NCBI RefSeq assembly: GCF_002224365.1 | Contig: NZ_CP022437.1 | Location: forward strand, 2,480,001 to 2,544,000 | DNA: 64,000 nt | Source of the DNA: Virgibacillus necropolis | Lineage (GTDB): Bacteria; Bacillota; Bacilli; Bacillales; Amphibacillaceae | Reading direction: 5' to 3' | Shown: one piece after another, positions 1-64,000 of the stretch | How positions within the stretch are numbered: position 1 is the stretch's first letter | Layout: every line of letters starts with the position of its first letter | The notes under the pieces: generated by a model | Told to the model about the DNA's origin: nothing | Databases searched by the model: none | Seen by the model: the letters and a program-made list of their open reading frames with translations, nothing else | Program-made: the position numbers and the translations under genes

Positions 1-619
1 TTGTTTCCGGATTACCAAACATAACACCGATTTTTTCTCTAACTTGGTTAATAAAAATGGCAGTAGTTTTTGATTTATTAATGGCGCCTGAAAGCTTTCT
101 CAACGCTTGGGACATAAGTCGAGCTTGTAGTCCCATATGTGAGTCTCCCATTTCTCCTTCTATTTCCGCTTTAGGAACAAGAGCAGCAACTGAGTCAACT
201 ACAACAATATCTATTGCACCACTTCGCACAAGAGCTTCTGCTATTTCTAGTGCTTGCTCGCCAGTATCTGGTTGGGACAAAAGTAATTCGTCAATATTAA
301 CTCCTAATGCTCTCGCATAAGTTGGATCGAGTGCATGTTCGGCATCAATAAACGCGGCTTGTCCACCTTTATTTTGCGCCTCTGCAATCGCATGTAAGGC
401 TACAGTTGTTTTACCAGAAGACTCTGGACCATAAATTTCAACAACACGCCCACGTGGATATCCACCTATTCCTAATGCAACGTCTAATGCCAAAGAACCA
501 CTTGGAATTGTTGCAATTCTTTGTTCAGCTGTTTCACCTAACTTCATAATAGAACCTTTACCAAATTGCTTCTCTATATTTCTTAACGCCATATCTAATG
601 CTTGTTTTTTATCGCTCAA
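1..619 (-). CDS. recA: RecA recombinase, N-terminal part (gene runs off the window)
   Basis: RecA forms filaments on single-stranded DNA, drives homologous recombination and triggers LexA self-cleavage in the SOS response. About 206 N-terminal residues are encoded here and the C-terminus lies beyond position 1. The start [14 protein letters not shown], the Walker A motif GPESSGKTT (residues 64-72), the [10 protein letters not shown] stretch and the DSVAALVP Walker B region are all present. The start codon is TTG (617-619), chosen because AAAGGAGG lies 8 bases upstream and because downstream ATG codons fall inside the conserved N-terminal helix. Its own promoter and a LexA-box-like site lie upstream, so it is probably SOS-induced as well as possibly co-transcribed with cinA. 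The identification is secure. Confidence 0.97.
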
Positions 620-649
620 CGAGACAACCTCCTTTAACTAACTATATCT

Positions 650-678
650 ATCATACATGGTTTTATTTTATTTGCCAA
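650..678 (-). promoter_or_regulatory. recA promoter (SigA type)
   Basis: On the minus strand a -35 box TTGGCA (673-678) is followed by a 17-base spacer and a -10 box TATGAT (650-655), about 30 bases before the recA TTG start. Spacing and boxes fit SigA consensus closely. It lies between cinA and recA, so recA can be transcribed independently of cinA. Confidence 0.75.
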
Positions 679-687
679 GACTAAAAT

Positions 688-701
688 CGAATAAATGTTC
701 T
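688..701 (-). promoter_or_regulatory. LexA (DinR) box upstream of recA
   Basis: The plus strand reads CGAATAAATGTTCT, a close match to the Bacillus SOS box CGAACNNNNGTTCG with two mismatches. It lies 9 bases upstream of the -35 box of the recA promoter, where a repressor could block polymerase. Regulation of recA by LexA is established in Bacillus; binding here is inferred. Confidence 0.65.
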
Positions 702-795
702 CATTTTATTGTTGTTTTTTTCTAGATAATTAATATTTAGCTATATAACGAATAGCTAAAATACATTTTCTCACAAAAAATCAATAACTAAAATG

Positions 796-2040
796 CTATT
801 TTAAGAAATTAAATAAAAGTTCATAGCCTTTCCAGACAGCTTTTTTTCTAATGGATTGACGGTCACCACGAAAAACAAATTTCTCTATTTGTTTTTTACC
901 CATGTCATCAACCATTCCAATATACACAGTTCCTACTGGATGATTGTCTACGCAACTTGGACCAGCAACACCAGTAAAACTAATTCCTATAGATGAACCT
1001 AGAACAGTGCGTATATTAGTTGCTAAAGAATCCGCGCATTCCTCACTAATCACACCAATATCTTTCGTAATATGTGTTGGGACGTGCAAGAGTTTTTCTT
1101 TAACTTTCGTATCATAACAAACGATCCCTCCAGGACAAACAGATGATGCACCCTCTACAGCTATCAATCTATCAGTGAACATTCCGCCAGTTAAACTTTC
1201 TGCAGCGGCTACTGTTTTATTTTTTCCCTTTAATAATTGAAAAACGCGTTGTTCAATCGTTTCATTATTAATCCCATATAAATAGGAGCCGACCCTACCT
1301 TCAATTCTCTGCTGTGTATCCGTTATTAATTGTTGCGCCTGATCTTTTGTATTAGCTTTTGCTGTCAAACGAATAGCAACACCCTCTAATTGAGCAAGAG
1401 GGGCAATCGTCGGGTTAGTCTGTGCGGCTATGATATCTTTTAGTTCATACTCTAATTGCGCTTCACCTATACCAATAAACTGAAGCATTCTAGACTCTAT
1501 AATTGTGTTTTCTTCGGACAAGTTTTGGATATAAGGTAAAACTTCATCCGAAAAAAGTTGCTTCATTTCTTTTGGTACACCAGGAAGAAAAACCCACACT
1601 TTATCATCTCGATTAATAATCATACCTGGTGCCATTCCAACTTTATTTTCAAGTACAGTTGCATCTTCAAATACGCGAGCCTGTTTTTTATTGTTTGGTG
1701 TCATGATCCGTTTTTGCTTTTCAAAATATGCAGAGATCTTATCCATGGAAAGCTTATGTTCATTCATTGTTAAACCAGATAAAAGTTGAAATGCTTCCCT
1801 CGTTAAATCATCATCTGTTGGTCCTAAACCACCAGTAACCACGATGACATCCGAACGATTAGCTGCCTGCTCAAACTGGTCATGCACTCTTTGTAGGTTA
1901 TCACCTACAACACTATGGAAAAGCACGTTCACCCCATGTAACGCAAGTTTCTCTGAAATCCATTGTGCATTCGTATTTGCAATTTGACCAAGTAGTAGTT
2001 CTGTACCTACAGCAACAATTTCTGCATTTACTTGTTTCAT
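796..2040 (-). CDS. cinA: CinA, competence/damage-inducible protein with nicotinamide-nucleotide amidase domain
   Basis: The protein has 414 residues, close to the roughly 416 usual for CinA. The N-terminal half is the molybdopterin-binding-like (MoCF/COG1058) domain with TGGLGPTDDD at residues 69-78. The C-terminal part (about 250-412) is a PncC-type domain with ESLTGGMFTDRL and SFTGVAGP, which deamidates NMN to nicotinic acid mononucleotide in related proteins. The start at 2040 is preferred because GAGGG lies 10 bases upstream and the protein then begins MKQVNAEIVAVGTELL; a start 27 bases upstream would add nonconserved residues. The ATG overlaps the pgsA stop by one base (TGATG), indicating translational coupling. 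In B. subtilis cinA-recA is a competence operon. Confidence 0.95.
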   Translation of the reverse strand: MKQVNAEIVAVGTELLLGQIANTNAQWISEKLALHGVNVLFHSVVGDNLQRVHDQFEQAANRSDVIVVTGGLGPTDDDLTREAFQLLSGLTMNEHKLSMDKISAYFEKQKRIMTPNNKKQARVFEDATVLENKVGMAPGMIINRDDKVWVFLPGVPKEMKQLFSDEVLPYIQNLSEENTIIESRMLQFIGIGEAQLEYELKDIIAAQTNPTIAPLAQLEGVAIRLTAKANTKDQAQQLITDTQQRIEGRVGSYLYGINNETIEQRVFQLLKGKNKTVAAAESLTGGMFTDRLIAVEGASSVCPGGIVCYDTKVKEKLLHVPTHITKDIGVISEECADSLATNIRTVLGSSIGISFTGVAGPSCVDNHPVGTVYIGMVDDMGKKQIEKFVFRGDRQSIRKKAVWKGYELLFNFLK

Positions 2041-2618
2041 CACTTCGAATCCCTCATTACATTCCAATTTTTAACAAAATAATCATACCCAGAATATGCA
2101 GTGATTATTAATGCTGCATACAGGCTAACTATGTCAAAGCGAAAGCCTATATATGAAAATGGAAAATTGTGAAGAAGTAACGCTGAAATAGCAACTATTT
2201 GAATCCATGTTTTTAATTTACCCATTTGACTAGCTGCCAAGACAATACCTTCTCCAGCTGCAACTAGTCGTAATCCTGTTACAGCAAATTCCCTACTTAT
2301 AATTACTATGACAACCCAGGCTGGTGCCAAACCGAGCTCAACAAGCAATATTAAAGCTGCAGAAACAAGAAGTTTATCTGCAAGTGGGTCTAAAAATTTC
2401 CCTAAATTTGTGACAAGATTATACTTACGGGCATAATATCCATCTACCCAATCAGTTGTTGAAGCTACGATAAATAACAATCCTGCTACCAAATGTGATA
2501 CAGGTAAAACCGCTTCACCAATAGTTATCTCGCCCCAATCAAAAGGAATAGATAACAATAGGATGAAAATGGGAATTAAAAATATACGTGATAGTGTAAT
2601 CTTATTAGGTATGTTCAT
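2040..2618 (-). CDS. pgsA: Phosphatidylglycerophosphate synthase (CDP-diacylglycerol--glycerol-3-phosphate 3-phosphatidyltransferase)
   Basis: PgsA condenses CDP-diacylglycerol with glycerol-3-phosphate at the membrane, the committed step to phosphatidylglycerol and cardiolipin. The 192-residue protein carries the CDP-alcohol phosphotransferase signature DG..AR........G...D...D, starting at DWVDGYYARK and ending at LDPLAD (residues about 56-81), plus several hydrophobic membrane segments. The start at 2618 follows AGGAGG by seven bases; the longer reading from 2672 includes the upstream stem-loop and is not conserved. It receives its substrate from CdsA, also encoded in this window, and overlaps cinA by one base. 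Confidence 0.95.
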   Translation of the reverse strand: MNIPNKITLSRIFLIPIFILLLSIPFDWGEITIGEAVLPVSHLVAGLLFIVASTTDWVDGYYARKYNLVTNLGKFLDPLADKLLVSAALILLVELGLAPAWVVIVIISREFAVTGLRLVAAGEGIVLAASQMGKLKTWIQIVAISALLLHNFPFSYIGFRFDIVSLYAALIITAYSGYDYFVKNWNVMRDSK

Positions 2619-2638
2619 TGTTTTTCCTCCTACTACGT

Positions 2639-2667
2639 AAACCCTTCCGTATTGAAAGGAAGGGTTT
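2639..2667 (-). other. Stem-loop between rodZ and pgsA
   Basis: AAACCCTTCC pairs with GGAAGGGTTT around a short loop. No run of T follows on either strand, so it is not a typical intrinsic terminator. It may be an RNA processing or stability hairpin that separates rodZ from pgsA-cinA expression. Confidence 0.5.
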
Positions 2668-2678
2668 AACACATCTTA

Positions 2679-3617
2679 TTATTTTTCAGTTTGATTAATA
2701 TTTATCCAAATCTTTTGATGTACCTTTTCTGTTTCGTCGAGAGGGTATTCTAACTCGACCCCATCAATTGTTATTTGTAGGGCGGGAGCATTTCCAACAT
2801 TAAAATAAACCCGCTTATCACCAGACACATCTATTTCTTGCGGGGAATTAGCAGCAGAAATGATTCCAGTAAAATACTGTTTTTCTTCATCATTTGTTAT
2901 TGCTAAGTACGACTCACCATCAGCTTCCAACGTTATTACTACGTTTTCACTGGCATTATTTAGCTCAAAGGTAGATTTTGGACTCGTACCTGATCCTTCT
3001 TCCACTAAATCTAAAGTAGGTTCAACTTTTTCTATATCTGGATCCTCTGTCGTACTATCCGATTTTTTTTCATCTGTAGTTGTATCATCTTGTGATTTAC
3101 TACCCTCATCAGAATTAGTATCTTCATCAGATGGTTGATTATCCTGGGTATTCTTTTCTCCAGGGTCATAGATAATTTCATTGTCATCTGGGCTATCTAC
3201 TGGATCTGCAGAATCATTGGCCGTTGTTTTTGAAATGAAATACCAAGCTGCAAAAAAGATACCAATTATAAGTAAAATAACAATTATTGTTGGAAAAAGA
3301 GAAAAAATTACTGGACCTTTCGAAGAATTTGAATCTCTTCTTGAGCGCTGGATTCGAGTGTATTGTTCTGTACTTTTTTCTTCCGTTCCCGGTATTTCCT
3401 CTTTATATTCATCTAATAATTCATTAGAGTCTAATCCAACGGCTGTAGCATACTCTTTAATAAATGCACGAGCGTAGAACTTCCCTGGTAACACATTAAG
3501 ATTACCTTCTTCAATAGCAATTAGATATCGTTTTTGAATCTTCGTTGTTTCCTGGACACTTTCAAGGGACAAATTTTGTGCTACACGTGCTTCTTTTAAT
3601 CTCGCTCCAATTTCCAT
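2679..3617 (-). CDS. rodZ: RodZ-like cell-shape protein (YmfM), helix-turn-helix plus membrane anchor
   Basis: RodZ links MreB filaments to the cell-wall elongation machinery. The 312-residue protein shows a Cro/HTH_25-type N-terminal domain (about 5-66, MEIGARLKEARVAQNLSLE), a single membrane segment near residues 103-127, a very acidic Asp/Ser/Glu/Thr-rich linker (about 135-205) and a C-terminal DUF4115 beta domain (about 225-300). The start at 3617 is chosen because GGATGGTG lies about eight bases upstream; an in-frame ATG at 3629 has no ribosome binding site. The acidic extracytoplasmic linker would suit a salt-adapted organism, which is an inference. Confidence 0.88.
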   Translation of the reverse strand: MEIGARLKEARVAQNLSLESVQETTKIQKRYLIAIEEGNLNVLPGKFYARAFIKEYATAVGLDSNELLDEYKEEIPGTEEKSTEQYTRIQRSRRDSNSSKGPVIFSLFPTIIVILLIIGIFFAAWYFISKTTANDSADPVDSPDDNEIIYDPGEKNTQDNQPSDEDTNSDEGSKSQDDTTTDEKKSDSTTEDPDIEKVEPTLDLVEEGSGTSPKSTFELNNASENVVITLEADGESYLAITNDEEKQYFTGIISAANSPQEIDVSGDKRVYFNVGNAPALQITIDGVELEYPLDETEKVHQKIWININQTEK

Positions 3618-3634
3618 AAGTAACACCATCCAAT

Positions 3635-4426
3635 TTAAAAATCAAACATCGAGAAACCACTTTCATTTGATTCTTGTTCTTTTTCTATCGGTTCGTATGT
3701 AATCTCTTCACCCTCATTACTACGCAGTTCAATAATATAATCAAAATCTTTCAACTCATATTCAGTCGATTTTACAAACATATCTGGATGCTCCACCACT
3801 TTAATTGCAGGCAATGCCATTATTTCTCTGATTAATTGCCAATGCTTTTCATTAGCGCGTCGCGTTGACACAATTCCATCAATGATATAAATATTATCAC
3901 TATTGTATTCATCTTTAATTAATTGACTCCGAATTGTTTGTTTTAATAATGTACTAGATACAAATAACCAACGTTTATTCGCACAAACACTGGCAGCCAC
4001 AATCGACTCTGTTTTCCCAACCCTTGGCATTCCGCGAATTCCAATTAATTTGTGACCTTCCTTTTTATATAACTCTGCCATAAAATCAACTAATAGTCCT
4101 AATTCATCACGTACAAAGCGAAACGTTTTTTTATCATCAACATCACTTTGTATGTATCTGCCATGTCTTACAGCCAATTTATCACGTAGCTTTGGTTTAC
4201 GAAGTTTAGTAATTTTGATCGTTTCAGTTGTTTCCAATATTGACCTTAGTCGGGTAATTTGTTCATCTTTTTTAGATAGCAAAAGCATGCCTCGTCTTGA
4301 ATTTTCAACACCATTAATTGAAATAATATTAATGGAAAGCATTCCTAATAAAGAAGAAATGTCACCTAATATACCAGGACGGTTATATTGAATTTCATAT
4401 TCAAGGTACCATTCTGTTTTCTCCAT
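3635..4426 (-). CDS. ymfK: YmfK-like protein (DUF3388): ACT domain plus P-loop-like motif, function unknown
   Basis: This 263-residue protein is recognised by position and sequence as the YmfK/DUF3388 family, whose function is not known. Residues about 5-75 resemble an ACT-type ligand-binding fold (EYEIQYNRPGILGDISSLLG). A Walker A-like GMPRVGKTE lies at about 132-140, followed by a hydrophobic strand LFVSSTLL and, later, IYIIDGIV. The start at 4426 follows AGGGG by six bases; an upstream in-frame ATG lacks a site. It is six bases from rodZ, so the two are probably co-transcribed. Together the domains suggest a nucleotide-dependent regulator, which is an inference. Confidence 0.8.
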   Translation of the reverse strand: MEKTEWYLEYEIQYNRPGILGDISSLLGMLSINIISINGVENSRRGMLLLSKKDEQITRLRSILETTETIKITKLRKPKLRDKLAVRHGRYIQSDVDDKKTFRFVRDELGLLVDFMAELYKKEGHKLIGIRGMPRVGKTESIVAASVCANKRWLFVSSTLLKQTIRSQLIKDEYNSDNIYIIDGIVSTRRANEKHWQLIREIMALPAIKVVEHPDMFVKSTEYELKDFDYIIELRSNEGEEITYEPIEKEQESNESGFSMFDF

Positions 4427-4457
4427 AATAAGCCCCTTTTTGTTACATGCTATTTTT

Positions 4458-4486
4458 ATGTTACCTAATTCATGCCGTAAATGCAA
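4458..4486 (-). promoter_or_regulatory. Candidate promoter for ymfK-rodZ-pgsA-cinA
   Basis: On the minus strand TTGCAT (4481-4486), a 17-base spacer and TAACAT (4458-4463) precede the ymfK start by about 30 bases and follow the ymfJ terminator, so a new transcription unit is expected here. The -10 box is imperfect. Confidence 0.4.
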
Positions 4487-4534
4487 TCTATCTATATAAT
4501 AAATGATTTTTTGCTAAGTGAAAAGAGGAATATA

Positions 4535-4574
4535 TAACAAAAAAGAAAAGAAGCTGCATGGTATCAGCTTCTTT
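4535..4574 (-). terminator. Intrinsic terminator after ymfJ
   Basis: On the minus strand AAAGAAGCTG pairs with CAGCTTCTTT around an eight-base loop and is followed by TTCTTTTTTT. It lies 18 bases past the ymfJ stop codon. Confidence 0.85.
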
Positions 4575-4592
4575 AATCTAAATCCAACTAAT

Positions 4593-4856
4593 TTATTGTG
4601 GTGTATTACCTTGGTTTTGAACAAGTTTAACCATTGTACTTGCCAATGCTTGTTTTTCTTCTTTTGAAGCAGCGGTCCATAACTCTCTTAAGACAGCCTC
4701 CTCATTATTTTTTGCATCTACACTCTTTGACAGATAATCGCCTACTTCATATGCTACGTTGTTGACCGCTTGTTGACTCATACCCTCTGACTGGGCTTGT
4801 TCCAAACGATTCGACAAGAACTCTTTCCATGTATCAAAATTATCTAAAACAGACAT
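4593..4856 (-). CDS. ymfJ: YmfJ-like DUF3243 protein
   Basis: A small acidic helical protein of 87 residues (MSVLDNFDTWKEFLSNRL) of the DUF3243 family, found at this position in Bacillaceae and of unknown function. It has no membrane segment or signal peptide. AAAGGAGG precedes the ATG at 4856 by seven to eight bases; an in-frame TTG one codon earlier is less likely to be used. It ends at a clear terminator. Upstream it is separated from ymfI by a palindromic repeat element, so its transcription may rely on readthrough or a promoter not recognised here. Confidence 0.85.
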   Translation of the reverse strand: MSVLDNFDTWKEFLSNRLEQAQSEGMSQQAVNNVAYEVGDYLSKSVDAKNNEEAVLRELWTAASKEEKQALASTMVKLVQNQGNTPQ

Positions 4857-4879
4857 CAAACATCCTCCTTTTAAGTACG

Positions 4880-5021
4880 TGTTCGAAAAGTCGACAAATT
4901 AGAAACAAGAAGTTCAAGGCGCGAAGATTTCGAGGGCCGAACGTATGCTTCTAATACGTGAGGACCGGAAAACTGCGCATCGAAGAAATTCGCCGTTTAT
5001 CATTTGGTGACTTTTCGAACA
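4880..5021. repeat. 142-bp palindromic element with 13-bp perfect terminal inverted repeats (MITE-like)
   Basis: The element begins TGTTCGAAAAGTC and ends GACTTTTCGAACA, a perfect 13-bp inverted repeat. Inner parts also pair: GGCG.GAA..TTTCGA with TCGAAGAAATTCGCC, and ACGTAT with ATACGT around the centre. It encodes no protein. It lies between ymfI and ymfJ. A shorter relative with the same end sequences lies at 41310-41352. Mobility by a transposase acting in trans is an inference. Confidence 0.8.
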
Positions 5022-5097
5022 ACATCTTTAACTTATTTTACATAGATAGTATTTGAAGAACTAACTACTTTATACATATAAGTTTGGAAAAAGGATT

Positions 5098-5814
5098 TTA
5101 CCATGCGCCGTCAATATTAATAATTTCACCTTGAATATAAGTTGATTTCTCGTCCATAAGAAAACGAACTGTATGAGCAATTTCACCAGGAAACCCGGGT
5201 CTATTCATCGGTATCTGATCGACAATTGCTTGTTTTTCTTCCTCTGATAAATGATGATTCATTTTTGTATCAATAAACCCAGGACTTATGGCGTTAACAG
5301 ATATACCACTCGGTGCAACCTCTTTAGCTAATGCTTTCACAAAACTATTTTGGGCTCCTTTAACCGATGAATACAGTACCTCATTACTCGCACCAACATT
5401 ACCCCAAATGGATGTGATGAAAATAATTGACCCTTTTTTCTTTTGGACCATAGTGGGTAGTACATGATTAACAATCATCCAAGGAGCTTTCACATGCAAT
5501 GTTAGCATTTCGTCCATTACATCTTCTTGACTGTCCTGGAAAAGTGCATGATGTGCTCTCCCGCTCGCAATGATAATTGCATCTACTGGAAATACTAACT
5601 GACTTAATAAATACTTAATTCCATCAGCATGACTAAGATCGGCTTTGATTTCTGTTAAAATACATTCCTCATTTATAGTTCCTCGTATGCTTTTAAACCC
5701 ATCATTATTTTTATTGAAATGAAGAAGAAGGCTATATCCATCACTTGCTAATTGTTTAGCAATGGCCAGGCCAATATCGCCACTTGCACCAATAATTAAT
5801 ACGTTTTTCCCCAT
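5098..5814 (-). CDS. ymfI: Short-chain dehydrogenase/reductase (YmfI)
   Basis: A 238-residue classical SDR. The NAD(P)-binding glycine motif GASGDIG is at residues 9-15, and the catalytic triad fits Ser135 (ITSIWG), Tyr148 and Lys152 (YSSVKGA). The C-terminal PMNRPGFPGEIAHTVRFL and YIQGEIINIDGAW stretches resemble 3-oxoacyl-ACP reductases, but the substrate of YmfI is not known. GGAGA precedes the ATG. It lies nine bases downstream of ymfH, so it is part of the ymfF-ymfH-ymfI unit. The stop codon is followed by an AT-rich stretch and the 142-bp palindromic element, with no clear terminator of its own. Confidence 0.9.
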   Translation of the reverse strand: MGKNVLIIGASGDIGLAIAKQLASDGYSLLLHFNKNNDGFKSIRGTINEECILTEIKADLSHADGIKYLLSQLVFPVDAIIIASGRAHHALFQDSQEDVMDEMLTLHVKAPWMIVNHVLPTMVQKKKGSIIFITSIWGNVGASNEVLYSSVKGAQNSFVKALAKEVAPSGISVNAISPGFIDTKMNHHLSEEEKQAIVDQIPMNRPGFPGEIAHTVRFLMDEKSTYIQGEIINIDGAW

Positions 5815-5823
5815 TATATCTCC

Positions 5824-7107
5824 CTATTCCGCTTTAATTTTAAATGTAGTTAGCTGCTCTTCTTTAATCCAATCCTTTAAAAATGACGAAACTTCTTCAT
5901 ATGTTAATGATTGTAACCTTGGAATTATCTCTAAGAAATCAATTCCCATTGTATGATAATGAATATATTTTTTTGCAATAAACTCAATCGAGTTCATGGC
6001 TCGCAACAATTGTCCAATTTGTTTTTTCTTCATCCGTTCAAATTCAGCTTCACTTATTTTCTTCTCTTTGATACTTAGCAACATTTCTTTAACACGTTTT
6101 TCGAATTCTTCGGGTTTTGAGGTATTACTTCCTATAATTGCATACCCAAATCCTTTTTCTACAGTTGTTTCGAAATAGAAACTATTGTCAATTATACCTT
6201 CTTGATACAATTCCTGATAAAATGATCCTCCCTCTGAAAAGTAAAAATCTACTATCATACCTTGCACAAGATCGGTTACTAAAAAGGTATCGCTATCTGA
6301 TCCGTTCACCAATCCTTTAATTCCCACTGAACACTTCGGGATAGAAACTGGCATGTTAATCGTTGTTTCTTTTTTATATACTTCCTTTGGTTCATCTGGC
6401 ATGATTCGTTTGATTTGGTCTGATGGAGGAAATTCTTTCGATAGTTGATTTTGTTTAATAAGTTCCATCATGTTTTCCTCATCAAAATTACCCGCTATAA
6501 ACAATGTCATGTTATCAGGATGATAGAAAGTTTGGTAACATTCATACAAATCTTCTTTTGTGATGGATGCGATCGATTCTACCGTACCTGCAATATCTAC
6601 CTTCACTGGATGATGATGAAATAAATTTTGGATAGTACCCATAAAAACCCGCCAATCCGGTTGGTCATCGTACATGGTAATTTCTTGACCAATTATACCC
6701 TTTTCCTTTTCAACTGATTGGTCCGAGAAATAAGGTTCCTGTACAAAATCAAGTAATGTTTCTACATTTTGCTCAATATAATTAGTTGCAGTGAATAGGT
6801 ATGCTGTTTGCGTGAAGGATGTAAAAGCATTTGCTGAAGCACCCTGTTTACTAAAGTCAGCAAATACATCATGATCCTCTTTTTCAAATAACTTGTGCTC
6901 CAAGAAGTGGGCAACCCCTTCAGGAACGGTAACCGCATCCTGTTTATTTCTCGGAACGAAGGAAAGGTCAATCGATCCATAATCCGTTGAAAATATCGCA
7001 AACGTCTTGGAAAGTTCTCGTTTTGGTAACAAAAATACGTTTAACCCATTTGCTAGCTTTTCTGCTCGTAACACTTCGTTTATATCATCATATCTTTTCG
7101 TTGACAA
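5824..7107 (-). CDS. ymfH: M16-family zinc metallopeptidase (YmfH)
   Basis: A 427-residue insulinase-type peptidase. The inverted zinc motif HFLEH is at residues 67-71, followed by a downstream glutamate region (EKEKGIIGQEITMYDDQPD) that supplies the third ligand in this family, and a C-terminal M16C domain. With YmfF, whose zinc motif is missing, it forms the active/inactive subunit pairing typical of heterodimeric M16 peptidases. It is separated from ymfF by six bases. AlbE/AlbF-like relatives process peptides, but no precursor peptide gene was seen nearby, so its substrate remains unknown. Confidence 0.93.
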   Translation of the reverse strand: MSTKRYDDINEVLRAEKLANGLNVFLLPKRELSKTFAIFSTDYGSIDLSFVPRNKQDAVTVPEGVAHFLEHKLFEKEDHDVFADFSKQGASANAFTSFTQTAYLFTATNYIEQNVETLLDFVQEPYFSDQSVEKEKGIIGQEITMYDDQPDWRVFMGTIQNLFHHHPVKVDIAGTVESIASITKEDLYECYQTFYHPDNMTLFIAGNFDEENMMELIKQNQLSKEFPPSDQIKRIMPDEPKEVYKKETTINMPVSIPKCSVGIKGLVNGSDSDTFLVTDLVQGMIVDFYFSEGGSFYQELYQEGIIDNSFYFETTVEKGFGYAIIGSNTSKPEEFEKRVKEMLLSIKEKKISEAEFERMKKKQIGQLLRAMNSIEFIAKKYIHYHTMGIDFLEIIPRLQSLTYEEVSSFLKDWIKEEQLTTFKIKAE

Positions 7108-7113
7108 TTTGAT

Positions 7114-8394
7114 TTACTCCTCTCCCTTAGTTGTTAGTAAATAAGTGGTGTCTTCCACAATAGATTGACCCACATCAAGAACGTCCTGCTTGCTAACCGC
7201 TTGTATATTTGTAATTAAATCATCTGGTGATAAGGAATGATTTGCTACTACCTGTTGATACAACAACTCAATTATGCCTTGGGGATGATCCAGTGTTTCT
7301 AGCAGCTGATTGACAATTAACTCCTTTGTTGAACTAATTTCATCTTCTGTAAAATCACCATTTTTCATTGCATCCATTTGATGATCCATGATTTCTTTAG
7401 CTTGTTGAAAGTCTTTCGGCGCAATACCACTGAAAACAAATAATAGCCCCTTGTGACTCTCTATTCGAGACGCAGCATAATAGGCGAGACTATTTTTCTC
7501 CCGAACATGATAAAAAAGTTTCGAATTAGGAAATCCTCCGAACAGGCCGTTAAATACTTGCAATGCGAAATACAATTTATCACTATAGATGCAATTCGTT
7601 CGGTAACCGATATGAAGTTTGGCTTGTTGTAATTCTTGTTTTTCAATTATTGTTTTTGGTTTACTATTTTTCTTTTTCTCATTCGTTGACGTGATGGATT
7701 TGGTTGAAGAAAGACCTTTTCCAATATGTTTTTTAATTATATTTTCCATTTGATTTTCTTCAAAATCACCTAGTACATAAAAATCTACACTATTTTCCTT
7801 TAAAACCGACTGGTAGTATGTAAGCAGGTTTTCGCCATGCAATTCTGGTAAGTCATCTAAATAACCATGCACATGGGTTTGGTACACTTCATTCTCACAC
7901 ATTTCATCAATTAATCGCCTATTTGCGTAACTCATCTTATCATCCATTATTGAACTAATCTTCCGTTTTAACGTTTCTTTTTCACGTTCAACAATTGCTG
8001 AATCAAAGCCATTTCCAGAGGACTTTGGACTAATTATTATTTCATTTAAAAGTTCCATAGTATCTTCTATAAGTGCGGATTCATTTTCTAAAAAACGTTG
8101 ATTTGGAATCTCCAAGCGGAACGTTATAATATGAAAATTCCCTTTTTTAGTTCCGTCTATAGATAAAACTGCGCCATATAAATCGTCTAACTTTTGTTGT
8201 AATTCACTACGATTTGGAAATTTATTTGTACCTTGTTGCAAAATATACGGAAGAATAGCACGCTTTGTAATGGTTGATCGGTTTAAAGGTTCTTTAAATT
8301 TAACTACAAAATTTATTGTTTTGAACTTTTTACTAGGCACCAAATGAACGTTAAGTCCACCTGATTCCACTACTTTTTCATTCACTTGGTTCAT
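7114..8394 (-). CDS. ymfF: M16-family peptidase-like subunit lacking the zinc motif (YmfF)
   Basis: A 426-residue M16-fold protein. At the place where HxxEH should be, the sequence reads ILPYILQQGTNKFPNRSEL, so it is not expected to bind catalytic zinc. The second M16 domain, with the conserved R..NSLAYYA..R region (REKNSLAYYAASRIE), is present. It is most likely the non-catalytic partner of YmfH, by analogy with mitochondrial and bacterial M16 heterodimers. The start at 8394 is chosen because GGAG lies nine bases upstream; an earlier ATG at 8409 overlaps that site. First gene of the ymfF-ymfH-ymfI unit. Confidence 0.9.
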   Translation of the reverse strand: MNQVNEKVVESGGLNVHLVPSKKFKTINFVVKFKEPLNRSTITKRAILPYILQQGTNKFPNRSELQQKLDDLYGAVLSIDGTKKGNFHIITFRLEIPNQRFLENESALIEDTMELLNEIIISPKSSGNGFDSAIVEREKETLKRKISSIMDDKMSYANRRLIDEMCENEVYQTHVHGYLDDLPELHGENLLTYYQSVLKENSVDFYVLGDFEENQMENIIKKHIGKGLSSTKSITSTNEKKKNSKPKTIIEKQELQQAKLHIGYRTNCIYSDKLYFALQVFNGLFGGFPNSKLFYHVREKNSLAYYAASRIESHKGLLFVFSGIAPKDFQQAKEIMDHQMDAMKNGDFTEDEISSTKELIVNQLLETLDHPQGIIELLYQQVVANHSLSPDDLITNIQAVSKQDVLDVGQSIVEDTTYLLTTKGEE

Positions 8395-8464
8395 AAAAAA
8401 CATCTCCATATTAAAATATTTTTCGATAATACTACTAGTATTAACCGTTTATACCATTAATATT

Positions 8465-8504
8465 GCAAAAAAACTGACTTGCCATGTATTTAGCGAGTCA
8501 GTTT
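8465..8504 (-). terminator. Intrinsic terminator of the nucleoside transporter operon
   Basis: On the minus strand AAACTGACT pairs with AGTCAGTTT around a 16-base loop and is followed by a T run. It lies just past the stop codon of the last permease gene and isolates it from ymfF. Confidence 0.85.
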
Positions 8505-8512
8505 ATTATATC

Positions 8513-9472
8513 CTATCTGCTACCTTTAATATATGGGATACCATTTGCTTTTGGTGCTTCCGCTCGGCCAATGAATCCAGCTAACGCAAGAATTGTAAGT
8601 ACATATGGCGCAATTAATAAGAAAACCTGTGGTACGTCTTCTAATAATGGTATACCTGCACTGATAACACTTAAACTTTGTGCAAAGCCAAAAAATAGCG
8701 CGGCCCCCATAGCCCCAAGTGGATGCCATTTACCGAAGATCACAGCAGCTAGTGCCATGAAACCTTGACCAACAATGGTTGCGTGTGAAAAGTTTAATGC
8801 AATTGTTAGTGCAAAAACAGAACCACCCAAACCACCCATTGCGCCTGATATAACTACTGCAATATAGCGCATTTTATACACACTTATCCCATTTGTATCA
8901 GCTGCCATTGGATGTTCACCTACCGCGCGTAATCGCAATCCGAACGGTGTTTTATATAATACATACCAAGCAACAAATGCAAGTGCGATAGCTAAATGCG
9001 ATGTTAAATAAATATTTTGAAAGAAAATCGGTCCTAAAACAGGAATATCACTTAGATATTTAATATCGGTAGTGTAGAATGGTTTGCTTACCATATCTGT
9101 CTGGCCTTTATCATACCATTGTTTGGTTAAAAATACTCCTAGACCTAAGGCAAGGAAGTTAATAGCTACACCGCTTACCACTTGATCTGCACGAAAGGTA
9201 ACAGATGCAACCGCATGAATAAGTGAAAATATCGCTGAAACAATCATTGCTACTAAAATGGAAACCCAAGGAGTCCACATTCCTAACGTATCAGCAAAGG
9301 TGAGGTTAAACACAACGCCTACGAATGCCCCCATAACCATTAATCCTTCAAGTCCTATATTAACTACTCCGGAACGTTCACTAAAAACGCCACCCAGCGC
9401 TGTAAAAATAAGGGGTGCTGAAAAGAATAATGCAGGTGGAATAATTGATTGTAATAGATCTACAATGTTCAT
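8513..9472 (-). CDS. nupQ: Nucleoside ABC transporter permease (NupQ-like)
   Basis: A 319-residue integral membrane protein of the BPD_transp_2 family with about eight to nine hydrophobic segments. It contains the family loop GLRLRAVGEHPMAADTNGI and the N-terminal ERSGVVNIGLEGLM. It follows the other permease gene directly. With NupO and NupP it should form the membrane channel of a BmpA-type uptake system; B. subtilis NupNOPQ imports guanosine and related nucleosides. The operon order lipoprotein, ATPase, permease, permease matches. Substrate assignment is by homology only. Confidence 0.9.
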   Translation of the reverse strand: MNIVDLLQSIIPPALFFSAPLIFTALGGVFSERSGVVNIGLEGLMVMGAFVGVVFNLTFADTLGMWTPWVSILVAMIVSAIFSLIHAVASVTFRADQVVSGVAINFLALGLGVFLTKQWYDKGQTDMVSKPFYTTDIKYLSDIPVLGPIFFQNIYLTSHLAIALAFVAWYVLYKTPFGLRLRAVGEHPMAADTNGISVYKMRYIAVVISGAMGGLGGSVFALTIALNFSHATIVGQGFMALAAVIFGKWHPLGAMGAALFFGFAQSLSVISAGIPLLEDVPQVFLLIAPYVLTILALAGFIGRAEAPKANGIPYIKGSR

Positions 9473-10519
9473 TTATTTCCCCTCCTTTTTAAAGCGTAGA
9501 ATAGCCCATCTGATGATATAGCTTGATGCTACAAAGAAAATTATAATTGCAATTATAATGTCTACTAGTTCTGCCGGTACATCTGCCGCAAGTGGCATAT
9601 TTAAAGCACCAACTTTTAATACTCCAAATAAACAAGCAGCAATAATAACACCAATAGCTGTGTTTGCTCCTAATAATGCTACAGCTATTCCATCAAATCC
9701 TAAATTCGTAAAACCTGATTGTACAGACATATAACCAAATGTACCAAGTCCCTCAGTTGCGCCTGCAAGTCCCGCAAAAGCTCCTGAAATAACCATCGAT
9801 AAAACAATATTTTTTTGTACGTTCATTCCAGCATATTTTGATGCATATTGATTAAATCCTACAGACCGTAGCTCATAACCTGTAGTAGTTTTTTCAATGA
9901 TGAACCACATAATTAATGCAGCGAATAATGCTAAAAGTATTCCGTAATGCATCCGTGAGTAAAAGGTCATTTGTTGTAACCACTCAGATGCCATAGATGC
10001 CGTTGCTGGAATCGTTTCAGTTGAATCCTTTGAATCTGTTAATATGTTTCGAATCACGGCATTCGTTATATATAACGCCGTATAATTTAACATAATGGTT
10101 ACAATGACTTCATGAACACCTAACTTTGCTTTTAGTATACCTGGGATGAATCCCCAAAGCCCCCCCGCTATCGCTGCAGCTAATACAGCAAGTGGCAAAT
10201 GAATATAAATAGGTGCATCTACAGCAAGTCCTACCCATATCGCTGCTAGCCATCCGACAATTACTTGCCCCTCAGCACCGATATTAAACAGTCCTGAACG
10301 AAAAGCAAAAGCGACAGCAAGTCCGGTTAAAATGTATGGCGTTATTTGTCTTACTGTTTCACCCATAAAGTACAAATCACCAAACGCGCCATTCCAAAGT
10401 GCAAGATAACCATCTATTGGATTATAACCAAAAACCAGCATAAGGATAGCACCTGAGATTAGGCCGAGAAGTACAGATATTACTGGTACTAAAATATTAA
10501 ATAATTTGTTAGATGTCAT
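9473..10519 (-). CDS. nupP: Nucleoside ABC transporter permease (NupP-like)
   Basis: A 348-residue membrane protein, the larger of the two BPD_transp_2 permeases. It has the characteristic FRSGLFNIGAEGQ and GYELRSVGFNQYASKYAGMN loops that contact the ATPase. The start is ambiguous: the ATG at 10519 (GGTGAT upstream, short spacing) is used here, but a GTG at 10528 is also possible; both overlap the end of nupO, which indicates translational coupling. It is immediately followed by nupQ. Confidence 0.9.
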   Translation of the reverse strand: MTSNKLFNILVPVISVLLGLISGAILMLVFGYNPIDGYLALWNGAFGDLYFMGETVRQITPYILTGLAVAFAFRSGLFNIGAEGQVIVGWLAAIWVGLAVDAPIYIHLPLAVLAAAIAGGLWGFIPGILKAKLGVHEVIVTIMLNYTALYITNAVIRNILTDSKDSTETIPATASMASEWLQQMTFYSRMHYGILLALFAALIMWFIIEKTTTGYELRSVGFNQYASKYAGMNVQKNIVLSMVISGAFAGLAGATEGLGTFGYMSVQSGFTNLGFDGIAVALLGANTAIGVIIAACLFGVLKVGALNMPLAADVPAELVDIIIAIIIFFVASSYIIRWAILRFKKEGK

Positions 10520-12053
10520 CTTTATCACCTGCCTCTGTTTTCGTACTTCCAGCCATAAGCAGACCTAATTCTTGTTCATTTGTTTTTTCTGGTTTGACAT
10601 TCGCTACAACTTTCCCATCAAACATTACTGCAATTCGATCACTTACATCAAATACTTCATCTAGTTCAAAAGAAACTAGTAAAACCGCTTTCCCTTTATC
10701 TCGTTCTTCCACTAGTTTACGATGAATAAATTCAATCGCACCTACGTCAAGACCTCTTGTTGGTTGCGCAGCGATTAGTAAATCTGGAGAACGGTCTATT
10801 TCTCTACTAATAATTGCTTTTTGCTGATTTCCTCCCGAGAGCGCTCGTGCTTTCGTATAAACACTTGGAGTTCGTACATCATACTCCTCAATCAATTTAT
10901 TCGCCTTTGAATAGATGTCCTTAAAATTAAGAACTCTATTTTTGGAATAGGGCTTCTGGTAATACGTTTGTAGTACAATGTTTTCAGCTACTGGAAAATC
11001 TAATACTAACCCATATTTGTGACGGTCTTGTGGAATATGTCCAACACCACTTTCTGTTACCTTTCGTGGTTTAAAGTTAGTGATGTTTTTTCCGTTAACT
11101 TTTACTGAACCTGACTGGGATTTGGTTAATCCTGTTATGGCTTCAATTAATTCAGTCTGTCCATTCCCATCAACACCTGCAATACCAACAATTTCACCTG
11201 CTCGAACCTCTAAATTCAAATCCTTTACTATATTTACATTTCTAGAATCTTTCACATTTAAATTATTTATTTCTAAAACAACATTCGCTGGTTTCGCAGG
11301 GCTTTTTTCTGTTGTAAAATTAACCTCTCGCCCCACCATTAAGGAAGCTAATTCCGTTACATTCGTCTCACTCACATTAACAGTACCAATACCTTTACCT
11401 TTACGAATTACAGTACATCTATCACAAACTTGCATAATTTCCTTTAATTTGTGAGTGATTAGAATAATAGATTTACCTTCATTAATTAGCGAGTGCATAA
11501 TGTCAATTAATTCCTTAATTTCTAAGGGAGTTAATACAGCTGTTGGCTCGTCGAAAATTAAAACATTTGCACCACGATACAATGTTTTTAATATCTCCAC
11601 GCGCTGTTGCATACCAACAGAAATATCTCGAATCTTAGCGGTTGGATCTACTTTCAGACCATATCTATCTGAAAGCTCTTGAACTTCTCGTTCCGCCTTT
11701 TTAAGATCAATTTTTCCGTTTTTTGTTGGTTCGCTTCCTAGAATAATATTTTCTGTTACCGAATAATTATCCACTAACATAAAATGCTGGTGAACCATTC
11801 CAATACCTAATTTAGTTGCAATGTTAGGATCAGTTATGTTCACTTTTTCGCCATTGTAACGAATCTCACCTTTTTCCGGCTGATACAACCCAAATAAAAC
11901 ATTCATTAAGGTTGATTTTCCCGCACCATTTTCACCTAACAATGCATGGATTTCACCTTTCCTTACTTGGACTGTAATATTATCATTAGCAACGATGCCT
12001 GGAAATTCTTTTCGTATATTAAGCATTTCTACTACATAATCCAAATTTTTCAT
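10509..12053 (-). CDS. nupO: Nucleoside ABC transporter ATP-binding protein (NupO-like)
   Basis: A 514-residue double-ABC ATPase. The first cassette has Walker A GENGAGKST (40-48) and Walker B VLIFDEPTAVLTP. The second has the degenerate GVDGNGQTE loop typical of sugar/nucleoside importers, followed by LSGGNQQK and DLLIAAQPTRGLD. The start MKNLDYVVEMLNIRKEFPG matches the family N-terminus; GGGGG lies almost against the ATG, an unusually short spacing. The usual upstream partner gene, the lipoprotein nupN, is about 690 bases away across repeats and a terminator, so nupO may need readthrough or its own promoter. Confidence 0.93.
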   Translation of the reverse strand: MKNLDYVVEMLNIRKEFPGIVANDNITVQVRKGEIHALLGENGAGKSTLMNVLFGLYQPEKGEIRYNGEKVNITDPNIATKLGIGMVHQHFMLVDNYSVTENIILGSEPTKNGKIDLKKAEREVQELSDRYGLKVDPTAKIRDISVGMQQRVEILKTLYRGANVLIFDEPTAVLTPLEIKELIDIMHSLINEGKSIILITHKLKEIMQVCDRCTVIRKGKGIGTVNVSETNVTELASLMVGREVNFTTEKSPAKPANVVLEINNLNVKDSRNVNIVKDLNLEVRAGEIVGIAGVDGNGQTELIEAITGLTKSQSGSVKVNGKNITNFKPRKVTESGVGHIPQDRHKYGLVLDFPVAENIVLQTYYQKPYSKNRVLNFKDIYSKANKLIEEYDVRTPSVYTKARALSGGNQQKAIISREIDRSPDLLIAAQPTRGLDVGAIEFIHRKLVEERDKGKAVLLVSFELDEVFDVSDRIAVMFDGKVVANVKPEKTNEQELGLLMAGSTKTEAGDKDDI

Positions 12054-12090
12054 TCCCCCTATTAAAAACGCGAATCTTAAATTTTTTCTT

Positions 12091-12146
12091 GAAAGATCTC
12101 CAAATGAAAAGAGCCGGAACACTCTCCTCTTCATTTGAAGACTTTC
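12091..12146 (-). other. Long imperfect hairpin upstream of nupO
   Basis: GAAAG at one end pairs with CTTTC at the other, and CAAATGAAAAGAG pairs with CTCTTCATTTG inside, around a loop containing CCGGAAC. No T run follows on the minus strand. It lies 38 bases before the nupO start and could act as an attenuator or an RNA-processing hairpin. Confidence 0.5.
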
Positions 12147-12164
12147 AATCTGTTTTATTTATTA

Positions 12165-12518
12165 AGGCTGTTTTCGTATAGTTTGTTGCTCATACCACCG
12201 AAGTTGATAAAAAATGCGACGTCAGTGCCATGTTTTGTGCTTGAACAACCGTTCCGGAAATCCACTACGCTTTCCGCGGACTCGCGATGAGCCTCCTCCT
12301 AAAATTCATAACATTCATCTCTTCACTCTTCAGTGATTGGAGCGGAGGGCAGTCGACTCCTGCGGGAGGATAGGCATAGGTAAGACCCCGCAGTGCGGTA
12401 GCACGAGGAGGCTCACCAGCCGCCCGCGGAAAGCGACTGCCCGCAGCGGAAATCACGTGGCTGTTACGTCGCAGTTTATAGGTTTTGTGTCAAACAACAA
12501 TCTTTCAGAAAACAGCCT
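12165..12518. mobile_element. 354-bp MITE-like element with AGGCTGTTTTC terminal inverted repeats
   Basis: The element starts AGGCTGTTTTC and ends GAAAACAGCCT, and is flanked on both sides by TTATTA, a possible 6-bp target duplication in AT-rich surroundings. It has no plausible transposase gene. Both of its ends match, in inverted orientation, the ends of the element at 53216-53894: shared parts include TTGTTGCTCATACCACCGAA, CAACCGTTCCGGAAATCCAC and GTTACGTCGCAG. Trans-mobilisation is inferred. Confidence 0.75.
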
Positions 12519-12535
12519 TTATTAAAACAGTAATA

Positions 12536-12714
12536 AAAGCGCAAGCGCCTTCGAAACAATCACAGTTCAGATTGTTCCTGCGATGATTATTCGCAGAAGC
12601 TTTCCTTAGTGGTCAGCCTCAGGCAAGTTTAAGACGAATCTCTTAGTGATGGTTTTTATCACAAAGAGATTTGAGTTAAAACCTCAGACGGGCTAGTCGC
12701 CGGAGCTAGATAAA
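12536..12714. repeat. Structured intergenic repeat (GAAAAGCG...CTAGA family relative)
   Basis: The stretch begins AAAAGCGCAAGCGCC and ends GTCGCCGGAGCTAGA, the same edge words as the repeat units flanking pnp. Inside, CAATC pairs with GATTG, and AATCTCTTAGTGAT pairs with ATCACAAAGAGATT. It appears to be a related but different intergenic repeat just downstream of nupN. Confidence 0.55.
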
Positions 12715-12736
12715 AGGCTGGAATATCCAGCCTTTT
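12712..12736 (-). terminator. Intrinsic terminator after nupN
   Basis: On the minus strand AAAAGGCTGG and CCAGCCTTTT form a perfect ten-base stem around a five-base loop, ending in TTTT. It lies just after the lipoprotein stop codon and would separate nupN from nupO. Confidence 0.7.
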
Positions 12737-12742
12737 CACTTT

Positions 12743-13846
12743 CTAAAGTGCTTCTACATATGCTTTTGTTTCTTCACGTGTTTTTGGAACTTCAATTTCG
12801 CCACTTACAATTTTCTCTTTCCATTCTTCAATAGATTTGATAATTTCGTCTGTTAAAGCTTCTTTGTTTGTTTTCGCCACAGAAACTCCGTCATCTTTTA
12901 AACCATAAGCAAGAACTTCTCCACCTGGAAATTCTCCATTCATAGCTTTGTTAGAAACATCTTGTACTGCAAGATCAACCCGTTTAACCATTGAAGTGAG
13001 TGTCACGTTATAATCACCAATTTGACCTTCGTCATATTGGTCACGGTCAACTCCGATTACCCAAATTTCTTTTTCTGGGTTATTTTTTTTAATATCTTTT
13101 GCTTGAGCAAATACACCGTTTCCAGTAGCGCCTGATGAATGATAGATTACATCAATACCGTCATTGTACATGCTTGAAGCAATTAATTTACCATCATCTG
13201 GTGCATCAAATGCACCTGCATATTGTACCTCAACTTCAATATCGGGATTTACTGATTTAGCACCAGCGATATATCCAGACTCAAACTTATTAATCAATTC
13301 TGAATCAGTTCCACCAACGAAACCAATTTTATTTGTTTTTGTTTTCTTAGCAGCAGCTACCCCAACTAAGAAAGATCCTTGTTGTTCTTTAAATGTAATA
13401 CTTACAACGTTTGGTTGATCTACAACCGAATCAACAATTGAAAAGTTTGTATCAGGATATTGTTCTGCAGATTTGCTGATAGCATCAGCTAATTTGTAGC
13501 CTATTCCAAAGATTAAATTATAATCGTCACGAACAAGACGGGTAATGTTTGGCATATAATCCGCATCTTCATTTGATTGAATGTAATCGAAATTTGTGCC
13601 TTTTTCAAAACCATGTTCTTCGCCCCAAGCTTGCAGTCCTTCCCATGCTGATTGGTTAAATGATTTATCATCCACTCCACCAACATCTGTAACCATACCT
13701 GCTTTAAAATCACCAGATCCCTCAGATTTATTGCCATCAGAATCACTTCCAGAACTCTCTGATTCACCCGAATCTCCACATGCCACCAGTATCATTCCTA
13801 GACTTAACAACATAGCAAACAATAACAAAAAATTACGATTTTTCAA
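12743..13846 (-). CDS. nupN: BMP-family nucleoside-binding lipoprotein (NupN/PnrA-like)
   Basis: A 367-residue substrate-binding lipoprotein. A signal peptide ends in the lipobox LVAC with Cys23 as the lipidated residue, followed by a Gly/Ser/Asp-rich linker. The BMP-domain motifs FKAGMVTDVGGVDDKSFNQ and VDRDQYDEGQ are clear. The start is TTG, supported by AGGGGG eight bases upstream. It should deliver nucleosides to the NupOPQ permease. It lies directly downstream of the GntR regulator gene and ends in a strong hairpin terminator, so its transcript may normally not include nupOPQ. Confidence 0.93.
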   Translation of the reverse strand: MKNRNFLLLFAMLLSLGMILVACGDSGESESSGSDSDGNKSEGSGDFKAGMVTDVGGVDDKSFNQSAWEGLQAWGEEHGFEKGTNFDYIQSNEDADYMPNITRLVRDDYNLIFGIGYKLADAISKSAEQYPDTNFSIVDSVVDQPNVVSITFKEQQGSFLVGVAAAKKTKTNKIGFVGGTDSELINKFESGYIAGAKSVNPDIEVEVQYAGAFDAPDDGKLIASSMYNDGIDVIYHSSGATGNGVFAQAKDIKKNNPEKEIWVIGVDRDQYDEGQIGDYNVTLTSMVKRVDLAVQDVSNKAMNGEFPGGEVLAYGLKDDGVSVAKTNKEALTDEIIKSIEEWKEKIVSGEIEVPKTREETKAYVEAL

Positions 13847-13942
13847 TCTAAATACCCCCTAATTTAGTAGTTAATTATGACTATAAGCAGACTAAACGTT
13901 TCCAATTGTTAACACAACCACCTCCTCAAAGAATGAAACCCC

Positions 13943-14668
13943 TTACATACGTTTCCTTAAAACATGAAAGCTAAATACATCTGATCGGAAATAGTTTGCA
14001 GAATATAATACTGGTTCATCTTCATCCGTATAATGCATTTGTTTTAATAGTAATAAAGATTGATCAGGATCACACTTTAATATTTCATAAATACGATCAT
14101 GATACCCGATAGGTTCGATATATGTAACCGCATACGTAATTCGTTTATGGGAATGTTCTTCAATTAATTTGAATAAAGAATCCTCTTTATGTACACGCTC
14201 TAACGGGATAATTCCCTCAGGAACCTTATCAATGCAAAACACAACAGGATCATTATCCGCAGTTCTTACACGTTCAATTTGCGCTATTGTATGTAGTTCT
14301 TTAGGTGAAAATTTTATCCTGTCATCTTCCATTGGCTCAAGTAGCTCTGTTGATAAATATTGTGAGCCTGCAACCCTACCAGAGTTTTCAATCATTAACG
14401 TCACACTATTTAGTTGCTCAATACCTGAAGAAAAAATCGGCTTTGGATTCACAAATGTTCCTACACCATGTTTACGTATTACAACATTTTCTTCTTCTAA
14501 AATACGTAATGCTTCTCTTAAAGTCGCACGAGACACCCCTAATTGTTTGGAAAGTTGAAATTCAGACGGAAGTTTTTCTTTTTCTTTATATTTCTCTAGC
14601 TGAATGTCACGTTTAATTTCTTCAATAACTTGTAAGTATAAATGGCGTGAATCGGTTTTTATCGACAT
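13943..14668 (-). CDS. ymfC: GntR/HutC-family transcriptional regulator (YmfC-like)
   Basis: A 241-residue regulator with an N-terminal winged helix-turn-helix (about 8-75, [23 protein letters not shown]) and a C-terminal UTRA effector domain (about 95-238). The start at 14668 follows AAAGGAGG closely; a 30-codon upstream extension is not supported. In B. subtilis ymfC lies next to spoIIIE as here. Its position immediately upstream of nupN in the same direction suggests that it controls the nucleoside transporter, which is an inference from context. Confidence 0.87.
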
Positions 14669-14848
14669 AGTGACCTCCTTTGTTTGACAATCTTTACTAG
14701 TGATAAAAGAGATCTGACATCTGACGTATGACTCTTTTGTCCGAAATAAATATACCACTTTTAAAATAATAAATAAACACTATAGGTTAAATTTCTTAAA
14801 AATATTTAGCATTTTTCTACAATTTCGGTCATTTAATTCACCCCCAAA

Positions 14849-14890
14849 CAAAAATCGGACAGTACAGAATTCTGTACTGTCCGATTTTTG
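14849..14890. terminator. Strong, symmetric terminator after spoIIIE
   Basis: CAAAAATCGGACAGTACAGA is followed by its exact complement, giving a perfect 21-bp stem with no loop in the DNA (centre AATT). A T run ends the stem on both strands, so it can terminate transcription in either direction. It lies one base past the spoIIIE stop codon. Confidence 0.92.
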
Positions 14891-14891
14891 T

Positions 14892-17168
14892 TTACGAAAG
14901 TTTCTCTTCCGATGATTTGGATAATAATACCGTTCTAGGTTTACTACCTTCATATGGACCTACTATACTTCTGTCTTCCATCGCATCTATTAATCGTGCA
15001 GCCCTCGTATAACCAATTCTAAATCTACGTTGCAGCATGGAGACGCTAGCGGTTTGCATTTCTACTATAAGTTGGACGGCATCATCATATAGTTCGTCGT
15101 CTACTTCCGACTTTGTTTCACTAGTTTCTTCAGGAATCATTTCTTCTTGGTAGGAAGCTTTCTGTTGTTCGATACAATGATCAACAATGCGCTCAACCTC
15201 TTCATCTGATAAAAACGCACCCTGTACTCGGGTTGGTTTGGATGAACCAGTAGGCATAAATAACATGTCGCCTCGACCTAATAATTTTTCGGCACCACCA
15301 GAATCTAGAATGGTTCTTGAATCTGTTTGCGAGGAAACACTAAACGCAATTCTTGATGGTATATTGGCCTTAATGACACCAGTTATTACATCAACAGATG
15401 GACGTTGAGTCGCAATGATGAGATGAATACCAGCTGCACGTGCCATCTGTGCTAATCTAGTAATTGCATCTTCAACATCGCTAGAAGCAACCATCATTAA
15501 ATCAGCCAATTCGTCAACAAGTACTACAATGTATGGAAGATTTGGTTGTTTCTCTTCTTCTTCTAAAGTTTGATTATATTTGCGAATATATTCGTTATAC
15601 CCTTCAATATTCCTTGTACCTGTGTCAGAAAATAGCTCGTATCTTCTTTCCATCTCAGAGACAACTTTTTTCAATGCTCTTGATGCTTTCTTCGGGTCTG
15701 TAACAACAGGCGCAAGTAAATGTGGAATTCCATTGTATACATTCAGCTCTACTTTTTTAGGATCTATCATCATCATTTTAACTTCATGTGGTTTAGCGCG
15801 CATAAGTATTGTAGTAATAATTCCATTCACACAAACACTTTTACCACTTCCAGTAGCACCAGCGATTAACAAATGTGGCATCTTGTTTAATTCTGCCACA
15901 ACAGCATCTCCAGATATGTCTCGTCCTAAACCAAATAACAGTTTTGAAGACTGCTTTGTTAAAGTAGTATCCACTACTTCACGTAAAGAAACCATTGCGA
16001 CTTCCTTATTAGGAACTTCAATACCTACAGCAGACTTGCCTGGTATAGGTGCTTCGATACGAATATCTTTTGCAGCTAATGCAAGTGCCAGATCATCATG
16101 AAGACCTACAATTTTACTAACCTTTACGCCAGCTTCTGGATAAACTTCATATTTTGTAACTGCTGGACCAACATGAACCTTGGTAATTCTAGCTTTGACT
16201 CCAAAGCTAGTAAATGTACGTTCTAACTTTCTAACAGTAGCTTGTATATGAGATTTTTCATGCTGCTGTGAGTTATGTGTTGGTTCCGCAAGTAATTTAA
16301 GCGATGGTAATTCGTATTCATAGTTTTCAGGTTCAGTCATTGGCATTGAATTTGTAAAGTCTGTTTCCGTTTCTTTTTCTTTTTCGGTTACTTCTATTGG
16401 TTTTACTTCAGTTTGCTTTTTTTGGTCGAAAGAATATGCCACATCAGTGAAATCCTGGATAACAGGTTCATCATGAATTACTTCTTGTTGTTGAGGTTCA
16501 TCATTTTTAACCTCTAGTCTTTCATCTGCTTTCTTTTTTGTCTTTCTATTTTCTTTCACTTTCGCCTTGCTATTTCCTAACAATGCTTTCACTTTCAGCC
16601 AAATCTTCCCAGTAAAATCACCTAAAGAAAACTCGGTTAAAAATATAACCCCAATCACCATAGAAAAAATGGCTACAATTTTTGCCCCGATTGATGAAAA
16701 TAAATAATAACAAAACGAAAACATGATAGCTCCAATCATGCCTCCACCCGTTTGAGCAAACTCACCAGGACCGTTTACATACGTAAAAAAGCTGCTCCAT
16801 GTCGCTTTGATAATAGATGTGTTATTAGATCGTACTAGTAACATCTCATATGTTTGTATATGGGTTAAGAGTAAAATACCTATAAAAATAATATAAAATC
16901 CGATCATTTTCTTATGAGAAAAGTCAGGATATCTTCTTTTGATAATTAAAAATAGACCGGTTACTAGTAATAACAGTGAAGCTATAAAATACCAGATTCC
17001 AAAAAAGAATTGAAATATATTTTCTAGTATACTCGGGATTGCCCCACCACTAATAATGCCAGCCCCACTACCAAATATAGCAATGAAAATAAATAGTAAA
17101 CCTATCAACTCAAACTTCACTTGTTGCTTTAATTGACTCTTTTTCTTTCTCTTACGTTTCTTAGCCAT
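14892..17168 (-). CDS. spoIIIE: DNA translocase SpoIIIE/FtsK
   Basis: SpoIIIE pumps the chromosome into the forespore and clears DNA from division septa. The 758-residue protein has a basic N-terminus ([10 protein letters not shown]), four membrane segments in the first 180 residues, a charged linker, the FtsK motor with Walker A GATGSGKS near residue 436, and the C-terminal gamma winged helix ([20 protein letters not shown]) that reads SRS/KOPS sequences. GAGGTGA precedes the ATG at 17168; a longer reading frame to 17222 lacks support. An extended -10 promoter lies about 100 bases upstream. The length is close to the 787 residues of B. subtilis SpoIIIE. Confidence 0.96.
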
Positions 17169-17264
17169 AGAATTCACCTCAAATAACATACGATGTAACT
17201 GAATAGGAAACCCCTGCCACAAAATTTGACAAGGGTCTTACAATAATATCCAGTATCTAAGGCT

Positions 17265-17273
17265 ATTATAGCA
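17265..17273 (-). promoter_or_regulatory. Candidate spoIIIE promoter (extended -10)
   Basis: The minus strand reads TGCTATAAT, a perfect -10 hexamer with the TGn extension (TATAAT complement at 17265-17270). No good -35 box is seen, as is usual for extended -10 promoters. It lies between ylzJ and spoIIIE. Confidence 0.5.
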
Positions 17274-17301
17274 TAGATTGAATATGGATTCTTAGAAAAA
17301 T

Positions 17302-17511
17302 TTACGAGGATGAAAGAACAGCGCCTGGTTGATATTGTGGATCCATGTAGTCTTTTGGATCTGTCGATAACAATTGAACAATTTGATAATTGCCCTCTTG
17401 GTTTTTTTCGACACAAACAGGTCTATTTTGGTGTGTAATTATCACCCGGTTTGAACTATTATCTTGGTTTGGAAAGACATCTGATTCAACCATCGGTGTA
17501 TACAGGATCAT
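17302..17511 (-). CDS. ylzJ: YlzJ-like small protein
   Basis: A 69-residue protein ([16 protein letters not shown], with the family ending [20 protein letters not shown]) of the YlzJ family, conserved between tepA and spoIIIE in spore-forming Bacillaceae; function unknown. Its ATG overlaps the tepA stop codon by four bases (ATGA), so translation is coupled. No signal peptide or membrane segment is seen. Confidence 0.88.
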
Positions 17512-18242
17512 TCTGAATCACTCCCCTTTGGTTTCGTTTGATTAATCAGTTCACTTACTTTTTTCATTGCTTCTTTCACACCACCAACAGCATCAATTAA
17601 TCCATATTCTACTGCATCCGCACCAACCACATTGGAGCCGATATCTCTTGTTAAATTTCCTCTTGCAAACATGAGCTCTTTAAACTTTTCTTCTTTAATT
17701 TTCGAATGGTCGATTACAAAGTTAATTACTCGATCTTGCATTTTATCCAGGTATTCGAAGGTTTGTGGTACACCAATTACCATTCCTGTTAAACGTATTG
17801 GGTGAATAATCATGGTAGCAGTAGGAACGATAAAAGAATGGTTTGTCGCAACTGCTATAGGAACACCAATTGAGTGGCCACCACCTAATACAATTGATAC
17901 TGTAGGCTTTGATATTGATGCTATCATTTCAGACAATGCTAGTCCAGCTTCAACATCCCCACCAACTGTGTTAAGTAAAATTATAACGCCTTCGATTTTT
18001 GGATTTTGTTCAATAGCAATTAATTGTGGGATAAGATGTTCGTATTTCGTCGTTTTATTTTGCGGTGGCAATTGTATGTGACCTTCGACTTGACCGATAA
18101 TTGTCAAGACATGAATATTGGAATCAGGGGCTTGTGGAACATTCGATTGTCCTAACTGTTGAATTTTATCAACTAAAGACGACTTATTTTCCTCATCCTG
18201 ATTTTGATTTTTGTCTTTTTCCATTGCTGCATCACTGTTCAT
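17508..18242 (-). CDS. tepA: ClpP-class protease TepA (translocation-enhancing protein, YmfB)
   Basis: A 244-residue ClpP/crotonase-fold serine peptidase. The nucleophile lies in LGGGHSIGV, and a histidine in the MIIHPIRL stretch could complete the catalytic pair. The N-terminal 30 residues are charged and disordered-looking. TepA of B. subtilis promotes protein secretion and degrades small acid-soluble proteins during outgrowth. GAGGAG precedes the ATG. In B. subtilis rnjB (ymfA) separates dapA and tepA; that gene is missing here. Confidence 0.92.
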
Positions 18243-18307
18243 TTACGGACACTCCTCTTGTTTTAATCCTACTAACAAATAGTATGAACAAGTGGATGTT
18301 TTCTTAT

Positions 18308-18339
18308 TAAAAAAACTACCAACAAATTGTTGGCAGTTT
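18308..18339 (-). terminator. Intrinsic terminator after dapA
   Basis: On the minus strand AAACTGCCAACAA pairs with TTGTTGGTAGTTT (one mismatch) and is followed by TTTTTTT. It closes the mlpA/spoVF/dap region. Confidence 0.9.
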
Positions 18340-18360
18340 ATAATGTATGGGACCAACCTC

Positions 18361-19230
18361 TTATAAATCCTTTACAATTTCGTGAATTTCTAGTTGTTCA
18401 TCCTCAGCTAGTGGAATAAGTGGTAATCGTACACCACCACATTCAAGGCCTTTTTGACTCAATGCATATTTTACAGGTGTTGGCGAAGGATACGTAAATA
18501 ATCCGTTCATAACTGGAAGAAACCTTCTATGAATTGCTGCCGCTTCCTTAACATGACCTTGTTTAAATTTTGTTACCATCTGATTCAATTCAGTACCAAT
18601 TATATGAGAAGCCACTGACACAACACCCGAGGCCCCAATCGAGAGCATTGGTAATGTTAGCCCGTCATCACCACAATACACGCTAAAATCAGAAGAGGTT
18701 TTTTCGATGATTGTGGTAGCTTGATCTAAATCTCCGCTAGCCTCTTTTACCGAAACAATATTTTCGATTTGACTAAGTTTAATAATAGTATCCGCATTCA
18801 TGTTTATACCAGACCTACCTGGGATGTTATAAAGCATAACGGGTAACCTCGTCTTATTAGCTATTTCCATAAAGTGTTGATGCATACCGTTTTGGCTCGG
18901 TTTATTATAGTACGGGGTTACCAGCATAATTGCATCAACGCCACAATCTTCTGCTTGTTTTGTTAATGCAATTGACCCTGCTGTATTATTGCTCCCAGTT
19001 CCTGCAATCACTGGTACTCGTTTATTTACAACTTTTACAACCTGGGTAAATAAAGCTACTTTTTCTTTTGTCGATAAAGTAGGTGATTCACCAGTGGTCC
19101 CAGCTACTACCAATCCTTCAGTTCCATGATCTAATAAGTATTCCACTAAATTTGTAACTTCTTGAAAGCCTATAGCGCCTTGCTGATTAAATGGAGTTAC
19201 CATGGCTGTTAGTACATTGCCAAAATTCAT
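18361..19230 (-). CDS. dapA: 4-hydroxy-tetrahydrodipicolinate synthase
   Basis: DapA condenses pyruvate with aspartate semialdehyde, supplying both lysine/diaminopimelate synthesis and, through SpoVF, spore dipicolinate. The 289-residue protein shows the substrate loop AGTTGESPTLS, the catalytic tyrosine region VTPYYNKPSQ and the Schiff-base lysine in SVKEASGDLD. AAAGGTGAT precedes the ATG. It lies 30 bases downstream of dapG and ends at a strong terminator. Confidence 0.97.
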   Translation of the reverse strand: MNFGNVLTAMVTPFNQQGAIGFQEVTNLVEYLLDHGTEGLVVAGTTGESPTLSTKEKVALFTQVVKVVNKRVPVIAGTGSNNTAGSIALTKQAEDCGVDAIMLVTPYYNKPSQNGMHQHFMEIANKTRLPVMLYNIPGRSGINMNADTIIKLSQIENIVSVKEASGDLDQATTIIEKTSSDFSVYCGDDGLTLPMLSIGASGVVSVASHIIGTELNQMVTKFKQGHVKEAAAIHRRFLPVMNGLFTYPSPTPVKYALSQKGLECGGVRLPLIPLAEDEQLEIHEIVKDL

Positions 19231-19260
19231 TAATCATCACCTTTTCCTTTTAGAAAAAAA

Positions 19261-20484
19261 CTATTTTATACCTGGCTCTACCGTTTGACCCAAATGAAAC
19301 GTATCATGTAGTGCATTAACCGCATTCGTTAGATCCTTCTCGTGAATTAGCACCCAAATTGTCGTGTGACTATCAGCCGATTGTAAGATTTGAATTCCCT
19401 TTTCAGTAAGTGCCTGCACTATTTTAGAAGCAATTCCAGGAACCCCCATCATGCCGCCTCCAACCACTGAAACCTTTGCACAATTTTCGATCACTTGAGG
19501 GTTAAATCCTAATTTTATGATGTGGTCTAATGCAGCTTGTGTGTAGACATTTGGAATGGTAAAAATTAATCCGGTTGGAGATATATTTATAAAATCAACT
19601 GAAATCCCACCATCTGCTAAAACCTTGAACACTTCTGATTGAAGACGATACATTTCTTCCCTGTTTTTAATTTTGATTTGAGTAACAGAAGGCATATGAG
19701 CAATTCCAGTAATTAACTGATCAGGTATTTCTTTAATGTTTGAATTTGTTACTAGTGTTCCATCATCCGTTGAATAGGTAGAGCGAACATGTAAGGGTAT
19801 ATTTGCCTGCATCACAAGCTCGACAGCTCTTGGGTGAACTACTTTAGCACCTTGATAAGCCAAATTGCAAATATCTGTATACGTAACAATTTTTAATTGT
19901 CTAGCAGATTTAACCATACGAGGATCTGCTGTCATGATTCCGTTAACATCGGTAAAAATCTCAACTTTTTCTGCGTTAAGTGCCACTCCAAGAGCGGCGG
20001 CAGTGGTGTCACTGCCCCCTCTACCTATTGTAGTTATCTCCCCAGTGGACGTTTGTCCTTGAAAGCCTGCAACTACAACTACATCATGATTATCTAATTC
20101 ATTTAATAAGCGCGTGGTATTTACACTTTTAATTTTTGCCTGAGTAAATTCAGATGTAGTCATAATTCCTGCTTGTGCACCAGTAAGTGCAACTGATCGT
20201 ATATTACTGTTTTGCATCTCATTTGATAATACCACGCTAGCAATTGTTTCCCCGCAGGACAATAATAAATCGGTTTCACGCCTCTTATGGAGTGCTGTTG
20301 ACTGATTAATAAGTCCCAGTAACGTATCTGTAGCATAAGGATCAGGCATACGTCCTAATGCTGATACTACAACTACTAATTTATATTTGTTTTTAATTGC
20401 TTGCTTAATATGGGAAATTACTTTCGAAATGCTAGCGGGTGATTGTAATGAGGTTCCTCCAAATTTCTGAACTAAAATTGCCAT
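19261..20484 (-). CDS. dapG: Aspartokinase I (diaminopimelate-sensitive type)
   Basis: Phosphorylates aspartate, the first step to diaminopimelate, lysine and dipicolinate. The 407-residue protein has the kinase N-terminus VQKFGGTSLQ, the GRGGSDTTAAALG nucleotide loop and two C-terminal ACT domains (about 265-400). Its length and position identify it as the DapG type associated with spoVF, regulated by diaminopimelate in B. subtilis. In B. subtilis asd lies between spoVFB and dapG; here only 49 bases separate them and asd is absent. Confidence 0.95.
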   Translation of the reverse strand: MAILVQKFGGTSLQSPASISKVISHIKQAIKNKYKLVVVVSALGRMPDPYATDTLLGLINQSTALHKRRETDLLLSCGETIASVVLSNEMQNSNIRSVALTGAQAGIMTTSEFTQAKIKSVNTTRLLNELDNHDVVVVAGFQGQTSTGEITTIGRGGSDTTAAALGVALNAEKVEIFTDVNGIMTADPRMVKSARQLKIVTYTDICNLAYQGAKVVHPRAVELVMQANIPLHVRSTYSTDDGTLVTNSNIKEIPDQLITGIAHMPSVTQIKIKNREEMYRLQSEVFKVLADGGISVDFINISPTGLIFTIPNVYTQAALDHIIKLGFNPQVIENCAKVSVVGGGMMGVPGIASKIVQALTEKGIQILQSADSHTTIWVLIHEKDLTNAVNALHDTFHLGQTVEPGIK

Positions 20485-20533
20485 TAAAACACCTCTATTT
20501 TACAACCATTTATTTTTTGAATAACCTTTTTTA

Positions 20534-21136
20534 TTAACTTTCCCCATTATTTTGGTAGGGGATAATGACTGGCTGAATTTGCTCAAAAAGCAGTGCTGAT
20601 TCTATGGTATCAGCTAGCAATTCCATGTGTGAAACGAGTGAATTCGGTTTTTTATAGGGGTCATCTTGCCCATAAGGAATAAAATAAATATATTTACTAG
20701 CCATTAACCGCATTAGATTAACACCGTTAAGTCCTAATGCATCATTTGTGGAAACACCTAATACCACTGGCTTCCCATTTCTCATCGTTGCTTTTGCTGC
20801 CATTAATACTGGTGAATCTGTAAGTGCATTAGCAAATTTACTCATAGAATTACCTGTTAGTGGAGCAATAACCATACAGTCGAGTGGTGCGGCCGGTCCT
20901 AATGGTTCAGCTTCTGGCATTGTAGAGATTACCTTCTTGCCTGTCATGGACTCGATTTTTTCAATATGATCTTCCGCTTTACCGAATTTTGTATCTGTCG
21001 TTCGCACAGTATACGTTACAATTGGAACAACCTCTGCACCTTCCTTCATTAGTTTCTCAATTTGCGGAAACACCTGATCGTACGTACAATGAGAACCTGT
21101 AAGTCCAAAACCAATTCGTTTTCCTTTTAAAGTCAT
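20534..21136 (-). CDS. spoVFB: Dipicolinate synthase subunit B
   Basis: A 200-residue flavoprotein-like subunit of dipicolinate synthase, made in the mother cell; dipicolinate is then moved to the spore core. The sequence has the Rossmann-like flavodoxin fold features KGKRIGFGLTGSHCTYDQVF and APLTGNSMSKFANALTDSPVL. It overlaps spoVFA by four bases (ATGA) with GGAGG just upstream, so the two subunits are made together. It is followed by dapG. Confidence 0.96.
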   Translation of the reverse strand: MTLKGKRIGFGLTGSHCTYDQVFPQIEKLMKEGAEVVPIVTYTVRTTDTKFGKAEDHIEKIESMTGKKVISTMPEAEPLGPAAPLDCMVIAPLTGNSMSKFANALTDSPVLMAAKATMRNGKPVVLGVSTNDALGLNGVNLMRLMASKYIYFIPYGQDDPYKKPNSLVSHMELLADTIESALLFEQIQPVIIPYQNNGES

Positions 21137-22017
21137 TCTGTTTCCTCCTTGCTAGTAATAAACTTTTTAATTACATCTGCTAAAATTCTCCCCGCAGTTT
21201 TAGGCGCTACAATACTAGGTAAGCTCTTAGCCAATATCGCTTCAATCCCTCGTTGTTCAGCGTATTCAAAATCTGTTCCACCTGGTTTAGAAGCCAAATC
21301 AATGATTAATCCATGTGATGGTAAATATTGAATGGACTCTTTCGTGATTACGCGAGCTGGTATGGTATTAATTAATATGTCACAATCAACTGTATTATCT
21401 GGAAGCTCTTCAAATGGAATTGCATTAAATCCCATTTCTGTTATTCGCGCCAAATCTTCCGTTTTTCTAGCACAAACGGAAACCTTCGCACCAAGAGCAG
21501 CGAATTTGTTCGCAATTGTTTTTCCAACACGACCATAGCCAACCACAAGAACATTTGCGGAATGAATGGTAAAATCAGTATGTTCAATTACCATCATGAT
21601 TGTTCCTTCCGCCGTTGGAATAGAGTTATAAACCGCAATATCATCTCTGTCAAATAATTTTACTAATCGTCTATTCGCTTCAGAAGTAATTGAAGTTAAA
21701 TAGTCATTTGCAATGCCCGTAAAGATTGAAACGGTACTTTTCAATTTTTGGACCCAATCTTTTGTTAAATGAATTGATTGGTCAGAAAAGACTGGATCGA
21801 TCATTCCGTTATTATCCGTGCCTGTTACAGGTAGAATAACCATATCTAATTTTTCTGGTTCTAGCTCAGAAAACTCCATTTGCTTTAAACCTGTATAACC
21901 TTGGTTCAATTTATCAAATCCAACTAAGCAAATAGTAGTATTGTCTAGTTGTTGTAATTGGCGTATTAATTCAATATATCTGGCATCTCCACCAATCACA
22001 GCTATTAAATAACCCAT
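21133..22017 (-). CDS. spoVFA: Dipicolinate synthase subunit A
   Basis: The 294-residue catalytic NAD(P)-dependent subunit, oxidising dihydrodipicolinate. The protein has an N-terminal IAVIGGDARYIELIRQLQ segment and the nucleotide-binding VLVVGYGRVGKTIANKFAA in the C-terminal half. The start at 22017 follows AAGGAGTG by ten bases; an upstream ATG at 22044 has no ribosome binding site. A SigK-type promoter candidate lies about 55-80 bases upstream, in keeping with mother-cell expression. Confidence 0.95.
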   Translation of the reverse strand: MGYLIAVIGGDARYIELIRQLQQLDNTTICLVGFDKLNQGYTGLKQMEFSELEPEKLDMVILPVTGTDNNGMIDPVFSDQSIHLTKDWVQKLKSTVSIFTGIANDYLTSITSEANRRLVKLFDRDDIAVYNSIPTAEGTIMMVIEHTDFTIHSANVLVVGYGRVGKTIANKFAALGAKVSVCARKTEDLARITEMGFNAIPFEELPDNTVDCDILINTIPARVITKESIQYLPSHGLIIDLASKPGGTDFEYAEQRGIEAILAKSLPSIVAPKTAGRILADVIKKFITSKEETE

Positions 22018-22070
22018 ATGCGATATACACTCCTTGTTATACAAAAACCAATTTTGAAATCATTTCCTTA

Positions 22071-22097
22071 TAGCTTATGTGTTTCACGTTGGTAAGT
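22071..22097 (-). promoter_or_regulatory. Candidate SigK promoter for spoVFA-spoVFB
   Basis: The minus strand carries CATAAGCTA (complement at 22071-22079), an exact match to the SigK -10 pattern CATANNNTA, with AC dinucleotides 12 and 16 bases upstream for the -35 element. It lies about 55 bases before the spoVFA start. B. subtilis spoVF is SigK-dependent. Confidence 0.55.
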
Positions 22098-22200
22098 GAG
22101 TATTATTAAAAAAAACTTGGTATTCACCTCACCTCGACTGGCTAATCCAAAGCTTTCCTCCTACTAATTACCTCAGAAATAATTTGTTTTGCATTAAAAA

Positions 22201-22240
22201 AAGAAAAAGAAAAAAGGCTAGTATTTTAACATACTAGCCT
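22201..22240 (-). terminator. Intrinsic terminator after ymxH
   Basis: On the minus strand AGGCTAGTAT pairs exactly with ATACTAGCCT around a six-base loop and is followed by TTTTTTCTTTTT. It makes spoVFA a separate transcription unit. Confidence 0.92.
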
Positions 22241-22267
22241 CGCGTTATTCACCTAAAGTATTGTCGA

Positions 22268-22504
22268 TTATCCGTCTGTTTCAATCATAATCATATCTTC
22301 CCCGATTTTCTTTATTGCTTTCCAATGAATTTTTGTTTCCGCACCTTCTTTTTTTAAACCAAACCACTTGTAATTAGGAATAATAAAAGATCTGATTTGA
22401 CCGGTTTTCTCGTCAATTTCCAAATCAGTTGCACCCAAAACACCTAGCCTTGAACCATGGCTTACGTTAACAATTTCTTTACCACTTATATCTTTATAAC
22501 GCAT
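22268..22504 (-). CDS. ymxH: YlmC/YmxH-family PRC-barrel sporulation protein
   Basis: A 78-residue protein (MRYKDISGKEIVNVSHGSRLG) of the YlmC/YmxH family, with the PRC-barrel-like pattern LEIDEKTGQIRSFIIP and the ending HWKAIKKIGEDMIMIE. Function is unknown. The start at 22504 follows GAGGTGAG; the upstream extension to 22573 crosses the mlpA terminator and is rejected. It has its own downstream terminator and so is a short monocistronic unit or the end of one reading through from mlpA. Confidence 0.88.
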   Translation of the reverse strand: MRYKDISGKEIVNVSHGSRLGVLGATDLEIDEKTGQIRSFIIPNYKWFGLKKEGAETKIHWKAIKKIGEDMIMIETDG

Positions 22505-22544
22505 CCTACTCACCTCATTTAGTATACGTATTATAACTATATGT

Positions 22545-22582
22545 AAAAAATAATAACCTATGTCAAAAGACATAGGTTATTT
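22545..22582 (-). terminator. Intrinsic terminator after mlpA
   Basis: AATAACCTATGTC pairs perfectly with GACATAGGTTATT around four bases, and the minus-strand product ends in ATTTTTT. It lies eight bases past the mlpA stop. Confidence 0.92.
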
Positions 22583-22589
22583 TAAACTT

Positions 22590-23810
22590 TTAGTTTTGCT
22601 TTGGAGCGATTAACGCCGTCGATGGCTCTGATTTAAACATAGTTTCAATGACAGTTTGAATCGTTCTATGATCAACCATTTCAATTTCTTTTATCATATC
22701 ATCCAATGTGCGATGACGCTGAAGCAGTAGTTCGTTTCTTCCATTTCTGCTCATACGACTATTTGTACTCTCAAGACTTAGCATTAGATTACCTTTCAAC
22801 TGTTCTTTACTATTTTTCAGTTCTTTATCTGTCAGTCCATTTGAAATCAGTTCATTAACGGTGCTTGATATCGTTTCTTGTAATAATGGTAGCTGTTCTT
22901 TACCCGTTCCAGCATATATTGTTAACAGTCCACTATCTAAGAAGGAAGAGTGGTATGAAAACACTGCGTAAGCTAATCCTTTTTGTTCCCTTACATCCTG
23001 AAATAGTCTTGAACTCATGCTTCCACCCAGCACATTATTCATAATAATTAAACTGTAGGTGAGGTCATCACCTACTGGTAATCCATCATATCCGATACAT
23101 AAATGAGCTTGTTCTGTCTCCTTATTACGTTTCATTTGATTTGTATGGAATATAGGTTTACCTAATGATTCATGCTTTTGATCCGATTCGTAATTGCCAA
23201 AATGTGATTCTATTTTACGAATATAGGAATCGTCTACGTTTCCAGCTACTGAAACAACTACGTTATCAGGTGTATAGCGATTAGCGATATAATCTCTTAG
23301 TGTATTAGGTTTAAACGATTTTAATTGTGTTTCTGTCCCTAATATAGGGTAGCCTAATGGATGATCTCCGTACGATGCATGTGCTAAAAGATCATGAATT
23401 ATATCATCTGGTGTATCCTCATACATTTTAATTTCTTCTAATACTACCTTCTTTTCTCTTTCCATTTCATCTTCATCAAAAGAAGAATTAAAGAACATAT
23501 CAGCCAAAATTTCTAACGCATATTCTTTATGGTTATCTAAAACTTTTGCATAAAAACAGGTATATTCCTTTGACGTAAATGCATTAACCTGCCCACCAAT
23601 AGCATCAAAGGCTTCAGCGATATCTTTTGCTGACCTTGTCTCAGTTCCTTTAAAGAACATATGCTCAAGGAAGTGTGAAATTCCATTATTCGTATCTGTT
23701 TCATTTCGTGATCCAGTCAATACCCAGATACCAATTGTTACTGATCGTACAGCGGGAATCTTTTCCTGCACAATACGCAAACCATTTTTACATGTATGTT
23801 TTTCAATCAC
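22590..23810 (-). CDS. mlpA: M16-family zinc protease MlpA (YmxG)
   Basis: A 406-residue processing-peptidase-like metalloprotease. The zinc motif HFLEH lies in ISHFLEHMFFKGTETRSA, the third ligand region is EREKKVVLEEIKMYEDTPDD, and the C-terminal half has REQKGLAYAVFSYHSSF. In B. subtilis MlpA influences aprE expression. The start codon is GTG, supported by AGGAGG eight bases upstream. It follows ylxY closely (35 bases) and is probably co-transcribed with it. Confidence 0.94.
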   Translation of the reverse strand: MIEKHTCKNGLRIVQEKIPAVRSVTIGIWVLTGSRNETDTNNGISHFLEHMFFKGTETRSAKDIAEAFDAIGGQVNAFTSKEYTCFYAKVLDNHKEYALEILADMFFNSSFDEDEMEREKKVVLEEIKMYEDTPDDIIHDLLAHASYGDHPLGYPILGTETQLKSFKPNTLRDYIANRYTPDNVVVSVAGNVDDSYIRKIESHFGNYESDQKHESLGKPIFHTNQMKRNKETEQAHLCIGYDGLPVGDDLTYSLIIMNNVLGGSMSSRLFQDVREQKGLAYAVFSYHSSFLDSGLLTIYAGTGKEQLPLLQETISSTVNELISNGLTDKELKNSKEQLKGNLMLSLESTNSRMSRNGRNELLLQRHRTLDDMIKEIEMVDHRTIQTVIETMFKSEPSTALIAPKQN

Positions 23811-23845
23811 AGATGAATCCTCCTATTATTACGTGCATTATTTCC

Positions 23846-24799
23846 CTAATTTAAACGTTCCTCAGAAAGTAACTTCTCAACTGTACCTAAATGATAGTCT
23901 TTTTCTTGTATTACAGTAATTAAATCTTTCAAACCACGTACTATTGCTTCAGTAGGATGCATTAAAATGGTTGCACCTGGATGAAGTTTAGGCGTTACTC
24001 GATTCATCATAACAGATACAGATGGATTCTTCCAATCAATGGTATCTACACTCCACAAAATAGTCTCCATATTATAACTAGCCGCTACTTTTACGACTTG
24101 ATCCGTATAACTTCCACTTGGAGGTGCTAATAATGTTGGCTTTTCACCGGTTATAGCTTGAAGTGTATCATTCGTGTTTTTTATTTGTTCCATTATTTCT
24201 TGTTCAGATAAACGTGCCATATCGGGATGATTATATGCATGATTACCAATTACATGCCCTTGTTCTGCTATCATTTGAACATATTCCGCATTATTCTTAG
24301 CCCATTTTCCCTCGATAAAAAAAGTTGCTTTTACATGTTGCTCTTTTAATATATTTAAAATTGGCGGTATGTATTCCGTTCCCCACGAAACATTAATCAT
24401 TAAAGAAACCATTTCTTTAGATGGATTTCCACGATAAATTGGCGCGGGTTTTAAATCATTTAATGAAATACTGGGTTTGATTTCATCAAATACAAGTAGC
24501 TTTTTATTAAATACACCATCTTTTTTCATTTTTTTATATGATTTATCAATATTTACTTCCCTACCATTTAAGCCAGGAATCTTTTTCCATACCTTATCGA
24601 TTACTGCATTTTGGGGTGGAATTTTATATGCAGAATTTTTTGCTGTTATTTCCTCATATAATGGATCCTTATTTTTCACTGAGTACTGTACGTCAGAGAA
24701 TGTAGTAATTTTTTTTGATTCAAAAGGATTAGTTAAAGGATTAAACGAAATAACTACTAAAAAGAAAAAAACAAAAGCTTGGATGATCCATCTATACAT
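23846..24799 (-). CDS. ylxY: YlxY, sporulation-type polysaccharide deacetylase family protein, probably without deacetylase activity
   Basis: A 317-residue exported or membrane-anchored protein: an N-terminal hydrophobic segment (about 3-22), then a NodB-like domain from about 125. The catalytic TFDDG motif of active deacetylases is replaced by INVSWGTEY, so the metal-binding aspartates are missing, although the HAYNHPDMARL histidines remain. The same loss is found in B. subtilis YlxY. GGGGGG precedes the ATG at 24799. Downstream of pnp as in B. subtilis, but separated from it by a repeat array. Possible role in spore envelope assembly; not known. Confidence 0.9.
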   Translation of the reverse strand: MYRWIIQAFVFFFLVVISFNPLTNPFESKKITTFSDVQYSVKNKDPLYEEITAKNSAYKIPPQNAVIDKVWKKIPGLNGREVNIDKSYKKMKKDGVFNKKLLVFDEIKPSISLNDLKPAPIYRGNPSKEMVSLMINVSWGTEYIPPILNILKEQHVKATFFIEGKWAKNNAEYVQMIAEQGHVIGNHAYNHPDMARLSEQEIMEQIKNTNDTLQAITGEKPTLLAPPSGSYTDQVVKVAASYNMETILWSVDTIDWKNPSVSVMMNRVTPKLHPGATILMHPTEAIVRGLKDLITVIQEKDYHLGTVEKLLSEERLN

Positions 24800-24855
24800 A
24801 CTAAATCCCCCCTCTCATTTCAATCATATGAACGAAAAGGACAAGATATGATAAA

Positions 24856-25150
24856 GAAAAGTGTAGTAGGCTCGCTTAGCGACGACAAGCATAGTCAAGA
24901 GACCGTAGAGCACACGACCTTTGTGCCCGGAGTGTCTATTGACTATGTCTCGAGTCGCTAGCCTACGAAACTGATAAAGAAAAGCGGAGGCGACAGCTCG
25001 GAAGCGGACGCATAAGCAAGGAACCGTAGAATGCACGGGTTTTAGCATTCGGAGTGTTCATTGCTTATGACGACAGCTTCTAGGAGCCGCAGCTAGACAA
25101 TGAAAAGTGTAATAGGCCTGCTTAGCGACGAAAAGCATAAGCGAGGGAAA
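24856..25150. repeat. Hairpin repeat array downstream of pnp: units A, B and partial A
   Basis: Three tandem units start with GAAAAG: A at 24856-24978 (123 bp), B at 24979-25101 (123 bp) and a truncated A at 25102-25150. Each full unit folds on itself. In A, GTAGGCT pairs with AGCCTAC, AGCGAC with GTCGCT and CATAGTCAA with TTGACTATG. In B, GCATAAGCAA faces TTGCTTATGA and GAATGC pairs with GCATTC at the tip. The same unit order occurs upstream of pnp. Confidence 0.85.
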
Positions 25151-25181
25151 AACGAGGAGATTCTTATCAAAATGAGCAAAT

Positions 25182-25214
25182 AAAAAAAGAAACTGGTTCT
25201 CCAGCCTCTTCATT
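25182..25214 (-). terminator. Intrinsic terminator after pnp
   Basis: On the minus strand GAAGAGGCTGG pairs with CCAGTTTCTTT (including G-U pairs) around AGAA and is followed by a T run. It lies 11 bases past the pnp stop, so the downstream repeat array lies mostly outside the terminated pnp transcript. Confidence 0.8.
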
Positions 25215-25224
25215 CATTGTTTGT

Positions 25225-27336
25225 TTATGATCTTGATTTCTCACTTTTTTCTTTTTGTTCAAGTAGTACGGCTTTTCTTGAAAGATTAACTCTACCTTGA
25301 TGATCGACTTCTTTAACTTTCACCATGAATTCATCACCAATAGATACAACATCTTCCACTTTGTTCGTCCGTTCCTCGGCTAATTCAGAGATATGAACCA
25401 AGCCATCTTTGCCTTTGAAGATTTCAACAAATGCACCAAATTTCTCGATGCGTTTTACTGTTCCTAAATACAGTTGACCTACTTCAACTTCGCGTACTAA
25501 ATCTTCAATGATTTTTTTCGCTTTACTATTCATAGTTGAGTCAGTCGAAGAGATAAACACGCTACCATCTTGTTCAATATCAATTTTAACGCCAGTTTCT
25601 TCGATGATTTTATTGATTTGCTTACCGCTTGGCCCAATAACATCACGGATTTTATCAGGTTTAATAGACATTGTTAAAATCTTAGGGGCATATTCGGAAA
25701 GCTCTGTTTTAGGCTTATCAATCGTTTCAAGCATATGACCTAAAATATGTTGTCTACCATGTTTAGCTTGTGTTAATGCTTCCTCTAAAATTTCTCTTGA
25801 TAACCCATCGATTTTAATATCCATTTGTAATGCGGTTACACCTTTACTTGTACCAGCCACTTTAAAGTCCATATCACCTAAGGCATCTTCCATACCTTGA
25901 ATATCCGTTAAGATCGTATAGTCATCACCTGATTTCACAAGTCCCATTGCAATTCCAGCTACTGGTGCTTTAATTGGAACTCCTGCATGCATCATAGCCA
26001 GCGTACTTGCACATATACTCGCTTGTGAAGTTGATCCGTTTGATTCTAATACTTCCGATACAAGTCTAACTGTGTAAGGGAATTCAGTTTCTGATGGCAT
26101 TACCTTTTCAAGTGCACGTTCTCCTAATGCTCCATGACCAATTTCACGACGGCCTGGACCACGTATTGGACCTGTTTCCCCTACACTATATTGAGGGAAA
26201 TTGTAATGATGCATAAATCGTTTCGTTTCCTCTAAATCTAATCCGTCAAGAATTTGTACGTCACCTAAAGCTCCTAATGTACAAACACTTAATGCTTGCG
26301 TTTGTCCGCGAGTAAATAAACCTGAACCATGCGTTCTTGGCAATACACCAATGCGTGATGTAAGTGGACGAATTTCATCAGGCTTACGGCCATCTGGACG
26401 AATTTTTTCTTTTGTGATTAATCGGCGAACCTCATCCTTAACCATCTTATCAAGAATAGACTTCACCTGTTTAATAACGCTATCTTCTTCGCCTTCATAC
26501 GCTTCTAAAACTTCTGCCTTAACTTCTTCAATAGCCCGTTCACGAGCATGTTTTTCATGCACTTGAATTGCAGATACTAGCTTTTCTTTTGATTCACTTT
26601 CGATCTTAACTAGTAAATCTTGATCTAGTTCAAACAACGTAACATCTGTTTTCTCTTTTGCAACAGCGGCAACAATTTCTTCTTGAAATGCGACAAGCCG
26701 TTTTATTTCATCGTGCCCAAACATAATTGCTTCAAGCATTACTTCCTCAGGAACTTCATTTGCTCCAGCCTCAACCATGTTGATTGCATCCTTCGTGCCA
26801 GCAACAGTAAGTTCAATATCACTTTTTTGTTGTTGCTCAATAGTTGGGTTAATCACAAATTCACCATCAACTTGTCCAACAACAGCACCAGCAATTGGTC
26901 CACTGAATGGAATATCAGATATACTTAGTGCAATAGATGAACCGATCATAGCTGCCATCTCTGATGTACAGTCTTGATCAACACTCATTACGGTACTGAT
27001 AACTTGTACTTCATTTCGAAAGCCATCTGGAAATAAAGGTCGGATCGGACGGTCAATCAAACGTGATGCTAAAATTGCTTTCTCACTTGGACGACCTTCA
27101 CGCTTAATAAAACCACCAGGTATTTTTCCCACGGCATATAAACGTTCCTCATAATTAACCGTTAATGGGAAAAAAGGTAAATCTTTAGGTTTCTTTGATG
27201 CAGTTGCGGCGGTTAATACAGAAGTATCACCATATTGAATCATACAAGCTCCATTCGCTTGTTTTGCAAGTTCTCCAATTTCTACTGTGAATTTATTACC
27301 AGAAATTTCAGTGGAGAATAATTGTTTTTCTACCAT
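25225..27336 (-). CDS. pnp: Polyribonucleotide nucleotidyltransferase (PNPase)
   Basis: PNPase degrades RNA 3' to 5' by phosphorolysis and forms part of the RNA degradosome-like network. The 703-residue protein has two RNase PH domains (the second with the [15 protein letters not shown] and [18 protein letters not shown] segments), a KH domain (about 553-615, [16 protein letters not shown]) and an S1 domain (about 620-690). GAAAGGAG lies about 11 bases before the ATG at 27336; an in-frame TTG at 27357 overlaps that site. It has its own promoter and terminator and is flanked on both sides by A-B-A hairpin repeat arrays. Confidence 0.97.
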
Positions 27337-27372
27337 TAGATTGAGTACTCCTTTCAAAAGCTACTATAGTTC

Positions 27373-27401
27373 ATTTTATAGATAAAATGTTCGTATGTAA
27401 A
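27373..27401 (-). promoter_or_regulatory. pnp promoter
   Basis: On the minus strand TTTACA (27396-27401), a 17-base spacer and TAAAAT (27373-27378) precede the pnp start by about 37 bases. It begins where the repeat array ends and follows the rpsO terminator, so pnp can be transcribed separately from rpsO. Confidence 0.6.
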
Positions 27402-27404
27402 CAA

Positions 27405-27776
27405 GAAAAGCGTAGCGGGCTTGCACAGCGGTGAAATGCGTAAGCAAAAGACCGTAGAGCACACGGTATTTCGTGCTCGGAGTGTCTATTGCTTACGTCA
27501 CGAACCGCTAGCCCGCGTAGCTAGACAAAGAAAAGCGAAGGCGACTGGTTAGAAGCGGACGCATAAGCAAGGAACCGCAGAGCACAAGGGTTTAGTGCTC
27601 GAAGTGTTCATTGCTTATGACGACAGCTTCTAGGAGCCGCAGCTAGCCAAAGAAAAGCGTAGCGGGCTTGCTTAGCGGTGAAATGCGTAAACAAGAGACC
27701 GTAGAGCACATGATCTTTCGTGCTCAGAGTGTCTATTGTTTACGTCACGAACCGCTAGCCCGCGTTACTTGTCAAT
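27405..27776. repeat. Hairpin repeat array upstream of pnp: units A, B, A
   Basis: Three full tandem units start with GAAAAG: A at 27405-27529 (125 bp), B at 27530-27651 (122 bp) and A at 27652-27776 (125 bp). The two A units differ at paired positions: GCGTAAGCAA with TTGCTTACG in the first, GCGTAAACAA with TTGTTTACG in the second. The outer stem GCGGGCT with AGCCCGC is kept in both. The order and orientation match the array downstream of pnp. Confidence 0.88.
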
Positions 27777-27782
27777 GAATAT

Positions 27783-27810
27783 AAAAAAAGCAGGATTTCT
27801 CCCGCTTTTC
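27783..27810 (-). terminator. Intrinsic terminator after rpsO
   Basis: On the minus strand AAAAGCGGG pairs with CCTGCTTTT (one mismatch) around a six-base loop and is followed by a T run, eight bases past the rpsO stop. Confidence 0.85.
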
Positions 27811-27817
27811 AAAGAAT

Positions 27818-28087
27818 TTATCGGCGTAAACCAAGTCTTTTAATTAGTTCGCGATAACGAGTAACATCATTATTACGTAGATAGTTTAGTAAGTTACGAC
27901 GCTTACCAACCATTTTCAATAGACCACGACGTGAATGATGATCTTTTTTGTGTGTACGTAAGTGTTCATTTAACGTTGTGATTTCTGCAGTAAGTACAGC
28001 AATTTGTACTTCTGGAGAACCTGTATCATTTTCATGAACCTTATATTCATTAATGATTTCGTTTTTACGATCTTTTGTGATAGCCAT
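27818..28087 (-). CDS. rpsO: 30S ribosomal protein S15
   Basis: The 89-residue protein ([21 protein letters not shown]) is full length and contains the S15 signature [28 protein letters not shown]. It binds the 16S rRNA central-domain three-way junction early in assembly. The start at 28087 follows AGGAGG by eight bases; the earlier TTG-type extension is rejected. A hairpin 5' of the ribosome binding site could mediate autoregulation, as known for S15 in several bacteria. Confidence 0.98.
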
Positions 28088-28124
28088 TAGGTTCACCTCC
28101 TATTATTATTTCATATCCCCAATT

Positions 28125-28157
28125 CCCTAGCAAACGTCGGAGTGTCGTCTTGCCAAG
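28125..28157 (-). promoter_or_regulatory. Candidate S15 autoregulatory leader hairpin
   Basis: In the minus-strand leader CTTGGCAA pairs with TTGCTAGG (with G-U pairs), and ACG with CGT inside, around a short loop. It lies about 40 bases before the rpsO start. S15 represses its own mRNA in Bacillus relatives; this particular structure as the target is an inference. Confidence 0.35.
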
Positions 28158-28232
28158 CAATGGTTTTACGATGTTAAGCGTACATCTAATTAGACAAAAT
28201 TGCAAGTAATACATACAAAAAGAAAAGAATAC

Positions 28233-29171
28233 TTAGCAGGAGAAATAATGACGTATTTGTTTTTCATCCATTTTGATATGTTCAATCAGCTCATTAACGC
28301 CATTGAATTTCTTTTCGTCACGTATAAATTTACACCACTCAAGTTGTAGTTCTTCACCATATAGATCATTGGAGTAATCAAAAATGTTTACTTCCAATGT
28401 TGGTTTTTTCTCATTATCTTTAAATGTCGGTTTAACACCTAAATTAGCCATTCCTTCATACACTTCACCTTTGTATAGAACTTTTACCGCATATACGCCA
28501 ATCTTTGGTAACAATGCTTCTGAACTTACTTGCATGTTTGCAGTAGGAAAACCAATCGTTCGGCCGCGCTTATCTCCTTCAATCACTGTTCCGTATACGG
28601 ATAATTTTCTACCAAGGTATTCATTCACTTTTTCTACATCACCTTTTGATAAAAGCGAACGAATTTTAGTAGAACTAACCTTTTCATTCTCGAGTTCTAC
28701 TTTTTCAATTATCGTGTAATCAAACGCACCCCTTGCATGTGAATGGATAATATTCATGTTCCCTTCACCTTTGTGACCATATGAGAAATCAAATCCGGCG
28801 ACAACGTGCTGAATATTTAGTCCAATGATAAAGTGATCAATAAATTCCTGAGGACTTATCGATGCAAGCTTTTTTGAAAAAGTAATAATATACAATCTAT
28901 CAACATTCATTTGTTGTAAAATTTCTTGCTTTTCTCGAAGTGGTGTAATGTACTCCACGTGTACAGTCTCTTTTTTTAATACAACCGATGGATGTGGGTG
29001 AAATGTAATAACCGCACTTTCCATTTTTGATTCCTTCGCTTTTGTTACAGCAGTTTGAATTACCTTCTGATGGCCCTTATGTATGCCATCAAAAAAACCA
29101 ATTGCTGCTACCGTTTTTGGAAGCTCCTCCAATACTAATGTGTGTGGATATGTTAATTCAATGGTTCTCAT
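28233..29171 (-). CDS. ribF: Bifunctional riboflavin kinase / FAD synthetase
   Basis: A 312-residue enzyme converting riboflavin to FMN and then FAD. The N-terminal adenylyltransferase domain has GFFDGIHKGHQKVI and FSYGHKGEGN; the C-terminal kinase has KRGRTIGFPTAN. GGTG lies about six bases before the ATG at 29171; a start at 29201 would extend into truB and is not conserved. Called ribC in B. subtilis, where the order truB-ribC-rpsO is the same. It lies 22 bases from truB. Confidence 0.96.
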   Translation of the reverse strand: MRTIELTYPHTLVLEELPKTVAAIGFFDGIHKGHQKVIQTAVTKAKESKMESAVITFHPHPSVVLKKETVHVEYITPLREKQEILQQMNVDRLYIITFSKKLASISPQEFIDHFIIGLNIQHVVAGFDFSYGHKGEGNMNIIHSHARGAFDYTIIEKVELENEKVSSTKIRSLLSKGDVEKVNEYLGRKLSVYGTVIEGDKRGRTIGFPTANMQVSSEALLPKIGVYAVKVLYKGEVYEGMANLGVKPTFKDNEKKPTLEVNIFDYSNDLYGEELQLEWCKFIRDEKKFNGVNELIEHIKMDEKQIRHYFSC

Positions 29172-29193
29172 CTTTTTCACCTTCACTTTTTTA

Positions 29194-30087
29194 TCATCCA
29201 TCTAAAGGAAAAACTCGTACTGGTTTGATTTGATCTGAATTATCAGGATGTTCTTGATAGATCGCTAGTATTTCCTTCTGATACAAAATAATAAATGGAT
29301 TTGTTTTTAAGTTTATCATAGGTTTCGGAAGTTTTTGACCAAAAAGAACTTTTTTGCTCACTTCTTCGTTAACCGAATAGTGATCCAAGTGTGATAACCC
29401 TCTAATTATTGGTAATAGTAGGTCTGTATGCTGCTGCAGTTTTTCTTTTTCTTCTAATTGTTCGAAGGTAACTGTGTCTTCTACGGAAAAAGAGCCTGTT
29501 TCCGTTCTCATCAAATCAGACATGTGTGCGGGATAACCAAGAGCTTTACCAATATCCACGCACAATGTTCGAATATATGTACCTTTCGAGCAAGTAATTT
29601 TGAGTTTTATTCGGTTTTCTTTTATGTCTATTAATTGTAGTTGTTCGATATTTACTTTTCTTTTTGGGCGGTCAACTGTTTCGTTAGCACGCGCATATTC
29701 ATACAGCTTTTTTCCATTAACCTTTACAGCCGAAAACATTGGTGGAACTTGAACGATTTGTCCTTTAAATCTATTTAATACTGTTTCAATTTCCTCATGC
29801 GAAGGTATCCATATAACTTCTTTTTGTTCGATAATCTTGCCATGTGCATCTTCCGTGTCAGTTGTACTGCCCAGTTTAAGCTCGGCTATGTATACTTTTT
29901 TCGTATCAGTTAAATAGGGAACAATTTTTGTGGCCTGCCCAATGCAGATAGGAAGAACTCCTTCTACTTCTGGATCCAGTGTCCCTGTATGCCCGACCTT
30001 TTTTGTTCGGAATAATCTTCTGATTTTCGCCACGCAATCATGTGATGTCATCCCTCTAGGCTTCCATAATGGTAATATGCCATTCAT
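29194..30087 (-). CDS. truB: tRNA pseudouridine-55 synthase
   Basis: A 297-residue enzyme that makes pseudouridine 55 in the T arm of tRNAs. The catalytic aspartate is in GHTGTLDPEVEGVLP, and the other family motifs CSKGTYIRTL and KKLYEYAR are present. GGAGG precedes the ATG. It is preceded by the terminator that closes the rimP-rbfA operon, so it probably starts a truB-ribF unit with a promoter not clearly recognised here. Confidence 0.97.
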   Translation of the reverse strand: MNGILPLWKPRGMTSHDCVAKIRRLFRTKKVGHTGTLDPEVEGVLPICIGQATKIVPYLTDTKKVYIAELKLGSTTDTEDAHGKIIEQKEVIWIPSHEEIETVLNRFKGQIVQVPPMFSAVKVNGKKLYEYARANETVDRPKRKVNIEQLQLIDIKENRIKLKITCSKGTYIRTLCVDIGKALGYPAHMSDLMRTETGSFSVEDTVTFEQLEEKEKLQQHTDLLLPIIRGLSHLDHYSVNEEVSKKVLFGQKLPKPMINLKTNPFIILYQKEILAIYQEHPDNSDQIKPVRVFPLDG

Positions 30088-30159
30088 TGAATTGCCTCCA
30101 TATTCTTATAATCGTGAAAGCTACCGCTTTTTTTGAAATTTTCAACATATAATACAAGG

Positions 30160-30196
30160 AAAAATCTGACCCTGCTTAGTTGTACAGGTGTCAGAT
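30160..30196 (-). terminator. Intrinsic terminator after rbfA
   Basis: On the minus strand ATCTGAC.CCTG pairs with CAGG.TCAGAT (one mismatched pair) and is followed by TTTTT. It ends the nusA-infB operon. Confidence 0.9.
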
Positions 30197-30215
30197 CTCC
30201 AATTTATTTCACTCA

Positions 30216-30560
30216 TTACTTTTTATTCAAATCGCGCAATATACCTTCAATTCGGTTGCCGTATTCCAGTGCTTCATCAAATTCGAAAACAAGCTCTGGT
30301 GTTTTACGCAAACGAATTCTTTGCCCAATCTCGGACCGAATGAAGCCCTTAGCTTTTGCCAAACCCACTAACGTTTCATGTTTTTGTTTTTCATCTCCTA
30401 GCACAGAGATGAAAATTTTCGCTTGTTGCAAATCACCTGTTACCTCAACATCTGTAACAGTAACAAAACCCACACGTGGATCTTTTAGTTTACGAGTAAT
30501 AATTTGACCGAGTTCCTTTTTCATTTGTTCGGCAACACGATTTGCACGCACTTCACTCAT
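30216..30560 (-). CDS. rbfA: 30S ribosome-binding factor A
   Basis: A 114-residue KH-like protein required for late 16S rRNA processing and cold adaptation ([37 protein letters not shown]). GAGGTGAC lies seven bases before the ATG at 30560; the GTG four codons earlier lies within that site. It is the last gene of the operon before a strong terminator. Length is usual for the family. Confidence 0.97.
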
Positions 30561-30642
30561 AATTACAGTCACCTCTTAATTTAATACGAGACATAATGTT
30601 TTTCAAAACGACAGTCATCATTTTTATCATACTTAGTAAAGA

Positions 30643-30921
30643 TTATATTCTTTCAACATGCGTAATGGTACGTTCCATTTCGGAATAGGTATCCATCACG
30701 CGAAATACTTCTTGGATAATTTGTTCTGCGTGTGTATAACTAGTAGAAATGGTTACTATTCCAATTTTAGTTCGTTGCCACAAATCATGATAATCAAGTT
30801 CTGTAAGTGCTACATTAAAATCTTTCCTTAGTTTATTCATAATCTTTTTCAGTACAGAACGCTTATCTTTTAGTGAATGCGAGTTATACAACATACATTC
30901 TATTTCTGCAATTACGATCAT
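30643..30921 (-). CDS. ylxP: DUF503 protein YlxP
   Basis: A 92-residue protein of the DUF503 family ([27 protein letters not shown]), conserved between infB and rbfA in Firmicutes and of uncertain function, possibly ribosome assembly. Its ATG overlaps the infB stop by four bases (ATGA), with only a weak ribosome binding site, so it depends on translational coupling. Confidence 0.95.
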
Positions 30922-33035
30922 TTGCGTTCGATTTCTTGCATGACATAAGCTTCAATTATATCGCCTTCTTTGATATCGTTAAATTTCTCAACGGTAATAC
31001 CACATTCGTAGCCTTGTGCTACCTCCTTGGCATCATCCTTAAAACGCTTTAACGTATCTAATTCACCCTCGAATTGAACAACACCATCGCGAATGACACG
31101 TACTCCTGAGTTACGTGTGATCTTACCATCTATCACATAACTTCCAGCGATTGTTCCAATTTTTGAAACCTTGAAGATTTCACGCACTTCAGCCTGACCA
31201 ATAACTTTTTCTTCATATTCTGGATCAAGCATGCCTTTCATTGCAGATTCTACTTCTTCAATTGCATTGTATATGACACGATGCAAACGTACATCTACTT
31301 TTTCAGATTCTGCAGTCTTATTAGCATTAACATCCGGACGCACATTAAACCCAATTACAATCGCATTTGATGCTGAAGCAAGTATGATATCGGATTCCGT
31401 TATTGCCCCAACACCTGTATGAATAATTTTAATCTTGACACCTTCTACTTCAATTTTTCGAAGGGAAGCTGCTAATGCTTCAACTGATCCTTGAACGTCA
31501 GCCTTAATAATAATGTTAATTTCTTTCATTTGACCTTGTTTAATTTGTTCAAATAAATCGTCTAAACTAACCTTTGTTTGTTCGCCACGGTTTTCTTGAA
31601 TATGCTTCTGTTGACGAGCTTCACCAATTTGACGTGATTTTTTCTCATCATCAAACACAAGAAATTGATCACCAGCTTGAGGTACATCATTCAATCCAGT
31701 TACTTCTACAGGCATTGACGGACCAGCTTCATCTACACGTTTACCAATGTCATTTACCATCGCACGGATTCGGCCGAACGTATTTCCGACAACAATAGAA
31801 TCCCCTACCCGTAATGTACCATTTTGAACGAGTAACGTTGAGACTGAGCCTCGACCTTTATCAAGTTGAGCATCGATAACTGTACCAAATGCATTTGAGT
31901 TTGGATTTGCTTTTAACTCTTCCACTTCAGATACGAGCAATATCATTTCTAATAAGTCATCGATTCCTTCTCGCTTAACGGCAGAAAGTTGAACGAAAAT
32001 AGTATCTCCGCCCCAATCCTCTGGAACAAGTTCATATTCTGTTAACTCTTGCATAACACGATCAGGATTCGCGCCCTCTTTATCCATTTTATTTACAGCA
32101 ATAATAATTGGTACTTCAGCTGCTTTTGCGTGATTAATTGCTTCAACCGTTTGTGGCATTACACCATCGTCGGCTGCTACAACCAAGACAGCAATATCCG
32201 TAACTTGTGCTCCTCTAGAACGCATACTTGTAAATGCCGCATGACCAGGAGTATCTAAAAATGTTACTTTTTTTCCATCATTTTCAACTTGGTAAGCCCC
32301 AATATGTTGCGTAATTCCGCCCGCTTCACCTTCTGTTACTTTTGTATGACGAATGGAATCAAGCAACGTCGTCTTACCATGGTCAACATGTCCCATTATG
32401 GTAACTACAGCTGGACGTTCTTTTAGCTCATTTTTGTTATCTTCCTGTATATACTTATCAAAATTTGTATCTTCTAAAATAATTTCCTTTTCAACTGCGA
32501 CATCAAGATCACCACAAATCAATTCAACCGTATCATCATCGAGGTTTTGATTTTTCGTAGCCATTACACCCAGACCCATCAACTTTTTGATGATTTCCGC
32601 TTCTTTTTTATTCAATTTTGCAGCAAGCTCACTTACCGTTAATGTTTCATTATATTTAATTTCTTTTGGCATTTCTTTTACAACTGGTTGGCGCTTTGGA
32701 GCTAGGTTGTTATTACCTTTTTTATTTCGATGTTTATTTGATTGATTTCTGTTGTTTGGTTGATTTCGATTATTTTTTTGGTTCGATTGATTGTTTGAAG
32801 GCTTCCCTTTATTCTCTTGATTTTTTACATTTTTATTCTCAGGTTTCTTATTCATAGTAGATGTACTTGATTGTTGCTTAGGTTTAAATTTATCATCTAG
32901 CTTACCTTTTATATCGTCTGAAATAGTAGACATGTGATTAGAGACTTCTACATTTAATTCCTTTAACTTTTGAATGACATCTTTGCTTGTCGTATTTTGT
33001 TTTTTAGCATATTCATATACGCGCATTTTAGTCAT
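30918..33035 (-). CDS. infB: Translation initiation factor IF-2
   Basis: A 705-residue GTPase that brings initiator tRNA to the 30S subunit. The N-terminus ([20 protein letters not shown]) has the IF2_N fold, followed by an Asn/Lys/Gln-rich flexible linker (about 55-115), the G domain with [20 protein letters not shown] and NKMDKEG, then domains II, III and IV. GGGGGTGA precedes the ATG at 33035. The length is close to the 716 residues of B. subtilis IF-2. It is tightly packed in the rimP-nusA-ylxR-ylxQ-infB-ylxP-rbfA operon. Confidence 0.98.
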
Positions 33036-33039
33036 ACGT

Positions 33040-33351
33040 TCACCCCCGAATAGAATTATCGAGTAACGACTTTATCTTAGCGGCAAAACCTGCATCTAAA
33101 ATTGCAATTGCTACTCTTTCTGATTTACCAATAGCGTTTGACAATGTTTCCTTGTCATCAACTATTCGTAAAGGTACTTCATACGTATTGCATTTATCTG
33201 TAATCTTTTTTCTTGTTTGTGGGCCAGTATTGTTTGCCAATAAAACAAGTTTTGCCCGTTTCTTTTTTATATCTTTTACAACCTCTTCACCAAGCGAGCA
33301 TTTTCTTGCGCTATATGCTAGGCCAATCATATTTAAATAATTATTTTTCAT
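33040..33351 (-). CDS. ylxQ: L7Ae-family RNA-binding protein YlxQ
   Basis: A 103-residue protein of the L7Ae/L30e/YlxQ family, a K-turn RNA-binding fold ([20 protein letters not shown]). Cellular role not established. It overlaps the end of ylxR by 11 bases, which indicates coupled translation, and its own ribosome binding site (GGAAAT) is weak. Confidence 0.93.
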
Positions 33352-33622
33352 GATTATTTCCAGAAATTAATCGCTTAAGTTCTTCAAAAATGGAAGGATC
33401 AATTTGGGTATTTAAATGGCGGTTTAACATACTATTTTTTTCAGCTTTTTCAATAACACTTAAATCTCTTGACAAATATGCTCCACGGCCATTTTTCTTT
33501 CCTGTTTCATCCACGAAAACTTCTCCATCTTTATTACGAACAATCCGGATCAGTTCTTTTTTAGGTTTCATTTCATTTGTTACAACACATTTGCGCTGAG
33601 GAGTTTTTCTTGTTTGTCCCAT
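33341..33622 (-). CDS. ylxR: DUF448 protein YlxR
   Basis: A 93-residue basic protein (MGQTRKTPQRKCVVTNEMKP) of the YlxR/DUF448 family with the conserved GRGAYLSR motif. It is a putative nucleic-acid-binding protein of the nusA operon; B. subtilis YlxR (RnpM) has been linked to RNase P regulation and gene expression. AGGAGG precedes the ATG. It lies 12 bases after nusA. Confidence 0.94.
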   Translation of the reverse strand: MGQTRKTPQRKCVVTNEMKPKKELIRIVRNKDGEVFVDETGKKNGRGAYLSRDLSVIEKAEKNSMLNRHLNTQIDPSIFEELKRLISGNNHEK

Positions 33623-33634
33623 CAGTAATCCTCC

Positions 33635-34744
33635 TTATTCAAACAGTTCTTCATCTTCGTCAGAATAAGTGCTATTCTCATCATCAGTTGAATGATTCAA
33701 TAATCCTTCTTCAAGTGCTTCAGATTCACTTTTAATATCAATTTTCCAACCAGTAAGTTTTGCAGCTAAACGAGCGTTTTGTCCACGCTTACCAATTGCA
33801 AGTGATAATTGATAATCAGGTACAATAACTGTTGTCGCCTTCGCTTCCTCATCAATAAGCACAGCAACTACCTTTGAAGGACTCAACGCGTTAGAAACAT
33901 AAACTTCAGGATCTTCTGACCATTCTACAACATCAATTTTTTCACCTTTAAGCTCATTTACAATCGCTTGCACACGTTGTCCTCTTTGACCTACACATGA
34001 GCCAACAGGATCAATTTCTGGGTCACTCGCATAGACAGATAGTTTAGAGCGGTCTCCGGCCTCACGTGCAACTGACTTAATTTCAACAGTGCCATCATAT
34101 ATTTCAGGTACTTCCATTTCAAATAATCGTTTAAGTAGTCCTGGGTGTGATCTAGAAACATAGATTTGTGGACCTTTGCTCGTATTCTCCACTTTCGTAA
34201 CAAAAACCTTTAAACGATCATGGACATTGTATTCCTCAACTGACATCTGTTCAGCTTCCGGTAATTTGGCCTCAACTTTTCCTAAGTTCACATAGACAAA
34301 CCGTGGATCTAGACGTTGGATAATTCCAGTCATTACATCTTCTTCCCGGTCTGCATATTCACTAAAAATTACGCCACGCTCAGCTTCGCGAACTCGCTGT
34401 GTAACTACCTGTTTTGCGGCTTGAGCAGCAATTCTCCCAAAATCTTTTGGTGTTACCTCAATTTCAATAACATCCTCAATTCCATAGTTTGGATCTATTT
34501 GCTTAGCCTCTGCTAGGGAGATTTCTTCTTGTATATCTTCTGCTTCTTCTACAACTGTTTTTCTTGAAAATACTCGCATTGTTCCTGCATTCTCATCTAA
34601 ATCAACTCGCACATTGGATGCTGATTTAAAGTTTTTCTTATAAGCAGAAATCAAAGCTGCTTCAAGTGCTTCTAATAATATCTCTTTATTAATACCTTTT
34701 TCCTTTTCCAAATAATCAATCGCATCAAACAACTGACTGCTCAC
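33635..34744 (-). CDS. nusA: Transcription termination/antitermination factor NusA
   Basis: A 369-residue RNA polymerase-associated factor. It has the N-terminal polymerase-binding domain (1-125), an S1 domain (about 135-200), two KH domains ([15 protein letters not shown] and [19 protein letters not shown]) and a short acidic tail. Firmicute NusA lacks the C-terminal acidic repeats of E. coli, as here. It stimulates pausing and intrinsic termination, and B. subtilis NusA autoregulates through a terminator in the operon leader; the leader here has suitable hairpins. Confidence 0.97.
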
Positions 34745-34758
34745 TATTCTTTTCCCCC

Positions 34759-35229
34759 TTATAACGTAACTGCTATTCTTGCTTTAGCTATTTTATTAAA
34801 TGGAATTTCAACTACTTTTCGTCTAGTTTTCACTTTGTATTCTATACTTGCGCTATTATTAGTGAAATCTTTTAGTGTTCCTTCATACTCTTTCGCACCA
34901 TCAATAGGTTCATATAGCTTTACAAAAACATTTTTATTTAGATTTTTTTCAAAATCTGCCTCTGTTTTCAGTGGACGTTCTACACCAGGAGATGAAACTT
35001 CTAGAAAATAAGCATCTGTGACTGGATCTGTTTCATCTAATTTCTCGCTTAACTGCTCGGAAACCTCTCCACACTCAGCTATATCAATTCCACCTTCTTT
35101 ATCAATGTAAACACGTAGAAACCAATTTTTACCTTCTTTTACATATTCAACATCGACTAACTCTAAATTTTTTTCTTCTAAAATAGGTTGTAGCAGATTT
35201 TCAGTATTTTTAATAACTTGGGAACTCAA
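34759..35229 (-). CDS. rimP: Ribosome maturation factor RimP
   Basis: A 156-residue protein (YlxS family) needed for 30S maturation. The start MSSQVIKNTENLLQPIL uses a TTG codon with GAGGAGGGG upstream. The family motif LEVSSPGVERPLK and the C-terminal Sm-like barrel are present. It is the first gene of the nusA-infB operon, behind a leader of nearly 200 bases that contains two terminator-like hairpins. Confidence 0.95.
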   Translation of the reverse strand: MSSQVIKNTENLLQPILEEKNLELVDVEYVKEGKNWFLRVYIDKEGGIDIAECGEVSEQLSEKLDETDPVTDAYFLEVSSPGVERPLKTEADFEKNLNKNVFVKLYEPIDGAKEYEGTLKDFTNNSASIEYKVKTRRKVVEIPFNKIAKARIAVTL

Positions 35230-35321
35230 GGGACACCCCTCCTCTATTCAGTTGTAGTTATTTCTTATTATGAACAAAACTACCAATTTTCATTTCAATC
35301 CTTTTGTTTTTTTCAAAATAA

Positions 35322-35349
35322 ACCCCTTGCCTGATAATGTGGCAAGGGG
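35322..35349 (-). terminator. Terminator-like hairpin in the rimP leader
   Basis: On the minus strand CCCCTTGCC pairs exactly with GGCAAGGGG around a ten-base loop and is followed by TTTATTTTG. It lies between the rimP promoter candidate and the rimP start, so it is a possible NusA-sensitive attenuator rather than only a polC terminator. Confidence 0.65.
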
Positions 35350-35376
35350 ATTCGCTAAAGTAGGATGGTAATGAAG

Positions 35377-35405
35377 AAAGAGTGGGGGGTTCCCACTCTT
35401 TTTAC
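35377..35405 (-). terminator. Terminator-like hairpin downstream of polC
   Basis: AAAGAGTGGG pairs with CCCACTCTTT around a short loop. The minus-strand transcript then has TTTCTTC, a weak T tract. It may end polC transcription and also lies in the leader of rimP if the promoter at 35432-35460 is active. Confidence 0.65.
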
Positions 35406-35431
35406 CGTTCGTATCATTTCTTACCCTTAAA

Positions 35432-35460
35432 ACTATATCACACTTCCATCCCTGAAGCAA
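35432..35460 (-). promoter_or_regulatory. Promoter candidate for the rimP-nusA-infB operon
   Basis: The minus strand has TTGCTT (35455-35460), a 17-base spacer and TGATATAGT, an extended -10 (TATAGT at 35432-35437). It starts 25 bases past the polC stop codon and would give a leader of about 200 bases. Confidence 0.65.
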
Positions 35461-35484
35461 GAGAACCGTGATTGATAAAGGTTT

Positions 35485-38400
35485 TTAGAATAATGATAAC
35501 TGATTTTTATCAGCCATACCCTCTAAACATCCATGATTATCCAAGTACTCCAATACAGTCTTTGATATCTTGCTTCGCTCTCTTAGATCTTCTTTGGATA
35601 AGAATTCACCTTCTGCGCGAGCTTTTACAATATTTAGTGCCGCATTGGTGCCTAGTCCGTCTACTGCATTAAAAGGCGGTATTAGCGTATCGCCATCTAC
35701 AATAAATTCCGTTGCACTTGATTTATATAAATCAACCCGTTGAAAATGCATGCCACGTTCATTCATTTCTAAAGCAATTTCTAATACAGTCAATAAGCTT
35801 TTTTCTTTTGGACTAGCATCATTTCCCTTGATTGCGATTCCGTCTACCCGCTCGCGGATAGCACTTGATCCTTTTACCATTGTATCGAGGTCATAATCAC
35901 TAGCACGTACTGTAAAATATGCTGCATAAAAGAAAATTGGATAATGGACCTTAAAGTAAGCAATCCGAACTGCCATCAGTACATATGCTGATGCGTGTGC
36001 TTTTGGAAACATATACTTAATTTTTTTACACGACTCGATATACCAATCGGGTACGCCATGCTTTTTCATTTCTGTAATCCACTCATCTTGGAGACCTTTT
36101 CCTTTACGAACAAACTCCATTATTTTAAATGCAAGCGATGCATCTAAACCTTTATGCATTAGGTAAACCATAATATCATCACGGCATCCAATTACATCCG
36201 GAAGTTTACAAATACCATCGTTTATTAGTTCTTGTGCATTTCCAAGCCATACATCTGTACCATGCGAAAGACCTGAGATAATTACAAGCTCTGCAAATGT
36301 ATTTGGCTTTGTGTCCTCGAGCATTTGTCTAACAAATTTTGTTCCGAATTCAGGTACACCTAATGTACCTGTTTTACAATTTATTTGCTCTTCTGTAACA
36401 CCAATAGAGTCTGTTCCGGAAAATAACTTCATTACCCCTGCGTCATCAGTTGGAATTGTTTTTGGGTCAATGCCACTTAAATCTTGAAGCATTCGTATAA
36501 CAGTAGGATCATCATGTCCTAGTATATCAAGCTTCAACAAATTATCATGGATGGAATGAAAGTCGAAATGTGTTGTTTTCCAATCACTATTGCGATCATC
36601 TGCCGGAAACTGAATTGGTGTAAAATCGAATATTTCTTTATCATCAGGTACAACAATAATTCCACCTGGATGCTGTCCAGTGTTTCGTTTTACACCCGTG
36701 CACCCTTGAACCAAACGATCAACTTCGGCATTTTTGTAGACCAACTGTTTGTCTGAAGCATAGCCTTTTACATAACCATAGGCAGTTTTATCAGCAATCG
36801 TGCCTATTGTGCCAGCACGATACACATTGTCCTCACCAAAAAGTTCTTTTGTATAATTATGTGCCTTCGGTTGATACTCACCGGAAAAGTTCAAGTCAAT
36901 ATCAGGTACTTTATCCCCTTTAAAGCCTAGAAATGTTTCAAATGGAATATCATGACCATCCTTGTCTAGTTCAATTTCACAAGTAGGGCAGAATTTATCT
37001 GGTAAATCAAAGCCACTTCCTGCTGATCCATCCGTAATAAATTCATAATGATGACATTCTTTACACACATAATGTGGTGGCAGTGGATTCACTTCTGTAA
37101 TCTCAGTCATGGTCGCAACAAATGAGGAACCAACCGACCCCCTTGAACCAACTAAGTAGCCATCATCTAATGATTTTTTAACTAGTTTATGAGAAATAAG
37201 ATAAATAACAGCAAACCCATGTCCGATGATACTAGTCAGTTCTTTTTCTAAGCGCTCCACCACTAGTTCAGGCAATGATTCTCCATATAAAGACTTCGCT
37301 CTATTATAGCTTAAATCACGAATTTCTTGATCTGCTCCCTCGATTGTAGGGGTATATAAATCATCTTTAACTGGTGATATTTCTTCAATAGAGTCAGCCA
37401 ACTTATTTGTGTTCGTTACGACAATTTCTTCTCTCGTTTGCTTATTTAAGAAGTGAAAACTATCAATCATTTCTTTTGTAGTTCTAAATGGTGTATCTGG
37501 TAACGTTTGCCGCGCTAAAGGATTACCATTTTGAGAAGAAATCAATATTTGTCTATACAATTTTTCATGATCATTTATATAATGGACATTTCCCGTTGCT
37601 ACTACTAACTTGTTCATCCGTTTTCCCATATCAACTAAGTTTGAAATGATATCAAAAATTTGTGCCTCGTTTTGTACTAATTCTTTTTCAATTAAATGAG
37701 CGTAATTAGCTGGTGGTTGAACTTCAATATAATCATAAAATTCAGCAACCCTTTCCGCTTCCTCTTTTGACTTTTGCATCATGGTTTCAAACACTTCACC
37801 TTTATCGCAAGCAGAACCAACTAATAAACCAGATCGAAGTTTTTGTAGCTTTGATCTAGGAATCCGTGGCACCCTGTAAAAGTAATCAATATGTGCATGG
37901 GAAACCAATTTGTAAATGTTTTTTAACCCCTCTTGGTTTTTAGCAAGCAATATGCAATGCTGTGGACGTGAACGCTGATAGGCATTCCCTTCCCCCATAT
38001 GATTATTTAAATGGTTGTGATTGGTGATGTCTTTTTCCAACAGATCCTGAACCAGTTTCCATAATAAGTAGCTTGTTGCCTCGGCATCATAAATGGCACG
38101 GTGGTGCTGTGTTAATTCGATATCTAATTTTTTACACAAAGTGTTTAAACGGTGGTTTTTTAATTCAGGAAATAAAAACCGTGCTAGTTCTAATGTATCA
38201 ATTACCGGGTTTGTCGATTTGTCATAGTTAATTTTCTTATAACCTTCATTTAAAAATCCCATGTCAAAACTAGCATTATGAGCAACTAGAATGTCATTCT
38301 GCGCCCATTCTTCAAATTCTATCAATACATCCCCGATTTCTGGTGCATCACGAACCATATCATCCGTTATTCCTGTTAATTCCACTGTTGTTTCGGATAA

Positions 38401-39777
38401 TGAATGGTGTGGATTAGCAAACCTTTCGAAGCGGTCAATGATTTCCCCGTTTTTAATTTTAACCCCCGCGAGTTCAATAATCGTATCATATACTGCCGAT
38501 AATCCTGTGGTCTCGACGTCAAATACAACATATGTTGCATCCTCTAATTGAATATCACTTTCGTTATATGCAATTGGTACACCATCATCCACTAAATTTG
38601 CTTCCACGCCATATAGTATTTTAATTCCATTTTTCGCCCCTGCTGCATGTGCTTCAGGGTATGCCTGAACGCCTGCATGGTCTGTTATAGCTATTGCTTT
38701 ATGTCCCCATTTTGCAGCCTGTTCAACTAATCTACCAGGGGACACGACTGCATCCATTTGACTCATGGTTGTATGGGCATGCAATTCCACTCGCTTCGCG
38801 TCGTCTGGCGCAGTATCTGACTTTGTCTCTACTTTAACCTCTTGAATATCATTCGCCATCATAGCGAGTTCATTTGAATACATATCAGTTTGTATACTAC
38901 CACGAGCTTTAACCCACATACCTTTTTTCAGTTGCTCAAACTTTTCAACATCCTCATCATTCTTTGAGAACATTTTAATTTGTAAAGAGTCTGTATAATC
39001 TGTTGCTTTGCCAATCAGTAAGCTTCGACCTGATCGCAACTTACGAATATCCACAAAGAAAACATACCCCTGTACAGTTACACGACGTTCTTCATCTTGT
39101 ATCAGTTCCATTTCCATAGGTTCATCAGGAATACTATAACCAATTGAAAATGGTTTATTCTGTACTTTGTCTAAACTATTTTTTTCACGTTTTTCTTTTT
39201 CAATTACGGTTTTTAAGATAATCTCTTGATCCTCTTTAGCTTTTTGGTCACGAAAATTCTGTAAATCTTTAGCCTCTGTTTTTACATTGATCTCTAATTG
39301 ATAGGATCGACTACCAATTTTAGTGCAATACATCCTAAAAGCAGTTTCCAATCGTTTTCTTAATGCAGCAGCTTCTGCCTCATTTCTAGCAGTAATAGCA
39401 AGCTTGTTACTTTGAACGGTAGGCACCTGGTTATGGATTAGATCCTTATAAGCTGGAGAGATAGTTGGTATTGATTGCAAGAAGTTCTGCCAATAATCAC
39501 ATATGTAGGTATCATTTTCATCTTTTTTATCTGTATAAAAAGTCCAATCTACTTGAGCAATTTCGCTGAACGAATCCTTTAATTTCGTTGTTAAAACTTG
39601 ATACATTTCAACAGGAAGCATTTTTTCAATTTGTATATGGAAATGCCATTTTTTCAATTGCTTAAACACTTCGAGACGAATTAACTGACTATCTTTAAAA
39701 TAATTGTTTATATCCTCTTCAGATAGTTGCAGTTGCTTTAACAAAACGCCCATTTTTTCTGCTTTTGATAATTCCAT
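35485..39777 (-). CDS. polC: DNA polymerase III, PolC-type alpha subunit with proofreading exonuclease
   Basis: The 1430-residue replicative polymerase of Firmicutes. Domains in order: N-terminal region, OB fold, PHP domain with [15 protein letters not shown] (about 329) interrupted by the DEDD exonuclease FDVETTGLS (about 419), a C4 zinc motif (CKECHHYEF and CPTCE, about 905-935), then the palm, fingers and C-terminal region. The start at 39777 follows GGGGG by nine bases; an ATG at 39801 has no site. Length is essentially that of B. subtilis PolC (1437). proS normally precedes polC but is absent here. Confidence 0.98.
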
Positions 39778-39866
39778 TTCTTGTTTCCCCCAATACAGCA
39801 TATAGACTATAGAGAAGCATAACGCCCCTTGAATAACTTAGGCTAGAAAAATTAAATTCAAGGTGT

Positions 39867-39903
39867 GAAAACCCTTGTCTGATAGCCTTAGACAAGGGTT
39901 TTC
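39867..39903 (-). terminator. Hairpin terminator after rseP
   Basis: GAAAACCCTTGTCT pairs exactly with AGACAAGGGTTTTC around a nine-base loop. The T tract on the minus strand is inside the stem (TTTTC), so efficiency is uncertain. It lies 28 bases past the rseP stop and separates it from polC. Confidence 0.75.
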
Positions 39904-39931
39904 AATAACTTTACTATAGGTTTGCTCGTTC

Positions 39932-41188
39932 TTATAAGAATAATCGTTGAATATCGTTCCAGGTAACAACAATCATTAGTAACATTAATAACGCAAAACC
40001 AATAAAGTGAACAATACCCTCTTTTTGTTGATCTATTGGTTTACCACGTACCGCTTCAATTCCAACAAAAAGTAAACGACCCCCATCAAGTGCAGGTAGT
40101 GGCACCAAATTCACGATTCCTAAGTTAATACTTAACATTGCAGTCCACATTAGGAAGTTCATGAATCCTGTTTGAACAACCGTATCCGTTGCATCATAAA
40201 TACCAACTGGACCAGATAACATGTCAATCGAGAATTGTCCAGTAACCAACTTACCTAAACTAGTTAAAATAAGTTTCGTTATGTCATACGTTTGGGTGAA
40301 AGTATATTGAATTGTATTGGTAAACGATTTTTCAGTCGCTTGCACTACACCAATTTGTCCAATAGTCCCACCCTGGGTTTCTATTTCACGTGGTACAACG
40401 GTGACATCGACAATCTCCCCACCACGTTCTACCTGCATAGATAATGATTCCTCAGGGTTATCTCGAACTATTTTTGTAAACTCTTCCCAAGTACTAACTG
40501 AATTACCTTCAACTTCAACTACCTCGTCACCCGTTTGAAACCCAGCTTCAGCGGCCGGACTATCTGGTTGAATTTCAGCAAGTTGTGCTTGCTCAGTAGG
40601 AACACCCTGAATAAGACCCAGAATAAAGAATATAAACATAGCCAATATGAAGTTCATCATCGGTCCAGCAAATAATTGCATTGCTCGTTTACCAATACTT
40701 TTAGATGCGAACTGACGGTCATAAGGGGCTATTTGCGTTTCTTTTTCATCCATTATAAAAAACGCTTTTGGGTCAACATTAAATCTTAAACGTTCTTCCT
40801 CATCAATCTCATAACCTTCAATAACCAAATCATGGTCTAAATCTGCACGCTCTACTTCTATTACGCGCGCGTTCGGATGTTTCGATTTATTATTGACAAT
40901 TATTTTGTTAACCTTATCTTCATTATTAAACTCAATGCCAATATGATGACCTGGTTTTAATTCTACAATTTCTGGATCTTCACCTGCCACACGCACATAC
41001 CCACCTACAGGTAGTAATCGTATTGTGTATACAGTCTCGTTTTTGGTGAAAGAAAAAATTTTAGGTCCAAATCCGATTGCAAATTCACGGGCTAACATTC
41101 CAGCACGTTTTGCAAAAATTAAATGGCCTAACTCATGGATAAACACGAGTAATCCAAACATAAAAATAAACGCAATAACTGTGGTCAA
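39932..41188 (-). CDS. rseP: Site-2 intramembrane zinc protease RseP/RasP
   Basis: A 418-residue membrane protease. The zinc motif HELGH is at about residues 18-22, the PDZ domain with IQPDSPAAEAGFQTGDEVV is in the middle, and the second active-site motif LDGGRL is near the C-terminus, with membrane segments at both ends. It cleaves anti-sigma factors and leftover signal peptides. A TTG start at 41188 is preferred (GGAAGGTG six bases upstream); a GTG three codons earlier overlaps that site. In B. subtilis it sits between dxr and proS, neither of which is present here. Confidence 0.94.
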   Translation of the reverse strand: MTTVIAFIFMFGLLVFIHELGHLIFAKRAGMLAREFAIGFGPKIFSFTKNETVYTIRLLPVGGYVRVAGEDPEIVELKPGHHIGIEFNNEDKVNKIIVNNKSKHPNARVIEVERADLDHDLVIEGYEIDEEERLRFNVDPKAFFIMDEKETQIAPYDRQFASKSIGKRAMQLFAGPMMNFILAMFIFFILGLIQGVPTEQAQLAEIQPDSPAAEAGFQTGDEVVEVEGNSVSTWEEFTKIVRDNPEESLSMQVERGGEIVDVTVVPREIETQGGTIGQIGVVQATEKSFTNTIQYTFTQTYDITKLILTSLGKLVTGQFSIDMLSGPVGIYDATDTVVQTGFMNFLMWTAMLSINLGIVNLVPLPALDGGRLLFVGIEAVRGKPIDQQKEGIVHFIGFALLMLLMIVVTWNDIQRLFL

Positions 41189-41309
41189 ATAAAGCACCTT
41201 CCTTTGATGAACGTAGGTTGAATAGATCTAATTAAAACTACGCCAATTAAGTTTAACCTTTACCTATTAACTCATTCAGGCATTTTGAACAAATATCCAT
41301 AAAAGAGGA

Positions 41310-41352
41310 TGTTCAAAAAGGCACCAAACGATAAATGGCGACTTTTTGAACA
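41310..41352. repeat. 43-bp mini palindromic element, shortened relative of the 142-bp element
   Basis: The sequence starts TGTTCAAAAAG and ends CTTTTTGAACA. Its first 32 bases match the reversed right end of the element at 4880-5021 at nearly all positions (for example GCACCAAACGATAAATGGCG against TCACCAAATGATAAACGGCG). It therefore looks like an internally deleted copy. It lies between rseP and cdsA, where dxr is normally found. Confidence 0.75.
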
Positions 41353-41368
41353 TGCACTAAAAGTCAAA

Positions 41369-42169
41369 TTAGTAAATGAAATGGATAAAATGAAGCACTG
41401 GTAAAACAAATAACAAACTATCTAATCGATCTAATATACCACCGTGACCTGGAAGGATGTCACCAGAATCCTTCACACCATAATAGCGTTTAAAAGCCGA
41501 CTCTACTAAATCTCCAATTTGTCCAAAAATGGATACTAAAATGGTTACGCCAATAACGATTATCATGGAAAAATGGAAGGATGTAAATAACTGGAACAAA
41601 ACTCCAACTATAACAGAAAGTAGAATACCACCTACTGCTCCTTCAATAGTCTTATTTGGACTAATCATAGGCCATAATTTTCTTTTACCAAACGCTCGTC
41701 CAAAAAAGTAAGCACCAGTGTCTGTAGCCCATATGACTAATAGTACGTAAAAAATATTCATTAGTCCTTTAAATGAGTTTTCATCTCTAGTTTCAATAAG
41801 ATAAAAGAACCCCATACCTACATATACAGTTGCTAGAAGTATAAATCCAGCATCCTCAAACGTGAATTTATTTTTCACTAAAACTGTATAAGACAATAAC
41901 AGCATAGCAAACATCATTATAATTTCTGATTTGGTAAACCCTATATATGGAATCCAATCAAATGGCTTATCAAGTAACAGTAGCCATAAAATAATAATGG
42001 CCAAAAAAGCTGGAATCGAATATTTACCTACCTTTCTCATCCGCAAAAGTTCAATCAAAGCAATAGTTGCCATAAGGTAAACAAAAATAGTAAACGGTAG
42101 TCCACCTATATAGACCAGAGGTACAAATACGATTAATGCCAAAATTGCTGTCTGAATTCGTTGCTTCAT
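41369..42169 (-). CDS. cdsA: Phosphatidate cytidylyltransferase (CDP-diacylglycerol synthase)
   Basis: A 266-residue polytopic membrane enzyme making CDP-diacylglycerol from phosphatidate and CTP, the substrate of PgsA. It has about eight hydrophobic segments and the family signature with FGQIGDLVESAFKRYYGVKD and LPGHGGILDRLDSL. AAGGTG lies about 11 bases before the ATG. It follows uppS by 16 bases. Its stop codon is followed by the mini palindromic element rather than by dxr. Confidence 0.96.
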   Translation of the reverse strand: MKQRIQTAILALIVFVPLVYIGGLPFTIFVYLMATIALIELLRMRKVGKYSIPAFLAIIILWLLLLDKPFDWIPYIGFTKSEIIMMFAMLLLSYTVLVKNKFTFEDAGFILLATVYVGMGFFYLIETRDENSFKGLMNIFYVLLVIWATDTGAYFFGRAFGKRKLWPMISPNKTIEGAVGGILLSVIVGVLFQLFTSFHFSMIIVIGVTILVSIFGQIGDLVESAFKRYYGVKDSGDILPGHGGILDRLDSLLFVLPVLHFIHFIY

Positions 42170-42184
42170 CTACTGTTCAACACC

Positions 42185-42952
42185 TTAAATACCTCCATAG
42201 CGTCTCTTTCGTTGTTGATAATCATGGAGGGCTCTTTTGAATACTTCTTCACTGAAATCTGGCCATAATACATCAGTGAACCAGAACTCTGCATAGGCCA
42301 ACTGCCACAATAAAAAATTACTTAAACGTTGCTCACCACTTGTTCGTATTAATAAATCAGGATCTGATAATCCATTTGTATACAAATATTTTGAGAAAAC
42401 TTCCTCATCAAATTGGTCGATGGACAAATCCTCTTTTTGCATATCTGTATACACTTGTTTAATTGCCCGCATTATCTCAAATCTACTACCATAGTTTAAA
42501 GCAAAGTTTAATAATAAGCCATCATTATCCTTTGTTTGTTCCTTCGCATATTGAATTGCCTCTTTTGTGTGTAATGGCAGCCCATCAAATTCACCAATCG
42601 TATCAATTCGAACATTTTCTTCTATTAATTCGGGTAAGTACGTATGTAAGAATTCTTTCGGCAGTTTCATTAGAAATTCAACTTCAGATTTAGGTCGTTT
42701 CCAATTTTCAGTTGAAAAGGCATATAACGTAAGGATTTCCACTTTGTAATGAGTAGCGGATCGAACAATTTCTTTAACAACATTCATACCTTCTTTATGC
42801 CCCGCAATTCTAGGAAGTCCACGTTTTTTTGCCCAACGTCCATTTCCATCCATAATTATCGCTACATGTTTTGGTATGTTTGTTGTTTCTACAGTACATG
42901 AATCATCTGTTTCTTCTTGTTTATTTTTAAAAAAAGGAAGTCTCATTGACAT
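42185..42952 (-). CDS. uppS: Undecaprenyl diphosphate synthase
   Basis: A 255-residue cis-prenyltransferase that makes the C55 lipid carrier for wall polymers. The motifs HVAIIMDGNGRWAKKRG, ALNYGSRFEI and LLIRTSGEQRLSNFLLWQ are complete. The start at 42952 follows GGAGG by seven bases; a much longer reading frame to 43084 runs through the promoter. It consumes isoprenoid units, so an isopentenyl diphosphate route must exist even though dxr is missing from its usual place next to cdsA. Confidence 0.97.
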   Translation of the reverse strand: MSMRLPFFKNKQEETDDSCTVETTNIPKHVAIIMDGNGRWAKKRGLPRIAGHKEGMNVVKEIVRSATHYKVEILTLYAFSTENWKRPKSEVEFLMKLPKEFLHTYLPELIEENVRIDTIGEFDGLPLHTKEAIQYAKEQTKDNDGLLLNFALNYGSRFEIMRAIKQVYTDMQKEDLSIDQFDEEVFSKYLYTNGLSDPDLLIRTSGEQRLSNFLLWQLAYAEFWFTDVLWPDFSEEVFKRALHDYQQRKRRYGGI

Positions 42953-43064
42953 AATTTGTCCTCCGAATACGATTGATTGTGTATATACAATCCTTTCCAT
43001 TTTCATCAATATGTCGGATAAAAGAATTATATGATTGGTATAGTTATTTATTTGATAAGTTTCC

Positions 43065-43073
43065 ATTATATCA
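43065..43073 (-). promoter_or_regulatory. uppS-cdsA-rseP promoter candidate (extended -10)
   Basis: The minus strand reads TGATATAAT, a perfect -10 with the TGn extension (TATAAT complement at 43065-43070), just downstream of the frr terminator and about 110 bases before uppS. The -35 region is poor. Confidence 0.5.
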
Positions 43074-43103
43074 TGATTACCCACTATTTATTATAACGAT
43101 TTA

Positions 43104-43135
43104 GCAAAAAAACAAAAACCCCCTATATTAGGGGG
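43104..43135 (-). terminator. Intrinsic terminator after frr
   Basis: On the minus strand CCCCCTA pairs with TAGGGGG (small loop) and is followed by TTTTTGTTTTTTT. It closes the pyrH-frr unit 24 bases past the frr stop. Confidence 0.92.
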
Positions 43136-43159
43136 AATATCATGTTGTTTTTGCTTATA

Positions 43160-43717
43160 TTATACTTCCATAATTTCTTTTTCTTTATTTTTCGCTACCT
43201 GATCCACTTCATTTATGTTATTATTTGTTTCTTTTTGTACATTATCCTGTGCGTTTCTTAGTTCGTCTTCTGTAAGCTCACCATTTTTTTCAGCTTTTTT
43301 CAGCTGATCATTTGATTCGCGACGAATATTTCTTACTTGTACACGTGCTTCCTCCGCATACTTTCCTACCACCTTAACTAAATCTTTACGACGTTCCTCA
43401 GTTAACGCTGGAATAGCAATACGAATGATGTTTCCATCACTTGAAGGTGAAATGCCTAAATCAGCTTTTTGAATTGCCTTTTCTACATCGCCAATTGAGG
43501 ACTTATCAAATGGTGTTATAATTAACATCCTAGCTTCTGGAGCAGATATGGTTGCTAATTGATTTAGTGGTGTTGAAGCACCATAATAATCCACATATAC
43601 ACTATCCAGTAAAGATGGATTAGCTCTACCCGCCCTAACAGTTGCCAAATTTTTTGAGAATGCTTGTACAGCATGGGTCATTTTCTCACGTGTTTGATTT
43701 ATAATCGCATCAGACAT
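43160..43717 (-). CDS. frr: Ribosome recycling factor
   Basis: A 185-residue two-domain protein that splits post-termination ribosomes with EF-G. It has the family N-terminus and the conserved [15 protein letters not shown] and [18 protein letters not shown] stretches. AGGGGGAA precedes the ATG. It starts two bases after the pyrH stop. Confidence 0.98.
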
Positions 43718-43719
43718 TG

Positions 43720-44442
43720 TTATTTCCCCCTAATCGTAGTTCCAATTATTTCACCTTGAACCACTCGTTTTATATTGCCTTCATCTGTTATAGAAAATAC
43801 CACAAGTGGTATGTCATTATCCATACAAAGCGATGATGCCGTGGAGTCCATTACACCTAAACCTTCATTTAACATATCTAAATAAGATAGGTTTTCATAT
43901 TTTGTAGCATCTTTATTCAACTTAGGATCGTCTGTATAAACCCCGTCTACACTATTCTTCGCCATTAGTATTACCTCTGCTTCAATTTCTGCCGCTCTAA
44001 GTGCTGCAGTTGTATCGGTAGAGAAATAAGGATTTCCAGTACCAGCTGCAAATATGACAACACGTTTCTTCTCTAAATGTCGAATTGCTTTTCTACGAAT
44101 ATATGGTTCTGCAACCTGACGCATTTCTATTGAAGTTTGTACCCTAGTAGGTATTCCGATATTTTCTAGACTATCTTGAAGGGCAAGTGAATTCATGACC
44201 GTTGCTAACATTCCCATATAATCAGCATTAGCACGATCCATTCCCATTTCACTTCCAACCTTACCGCGCCAGATATTACCTCCACCTACAACTACTGCAA
44301 TTTCAACGCCTAATTCGGATACACTTTTTATCTGTTCTGCTACAGACTGAACGACCTTAGGATCTAGTCCAAATCCCTGGTCACCACTCAATGCCTCACC
44401 ACTTAACTTCAACACAATTCTACGGTAACGAGCTGCTGTCAT
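43720..44442 (-). CDS. pyrH: UMP kinase
   Basis: A 240-residue hexameric amino-acid-kinase-fold enzyme phosphorylating UMP. Motifs: [18 protein letters not shown] at the N-terminus, [10 protein letters not shown], and [25 protein letters not shown] five bases upstream sets the ATG at 44442. It is co-transcribed with frr; the terminator after tsf lies just upstream. Confidence 0.98.
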
Positions 44443-44484
44443 AATAACCTCCATAGAAACTATAATTTTTTACAACTATTTTTA

Positions 44485-44508
44485 GAAAAAGGGAACAGCC
44501 TGTGTCCC
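44485..44508 (-). terminator. Intrinsic terminator after tsf
   Basis: On the minus strand GGGGACA pairs with TGTTCCC (one G-U) around CAGGC, followed by TTTTTC. It is 7 bases past the tsf stop and separates tsf from pyrH. Confidence 0.75.
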
Positions 44509-44514
44509 CCCACA

Positions 44515-45402
44515 TTATTGATTATTTATTTGGTTTCTAACTTCTTCTGCAAAGTTATCTTCACGTTTTTCCATTCCTTCGCCAACTTCATAACGAACAA
44601 ATGATTTAACTGTTGCACCCTTATCAGAAACGTACTTTTTAACTTTTTGATCTGGATCTTTAACAAAGTTTTGTTCTAATAAGCAAATGTCTTCGAAGAA
44701 CTTACCCAAACGACCTTCAACCATTTTTTCTACAATTTTTTCTGGTTTTCCTTCGTTTAATGCTTGTGTTTTTAATACTTCACGTTCGCGGCTAACTTCA
44801 TCTTCTGAAACAGCGTCACGAGATATATGAAGCGGATTTGCTGCAGCAACGTGCATTGCAACATCCTTTGCCACTTGCTCGTCAGTTGTACCTTCAAGAA
44901 GTGTTAAGACACCAATACGCCCACCCATATGGAGATATGAACCGAATGAATCGTTATCTGTTTTTGTTAAAATCACAAAACGACGTAAGGAAATCTTCTC
45001 ACCAATTTTCGCGACAACGGAATTGATGTACGTTTCTACACTGTTACCTTCACCATCCATATCCTGTTGTAATGCTTCTTCAACTGATGAAGGCTTATTT
45101 GTAATAATGTGATTTCCTAATTTAGTTAAAAGTGTTTTAAACTGATCATTTTTTGTAACAAAGTCTGTTTCACAGTTAACTTCTAATAATGCAGCAACGT
45201 TGTTATCAACTTCTACATGTGTCAACCCTTCAGCAGCAATACGATCTGATTTTTTTGCAGCTTTTGCTACACCTTTTTCTCGTAAATAATCAATTGCTTG
45301 TTCAATATTACCGTCAGTTTCAGTAAGTGCCTTTTTACAGTCCATCATCCCAGCACCAGTTTTTTCGCGTAATTCTTTTACCATTTGTGCAGTAATTGCC
45401 AT
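44515..45402 (-). CDS. tsf: Translation elongation factor Ts
   Basis: A 295-residue nucleotide exchange factor for EF-Tu. The N-terminal UBA-like domain ([26 protein letters not shown]) contacts EF-Tu, and the core has the TDFVTKND motif. Two ATG codons are adjacent; the second (45402) has the better seven-base spacing from GGAGG. It follows rpsB after a terminator-like hairpin, so part of its expression is by readthrough. Confidence 0.98.
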
Positions 45403-45470
45403 CATTAATCCTCCTCAGGAAATAGTTAAATATACTGGTTTTCCATAAAACGTATATACTTTCTTCGTGT

Positions 45471-45506
45471 AAAAAAGGTGATAAAAGGCTTATCCCCTTA
45501 TCACCT
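45471..45506 (-). terminator. Terminator-like hairpin between rpsB and tsf
   Basis: On the minus strand AGGTGATAA pairs with TTATCACCT, followed by TTTTTTT. Such a hairpin in the rpsB-tsf intergenic region usually allows partial readthrough. Confidence 0.88.
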
Positions 45507-45520
45507 AGTCTTTTACATTA

Positions 45521-46267
45521 CTATTCTTTATCTGCTTCTACTGGCTCTGCAGATTCTTCTTCATTTGCAACTCTTTCAGCTTCTTCACTTTGTTTAACCT
45601 CAATAATAGCATCAGCCATTTTAGAAGTAAGAAGTTTTACCGCGCGAATTGCATCATCATTTGCAGGGATAATATAATCAATTTCATCAGGGTCACAGTT
45701 CGTATCAACAATTCCGATAATTGGAATGTTTAATTTATGTGCTTCAGCGATCGCAATACGTTCTTTACGTGGATCAATTACAAACATTGCATCAGGAAGC
45801 TTTTTCATTTCCTTGATTCCACCTAGGAACTTCATTAAACGGTCTTTTTCTTTTAATAAGTTTACAACTTCTTTTTTTGGAAGTACTTCAAACGTTCCAT
45901 CTTCCTCCATACGCTCGATATTCTTAAGACGCGTAATACGTTTACGGATTGTTTGGAAGTTTGTTAGTGTACCACCTAACCAGCGTTGGTTTACAAAGTA
46001 CATGCCAGAACGAGTCGCTTCATCACGAACAGAGTCCTGTGCTTGCTTTTTAGTTCCTACAAAAAGAACTGTACCACCATCAGCTGCGATTTCCTTTACA
46101 TATTTGTATGCTTCATCAACCTTTTTAACTGTTTTTTGTAGGTCAATGATATAGATGCCGTTACGCTCAGTAAAGATGTATTTTTTCATCTTTGGGTTCC
46201 AACGGCGAGTCTGATGTCCGAAATGTACACCAGCTTCAAGTAATTGCTTCATAGAAATTACTGACAT
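45521..46267 (-). CDS. rpsB: 30S ribosomal protein S2
   Basis: The 248-residue S2 protein ([27 protein letters not shown]) with the signature [22 protein letters not shown] and an acidic, disordered C-terminal tail. AGGAGG precedes the ATG. It has its own promoter and a leader of about 150 bases. It marks the end of the flagellar region, as in B. subtilis where swrB is followed by rpsB. Confidence 0.98.
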
Positions 46268-46417
46268 AATAAATTCCTCCTATTGGTTTTTTCCTCCGTT
46301 TGTGTCATTTTTATATAAGGACCACGTTAAGTAGGCACCTCTTACACAAATCGACAAACGTGTGTGGTTAGACATGTTTACAAGATTAACGTAAACATAG
46401 TATTTGCACCATGAATT

Positions 46418-46446
46418 AATATATCACAAGGATGTTAAGCTAGCAA
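46418..46446 (-). promoter_or_regulatory. rpsB promoter
   Basis: The minus strand has TTGCTA (46441-46446), a 17-base spacer and TGATATATT, an extended -10 (TATATT at 46418-46423). It lies just after the swrB stop and gives a leader of about 145 bases. Confidence 0.7.
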
Positions 46447-46449
46447 GTA

Positions 46450-46890
46450 CTAATTCGACTTTTTTGCATGTATTTTTATAATTAAATCCACTTCTGTTTT
46501 ACCACTATTCAACTTTCGAGCAATTTCTTCATTTGGCATCCCTTGATCATGCATCTGAAGAATTTTGGCATGTAACGACGTTTTATAGTGTACATCATCA
46601 TCTACCTTAGGGGTTGTATATGTATCATCTACACCTTCAGGATTCACTTCTTCCTTCATGTGCGGCACTGGGCAAACTTCATCATCTGGTTTGTGTTCCT
46701 TGTCCAATAACGTTTGTTCCAGTCGATTATTTTCTTCTTTAATTTCTGCCAAGTACACTTCAAAAAGTTCCATTATTTCTTGAGAAGAACTATTCTGATT
46801 GGGAAGCTTGGTTTGTTTATATAATTGATAAATCGCAGTAAATGTAACCATGTGCAATAAAAAACTTATTATTAACAAAAATGATGTCAT
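46450..46890 (-). CDS. swrB: SwrB-like protein (YlxL)
   Basis: A 146-residue protein with an N-terminal membrane segment (about 3-24), a coiled acidic middle and a C-terminal helix-turn-helix-like part (KILQMHDQGMPNEEIARKLN). Its position directly after sigD and before rpsB, together with this layout, identifies it with SwrB/YlxL, which in B. subtilis activates flagellar export assembly and swarming. AGAAGGG precedes the ATG. Sequence similarity in the middle is expected to be low, so the name rests partly on context. Confidence 0.75.
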   Translation of the reverse strand: MTSFLLIISFLLHMVTFTAIYQLYKQTKLPNQNSSSQEIMELFEVYLAEIKEENNRLEQTLLDKEHKPDDEVCPVPHMKEEVNPEGVDDTYTTPKVDDDVHYKTSLHAKILQMHDQGMPNEEIARKLNSGKTEVDLIIKIHAKKSN

Positions 46891-46900
46891 GTAATCCCTT

Positions 46901-47674
46901 CTATCTGTGTACTTTAGCCAATGTTTTTTTAAGTTTGAAGATAGCTTTTTTATGTATTTGTGAAATTCTAGATGTCGTTAAGTCCAGTACTTGTCCAATT
47001 TCAGTTAATGTTAGTTCTTCATTATAAAACAAACTAATAACTAGTTGTTCATTAACATTTAATAATTTTATACTTTTCGCTAATTCTTTATTGGTCTCAC
47101 TTGTTGTTAAATGATTATCTGGGGACGCGGAAATATGATCAGCGATTGCATAGCCAATCCCCTCTTTGTGATCACTATGACCATCTTTAGACTTTTCTTC
47201 AATTGATAATACATTTGCAAACAGAGAATCCTTCGTATATGTTTCAACTTCTTGAGCGGTCATATTTAATTCTTTTGCAATCTCATTGGAAGAAGGTGTA
47301 CGTTGATGAACTTGCTCAAGGTGCCCAGAAACCTGTTCAATCTTTTTTGTTTTTTCACGAATTGATCTAGGCAACCAATCTTCCTTTCTGAGCCCATCAA
47401 TAATGGCACCTCTAACTCGAAATGAAGCATACGTGTCGAACTTTAAGTCCCTACTTGATTCAAATTTCTTAACTGCATCATACAACCCCATTAATCCAAA
47501 ACTTTTCAAGTCATCTTTGTTTACATTTTTGGGTAAATGAGTCGCAATCCGCTCAACGTGAAAATTTACTAGATACATATAATTTTTGATAAGCTCATTA
47601 GCAGCATTCGAGTCGTGCGTAGAAAACCAATTTTCCCATAACTGTTTCTCTATAGGAGTTTTATCCGTATTCAT
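46901..47674 (-). CDS. sigD: RNA polymerase sigma factor SigD (FliA type)
   Basis: A 257-residue sigma-28 factor directing flagellin, motility and autolysin genes. It shows region 2 (YLVNFHVERIATHLPKNV; LKSFGLMGLYDAVKKFE), region 3 and region 4 (ELTLTEIGQVLDLTTSRISQ). GGGAGG lies about ten bases before the ATG. It is intact although the chemotaxis genes upstream of it are broken or lost. A small reading frame (47671-47784) ends on its start codon. Confidence 0.97.
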   Translation of the reverse strand: MNTDKTPIEKQLWENWFSTHDSNAANELIKNYMYLVNFHVERIATHLPKNVNKDDLKSFGLMGLYDAVKKFESSRDLKFDTYASFRVRGAIIDGLRKEDWLPRSIREKTKKIEQVSGHLEQVHQRTPSSNEIAKELNMTAQEVETYTKDSLFANVLSIEEKSKDGHSDHKEGIGYAIADHISASPDNHLTTSETNKELAKSIKLLNVNEQLVISLFYNEELTLTEIGQVLDLTTSRISQIHKKAIFKLKKTLAKVHR

Positions 47675-47784
47675 AGTAAGTGTTCCTCCCTTTTATTCCA
47701 CTGAAGGAAAGTATAAAAGATTCTAAGGAAATCAGTATACGAAATACTTCGCCATTCGCTAGATAATCCATTATTAAAATCCAT
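47671..47784 (-). pseudogene. 37-codon remnant reading frame between cheW remnant and sigD
   Basis: The frame starts ATG (AAAGG ten bases upstream) and reads MDFNNGLSSEWRSISY, ending in a stop that overlaps the sigD start (ATGA). It stands where cheC and cheD are found in B. subtilis. It shows no recognisable CheC or CheD motif. The likeliest reading is a junction left by deletion, joining the start of one gene to the end of another; a true small protein cannot be excluded. Confidence 0.35.
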
Positions 47785-47790
47785 GTTTGA

Positions 47791-47934
47791 TTAACCTTTC
47801 GCGTCTTGTAGTGTATCAACTTCATCTTTGGAAAGCACTTTTTGTAAGTCTAATAAAATCAATAAACGATCCTCTAATTTAGCTACACCCTCGATATAGT
47901 CCACGTCAACAGTTCCAACTACTTCTGGTGCTGG
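47791..47934 (-). pseudogene. cheW: C-terminal remnant of cheW
   Basis: In a frame different from cheA the minus strand encodes PAPEVVGTVDVDYIEG, VAKLEDRLLILLDLQKVL and SKDEVDTLQDAKG, then a stop (47791-47793). This matches the C-terminal end of CheW (the VDYIEGV.K...RLLILLDL pattern). The first two thirds of CheW, and its start codon, are missing; the remnant joins directly to codon about 404 of cheA. CheW is the adaptor that couples CheA to receptors, so no functional product is expected from this copy. Confidence 0.85.
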
Positions 47935-49144
47935 CTAGTGTTAATGGTAGTTGAATAGAGAAAGTAGACCCTTTGCCTAGTTTTGTATCTATTGTAATAG
48001 TACCTCCAAGTGATTCAATTGTACTTTTTACCACATCTAAACCAACTCCACGGCCAGATATGTCAGTAATCGTTTCCGCTGTTGAAAAACCACTCGCCAT
48101 GATAAGTTCATAAACTTGTTGATCAGCCAAAGTTCCCGCTTGGTTTTCTGTAATTACACCGTCTGACAGTGCCTTATTTAAAACTTTATCTTTATTAATA
48201 CCAGCGCCATCATCAGAGATTTCAATAAATACATGATTTCCACTATAGTAAGCATGTAATTTGATTGTTCCATGTTTAGGTTTCCCATTGACCTTCCTAA
48301 CATTTGGGGCTTCAATTCCGTGATCCATTGCATTTCGTATTAAATGAACAAATGGATCTCCAATCTTATCGATAACAGTCCGATCCAATTCAGTTTCAGC
48401 GCCAACAATTTCAATTTCAACGTTTTTACCAAGATCGCGTGCTAACCGTCTAATCATTTGCGGGAAACGACTGAAGACTTGTTCAACAGGTACCATGCGC
48501 ATTGTTAAAATCATACGCTGTAAGTCACTTGATACTCTTGACATTCTTTCTACCGTAGCTTGTAAATCATTGTGATTTAATTCAGAGGAAATTTGTTCTA
48601 ATCTTCCTCGGTCAATAACTAATTCATCAAACAAATTTATCAAACTATCTAATCGCTCAATATTGACTCTTATTGTTTTGCTCGAAGAACTTTTCTTTTT
48701 AACCCCGAGTACATCTGTCATTTTTTCACCTGAAGCAATTGTTTTTGGTGTAGAAACAACACAATCACCATTTTCTATTTTCTTCAGGCTATCAATAATT
48801 TGTTCCATATCCCGCTTACCGTTGCCGCCACCCGTAATACTTTCAACCATTGCATTTAAATGATCTACCGATTCAAATAAAACATCCATGGTTTCCGTTG
48901 TAATTATGATTTTGTCATACCGTATTCCGTCAAATATATTCTCAAGTTGATGTGTTAAATTAGCTAGATCATCAAATCCCATTGCTGCAGACATACCTTT
49001 TAGTGTGTGAGCAGACCTAAATATGTCATCAATAGTTGATTTCTCAGTTGGATTCTTTTCGAGTGCTATTAATTGTTTATAGAGTGATTCGAGATGTTCA
49101 TTACTTTCATCTAGAAAAACATCCAAATAGTGTGCTGTATCCAT
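47906..49144 (-). CDS. cheA: Truncated chemotaxis histidine kinase CheA (lacks P2 and P5 domains)
   Basis: The 412-residue product has the P1 phosphotransfer domain with His46 (SAHTLKGMSAAMG), a short linker, the P3 dimerisation domain from about 166 (TIRVNIERLDSLINLFDELV) and the P4 kinase domain (N box HLIRNAMDHGIE; DDGAGIN; GRGVGLDVVK). Compared with B. subtilis CheA (about 670 residues), P2, which binds CheY/CheB, is missing between P1 and P3, and P5, which binds CheW and receptors, is replaced after LPLTLA by STRSSWNC and a stop. AGGGGGG precedes the ATG. It may still autophosphorylate, but receptor control should be lost. cheB is absent upstream. Confidence 0.9.
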   Translation of the reverse strand: MDTAHYLDVFLDESNEHLESLYKQLIALEKNPTEKSTIDDIFRSAHTLKGMSAAMGFDDLANLTHQLENIFDGIRYDKIIITTETMDVLFESVDHLNAMVESITGGGNGKRDMEQIIDSLKKIENGDCVVSTPKTIASGEKMTDVLGVKKKSSSSKTIRVNIERLDSLINLFDELVIDRGRLEQISSELNHNDLQATVERMSRVSSDLQRMILTMRMVPVEQVFSRFPQMIRRLARDLGKNVEIEIVGAETELDRTVIDKIGDPFVHLIRNAMDHGIEAPNVRKVNGKPKHGTIKLHAYYSGNHVFIEISDDGAGINKDKVLNKALSDGVITENQAGTLADQQVYELIMASGFSTAETITDISGRGVGLDVVKSTIESLGGTITIDTKLGKGSTFSIQLPLTLASTRSSWNC

Positions 49145-49174
49145 TTTACATCCCCCCTAACTTCTAATTGCCAT

Positions 49175-50038
49175 TCACCTCTCAACCAGTAATCGTTTCA
49201 ACCTTTGCACGAATGAAGTGGCCACTTTTTTGTCTGTTGTATATGAGTTTTGTAAATAATTTCCTACAATTTGTTTGATTGCTTTTGAAATAGCCGCATT
49301 TTCATTAAGAATACTGTATGGTATTTGCCTAATTACTGAAGCTGAAACGGTACGGTCATCGGGTAGGATCCCCATTTGTTGCGTTTCAATAGTTAGAAAT
49401 TGGGAAATAACACGTTGAAATCGATCAAGTGCTTTTTTACCAGTTTTATAGGTTAACGAACGATTCATCACCAGATATATCGGCATTTGGCCTTGATTGC
49501 TTACGATGTGTTTGATCATGCCATATGCATCTGTTATCGATGTTGGCTCAGGCGTAGTAATCGTGATGCATTCGTCTGATGCCACGATGAAAAATAAACT
49601 TTCCTTTGAGGCACCTGCCCCCATGTCAAAAATAATGTAATCGTATAGCTTAACTAATTCATTGTATTGATTCAGGAAATAATCTTTTTTATCATCACTC
49701 AATGTAAAAAAGTTTGATAGACCATTTCCAGCCGCGATAAAGGCAAGATTATTGGGTCCATTCTCAATAATGTCGTGAATCTTTAACTGTTGATCAAACA
49801 TATCTACAATCGTTTTTGTTGCATGTAACCCTAGCAAAATATCGATATTACCCATTCCGATATCTAAATCCACTAACAGAACTTTTTTTCCGGTTTTTAT
49901 AAGTTCTAGTGAAAAATTAATTGCGAAATTAGACTTCCCCACTCCGCCTTTTCCACTGACAATAGAAATGGTTTTGGCTTGCCTTGAGTCCTTCGACTGC
50001 TGTAATTTACGTCGCAAATTCATGGCTTGATCATTCAT
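49175..50038 (-). CDS. flhG: Flagellar number regulator FlhG (YlxH, MinD-like ATPase)
   Basis: A 287-residue ParA/MinD-type ATPase with the deviant Walker A SGKGGVGKSNFAINF, the LVDLDIGMGNIDILLG switch and a C-terminal amphipathic stretch (QRLKRLLVE) for membrane binding. It controls flagellar number and placement with FlhF and promotes C-ring assembly. The ATG at 50038 follows GGGTGAG; it overlaps flhF by eight bases. cheB normally follows, but the truncated cheA follows directly after 30 bases. Confidence 0.95.
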   Translation of the reverse strand: MNDQAMNLRRKLQQSKDSRQAKTISIVSGKGGVGKSNFAINFSLELIKTGKKVLLVDLDIGMGNIDILLGLHATKTIVDMFDQQLKIHDIIENGPNNLAFIAAGNGLSNFFTLSDDKKDYFLNQYNELVKLYDYIIFDMGAGASKESLFFIVASDECITITTPEPTSITDAYGMIKHIVSNQGQMPIYLVMNRSLTYKTGKKALDRFQRVISQFLTIETQQMGILPDDRTVSASVIRQIPYSILNENAAISKAIKQIVGNYLQNSYTTDKKVATSFVQRLKRLLVER

Positions 50039-51155
50039 CACGATACTCACCCACTATATATTCACTAATTTTCACAGGTGAAGGCTTAACTATATCATCA
50101 GGCACATCTTGACCATTTGTCATGTAAGCAATTCCTACCTGGTTTTGAAGTGCTAGGTTAATCATGCTTCCATATTGTCTTGTTTCATCAATTTTAGTAA
50201 AAATAAATTCTTTTATTGCAATATGTTGAAATTGTTCACTGATTTTCTGTAAATCGTTCGGTTTTGCTGTTAAAGATAACACCAGATATGTTTCTATCTC
50301 GTCATTAAAATCAATGCTTTGTTCCAATTCATGTACGTATTTCGGATCTCGAAAATTACGACCCGCAGTATCAACAAGAATCAAATCATAATCCGCGAAC
50401 TTCTCGACAGCTTCTTTATAGTCTTTATTATCATAAGCAACCGCTAAAGGTACATCCAATATTTTCGCATATGTTTTTAATTGCTCAATAGCAGCAATTC
50501 GATAGGTGTCAGCAGTGATAAAGGCCACTTTTTTATGATTGTTCAACACACTGTCAGCAGCAACTTTGGCAATTGTTGTTGTTTTTCCAACCCCTGTTGG
50601 TCCGACGAAATGAATAATCCTCTTGTTGTATGTTATCCCTTCAAATGAAAGTGTTAAAAGTTGAGAAGTGATTTCTTTCATTGTATCCTGAAAAATAACA
50701 TGCTGTTCTGGTTCACTATCACTATCATTTTTATGTTGATCGATAACTGTACGGACTATCTTGGATGCTAATGATTGGGAAACTTCCTGGTCAATTAAGT
50801 GTTGATAAACCATATTGTACTGCGAGGTAAAATTTGTTTTAACTTGTTGATTTTGTACCTCAAGTAATTTCTTTAGATGCTTAATTTCACTAAGGACATT
50901 TTTATTTATTGACTGATCGGATTGAACTTTTTTATGTGGAGCTTTGTCAAGTGATTGATAGACTTCCGGCTTAGGCTTTGTCGGTTGTGGGTCAAGTGCA
51001 GCGATAACTTCAATGCTTCTTTTTTTAAATAACCCAAAAAGGCTACCATTTCTTACTTCTTTTGAATTTAATATGACCGCATCAGCACCAAGTTCCTTGC
51101 GAATTTGATGCATTGCTTCAGGCATTGTTGCCGCTACATACTTCTTTACCTTCAT
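50031..51155 (-). CDS. flhF: Flagellar biosynthesis SRP-family GTPase FlhF
   Basis: A 374-residue GTPase related to Ffh/FtsY that localises flagella. It has an N-terminal basic B domain, a linker, and the NG domain with GPTGVGKTTTIAKVA, DTYRIAAIEQLKTYA and DTAGRNFRD. The ATG overlaps the flhA stop by four bases (ATGA), so translation is coupled. The family length is about 366. Confidence 0.96.
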   Translation of the reverse strand: MKVKKYVAATMPEAMHQIRKELGADAVILNSKEVRNGSLFGLFKKRSIEVIAALDPQPTKPKPEVYQSLDKAPHKKVQSDQSINKNVLSEIKHLKKLLEVQNQQVKTNFTSQYNMVYQHLIDQEVSQSLASKIVRTVIDQHKNDSDSEPEQHVIFQDTMKEITSQLLTLSFEGITYNKRIIHFVGPTGVGKTTTIAKVAADSVLNNHKKVAFITADTYRIAAIEQLKTYAKILDVPLAVAYDNKDYKEAVEKFADYDLILVDTAGRNFRDPKYVHELEQSIDFNDEIETYLVLSLTAKPNDLQKISEQFQHIAIKEFIFTKIDETRQYGSMINLALQNQVGIAYMTNGQDVPDDIVKPSPVKISEYIVGEYRDE

Positions 51156-53185
51156 GCTACGTTCACCACCCCTACACTTTGTACTTGAACGGTTGGTTCT
51201 AGCTCGTTATAGGATAATACAACTACTTGCGGTAAGAATCGTTCAACTAATTGTTTCATATACATTCGGATAGCAGGCGAGCATAACAATATAGCTGTAT
51301 CCTCCTGTAATGCTATTCGTTCTACCTCTTCACTAACTGTTTTAATGATTAATTGCTGCGATTCTGGATCTAAGGATAAATAGTTCCCGTGTTCTGTTTG
51401 TTGTATATTCTCTGCTATCATTTTTTCAACTGCCCCTGAAACGGTAATAACTTTTAATGACCTGTCATCCTTTGCATATTGCTTGGTAATTTGCGGTGAT
51501 AATGATTGTCTCGCATATTCTGCTAACAGTTCCGTATCGTTTGTCATTTTCGCAAAGTCAGCTAATGTTTCAAAAATTATTGGTAGATTACGGATAGAAA
51601 CATTTTCTTTTAATAGTTTTGCTAATACTTTTTGTATGTCTCCAAACGAGAGTGGCTCTGGAGTTACTTCATCTGCTAGTATTGGATAGTTTTCTTTTAA
51701 ATGATCAATTAATTGCTTTGTTTCCTGACGACCAAGTAAAATATGTGCATGCTTTTTAATAACCTCAGTGATATGGGTGGAGACGACAGAAGGTGGATCA
51801 ACTACAGTAAATCCAGACAATTCAGCTTCATCTTTTACTTCCTCACTAATCCATTTAGCGGGTAGACCAAATGCGGGCTCATTTGTATCAATCCCCTCGA
51901 GGCTATCGTCATCTATTCCTGGTGTCATTGCCAAATAGTGATCAAGTAAAAGCTCACCAAAAGCAACCTCATTCCCTTTAATTTTTAATCGATATTCATT
52001 TGGATTTAGTTGAATATTATCACGAATACGTACGACTGGTATGACAATACCTAGCTCGATAGCTAACTGACGGCGAATCATGATAACTCTATCAAGCAGG
52101 TCACCACCCTGACTCGCATCTACTAGTGGTATAAGTGCGTACCCAAATTCAAATTCTATTGGGTCCATATTCAATAGACTTACTACATTCTCAGGTGACT
52201 TCATTGCAGAGCTTTCTGATTGTTCCTCTTCTTCTACATCAGGTACTTCCATTTTTTCTTCTTGTTTTAGAAGCATATACCCACTAAGTACTAATAATCC
52301 TGCTAATGTAGTTGTTAATAAAAAGTTAATCGGTGTTAAACCAAGCAAGAAAATTGCTCCAGCTGCAATAAAAAGTAGTTTAGGATATTGCAATAGTTGT
52401 CCTGATACATCACTGCCTAAATTACCTTTTGAGGAGGCACGCGTCACGATAATACCAGTTGCCGTTGCTATTAATAATGCTGGAATTTGACTTACTAAGC
52501 CGTCACCAACTGTCAAACGCATAAATGTATTTAGTGCTTCTGGAAAAGACATTCCCATTTGAACCATTCCGATAATTAGTCCAAATACAATATTAATAAG
52601 TACAATTATAATTCCTGCAATTGCGTCTCCCTTAACGAATTTACTTGCCCCGTCCATTGCCCCGTGGAAGTCTGCTTCATTTTCTACCTTCGCGCGTCGT
52701 TCTTTTGCTTGTTGCTCTGAAATTAAACCAGCGTTTAAGTCAGCGTCAATGCTCATTTGTTTTCCAGGCATTGCGTCCAGGGAAAATCTAGCCCCAACTT
52801 CAGACACGCGTTCAGCGCCTTTTGTTATAACTAAAAATTGAATAATAACTAGGATGATAAACACAACAAAACCAACCAATGGGTTATCTCCAATTACAAA
52901 TGAACCAAATGTTTCTACCACTCCTCCTGCCTCACCCTCGGAAAGAATAGATCTTGTTGTCGATACATTTAACGCTAAACGAAATAAGGTTAATAGCAAT
53001 AATAGGGATGGGAAAATAGAAAATTGTAATGCATCTTGTGTATTCATCGATACTAAGATAACGATGAGCGCCAAAATAATATTGATTAAAATTAGAATAC
53101 TTAGTAACCATCCTGGTAATGGAACGACTAACATTGCAATGATTAATATAACGCCTAATAATACCGACAGATCTTTTGCTTTCAT
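51152..53185 (-). CDS. flhA: Flagellar export apparatus protein FlhA
   Basis: The 677-residue export gate protein with about eight N-terminal membrane segments, the FHIPEP signature region (GARFSLDAMPGKQMSIDADLN) and a large cytoplasmic domain from about residue 330 that docks chaperones and substrates. Its length matches B. subtilis FlhA. Upstream, where flhB normally adjoins, there are 728 bases of repeat elements, so transcription must pass through them. Confidence 0.97.
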   Translation of the reverse strand: MKAKDLSVLLGVILIIAMLVVPLPGWLLSILILINIILALIVILVSMNTQDALQFSIFPSLLLLLTLFRLALNVSTTRSILSEGEAGGVVETFGSFVIGDNPLVGFVVFIILVIIQFLVITKGAERVSEVGARFSLDAMPGKQMSIDADLNAGLISEQQAKERRAKVENEADFHGAMDGASKFVKGDAIAGIIIVLINIVFGLIIGMVQMGMSFPEALNTFMRLTVGDGLVSQIPALLIATATGIIVTRASSKGNLGSDVSGQLLQYPKLLFIAAGAIFLLGLTPINFLLTTTLAGLLVLSGYMLLKQEEKMEVPDVEEEEQSESSAMKSPENVVSLLNMDPIEFEFGYALIPLVDASQGGDLLDRVIMIRRQLAIELGIVIPVVRIRDNIQLNPNEYRLKIKGNEVAFGELLLDHYLAMTPGIDDDSLEGIDTNEPAFGLPAKWISEEVKDEAELSGFTVVDPPSVVSTHITEVIKKHAHILLGRQETKQLIDHLKENYPILADEVTPEPLSFGDIQKVLAKLLKENVSIRNLPIIFETLADFAKMTNDTELLAEYARQSLSPQITKQYAKDDRSLKVITVSGAVEKMIAENIQQTEHGNYLSLDPESQQLIIKTVSEEVERIALQEDTAILLCSPAIRMYMKQLVERFLPQVVVLSYNELEPTVQVQSVGVVNVA

Positions 53186-53215
53186 ATATGTAACCCCTTT
53201 TTGCTAGGCTGTTTT

Positions 53216-53894
53216 CTAAAAGATTGTTGTTTTTGACACAAAGACTGCGACGTAACTTACCGCCACAAAAATACATTATGACAAAACTGCTGGTTGTTTT
53301 CCGTTGCGCCTCCTTGTGCTTTCGCACGAGGCCACTGAAAAAGTTAAGTGTAGTACAAAATAGTGAATCGACGGCCGCATCCTCGAATATACTCCGCTTT
53401 CCACGGGCGAGTGGCGAGCCTATTCGGACTGCCGTCCTCCGGGGTCTCGCCGATCTCTTACTTCCCGTAGGAGTCTCCGTATATTCGAGGATGCTAGGTT
53501 AAAGTGAGAAATTTAATTTCTCAAATCCATCCTTTTTCAGTGGACTCAAAATCGCTTTGCGTGGTCTTCAAACTCGTGCTATTCCCGCAGGAGTCAACGG
53601 TCCTCCGCTCCAATCAACTGCCTTAATTGCAGGATGTCTTTATATAAGCAAACAGTAACCCAGGAAATTGTTAAACTGAACACTAGTGAAGGAAATCCAC
53701 GTAGACTCCTGCTTAGAAAGCGAAGACGATGAGACCCCGCAGAGAGCGATCTTTGCAATCGAGGAGGCTCATCGCGAGCCCTAAGGTGCGCGAAGTGGAT
53801 TTCCGGAACGGTTGTCCAACCACCAAACAAAGTACTTACGCCGTATCCTATATCAACTTCGGTGGTATGAGCAACGAACATACGAAAATAGCCT
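53216..53894. mobile_element. 679-bp MITE-like element in the flagellar operon (AGGCTGTTTTC ends)
   Basis: It begins AGGCTGTTTTC and ends GAAAATAGCCT, inverted repeats with one mismatch. Read on the minus strand, its right end matches the left end of the element at 12165-12518 (CAACCGTTCCGGAAATCCAC and a CCGAAGTTGAT block) and its left end matches the other's right end (GTTACGTCGCAG; TGTGTCAA). It is thus a second, inverted copy with a different interior and a nested element. No transposase is encoded. Confidence 0.75.
53332..53543. mobile_element. 212-bp nested palindromic element (CCACTGAAAAAG ends)
   Basis: It begins CCACTGAAAAAG and ends CTTTTTCAGTGG. Inside, GCATCCTCGAATATAC pairs with GTATATTCGAGGATGC nearer the middle. 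The interior is GC-rich compared with the surroundings. No coding potential was recognised, and no target duplication was clear. It lies inside the element at 53216-53894, so it arrived later. Confidence 0.7.
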
Positions 53895-53913
53895 AACGAA
53901 AAGAGTCCTTTTG

Positions 53914-55002
53914 CTAAACCTTTTTTTCTAATCGATAAACATATGCTAATACTTCCGCAACCGCTTGGTAATACTCCTCAGGGATACTATTACCAATTTC
54001 TATCGCACCATAAAGCGCCCGTGCCAGTTGTCTATTCTCCACTGTCATAACATTATTATTTTTGGCAATTTCCCTTATTCGAAGTGCTGTGTAATCTACC
54101 CCTTTTGCTACTACAAAAGGTGCACTAGCCTTAATTTCGTCGTATTTAATTGCTATCGCATAATGAGTTGGATTCGTAATAACTACATCAGCCGCTGGAA
54201 CCTCGCTCATCATACGTCTTGCTGCCATTTGACGTTGTTTTTCTTTAATTTTTGACTTTATTAATGGATCACCTTCTATATTTTTGTATTCATCCTTTAT
54301 ATCGTTCTTTGACATTTTAATGCTTTTTTCAAAATCATATTTTTGATAAGCATAGTCAATAACGGCAATGAATACTAATGCAAGTGCTGCTGCAAACCCC
54401 ATTTTTATTGCATTATTACCGAAAAAAGCTAAAGCACTTTCCACTGTTTTGAACGAGAGCATCATCATTTCATCCTTGTATAACCAAATGATCCAAAATG
54501 TTATAGCTCCTATAAACACGATTTTTAATAATGATTTCAACAATTCCACTAAAGCGCGCATAGAAAATATTCGTTTTGCACCTTGAATAGGATCCATCTT
54601 TTTCAAATCCAGTTTAAGTGGTTCAGTTGTAAATAAAAAACCGATTTGGGTGAAGTTCGCTGCTAAACCAGCGATAATAGCAATTCCCATAATTGGGGCA
54701 ATTATTTTTGCCATCTCCATTGTTCCCTCAACAAAAATTTGGTGGACACTGTTCTCTGTAAGATCCCATTGAATGTATTCCGTAAAAGCAGTTTTATATA
54801 ATGCTGTCAGGCTTTTCCCCATGTTATCGCCGAAAATAAATAAAATTAAAAAACAAAAGAATAATAGAAATGCAGTGTTAATATCCTGACTTTTTGCTAC
54901 CTGTCCTTTTTTTCTAGAATCTTGTCTTTTTTTGGGAGTTGCTTTTTCTGTCTTTTCACCTGCAAAAAATTGAAGATCCAATTTCATTTGCATGTTAGGC
55001 AC
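53914..55002 (-). CDS. flhB: Flagellar export switch protein FlhB
   Basis: A 362-residue export gate protein with four membrane segments and a cytoplasmic domain containing the autocleavage motif NPTHYAIAIKY, which switches secretion from hook to filament substrates. The N-terminus (MPNMQMKLDLQFFAGEKTEKATPKKRQDSR in part) is typical. It overlaps fliR by eight bases. It is the last gene before the repeat-filled gap. Confidence 0.97.
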   Translation of the reverse strand: MPNMQMKLDLQFFAGEKTEKATPKKRQDSRKKGQVAKSQDINTAFLLFFCFLILFIFGDNMGKSLTALYKTAFTEYIQWDLTENSVHQIFVEGTMEMAKIIAPIMGIAIIAGLAANFTQIGFLFTTEPLKLDLKKMDPIQGAKRIFSMRALVELLKSLLKIVFIGAITFWIIWLYKDEMMMLSFKTVESALAFFGNNAIKMGFAAALALVFIAVIDYAYQKYDFEKSIKMSKNDIKDEYKNIEGDPLIKSKIKEKQRQMAARRMMSEVPAADVVITNPTHYAIAIKYDEIKASAPFVVAKGVDYTALRIREIAKNNNVMTVENRQLARALYGAIEIGNSIPEEYYQAVAEVLAYVYRLEKKV

Positions 55003-55774
55003 CTCCCATTAGCTGCATTAAGCCATGCATTGCCTCAAATGTAGTCTCGAATAAACTTTTCACCAAAACCATATATAAACTTAAGAAAAATAAAATTGCG
55101 ATAAAACTTACTACTATTTTTAGAGGCAATCCAACAACAAAAACATTTAGTTGTGGAACAGTTCTTGCAATAATTCCAAGTGCAACATCAACTAAAAATA
55201 AACAGCCTACAATTGGAATTGCCATTTGAAATGCTATAAGAAACATTTCATTAAACGTATCAATAACAAAATCAATGAGTGATTGGTTTTGAAAAGGTAC
55301 ATAAGCATCTATTGGAATTAAATTATAACTATAAAAGATTCCATCTATTAATAAATGGTGTCCATCGACCGATAATAAAAACAATAACGCAATAATATAA
55401 AAATATTGCCCAGTTAAAGGGGTTTGTGCTCCTGTTTGCGGATCAATGACGTTTGCAATTGCGAAACCCATTTGAAAATCAATTAATCCCCCTGCAATTT
55501 GAATCGCCGACAATATAATATAAGCGAGTAGGCCAATTAACAATCCTACAATTGCTTCCTTTGCAAGCAAAAGTATAAATGTTCCATCAATTGGAATTGG
55601 AGGTGAATCGACTGTATAAAACATAATAAATGCTAGAAAAAAACTAAACCCTATTTTAAAGTGCGTTGGTATGGTTTTATAGGAAAACAGTGGTAATGCA
55701 ACAAAAAAAGCTGTTACTCGAACAAATATTAATAAAAAAGCGGGTATACTTGCTAAATTAATAATATCCAGCAT
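54995..55774 (-). CDS. fliR: Flagellar export apparatus protein FliR
   Basis: A 259-residue membrane protein of the export gate (FliP5FliQ4FliR1 complex), with about six hydrophobic segments and the conserved GFAIANVIDPQTGAQTPLTG loop. It starts three bases after fliQ and overlaps flhB, consistent with coordinated synthesis of the gate. Confidence 0.96.
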   Translation of the reverse strand: MLDIINLASIPAFLLIFVRVTAFFVALPLFSYKTIPTHFKIGFSFFLAFIMFYTVDSPPIPIDGTFILLLAKEAIVGLLIGLLAYIILSAIQIAGGLIDFQMGFAIANVIDPQTGAQTPLTGQYFYIIALLFLLSVDGHHLLIDGIFYSYNLIPIDAYVPFQNQSLIDFVIDTFNEMFLIAFQMAIPIVGCLFLVDVALGIIARTVPQLNVFVVGLPLKIVVSFIAILFFLSLYMVLVKSLFETTFEAMHGLMQLMGGA

Positions 55775-55777
55775 ATT

Positions 55778-56047
55778 TTACCCAACAAACTGATTTAAGT
55801 TTTGAAATAAATCAGCTGTAAACTCAACCATTTTCGTTAACATCCAAGGTCCAAAAAATATCAAACCAACAAACACAGCTACAATTTTCGGAATAAATGC
55901 AAGTGTTTGTTCCTGTATCTGTGTAGTCGCCTGAAAGATACTTACTAATAATCCAATCGCAAGTGCTAATATCAACAACGGACCAGACACGAGTAAGATC
56001 GTATAAATACCTTTTTCTGCTAATGTTAAAACAAACTCACTGCTCAT
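55778..56047 (-). CDS. fliQ: Flagellar export apparatus protein FliQ
   Basis: An 89-residue protein with two membrane helices and the conserved FQATTQIQEQTLAFIPK loop between them. It forms part of the export gate with FliP and FliR. Full length for the family. Confidence 0.97.
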   Translation of the reverse strand: MSSEFVLTLAEKGIYTILLVSGPLLILALAIGLLVSIFQATTQIQEQTLAFIPKIVAVFVGLIFFGPWMLTKMVEFTADLFQNLNQFVG

Positions 56048-56072
56048 TAAAGCCCAACCCCTATGATATTCA

Positions 56073-56738
56073 TTAAAATCCCTCTAATAATGAATGGGTT
56101 ATGAGATACCAACCATCCACTAATACAAATAATAATATTTTAAATGGCAGCGAGATCATGACAGGTGGTAACATCATCATTCCCATCGACATAAGAACAC
56201 TTGCAACAGCCATGTCAATAATTAAAAACGGTACGAATATCATAAAACCCATTTGAAATGCCGTTTTCAGTTCACTAATTGTATAAGCAGGAACAAGTGT
56301 AGTCATTGGTATATCCTGAACTGTTTCAGGCTTTTCCATTTCCGCATAATTCATGAACAATGCTAGATCCTTTTGTCTCGTATGAGCTGCCATAAAGTCT
56401 TTCATTGGTGCACTTGCACGATCATACGCCTCGTCTAAGGATATTTCTTCATCGAAAAGTGGCTGAAGTGCTTCTTCATTTACCTCATTGAAGGTTGGTG
56501 CCATAATAAAAAATGTTAAAAACAAGGCAAGTCCAATAAGCACCTGATTCGGAGGCATTGACTGTGTTGCGAGTGATGTTCGAACAAAGGATAGAACAAT
56601 AATAATACGTGTGAAACTAGTCATTAAAATCAATATACTTGGCGCAAGTGATAGAACAGTTAATAATAATAATAATTTGACCGATGTCGCAACAGATGCC
56701 GGATCTGAATCAGAAAACATATTTATAAATTCATTCAT
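56073..56738 (-). CDS. fliP: Flagellar export apparatus protein FliP
   Basis: A 221-residue membrane protein of the export gate with the signatures TSFTRIIIVLSFVRTSL and QMGFMIFVPFLIIDMAVASVL in two of its membrane segments. The ATG at 56738 follows GGGTGAT; a GTG three codons earlier overlaps that site. It overlaps the end of fliO by eight bases. Confidence 0.97.
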   Translation of the reverse strand: MNEFINMFSDSDPASVATSVKLLLLLTVLSLAPSILILMTSFTRIIIVLSFVRTSLATQSMPPNQVLIGLALFLTFFIMAPTFNEVNEEALQPLFDEEISLDEAYDRASAPMKDFMAAHTRQKDLALFMNYAEMEKPETVQDIPMTTLVPAYTISELKTAFQMGFMIFVPFLIIDMAVASVLMSMGMMMLPPVMISLPFKILLFVLVDGWYLITHSLLEGF

Positions 56739-57378
56739 GCTTATCACCCTTTTGTTTATGGTGATTAATCATTTTTCTTCGACCACTTTTTAATTTATCT
56801 AGCTCTGTTGTAAATAGGTTTTTAAATTCACTTTTTGTTTGGTTTGTTGAATTATCATTTTTCTTTTGTTGAAATAAAGCCGTTACGAATGATCCGGCTT
56901 GGAATTCATTTGCTTGATTAATATGTAATAACTCTTCTTTTTCATTCTCATTTGTAATTTCGTGTAACAATTCAACATTATCTCCGACACCGACGACATA
57001 AACTCGACTACCGATACGAATAATTTGTATCGACTTATTTTGACCAACAGAAATTCCACCAATATTTTCTAATGCTTTTACTTGTTGAAAAATTTTATTT
57101 CGTTTGTTTAAAAGTTTTAATAATACATAAATAAGTGCTAGTACGAGAAGCAAAGCAAAAACCATTTTTATTAAATCAAATACTAATGATCCATTTTCGT
57201 TTTCACTTGCCTCTATACGCGTTCCATTAGAACCTTCTTTTTCTAACTTATCACAATCCAAATTTTCTTCTATACATTCCTTGGCATTAGGTGCAGCAGC
57301 GGAAACCTCCGATAGTAAACCTAAATTTAAATAGCATAATACTAAACAAATACAAATACTTATTTTTTTCAACACCAT
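56731..57378 (-). CDS. fliO: Flagellar export gate assembly protein FliO (FliZ of Bacillus)
   Basis: A 215-residue membrane protein with a cleavable signal-like N-terminus, an acidic extracytoplasmic part (about 35-65), one membrane helix (about 68-92) and a cytoplasmic FliO domain (ALENIGGISVGQNKSIQIIRI). FliO helps assemble FliP rings. The start is uncertain: ATG at 57378 or GTG two codons earlier, neither with a good ribosome binding site, so coupling to cheY is likely. Confidence 0.88.
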   Translation of the reverse strand: MVLKKISICICLVLCYLNLGLLSEVSAAAPNAKECIEENLDCDKLEKEGSNGTRIEASENENGSLVFDLIKMVFALLLVLALIYVLLKLLNKRNKIFQQVKALENIGGISVGQNKSIQIIRIGSRVYVVGVGDNVELLHEITNENEKEELLHINQANEFQAGSFVTALFQQKKNDNSTNQTKSEFKNLFTTELDKLKSGRRKMINHHKQKGDKHE

Positions 57379-57391
57379 ATTCACTCGCTTC

Positions 57392-57754
57392 TTAGTTTAA
57401 AGCCTTTTGTATAGCTTCTATTACGCGGTCTGCTTGGAATGGTTTGACAATAAAATCTTTTGCCCCTGCTTGTATAGCATCAATCACCATAGCCTGCTGG
57501 CCCATTGCAGAACACATTATTATTTTCGCTTGAGGATTTGCCTCTCTTATTTTCTTTAAAGAGGTAATCCCATCCATTTCAGGCATTGTAATGTCCATTG
57601 TCACTAAATCTGGTGTTAATTCGTTATATTTTTCAATGGCTTCCGCGCCATCCTGTGCTTCGCCTACTACCTCAAAGCCATTTTTACTTAAAATATCTTT
57701 TATCATCATACGCATGAATGCCGCATCATCTACGATTAAAATACGTTGTCCCAT
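57392..57754 (-). CDS. cheY: Chemotaxis response regulator CheY
   Basis: A 120-residue receiver domain with the acidic pair Asp9-Asp10, phosphoacceptor Asp54 (TMDITMPEMDG), the switch serine in CSAMGQQ and Lys in the VKPF motif. It is complete. GGGGG precedes the ATG at 57754. Phosphorylated CheY binds the switch proteins FliM/FliY. Its phosphodonor CheA is truncated in this window, so CheY may be unphosphorylated, or served by another kinase. Confidence 0.95.
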   Translation of the reverse strand: MGQRILIVDDAAFMRMMIKDILSKNGFEVVGEAQDGAEAIEKYNELTPDLVTMDITMPEMDGITSLKKIREANPQAKIIMCSAMGQQAMVIDAIQAGAKDFIVKPFQADRVIEAIQKALN

Positions 57755-57776
57755 TATGCTTTCCCCCATCAATTTT

Positions 57777-58925
57777 TCATTTGAGTTTCATAAGCCTTTC
57801 TGACTGGCTTATGATATCTGTTAAGCGAACTCCAAAGCTCTCATCAATAACCACTACTTCACCTTTTGCGATTAATTTCTTATTAACGAATACGTCAACG
57901 GGCTCACCAGCTAATTTATCTAATTCAATAATTGATCCTGACGATAAATCTAATATATCTTTAATCGTTCTCTTTGTACGCCCAAGTTCCACAGTAACCT
58001 TTAATGGAATATCTAGTAACAAATCTAGGTTACGTTGGTTATTTTCACTTAGCCCCACCTGGTCAAATGTAGAGAATGTAGCCTGATGTATATTAGTTGA
58101 TGATCGATTCACATTTTCACCCAAATATTGTGGTTTAGGTTGTGAGGTTTCTTCTTGACCTTTATGTAGATTTCGCTCATTACTAGCTTGTTTTTCGATC
58201 TCTCCAACTGCAGCTTGCTTTTCGTTTATTTCTGCTTGTGAACTTTTCATTAACTCATCAACAAGTTGATTTGCAAAAGGGATTGGAATTAATTGCATTA
58301 TAGTTGAATCAATTAATGTTCCTACCTTTAGTTGGAAGGAAACCTTTACAAATACGTTTTCGTTCCCATTTAGTTCATCTTTCACGTTGTTTTGGCCATT
58401 TCGTAGTTTGATAATTGGTGGTGAGATATCAACTTTCTTTTCAAAAATCGTAGACATACTAGTTGCAGCAGCGCCCATCATTTGATTCATAACTTCCTGT
58501 ACTGCACTAATATGAATATCATTTAATTCTTCTGATGGATTTGTTCCATCACCACCAAGCATAATATCGGAAATGATAGAAGCGTCTTCCGAATTAATAA
58601 CAAAAACGTTCTGACCGATAAAACCTTCTATGTATTTCACCTCAACCCTAACATGGTTAAAGGTAAATTCCCTTGTTAGATCCTCTTGCTTAATAACAGA
58701 CACTTGAGGTGTTGTAATTTCGACTTTTTGACTTAATAATGTAGAAAGTGTGGTTGCAGAACTTCCAAACGAAATATTACCAATCTCACCAAGTGTATCC
58801 TCTTCTATGGTAGTTAAAAAATTGGAATTATCGATATCCTCTATAGCAGTTTCTATCTCATCATCTGATCCTACCTTTAAAAGTGCATCTATTTCATCCT
58901 GGGAAAGCATGCCATCATTCGTCAT
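57777..58925 (-). CDS. fliY: Flagellar motor switch phosphatase FliY
   Basis: A 382-residue Bacillus-type switch protein. The N-terminal part carries a CheY-P-binding-like peptide, the middle is a CheC-like phosphatase with two E..N active-site pairs (TLGEIGNISFGSSA and ISAVQEVMNQMMGAAA), and the C-terminus (about 295-380) is the FliN/SpoA domain (DIPLKVTVELGRTKRTIKDI). GGGGG precedes the ATG at 58925. It overlaps the end of fliM by 11 bases. It is the only CheY-P phosphatase left here, as cheC is missing. Confidence 0.95.
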   Translation of the reverse strand: MTNDGMLSQDEIDALLKVGSDDEIETAIEDIDNSNFLTTIEEDTLGEIGNISFGSSATTLSTLLSQKVEITTPQVSVIKQEDLTREFTFNHVRVEVKYIEGFIGQNVFVINSEDASIISDIMLGGDGTNPSEELNDIHISAVQEVMNQMMGAAATSMSTIFEKKVDISPPIIKLRNGQNNVKDELNGNENVFVKVSFQLKVGTLIDSTIMQLIPIPFANQLVDELMKSSQAEINEKQAAVGEIEKQASNERNLHKGQEETSQPKPQYLGENVNRSSTNIHQATFSTFDQVGLSENNQRNLDLLLDIPLKVTVELGRTKRTIKDILDLSSGSIIELDKLAGEPVDVFVNKKLIAKGEVVVIDESFGVRLTDIISQSERLMKLK

Positions 58926-59910
58926 CCCTGTTTCCCCCTTCAATTTCTTCTAATACTTGTACTGAAATTTTATTTCTTAGTTTACCTGGCTGCACATAAA
59001 ACTTAGGTTCATTATTAATTTCCAACGTTAATGGATCTTCAATAGACTGGTTTAAACCAATGATGTCGTTCCTTTGTAAGTTTAAAAATTCATCGATATT
59101 AATCGTCGTTTGACCTAATAGAGTTTTCGCTTCTACCTTAGCTAGCTTAATATTTTCTGTAAGCTTGCTGTATGTTTCTGGGTCTCTATTTTTTGTTGTC
59201 GTTTGCATCCAATAGTGAACAGATAATTTTGGAATAATCGGTTCGAGAACAATATGCGGGATACAAATATTAATCAAACCGCTTGCTTCTCCAATAGTTG
59301 TGTTTAAAGATACAATAATAACTGTTTCATTTGGGGAAACCATTTGTAAAAATTGCGGATTCACCTCAAAATCTTCTAATACTGGATCAATTTCTATTAT
59401 CGATGCCCATGCTTCTTGCAGATTAACAACAGCCTTTTCAAAGAGCTGTGACATCAACAACGTTTCAATTTCAGTTAAGTTCTCTACCTTGTTGACACTG
59501 TTTCCTTTTCCCCCTAAAACTCTATCCAACATACCATATGCAATGTTCGGATTTACCTCCATCAGTATACGACCTTCTAAGGGGGCAACACTAAATATAT
59601 TTAATACAGTCATTTTAGGTACCGAACGAATAAATTCTTCATATGGAATTTGATCAACCGATGCAACAGATATATTTACATATGTTCTTAGTTGTGCCGA
59701 AAAGAATGTCGTTAACAACCGGGCATAATTTTCGTGAATCCTAGATATACTTCTAACCTGGTCTTTCGAGAAGCGCAATGCTCTCTTGAAATCATAGACT
59801 CGAACTTTTTTTTCTTTTTCTTCTTTTTTTAATTCTTCAGCATTCATCTCACCAGTTGAAATAGCTGATAACAGTGCATCAATCTCATTTTGTGACAGTA
59901 CTTCTTCCAC
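58915..59910 (-). CDS. fliM: Flagellar motor switch protein FliM
   Basis: A 331-residue C-ring protein with the N-terminal CheY-P-binding motif LSQNEIDALLSAIS, a CheC-like core and a C-terminal SpoA domain. The start codon is GTG with GGAGGTGAGGG upstream. Family length is about 332. Confidence 0.97.
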   Translation of the reverse strand: MEEVLSQNEIDALLSAISTGEMNAEELKKEEKEKKVRVYDFKRALRFSKDQVRSISRIHENYARLLTTFFSAQLRTYVNISVASVDQIPYEEFIRSVPKMTVLNIFSVAPLEGRILMEVNPNIAYGMLDRVLGGKGNSVNKVENLTEIETLLMSQLFEKAVVNLQEAWASIIEIDPVLEDFEVNPQFLQMVSPNETVIIVSLNTTIGEASGLINICIPHIVLEPIIPKLSVHYWMQTTTKNRDPETYSKLTENIKLAKVEAKTLLGQTTINIDEFLNLQRNDIIGLNQSIEDPLTLEINNEPKFYVQPGKLRNKISVQVLEEIEGGNRDDE

Positions 59911-59971
59911 GTAAAACCCTCACCTCCGTAATGGAGTAATTATCGTTATTGTGCGTGTTCAAAACAACCTA

Positions 59972-60400
59972 TTATTGTAAAATCTTACTTATTGTATAGA
60001 CATCCGTAATCTTTCCATCTATCATTAATTCGTTAAGTTTCAGTTGTACAACATCCTCTAAATTACCAAGTCCGGATTTAAAATCTTCAGCGTGCATTTT
60101 TGATAATTCCTTTATAAGGATATTTTTAAGTTGGAATTCTCTCTTTGCTATTTCTTCTTTTGCATCCTTACTATCTGTTACTACCTGGAACTGAATACGA
60201 ACAAAGCTTCCATCCTCTAGATCTGTCGTAATTTCAGATGTTTGATAGGAATGTTCGACGATTTCATCTATCGATTGAGCATCACCGTTTTTATCGTCGC
60301 CAGATACATATAAGACAACAACTAATGCGATTACTCCACCTAGCAATAAAATGACCAATGAAGTAACCATTGTTTTAACTAAACCGCTACCCATTTGCAT
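59972..60400 (-). CDS. fliL: Flagellar basal body-associated protein FliL
   Basis: A 142-residue protein with one N-terminal membrane helix (about 8-32) and a periplasm-facing SPFH-like domain that stabilises stator units. The ATG at 60400 is preferred (AAGGA eight bases upstream); other in-frame starts lie within three codons. It overlaps flbD by 14 bases. Confidence 0.93.
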   Translation of the reverse strand: MQMGSGLVKTMVTSLVILLLGGVIALVVVLYVSGDDKNGDAQSIDEIVEHSYQTSEITTDLEDGSFVRIQFQVVTDSKDAKEEIAKREFQLKNILIKELSKMHAEDFKSGLGNLEDVVQLKLNELMIDGKITDVYTISKILQ

Positions 60401-60605
60401 CACCGATTCCTTTTACACATTCCCTGATTCCAAGTTTACGGTAATAACTTGTAACTAAGCTTGCAACCTCTTTCTCAGGCTCTTTTACTACCATTTTCTT
60501 ACCATTAATTAACGTAATCGTTGTATCTGGATGGGACTGTATTTGTTCAATCATGATAGCATTTAATGTAAACACTTCATTGTTTAGCCTGGTTAATTGA
60601 ATCAT
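60387..60605 (-). CDS. flbD: FlbD/SwrD family small flagellar protein
   Basis: A 72-residue protein (MIQLTRLNNEVFTLNAIMIEQ, then TTITLINGKKMVVKEP) of the FlbD family, called SwrD (YlzI) in B. subtilis, where it raises motor power for swarming. There is no recognisable ribosome binding site: the ATG is preceded by CCCCCCACCATATT, and a stable hairpin lies just upstream. Confidence 0.92.
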   Translation of the reverse strand: MIQLTRLNNEVFTLNAIMIEQIQSHPDTTITLINGKKMVVKEPEKEVASLVTSYYRKLGIRECVKGIGDANG

Positions 60606-60612
60606 AATATGG

Positions 60613-60653
60613 TGGGGGGATGTGCCTGTAGCTATCTATAGCGCAACATCCCC
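60613..60653 (-). other. Hairpin between flgE and flbD
   Basis: On the minus strand GGGGATGT pairs with ACATCCCC, and inside it GCTAT pairs with ATAGC. It starts 12 bases past the flgE stop and ends 8 bases before the flbD ATG. No T run follows. It could be an RNA stability hairpin or control flbD translation. Confidence 0.6.
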
Positions 60654-60664
60654 TACCTCCTCAT

Positions 60665-61459
60665 CTATCGTTTTAGATTTACAAGCTCTTGTAGTATTTC
60701 ATCAGATGTCGTAATAATTCTTGTATTTGCCTGGAATCCACGTTGTGCAGTAATCATTTCAGTGAACTCCTCGGCCAAGTCTACATTCGACATTTCTAGT
60801 GAACCACTAATGATGGATGCAGCGCCATCCGCTTCAGGTACTGCCAATCCCGTAAAACCAGCGTTTTCTGAATTTAAAAAGAGGTTACTACCAGATTTTT
60901 GTAAACCAGCAGGGTTCGAGAAGTTTGCAATGCCAATCTGCCCCTCAGTTTGAGTGTCACCAGCAGCATCTATATACGTTACCGTTCCATTTGTTTGAAT
61001 ACTGAAGCTTTGTGCTGTATCTGGGATAGTTAGCGGAAAATTTCCACCTGCTCCAACTAAATAATAACCATCTGCATTTACAATATTGCCTCCATCATCT
61101 AGATAAAAATTACCAGCACGTGTATACAACGTTTCACCATTTGCTTGCAGAGCGAACATTCCATCTCCCTCTAATGCCAAATCTAGCGGATTATTTGTCG
61201 TTTGGCGAAATCCTTGTGTATGAATATTGTCAATCGATCCTAATTGTGACCCTAAACCAATTTGTGCCGCGTTTATACCGCCTCGTGTAGCAGTTGGGCC
61301 TTGAGCACCAGACGTCATTTGACTCATCATGTCTTGGAACGTTACTCTCCCTTTTTTAAATCCTGCTGTATTTACATTTGCAATATTGTTACCAATAACA
61401 TCTAATTTCGCTTGGAACCCCTTCATCCCTGAAATTCCCGCATACATTGAACGTAACAT
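60665..61459 (-). CDS. flgE: Flagellar hook protein FlgE (Bacillus short type, often annotated FlgG)
   Basis: A 264-residue axial protein with the rod/hook N-terminal motif MYAGISGMKGFQAKLDVIGN, a central variable region and the C-terminal EFTEMITAQRGFQANTRIITT that forms the coiled core. Its length matches the short hook protein of B. subtilis, which is encoded at this operon position. The start at 61459 is one of two near in-frame ATGs and follows GAAGGG. Confidence 0.92.
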   Translation of the reverse strand: MLRSMYAGISGMKGFQAKLDVIGNNIANVNTAGFKKGRVTFQDMMSQMTSGAQGPTATRGGINAAQIGLGSQLGSIDNIHTQGFRQTTNNPLDLALEGDGMFALQANGETLYTRAGNFYLDDGGNIVNADGYYLVGAGGNFPLTIPDTAQSFSIQTNGTVTYIDAAGDTQTEGQIGIANFSNPAGLQKSGSNLFLNSENAGFTGLAVPEADGAASIISGSLEMSNVDLAEEFTEMITAQRGFQANTRIITTSDEILQELVNLKR

Positions 61460-61546
61460 ATTCATTCATCCCTTCACTTAGTAATGTAGTAAGCTGTATC
61501 ATTCAGTCAACAGCTTCCATGGCCTCCCAGTTCCCCCGAGTCCAGC

Positions 61547-61924
61547 CTATTCGTTAATTAAAATTGTTCCATTAATATTCGTGAAAATTTTGTTTGTTGC
61601 TTCTTCTCGGTTCATTGCTGTTACAACTGTGTGATTCTTTGTACTAACAAGTAGAGCTGCATCATTGGTTACAACAAGTGAATCAGTAATCCCTTTGTTT
61701 CTTGCTTCTACCATTTTTTCTGTTATTGTCTGCCATTGCTTATCATTAAACGTAATATTTCTTTCCTGTAATCGTTCTTTTGCGTGTTTACTAACCTTAA
61801 CAGTCTGTGCATCTACCAACATATCTTTAAAATTGACTGAAGTGGATTGTTGTTTAGATAAAGGTTTGTTTACATTCGGAAATTGCAAGGCATGTGACTT
61901 TGTCTGATGGATACGGTGATCCAT
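61547..61924 (-). CDS. Flagellar operon protein of the TIGR02530 type
   Basis: A 125-residue protein with a central segment VSKHAKERLQERNITF, the signature of the flagellar-operon family found between flgD and flgE in many Bacillaceae. The function is not known; no signal or membrane segment is present. The ATG at 61924 follows AAGGA by about ten bases and lies right after the flgD stop codon, so it is translationally coupled. Confidence 0.85.
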   Translation of the reverse strand: MDHRIHQTKSHALQFPNVNKPLSKQQSTSVNFKDMLVDAQTVKVSKHAKERLQERNITFNDKQWQTITEKMVEARNKGITDSLVVTNDAALLVSTKNHTVVTAMNREEATNKIFTNINGTILINE

Positions 61925-61925
61925 T

Positions 61926-62426
61926 TTATTCACTTCCTTCTGTTTTATCTGGTCCTTCTACCGTGGCTTCAGTTGCATCGTCAAGTTTTGCATTCGGATC
62001 ACTGATTTGTAAAATAGCATCCGCATAAATCTTTTTCCCATTTTCTAATTCTAGAATCGCCCATCCTTCTTTCTGACTCACTGCAATAACATTACTAGAT
62101 TCGATGTCTAGTTTTTCACCAGTCTCTTCCTCATAATTTTGATAAGAAACTTCCTTACCAATCATATGACTATATTTAATTACTGGGGAAACCAGCTGGC
62201 TTTGCACTAAGGTGTCTATTGACTTTGACATATTCATCATCTGTTCTAACGATGAAAAAGAAGCCATTTGAGAAATGAATTCGCGATCGTCCATTGGATT
62301 TGTTGGGTCTTGATTTTGTAACTGCGTCATTAGTATCTGTAAAAATTCTTCCTTTCCAAGTTCAGGACTTGGTTGTCTTGTTGTTGATTGGTTTTGCAAA
62401 TAATACGATGGATCGATTTTCGTCAC
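61926..62426 (-). CDS. flgD: Flagellar hook capping protein FlgD
   Basis: A 166-residue hook-cap protein. The conserved N-terminal motif LGKEEFLQILMTQLQNQDP followed by NPMDDREFISQMASFSSLEQ is clear. A GTG start at 62426 (GGTGG six bases upstream) fits the family N-terminus MTKIDPSYYLQ; a GTG three codons earlier is also possible. It starts ten bases after fliK. Confidence 0.93.
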   Translation of the reverse strand: MTKIDPSYYLQNQSTTRQPSPELGKEEFLQILMTQLQNQDPTNPMDDREFISQMASFSSLEQMMNMSKSIDTLVQSQLVSPVIKYSHMIGKEVSYQNYEEETGEKLDIESSNVIAVSQKEGWAILELENGKKIYADAILQISDPNAKLDDATEATVEGPDKTEGSE

Positions 62427-62435
62427 ATCAACCAC

Positions 62436-63728
62436 CTACACTTTCTCATTCAGTAGAATTTCATGAAAGAATTTTTCAAACTCATCATTTGATTGTTTCT
62501 GCTCATCTTGATGGGAATGTTCTGATTGACTTTGCTCATCTTTATTCATAGATTGTTGATCCTTCTCTTGTTGCATATTTTGCGTCTGTGTACTACTATC
62601 TTGCCTTTCAATCACAACCTGTTGTGGTGAAAACATGTGTTTGAGTTGATGCATGTTCGCCTCCAACATATCCTGAGTTGCTGCAGATGTTACAATAATT
62701 TTCACTGTCATCTCACCATTAATCTGGGTTAGCTTCACCATCATTTCCCCTAGATTAGCTGGACGTAAAGCAATAGATAATTGGGTTGAACCGTTGTTAG
62801 ACACATAAAATTTACTTGATTTCATCACTTCTTGAAATTTATCTACTAATTGTTGCCCTTGGCCTTGTTTATGTTGTGATTGATTTAGGTGAATGACATA
62901 TTGCTCAACCTTGGATAACGGCATTGATGAAGAGGCAACTTGATTAAGTGAAACAGGTTCAGAAACACTATGCTGTGACAGAGCCTTCTCAATCCATTTT
63001 ACTACGTCAGAATTTGTTACCTTTGCATCCGTGTTATATTGCCGTGATGCCACAAATTGATCTCTTTTTTGGTACGCATTTACTAATTCCCGCCATACAA
63101 TCTCGATTTTTGTTCCATTTAGATTCAGTTGATTTCCTACCTGTATAGCGCTTTCCTTGGTACCAGCCTTTTTCTCTAGACTTGTCCATTGCTGCAATAG
63201 CTTTTGTATTTCCGGGGCAATCTTCTCAATGTTTCTATAACTTGTGATACCCGATAGTAATGATTCAGCTTTATTACTAATTTCAATAAGCTTCTGAGCG
63301 ATTTCTTTTTTATTGATTGAAACAATGGTTGTACTTATACGTGGTAAAACAACTTGAGCATCCATTTGAAATTGTTTACTTGTGCTGGCAGACGCTATAT
63401 TACCAAGAATAATTTTCAACTGCCGAACTTCTTCTGCACGTACATTCATTTCCTCAAGCGTCCGTTCTATGTCTTCTGGTTCTTTAAGTATCGTGTCAAG
63501 CTTATCGTTTAATGCTTCTGGCAGGTTTGCAAAAATACGTTTCAACAGATTATTGGTATCTTCTGATTTAAGGTGACTTCCTGTGTTTCCTGTAGAAGTA
63601 TTAGGCTGCTTTAATTTTAATAGTAGCCCTGTAAATACGCTTGATAATTCAATTGGCACACTTTCACCTGATAGAACTTTTCCATGAATTGGTAGTTGAA
63701 CAGGAATAGGCATTCCAGTTATATTCAT
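62436..63728 (-). CDS. fliK: Flagellar hook-length control protein FliK
   Basis: A 430-residue secreted ruler protein with a variable, Ser/Gln/Lys-rich N-terminal part and the conserved C-terminal Flg_hook domain (about 285-375, STQLSIALRPANLGEMMVKL), which triggers FlhB switching. The tail is highly charged and Gln-rich. GGGGG eight bases upstream sets the ATG at 63728. Confidence 0.9.
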   Translation of the reverse strand: MNITGMPIPVQLPIHGKVLSGESVPIELSSVFTGLLLKLKQPNTSTGNTGSHLKSEDTNNLLKRIFANLPEALNDKLDTILKEPEDIERTLEEMNVRAEEVRQLKIILGNIASASTSKQFQMDAQVVLPRISTTIVSINKKEIAQKLIEISNKAESLLSGITSYRNIEKIAPEIQKLLQQWTSLEKKAGTKESAIQVGNQLNLNGTKIEIVWRELVNAYQKRDQFVASRQYNTDAKVTNSDVVKWIEKALSQHSVSEPVSLNQVASSSMPLSKVEQYVIHLNQSQHKQGQGQQLVDKFQEVMKSSKFYVSNNGSTQLSIALRPANLGEMMVKLTQINGEMTVKIIVTSAATQDMLEANMHQLKHMFSPQQVVIERQDSSTQTQNMQQEKDQQSMNKDEQSQSEHSHQDEQKQSNDEFEKFFHEILLNEKV

Positions 63729-63758
63729 TTTTTCCACCCCCTTTCAAGTGTTTGAAAG

Positions 63759-64000
63759 TTATTCAGCACTAGTAAGATAAGCCTTTGTATACTGTGCAGC
63801 TATTTCCGGCTCCGTTTCTTCAAAAATTCCTGCACGAACATCTTCTGGTATCTCTTTTAAAATTGCTATTACCATGTCTTCTTCTAGGTCTTGTAAAATA
63901 AGTGCGGTTTGTTTTGGATCCATTTGTTCAAAAGAGGCTGTTATCGATTTTAACTGGCTATCTTTTTCAGCTTCAACCGAAGTTGCTTGGGCTTTTTCAT
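63759..64000 (-). CDS. ylxF: MotE/YlxF-like flagellar protein, C-terminal part (runs off the window)
   Basis: The last 80 residues of a protein ending YTKAYLTSAE, with an MgtE_N-like domain (MDPKQTALILQDLEED, then IAILKEIPEDVRAG). This matches YlxF/MotE, encoded just upstream of fliK in Bacillus. The N-terminal membrane and coiled-coil part lies beyond the window edge. It ends 31 bases before fliK. Confidence 0.85.
   Translation of the reverse strand, partial: EKAQATSVEAEKDSQLKSITASFEQMDPKQTALILQDLEEDMVIAILKEIPEDVRAGIFEETEPEIAAQYTKAYLTSAE

Follow-up and report, generated by a model that had tools for sequence, protein, structure and literature searches.

A CheA kinase core without its receptor-coupling domain in the flagellar operon of Virgibacillus necropolis, and P5-less counterparts in other CheW-free genomes

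The flagellar operon and its shortened cheA gene

The main flagellar operon, on the minus strand, runs through the window analyzed here, a 64,000-nucleotide stretch of the Virgibacillus necropolis genome. The operon reads flgB, flgC, fliE, fliF, fliG, fliH, fliI and fliJ (L132), followed by fliK, flgD and a flgE-like gene, continues with fliL, fliM, fliY, cheY, fliO, fliP, fliQ, fliR, flhB, flhA, flhF and flhG, and after flhG has a short cheA gene, sigD and a swrB-like gene. All frames of the operon are open, and from flhB to swrB the gene lengths were compared with those of relatives. The names in the flgB-flgE stretch are assumed from the Bacillus operon order and from the look of the proteins, and those of fliL, fliM and fliO to fliR are presumed with the aid of matches among relatives; the other genes were named by tblastn, Pfam or NCBIfam. 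The genes on both sides of cheA are intact: sigD (46901..47674, minus strand) encodes 257 aa that match Virgibacillus oceani, the closest named relative (L044), at 72% over 255 aa, and flhG (49175..50050, minus strand) encodes 291 aa that match the same species at 63%. Also intact are cheY (57392..57772, minus strand; Pfam Response_reg and an alignment of 10 genomes) and fliY (57777..58943, minus strand; NCBIfam NF005995, 492 bits, cut-off 218), and fliM (58915..59910, minus strand) has in the alignment an N-terminal LSQNEIDALL peptide. CheY conserves the acidic pair, the phospho-Asp, the Ser and the Lys, and FliY has an N-terminal LSQDEIDALL peptide together with both CheC-like phosphatase sites, as judged by site motifs. 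The switch-side residues of these three proteins are intact in all 10 aligned genomes (a set that excludes G058). Retention of CheY failed as a separator of genomes with and without CheA, given that CheY, FliY and FliM are present in all ten.

Some differences from V. oceani are seen elsewhere in the operon. The region between flhB and flhA includes about 730 bp (53186-53913) without a plausible gene and with GC-rich, repeat-like stretches; the two genes are spaced by about 20 bp in V. oceani, and the gap is also enlarged, to about 510 bp, in G098. Beyond sigD, V. oceani has an ORF of 455 aa, which we read as FapA/DUF342-like, and an ORF of 107 aa, both of which are missing at 46891-46900 of the window, between sigD and the swrB-like gene.

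The short cheA gene (47906..49144, minus strand; 412 aa plus stop, defined by ORF and Pfam) encodes P1 (approximately 48770-49144; Pfam Hpt, 64.6 bits, cut-off 24.6), a linker (approximately 48683-48769), P3 (48500-48682; Pfam H-kinase_dim, 57.6 bits, cut-off 23), a complete P4 (47936-48499; Pfam HATPase_c, 70 bits, profile positions 5-110 of 111) and a nine-codon tail (47909-47935), all on the minus strand. The protein ends with LPLTLA followed by STRSSWNC, and the stop lies nine codons past P4. The Pfam scan of this protein gave no match to P2 or to the CheW domain (P5; PF01584), and the same scan, used as a control, detects all five domains in the V. oceani CheA. Residues 1-141 (67%) and 295-542 (79%) of the V. 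oceani protein align with the window CheA, and its P2 with the linkers (residues 142-294) and its P5 (543-675) are unmatched in the window. The P1 residues H46, K49, H65 and E68 are all retained, as are 14 of the 14 catalytic-set residues in the N, G1, F and G2 boxes of P4 (box motifs of our choice). The frame is open across every retained domain and 0 of 18 catalytic residues are altered, so that neither a broken frame nor loss of catalytic residues from the retained domains, the signs by which a pseudogene would be predicted, is seen in the gene. An AlphaFold2 model (22 sequences; mean pLDDT 76.7, pTM 0.53) has the P1 helix bundle, two P3 helices and, as the last P4 strand, residues 392-400; the linker, the lid and the tail are of low confidence, with tail residues 404-412 below pLDDT 50. 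The product is probably a real, CheA-derived histidine kinase cut down to P1-P3-P4.

Downstream of P4 the DNA continues in another frame as the end of cheW. In particular, residues 110-156 of the V. oceani CheW match positions 47934-47794 (72%; tblastn E 1.5e-18), and the remnant (47791..47934, minus strand), out of the cheA frame, comprises the last 47 codons and the stop, from PAPEVVG to the gene's own stop at 47791-47793; chance similarity is rejected as its source. The junction, placed by comparison with the DNA of relatives, lies at about 47931-47936 (minus strand), between the cheA codons for LPLTL at the end of P4 and the cheW codons for PAPEVVG, and neither a repeat nor certain microhomology can be assigned there against the cheA and cheW DNA of relatives. 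A single deletion joining cheA to the end of cheW is the simplest account. Compared with four relatives, the remnant has z values of -1.5 to 1.0 and keeps 6 of 6 invariant columns, a level of conservation close to that of cheW tails in live genes. The cut in the window lineage is therefore likely to be recent, and it is likely to have come after the receptors and adaptation genes were lost. Much of the initial annotation is upheld by these results: the fusion that it described, of cheA to the out-of-frame end of cheW, is confirmed by the ORF end and the 47-codon match, with the junction exact; the absence of P2 and P5 from CheA is found alike by the Pfam scan and the V. oceani alignment; the lack of a PF01584 match accords with a product that has lost its receptor-coupling domain; and open frames and alignments agree that the flagellar genes, sigD, cheY and fliY are intact.

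The losses at the locus go beyond P5 and cheW; those of cheB, cheC and cheD had been overlooked in the initial annotation. V. oceani encodes cheB, a full cheA, cheW, cheC and cheD between flhG and sigD. At the cheB site, the window has a 30-bp gap between flhG and cheA (49145..49174), and a cheB query against positions 40001-64000 has the receiver domain of cheY as its only significant match; at the site of cheC and cheD lies a gap of 116 bp (47675..47790), and a cheC query gave significant matches in fliY only and a cheD query gave none. Four separate stretches are missing from the window, namely cheB, P2, P5 with all but the last third of cheW, and cheC-cheD.

The genome from which the window comes (G000) is a complete single contig of 4,337,422 bases. 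No CheW domain (PF01584) was found in the whole 4.34 Mb, and no CheR (PF01739) either in this genome or in that of G001, the only congener compared, which also lacks CheW, MCP and FlhA. An MCPsignal search of G000 yielded one match of 22 codons, below the family cut-off and reading HGKGFAVVADEVRKLAEQLNKE between stops, in an intergenic gap outside the window (L133:4831-4896, equal to G000:C1:4286330-4286395, plus strand); its neighbors look to us like a GNAT protein and bioY. This is the relic of a receptor signaling hairpin, the only chemoreceptor trace from the MCP search of this genome. The idea that chemotaxis might be encoded elsewhere is rejected by the CheW, CheR and MCPsignal searches of G000. 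The fusion could in principle stem from misassembly or have arisen by mutation in culture, and the cheW tail at the junction is indeed oddly intact. However, an intact cheA-cheW pair would stand alone on a complete contig without CheW, CheR or any receptor beyond the relic, and other genera reach the same end state; we regard this explanation as very improbable, whereas a strain-level mutation that occurred recently, after the older losses, is conceivable.

P5-less CheA in other lineages

Among 159 sampled genomes of the family, FlhA is encoded in 149 and a CheW domain in 144. FlhA without CheW is found in six genomes, four of which have a CheA P3 domain (G000, G028, G033 and G098) and two do not (G097 and G100). 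In 397 genomes sampled evenly across the order, the P3 domain occurs in 359 and the CheW domain in 359; comparison of the positive lists by hand gave two genomes with P3 and no CheW (G000 and G058) and two with CheW and no P3 (G357 and G490). Five P5-less CheAs were found, all in CheW-free genomes (G000, G028, G033, G058 and G098). All five end no more than 10 residues from the end of P4, and four are encoded at the flhG-sigD locus. Across 89 CheA loci, a set that is not unbiased, the P5-less proteins are 380-543 aa long, and none of the remaining 84 is shorter than 658 aa.

The CheAs of G028 (380 aa) and G033 (419 aa) are P1-P3-P4 proteins like that of the window, located in the flhG-sigD position at loci without cheB, cheW, cheC and cheD. 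The congener of G033, G067, has a full cheA, cheW, cheC and cheD; there is no cheB match between its flhG and cheA. In another family, G058 encodes in the flhG-sigD position a CheA of 529 aa with P1-P2-P3-P4. Its genus is represented in the sample by three genomes, one of them P5-less: G256 has P5 and cheW, and G223 lacks, like G058, cheB, cheW, cheC and cheD at the locus and retains P5 (its single CheW-domain match is taken as this P5). By gene content, G223 is an apparent intermediate state, and the order suggested for the window, with P5 deleted after the receptors and adaptation genes had gone, is also seen for P5 in G223. The G098 CheA (543 aa; P1-P2-P3-P4) is encoded at a different place and groups with a second CheA type, as in G179. 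MCPs were not found in G028, G033 or G058. That a short CheA alongside a separate CheW might be normal among relatives, which the initial annotation had allowed for, is borne out in its first half, by the P1-P3-P4 proteins at the same locus in G028 and G033 and the P5-less protein of G058; none of the three has a separate CheW.

A flagellar tree, built from five proteins and 30 of 33 rows (L106, L115 and L122, with too few columns, are omitted), groups the window and V. oceani (SH-aLRT 93), G033 and G067 (100) and, as a third group, G098, G097 and G093 (100). In the tree of the CheA core (35 rows, 377 columns), the window falls in the same small clade as V. oceani, adjoining L046 and L055 (90/74); G028 and G098 have long branches, and their exact placement is unsure. 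The P5-less rows need five changes on the core tree. Shared ancestry of all P5-less CheAs was rejected, with a single clade costing 201 log units (AU p 7e-84), and G028 and G033 as the sole pair were rejected as well (p 0.0125). The trees need five separate losses of P5.

CheY and FliY are kept in four genomes without a CheA P3 domain (G097, G100, G093 and G029), so that retention of CheY does not require CheA; given that flhF, flhG and sigD of G097 are full length without CheA P3, CheA is not indispensable either. CheA and CheY are therefore not tightly tied, which would be compatible with P1 serving as a phosphotransfer domain for some regulator besides CheY, such as one of sporulation or of stress signaling; the gene, however, is still found between flhG and sigD in four of the five cases, and we consider such a partner improbable.

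Other changes were observed in the same set of loci. In G100 (L136), which has FlhA and neither CheW nor CheA P3, flhF, flhG and sigD appear to have interrupted or truncated frames, and flagellar decay may be under way in this genome. The reverse loss, a flhG-sigD locus without cheA and with cheW kept, is seen in G029, G179 and G093 (L130, L131 and L137, respectively); a further, full cheA-cheW pair is encoded elsewhere in G179 (L150), and a CheA P3 domain is absent from both G029 and G093. The fliP match of G029 (L145:14142-14809) is split at residue 138/139, a possible frameshift.

Rates and constraint in the P5-less cores

We propose, with a probability of roughly 0.55, that after receptor loss the coupling domain was discarded and the kinase core was kept as a receptor-free source of CheY-P. 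The main rival to this CheY-kinase reading is slow decay, whereby che genes, useless without receptors, are deleted piecemeal and the short CheA is a functionless last piece. Stepwise losses are indeed visible in the cheW remnant, the MCP relic, G097 and G100 without CheA P3 and the congener G001 without FlhA, and the cut in the window looks recent. The P5-less cores also evolve faster, as under relaxed constraint, and so does the P5-bearing, CheW-less G223. End branches of the CheA tree measure 1.15 in G033 vs. 0.26 in G067, 1.14 in G058 vs. 0.57 in G223 and 1.41 in G098 vs. 0.54 in G179, with 1.89 in G028 and 0.52 in the window. When CheA distance is fitted on flagellar distance (131 pairs, 22 full-length taxa), the CheA excess is small for the window (z 1.3 to 1.6) and larger for G033 and G028 (z 2.2 to 5.8).

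The distribution of the changes, however, argues against decay. Across 29 full-length rows, excluding G223 and the five P5-less proteins, 130 columns are invariant, 18 of which make up the catalytic set that we picked from CheA and HATPase motifs. In the five P5-less proteins, none of the 90 catalytic cells is changed, whereas changes affect 100 of 557 cells in the other invariant columns (gaps excluded; Fisher p 8e-8) or, counting three gaps, 103 of 560 (p 5e-8). The difference is also seen within P4 (0/70 vs. 45/270, p 1e-5), without the window and G058 (0/54 vs. 63/335, p 3e-5) and after removal of the G058 columns that are also changed in the P5-bearing G223 (0/90 vs. 81/538, p 1.4e-6). 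G058 shares 19 of its 34 changed columns with G223, so that some of its drift had occurred before P5 was lost, and G223 itself, with P5 present, has 0 of 18 catalytic and 25 of 112 other invariant columns changed; the drift is therefore tied to the loss of CheW and receptors, not to that of P5. Compared with random missense changes, those at invariant columns were equaled in conservativeness by 0 of 2000 simulations for G028 and by 3 each for G058 and G098, and the result is less clear for the window (75 of 2000) and G033 (135 of 2000). All cuts fall at domain boundaries. If the whole excess were neutral, 6.3 stops would be expected in G033, 7.2 in G028, 5.0 in G058 and 2.3 in G098, about 21 in these four, whereas none is observed in the retained frames of the five P5-less CheAs.

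A custom codon model rejects omega 1 on each of the five P5-less branches (p 3e-4 or less), with values that are rough, since synonymous sites are saturated and three branch lengths reach or approach the bound; for G033, omega is 0.12 (omega 1 rejected, p 0.033) and, after two columns are dropped, 0.06 (p 3e-4). Omega exceeds the background in G033, G028, G058 and, weakly, G223 (p 0.037), and does not in G098 or the window. On the window branch omega is 0.019, with omega 1 rejected, but the cut is too recent for this value to tell neutral evolution from constraint. With a recent cut and CheA omega at background, the window gene alone is thus uninformative on selection after the cut, and the case for function rests more on the four other lineages. 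These selection statistics treat the lineages as independent. On balance, decay appears to us possible and rather unlikely as an account of the retained core.

Proposed role and comparison with known CheA proteins

The kinase core that, as we propose, is retained for CheY would have arisen in steps. First, the lineage would have lost receptors and adaptation genes; then, P5 would have been lost in one deletion with the greater part of cheW, after which the frame still read through to where P4 ends. The P1-P3-P4 core would dimerize via P3, bind ATP through P4 and phosphorylate its own P1 histidine, and such a dimer would be expected to retain basal, unregulated kinase activity. The phosphate would be passed straight to CheY, for which P2 is not strictly needed; according to the domain survey discussed below, P2 accelerates phosphotransfer without being required for it, and the coupling of CheA to CheW and receptors is the task of P5 (PMC10782961). 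The outcome would be steady, receptor-independent CheY-P, which FliY would remove at the motor, with the bias of a Bacillus-type motor thereby held toward runs; a flagellated relative free of receptors would benefit from such a constant supply. In B. subtilis, CheY-P increases runs, a cheY deletion causes exclusive tumbling and FliY is a CheY-P phosphatase (PMC340952). With CheY-P promoting runs in Bacillus-type motors, loss of the kinase would therefore push away from smooth swimming, and the early suggestion that motility may be smooth-swimming only points in the wrong direction.

A similarly stripped kinase in several lineages suggests that its job may persist. More broadly, P5 may not be a universal core domain of CheA: flagellated Bacilli that lose receptors might repeatedly converge on a P5-less CheA, selected as a constitutive CheY kinase that sets a fixed run bias, with the pathway reduced to a motor-bias generator. 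To this generalization we give an even chance. CheA is customarily treated as inseparable from its receptor-coupling domain, and five independent losses of P5 in CheW-free genomes show that, in nature, the kinase core can persist after the array is gone. The P5-less lineages are natural test cases for the action of CheA without receptors, and they suggest an order of dismantling with flagella kept, receptors and adaptation first and P5 last.

Bacterial CheAs in MiST, too, are presumably recognized by the CheW domain, the domain that served as the query by which archaeal CheAs were collected in a survey of 13,673 CheAs by Berry, Andrianova and Zhulin. That survey gives a frequency of 100% for the CheW (P5) domain among its CheAs, with H-kinase_dim always accompanied by HATPase_c and CheW (PMC10782961). 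With CheAs recognized in this manner, a P5-less CheA would be invisible to such a survey, and others that proceed likewise would miss these proteins. The absence of P2, which is common in the survey (nearly 52%), is shared by the window CheA, whereas P5, always present there, is absent from it (PMC10782961). The definition used in the survey excludes the window protein from CheA; its descent, its locus and its kinase core make it a CheA derivative. Among the titles and abstract starts listed by literature searches, with most subscription papers outside their coverage, none describes a natural P5-less CheA; the phrase "truncated CheA" occurs once in the available part of a Bradyrhizobium paper (PMC13390405).

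The window CheA shares with the canonical five-domain Bacillus-type protein (V. oceani L044; B. subtilis) the flhG-sigD place, P1, P3, P4, CheY and FliY, and differs from it in the absence of P5, P2, CheW and CheR in the genome, cheB, cheC and cheD at the locus and any receptor beyond the relic. Compared with the split CheA3/CheA4 of Rhodobacter sphaeroides, the parts of which reportedly belong to a chemoreceptor cluster (PMC6829392), the window CheA resides in a genome without receptor and CheW, but both systems depart from the standard five-domain chain.
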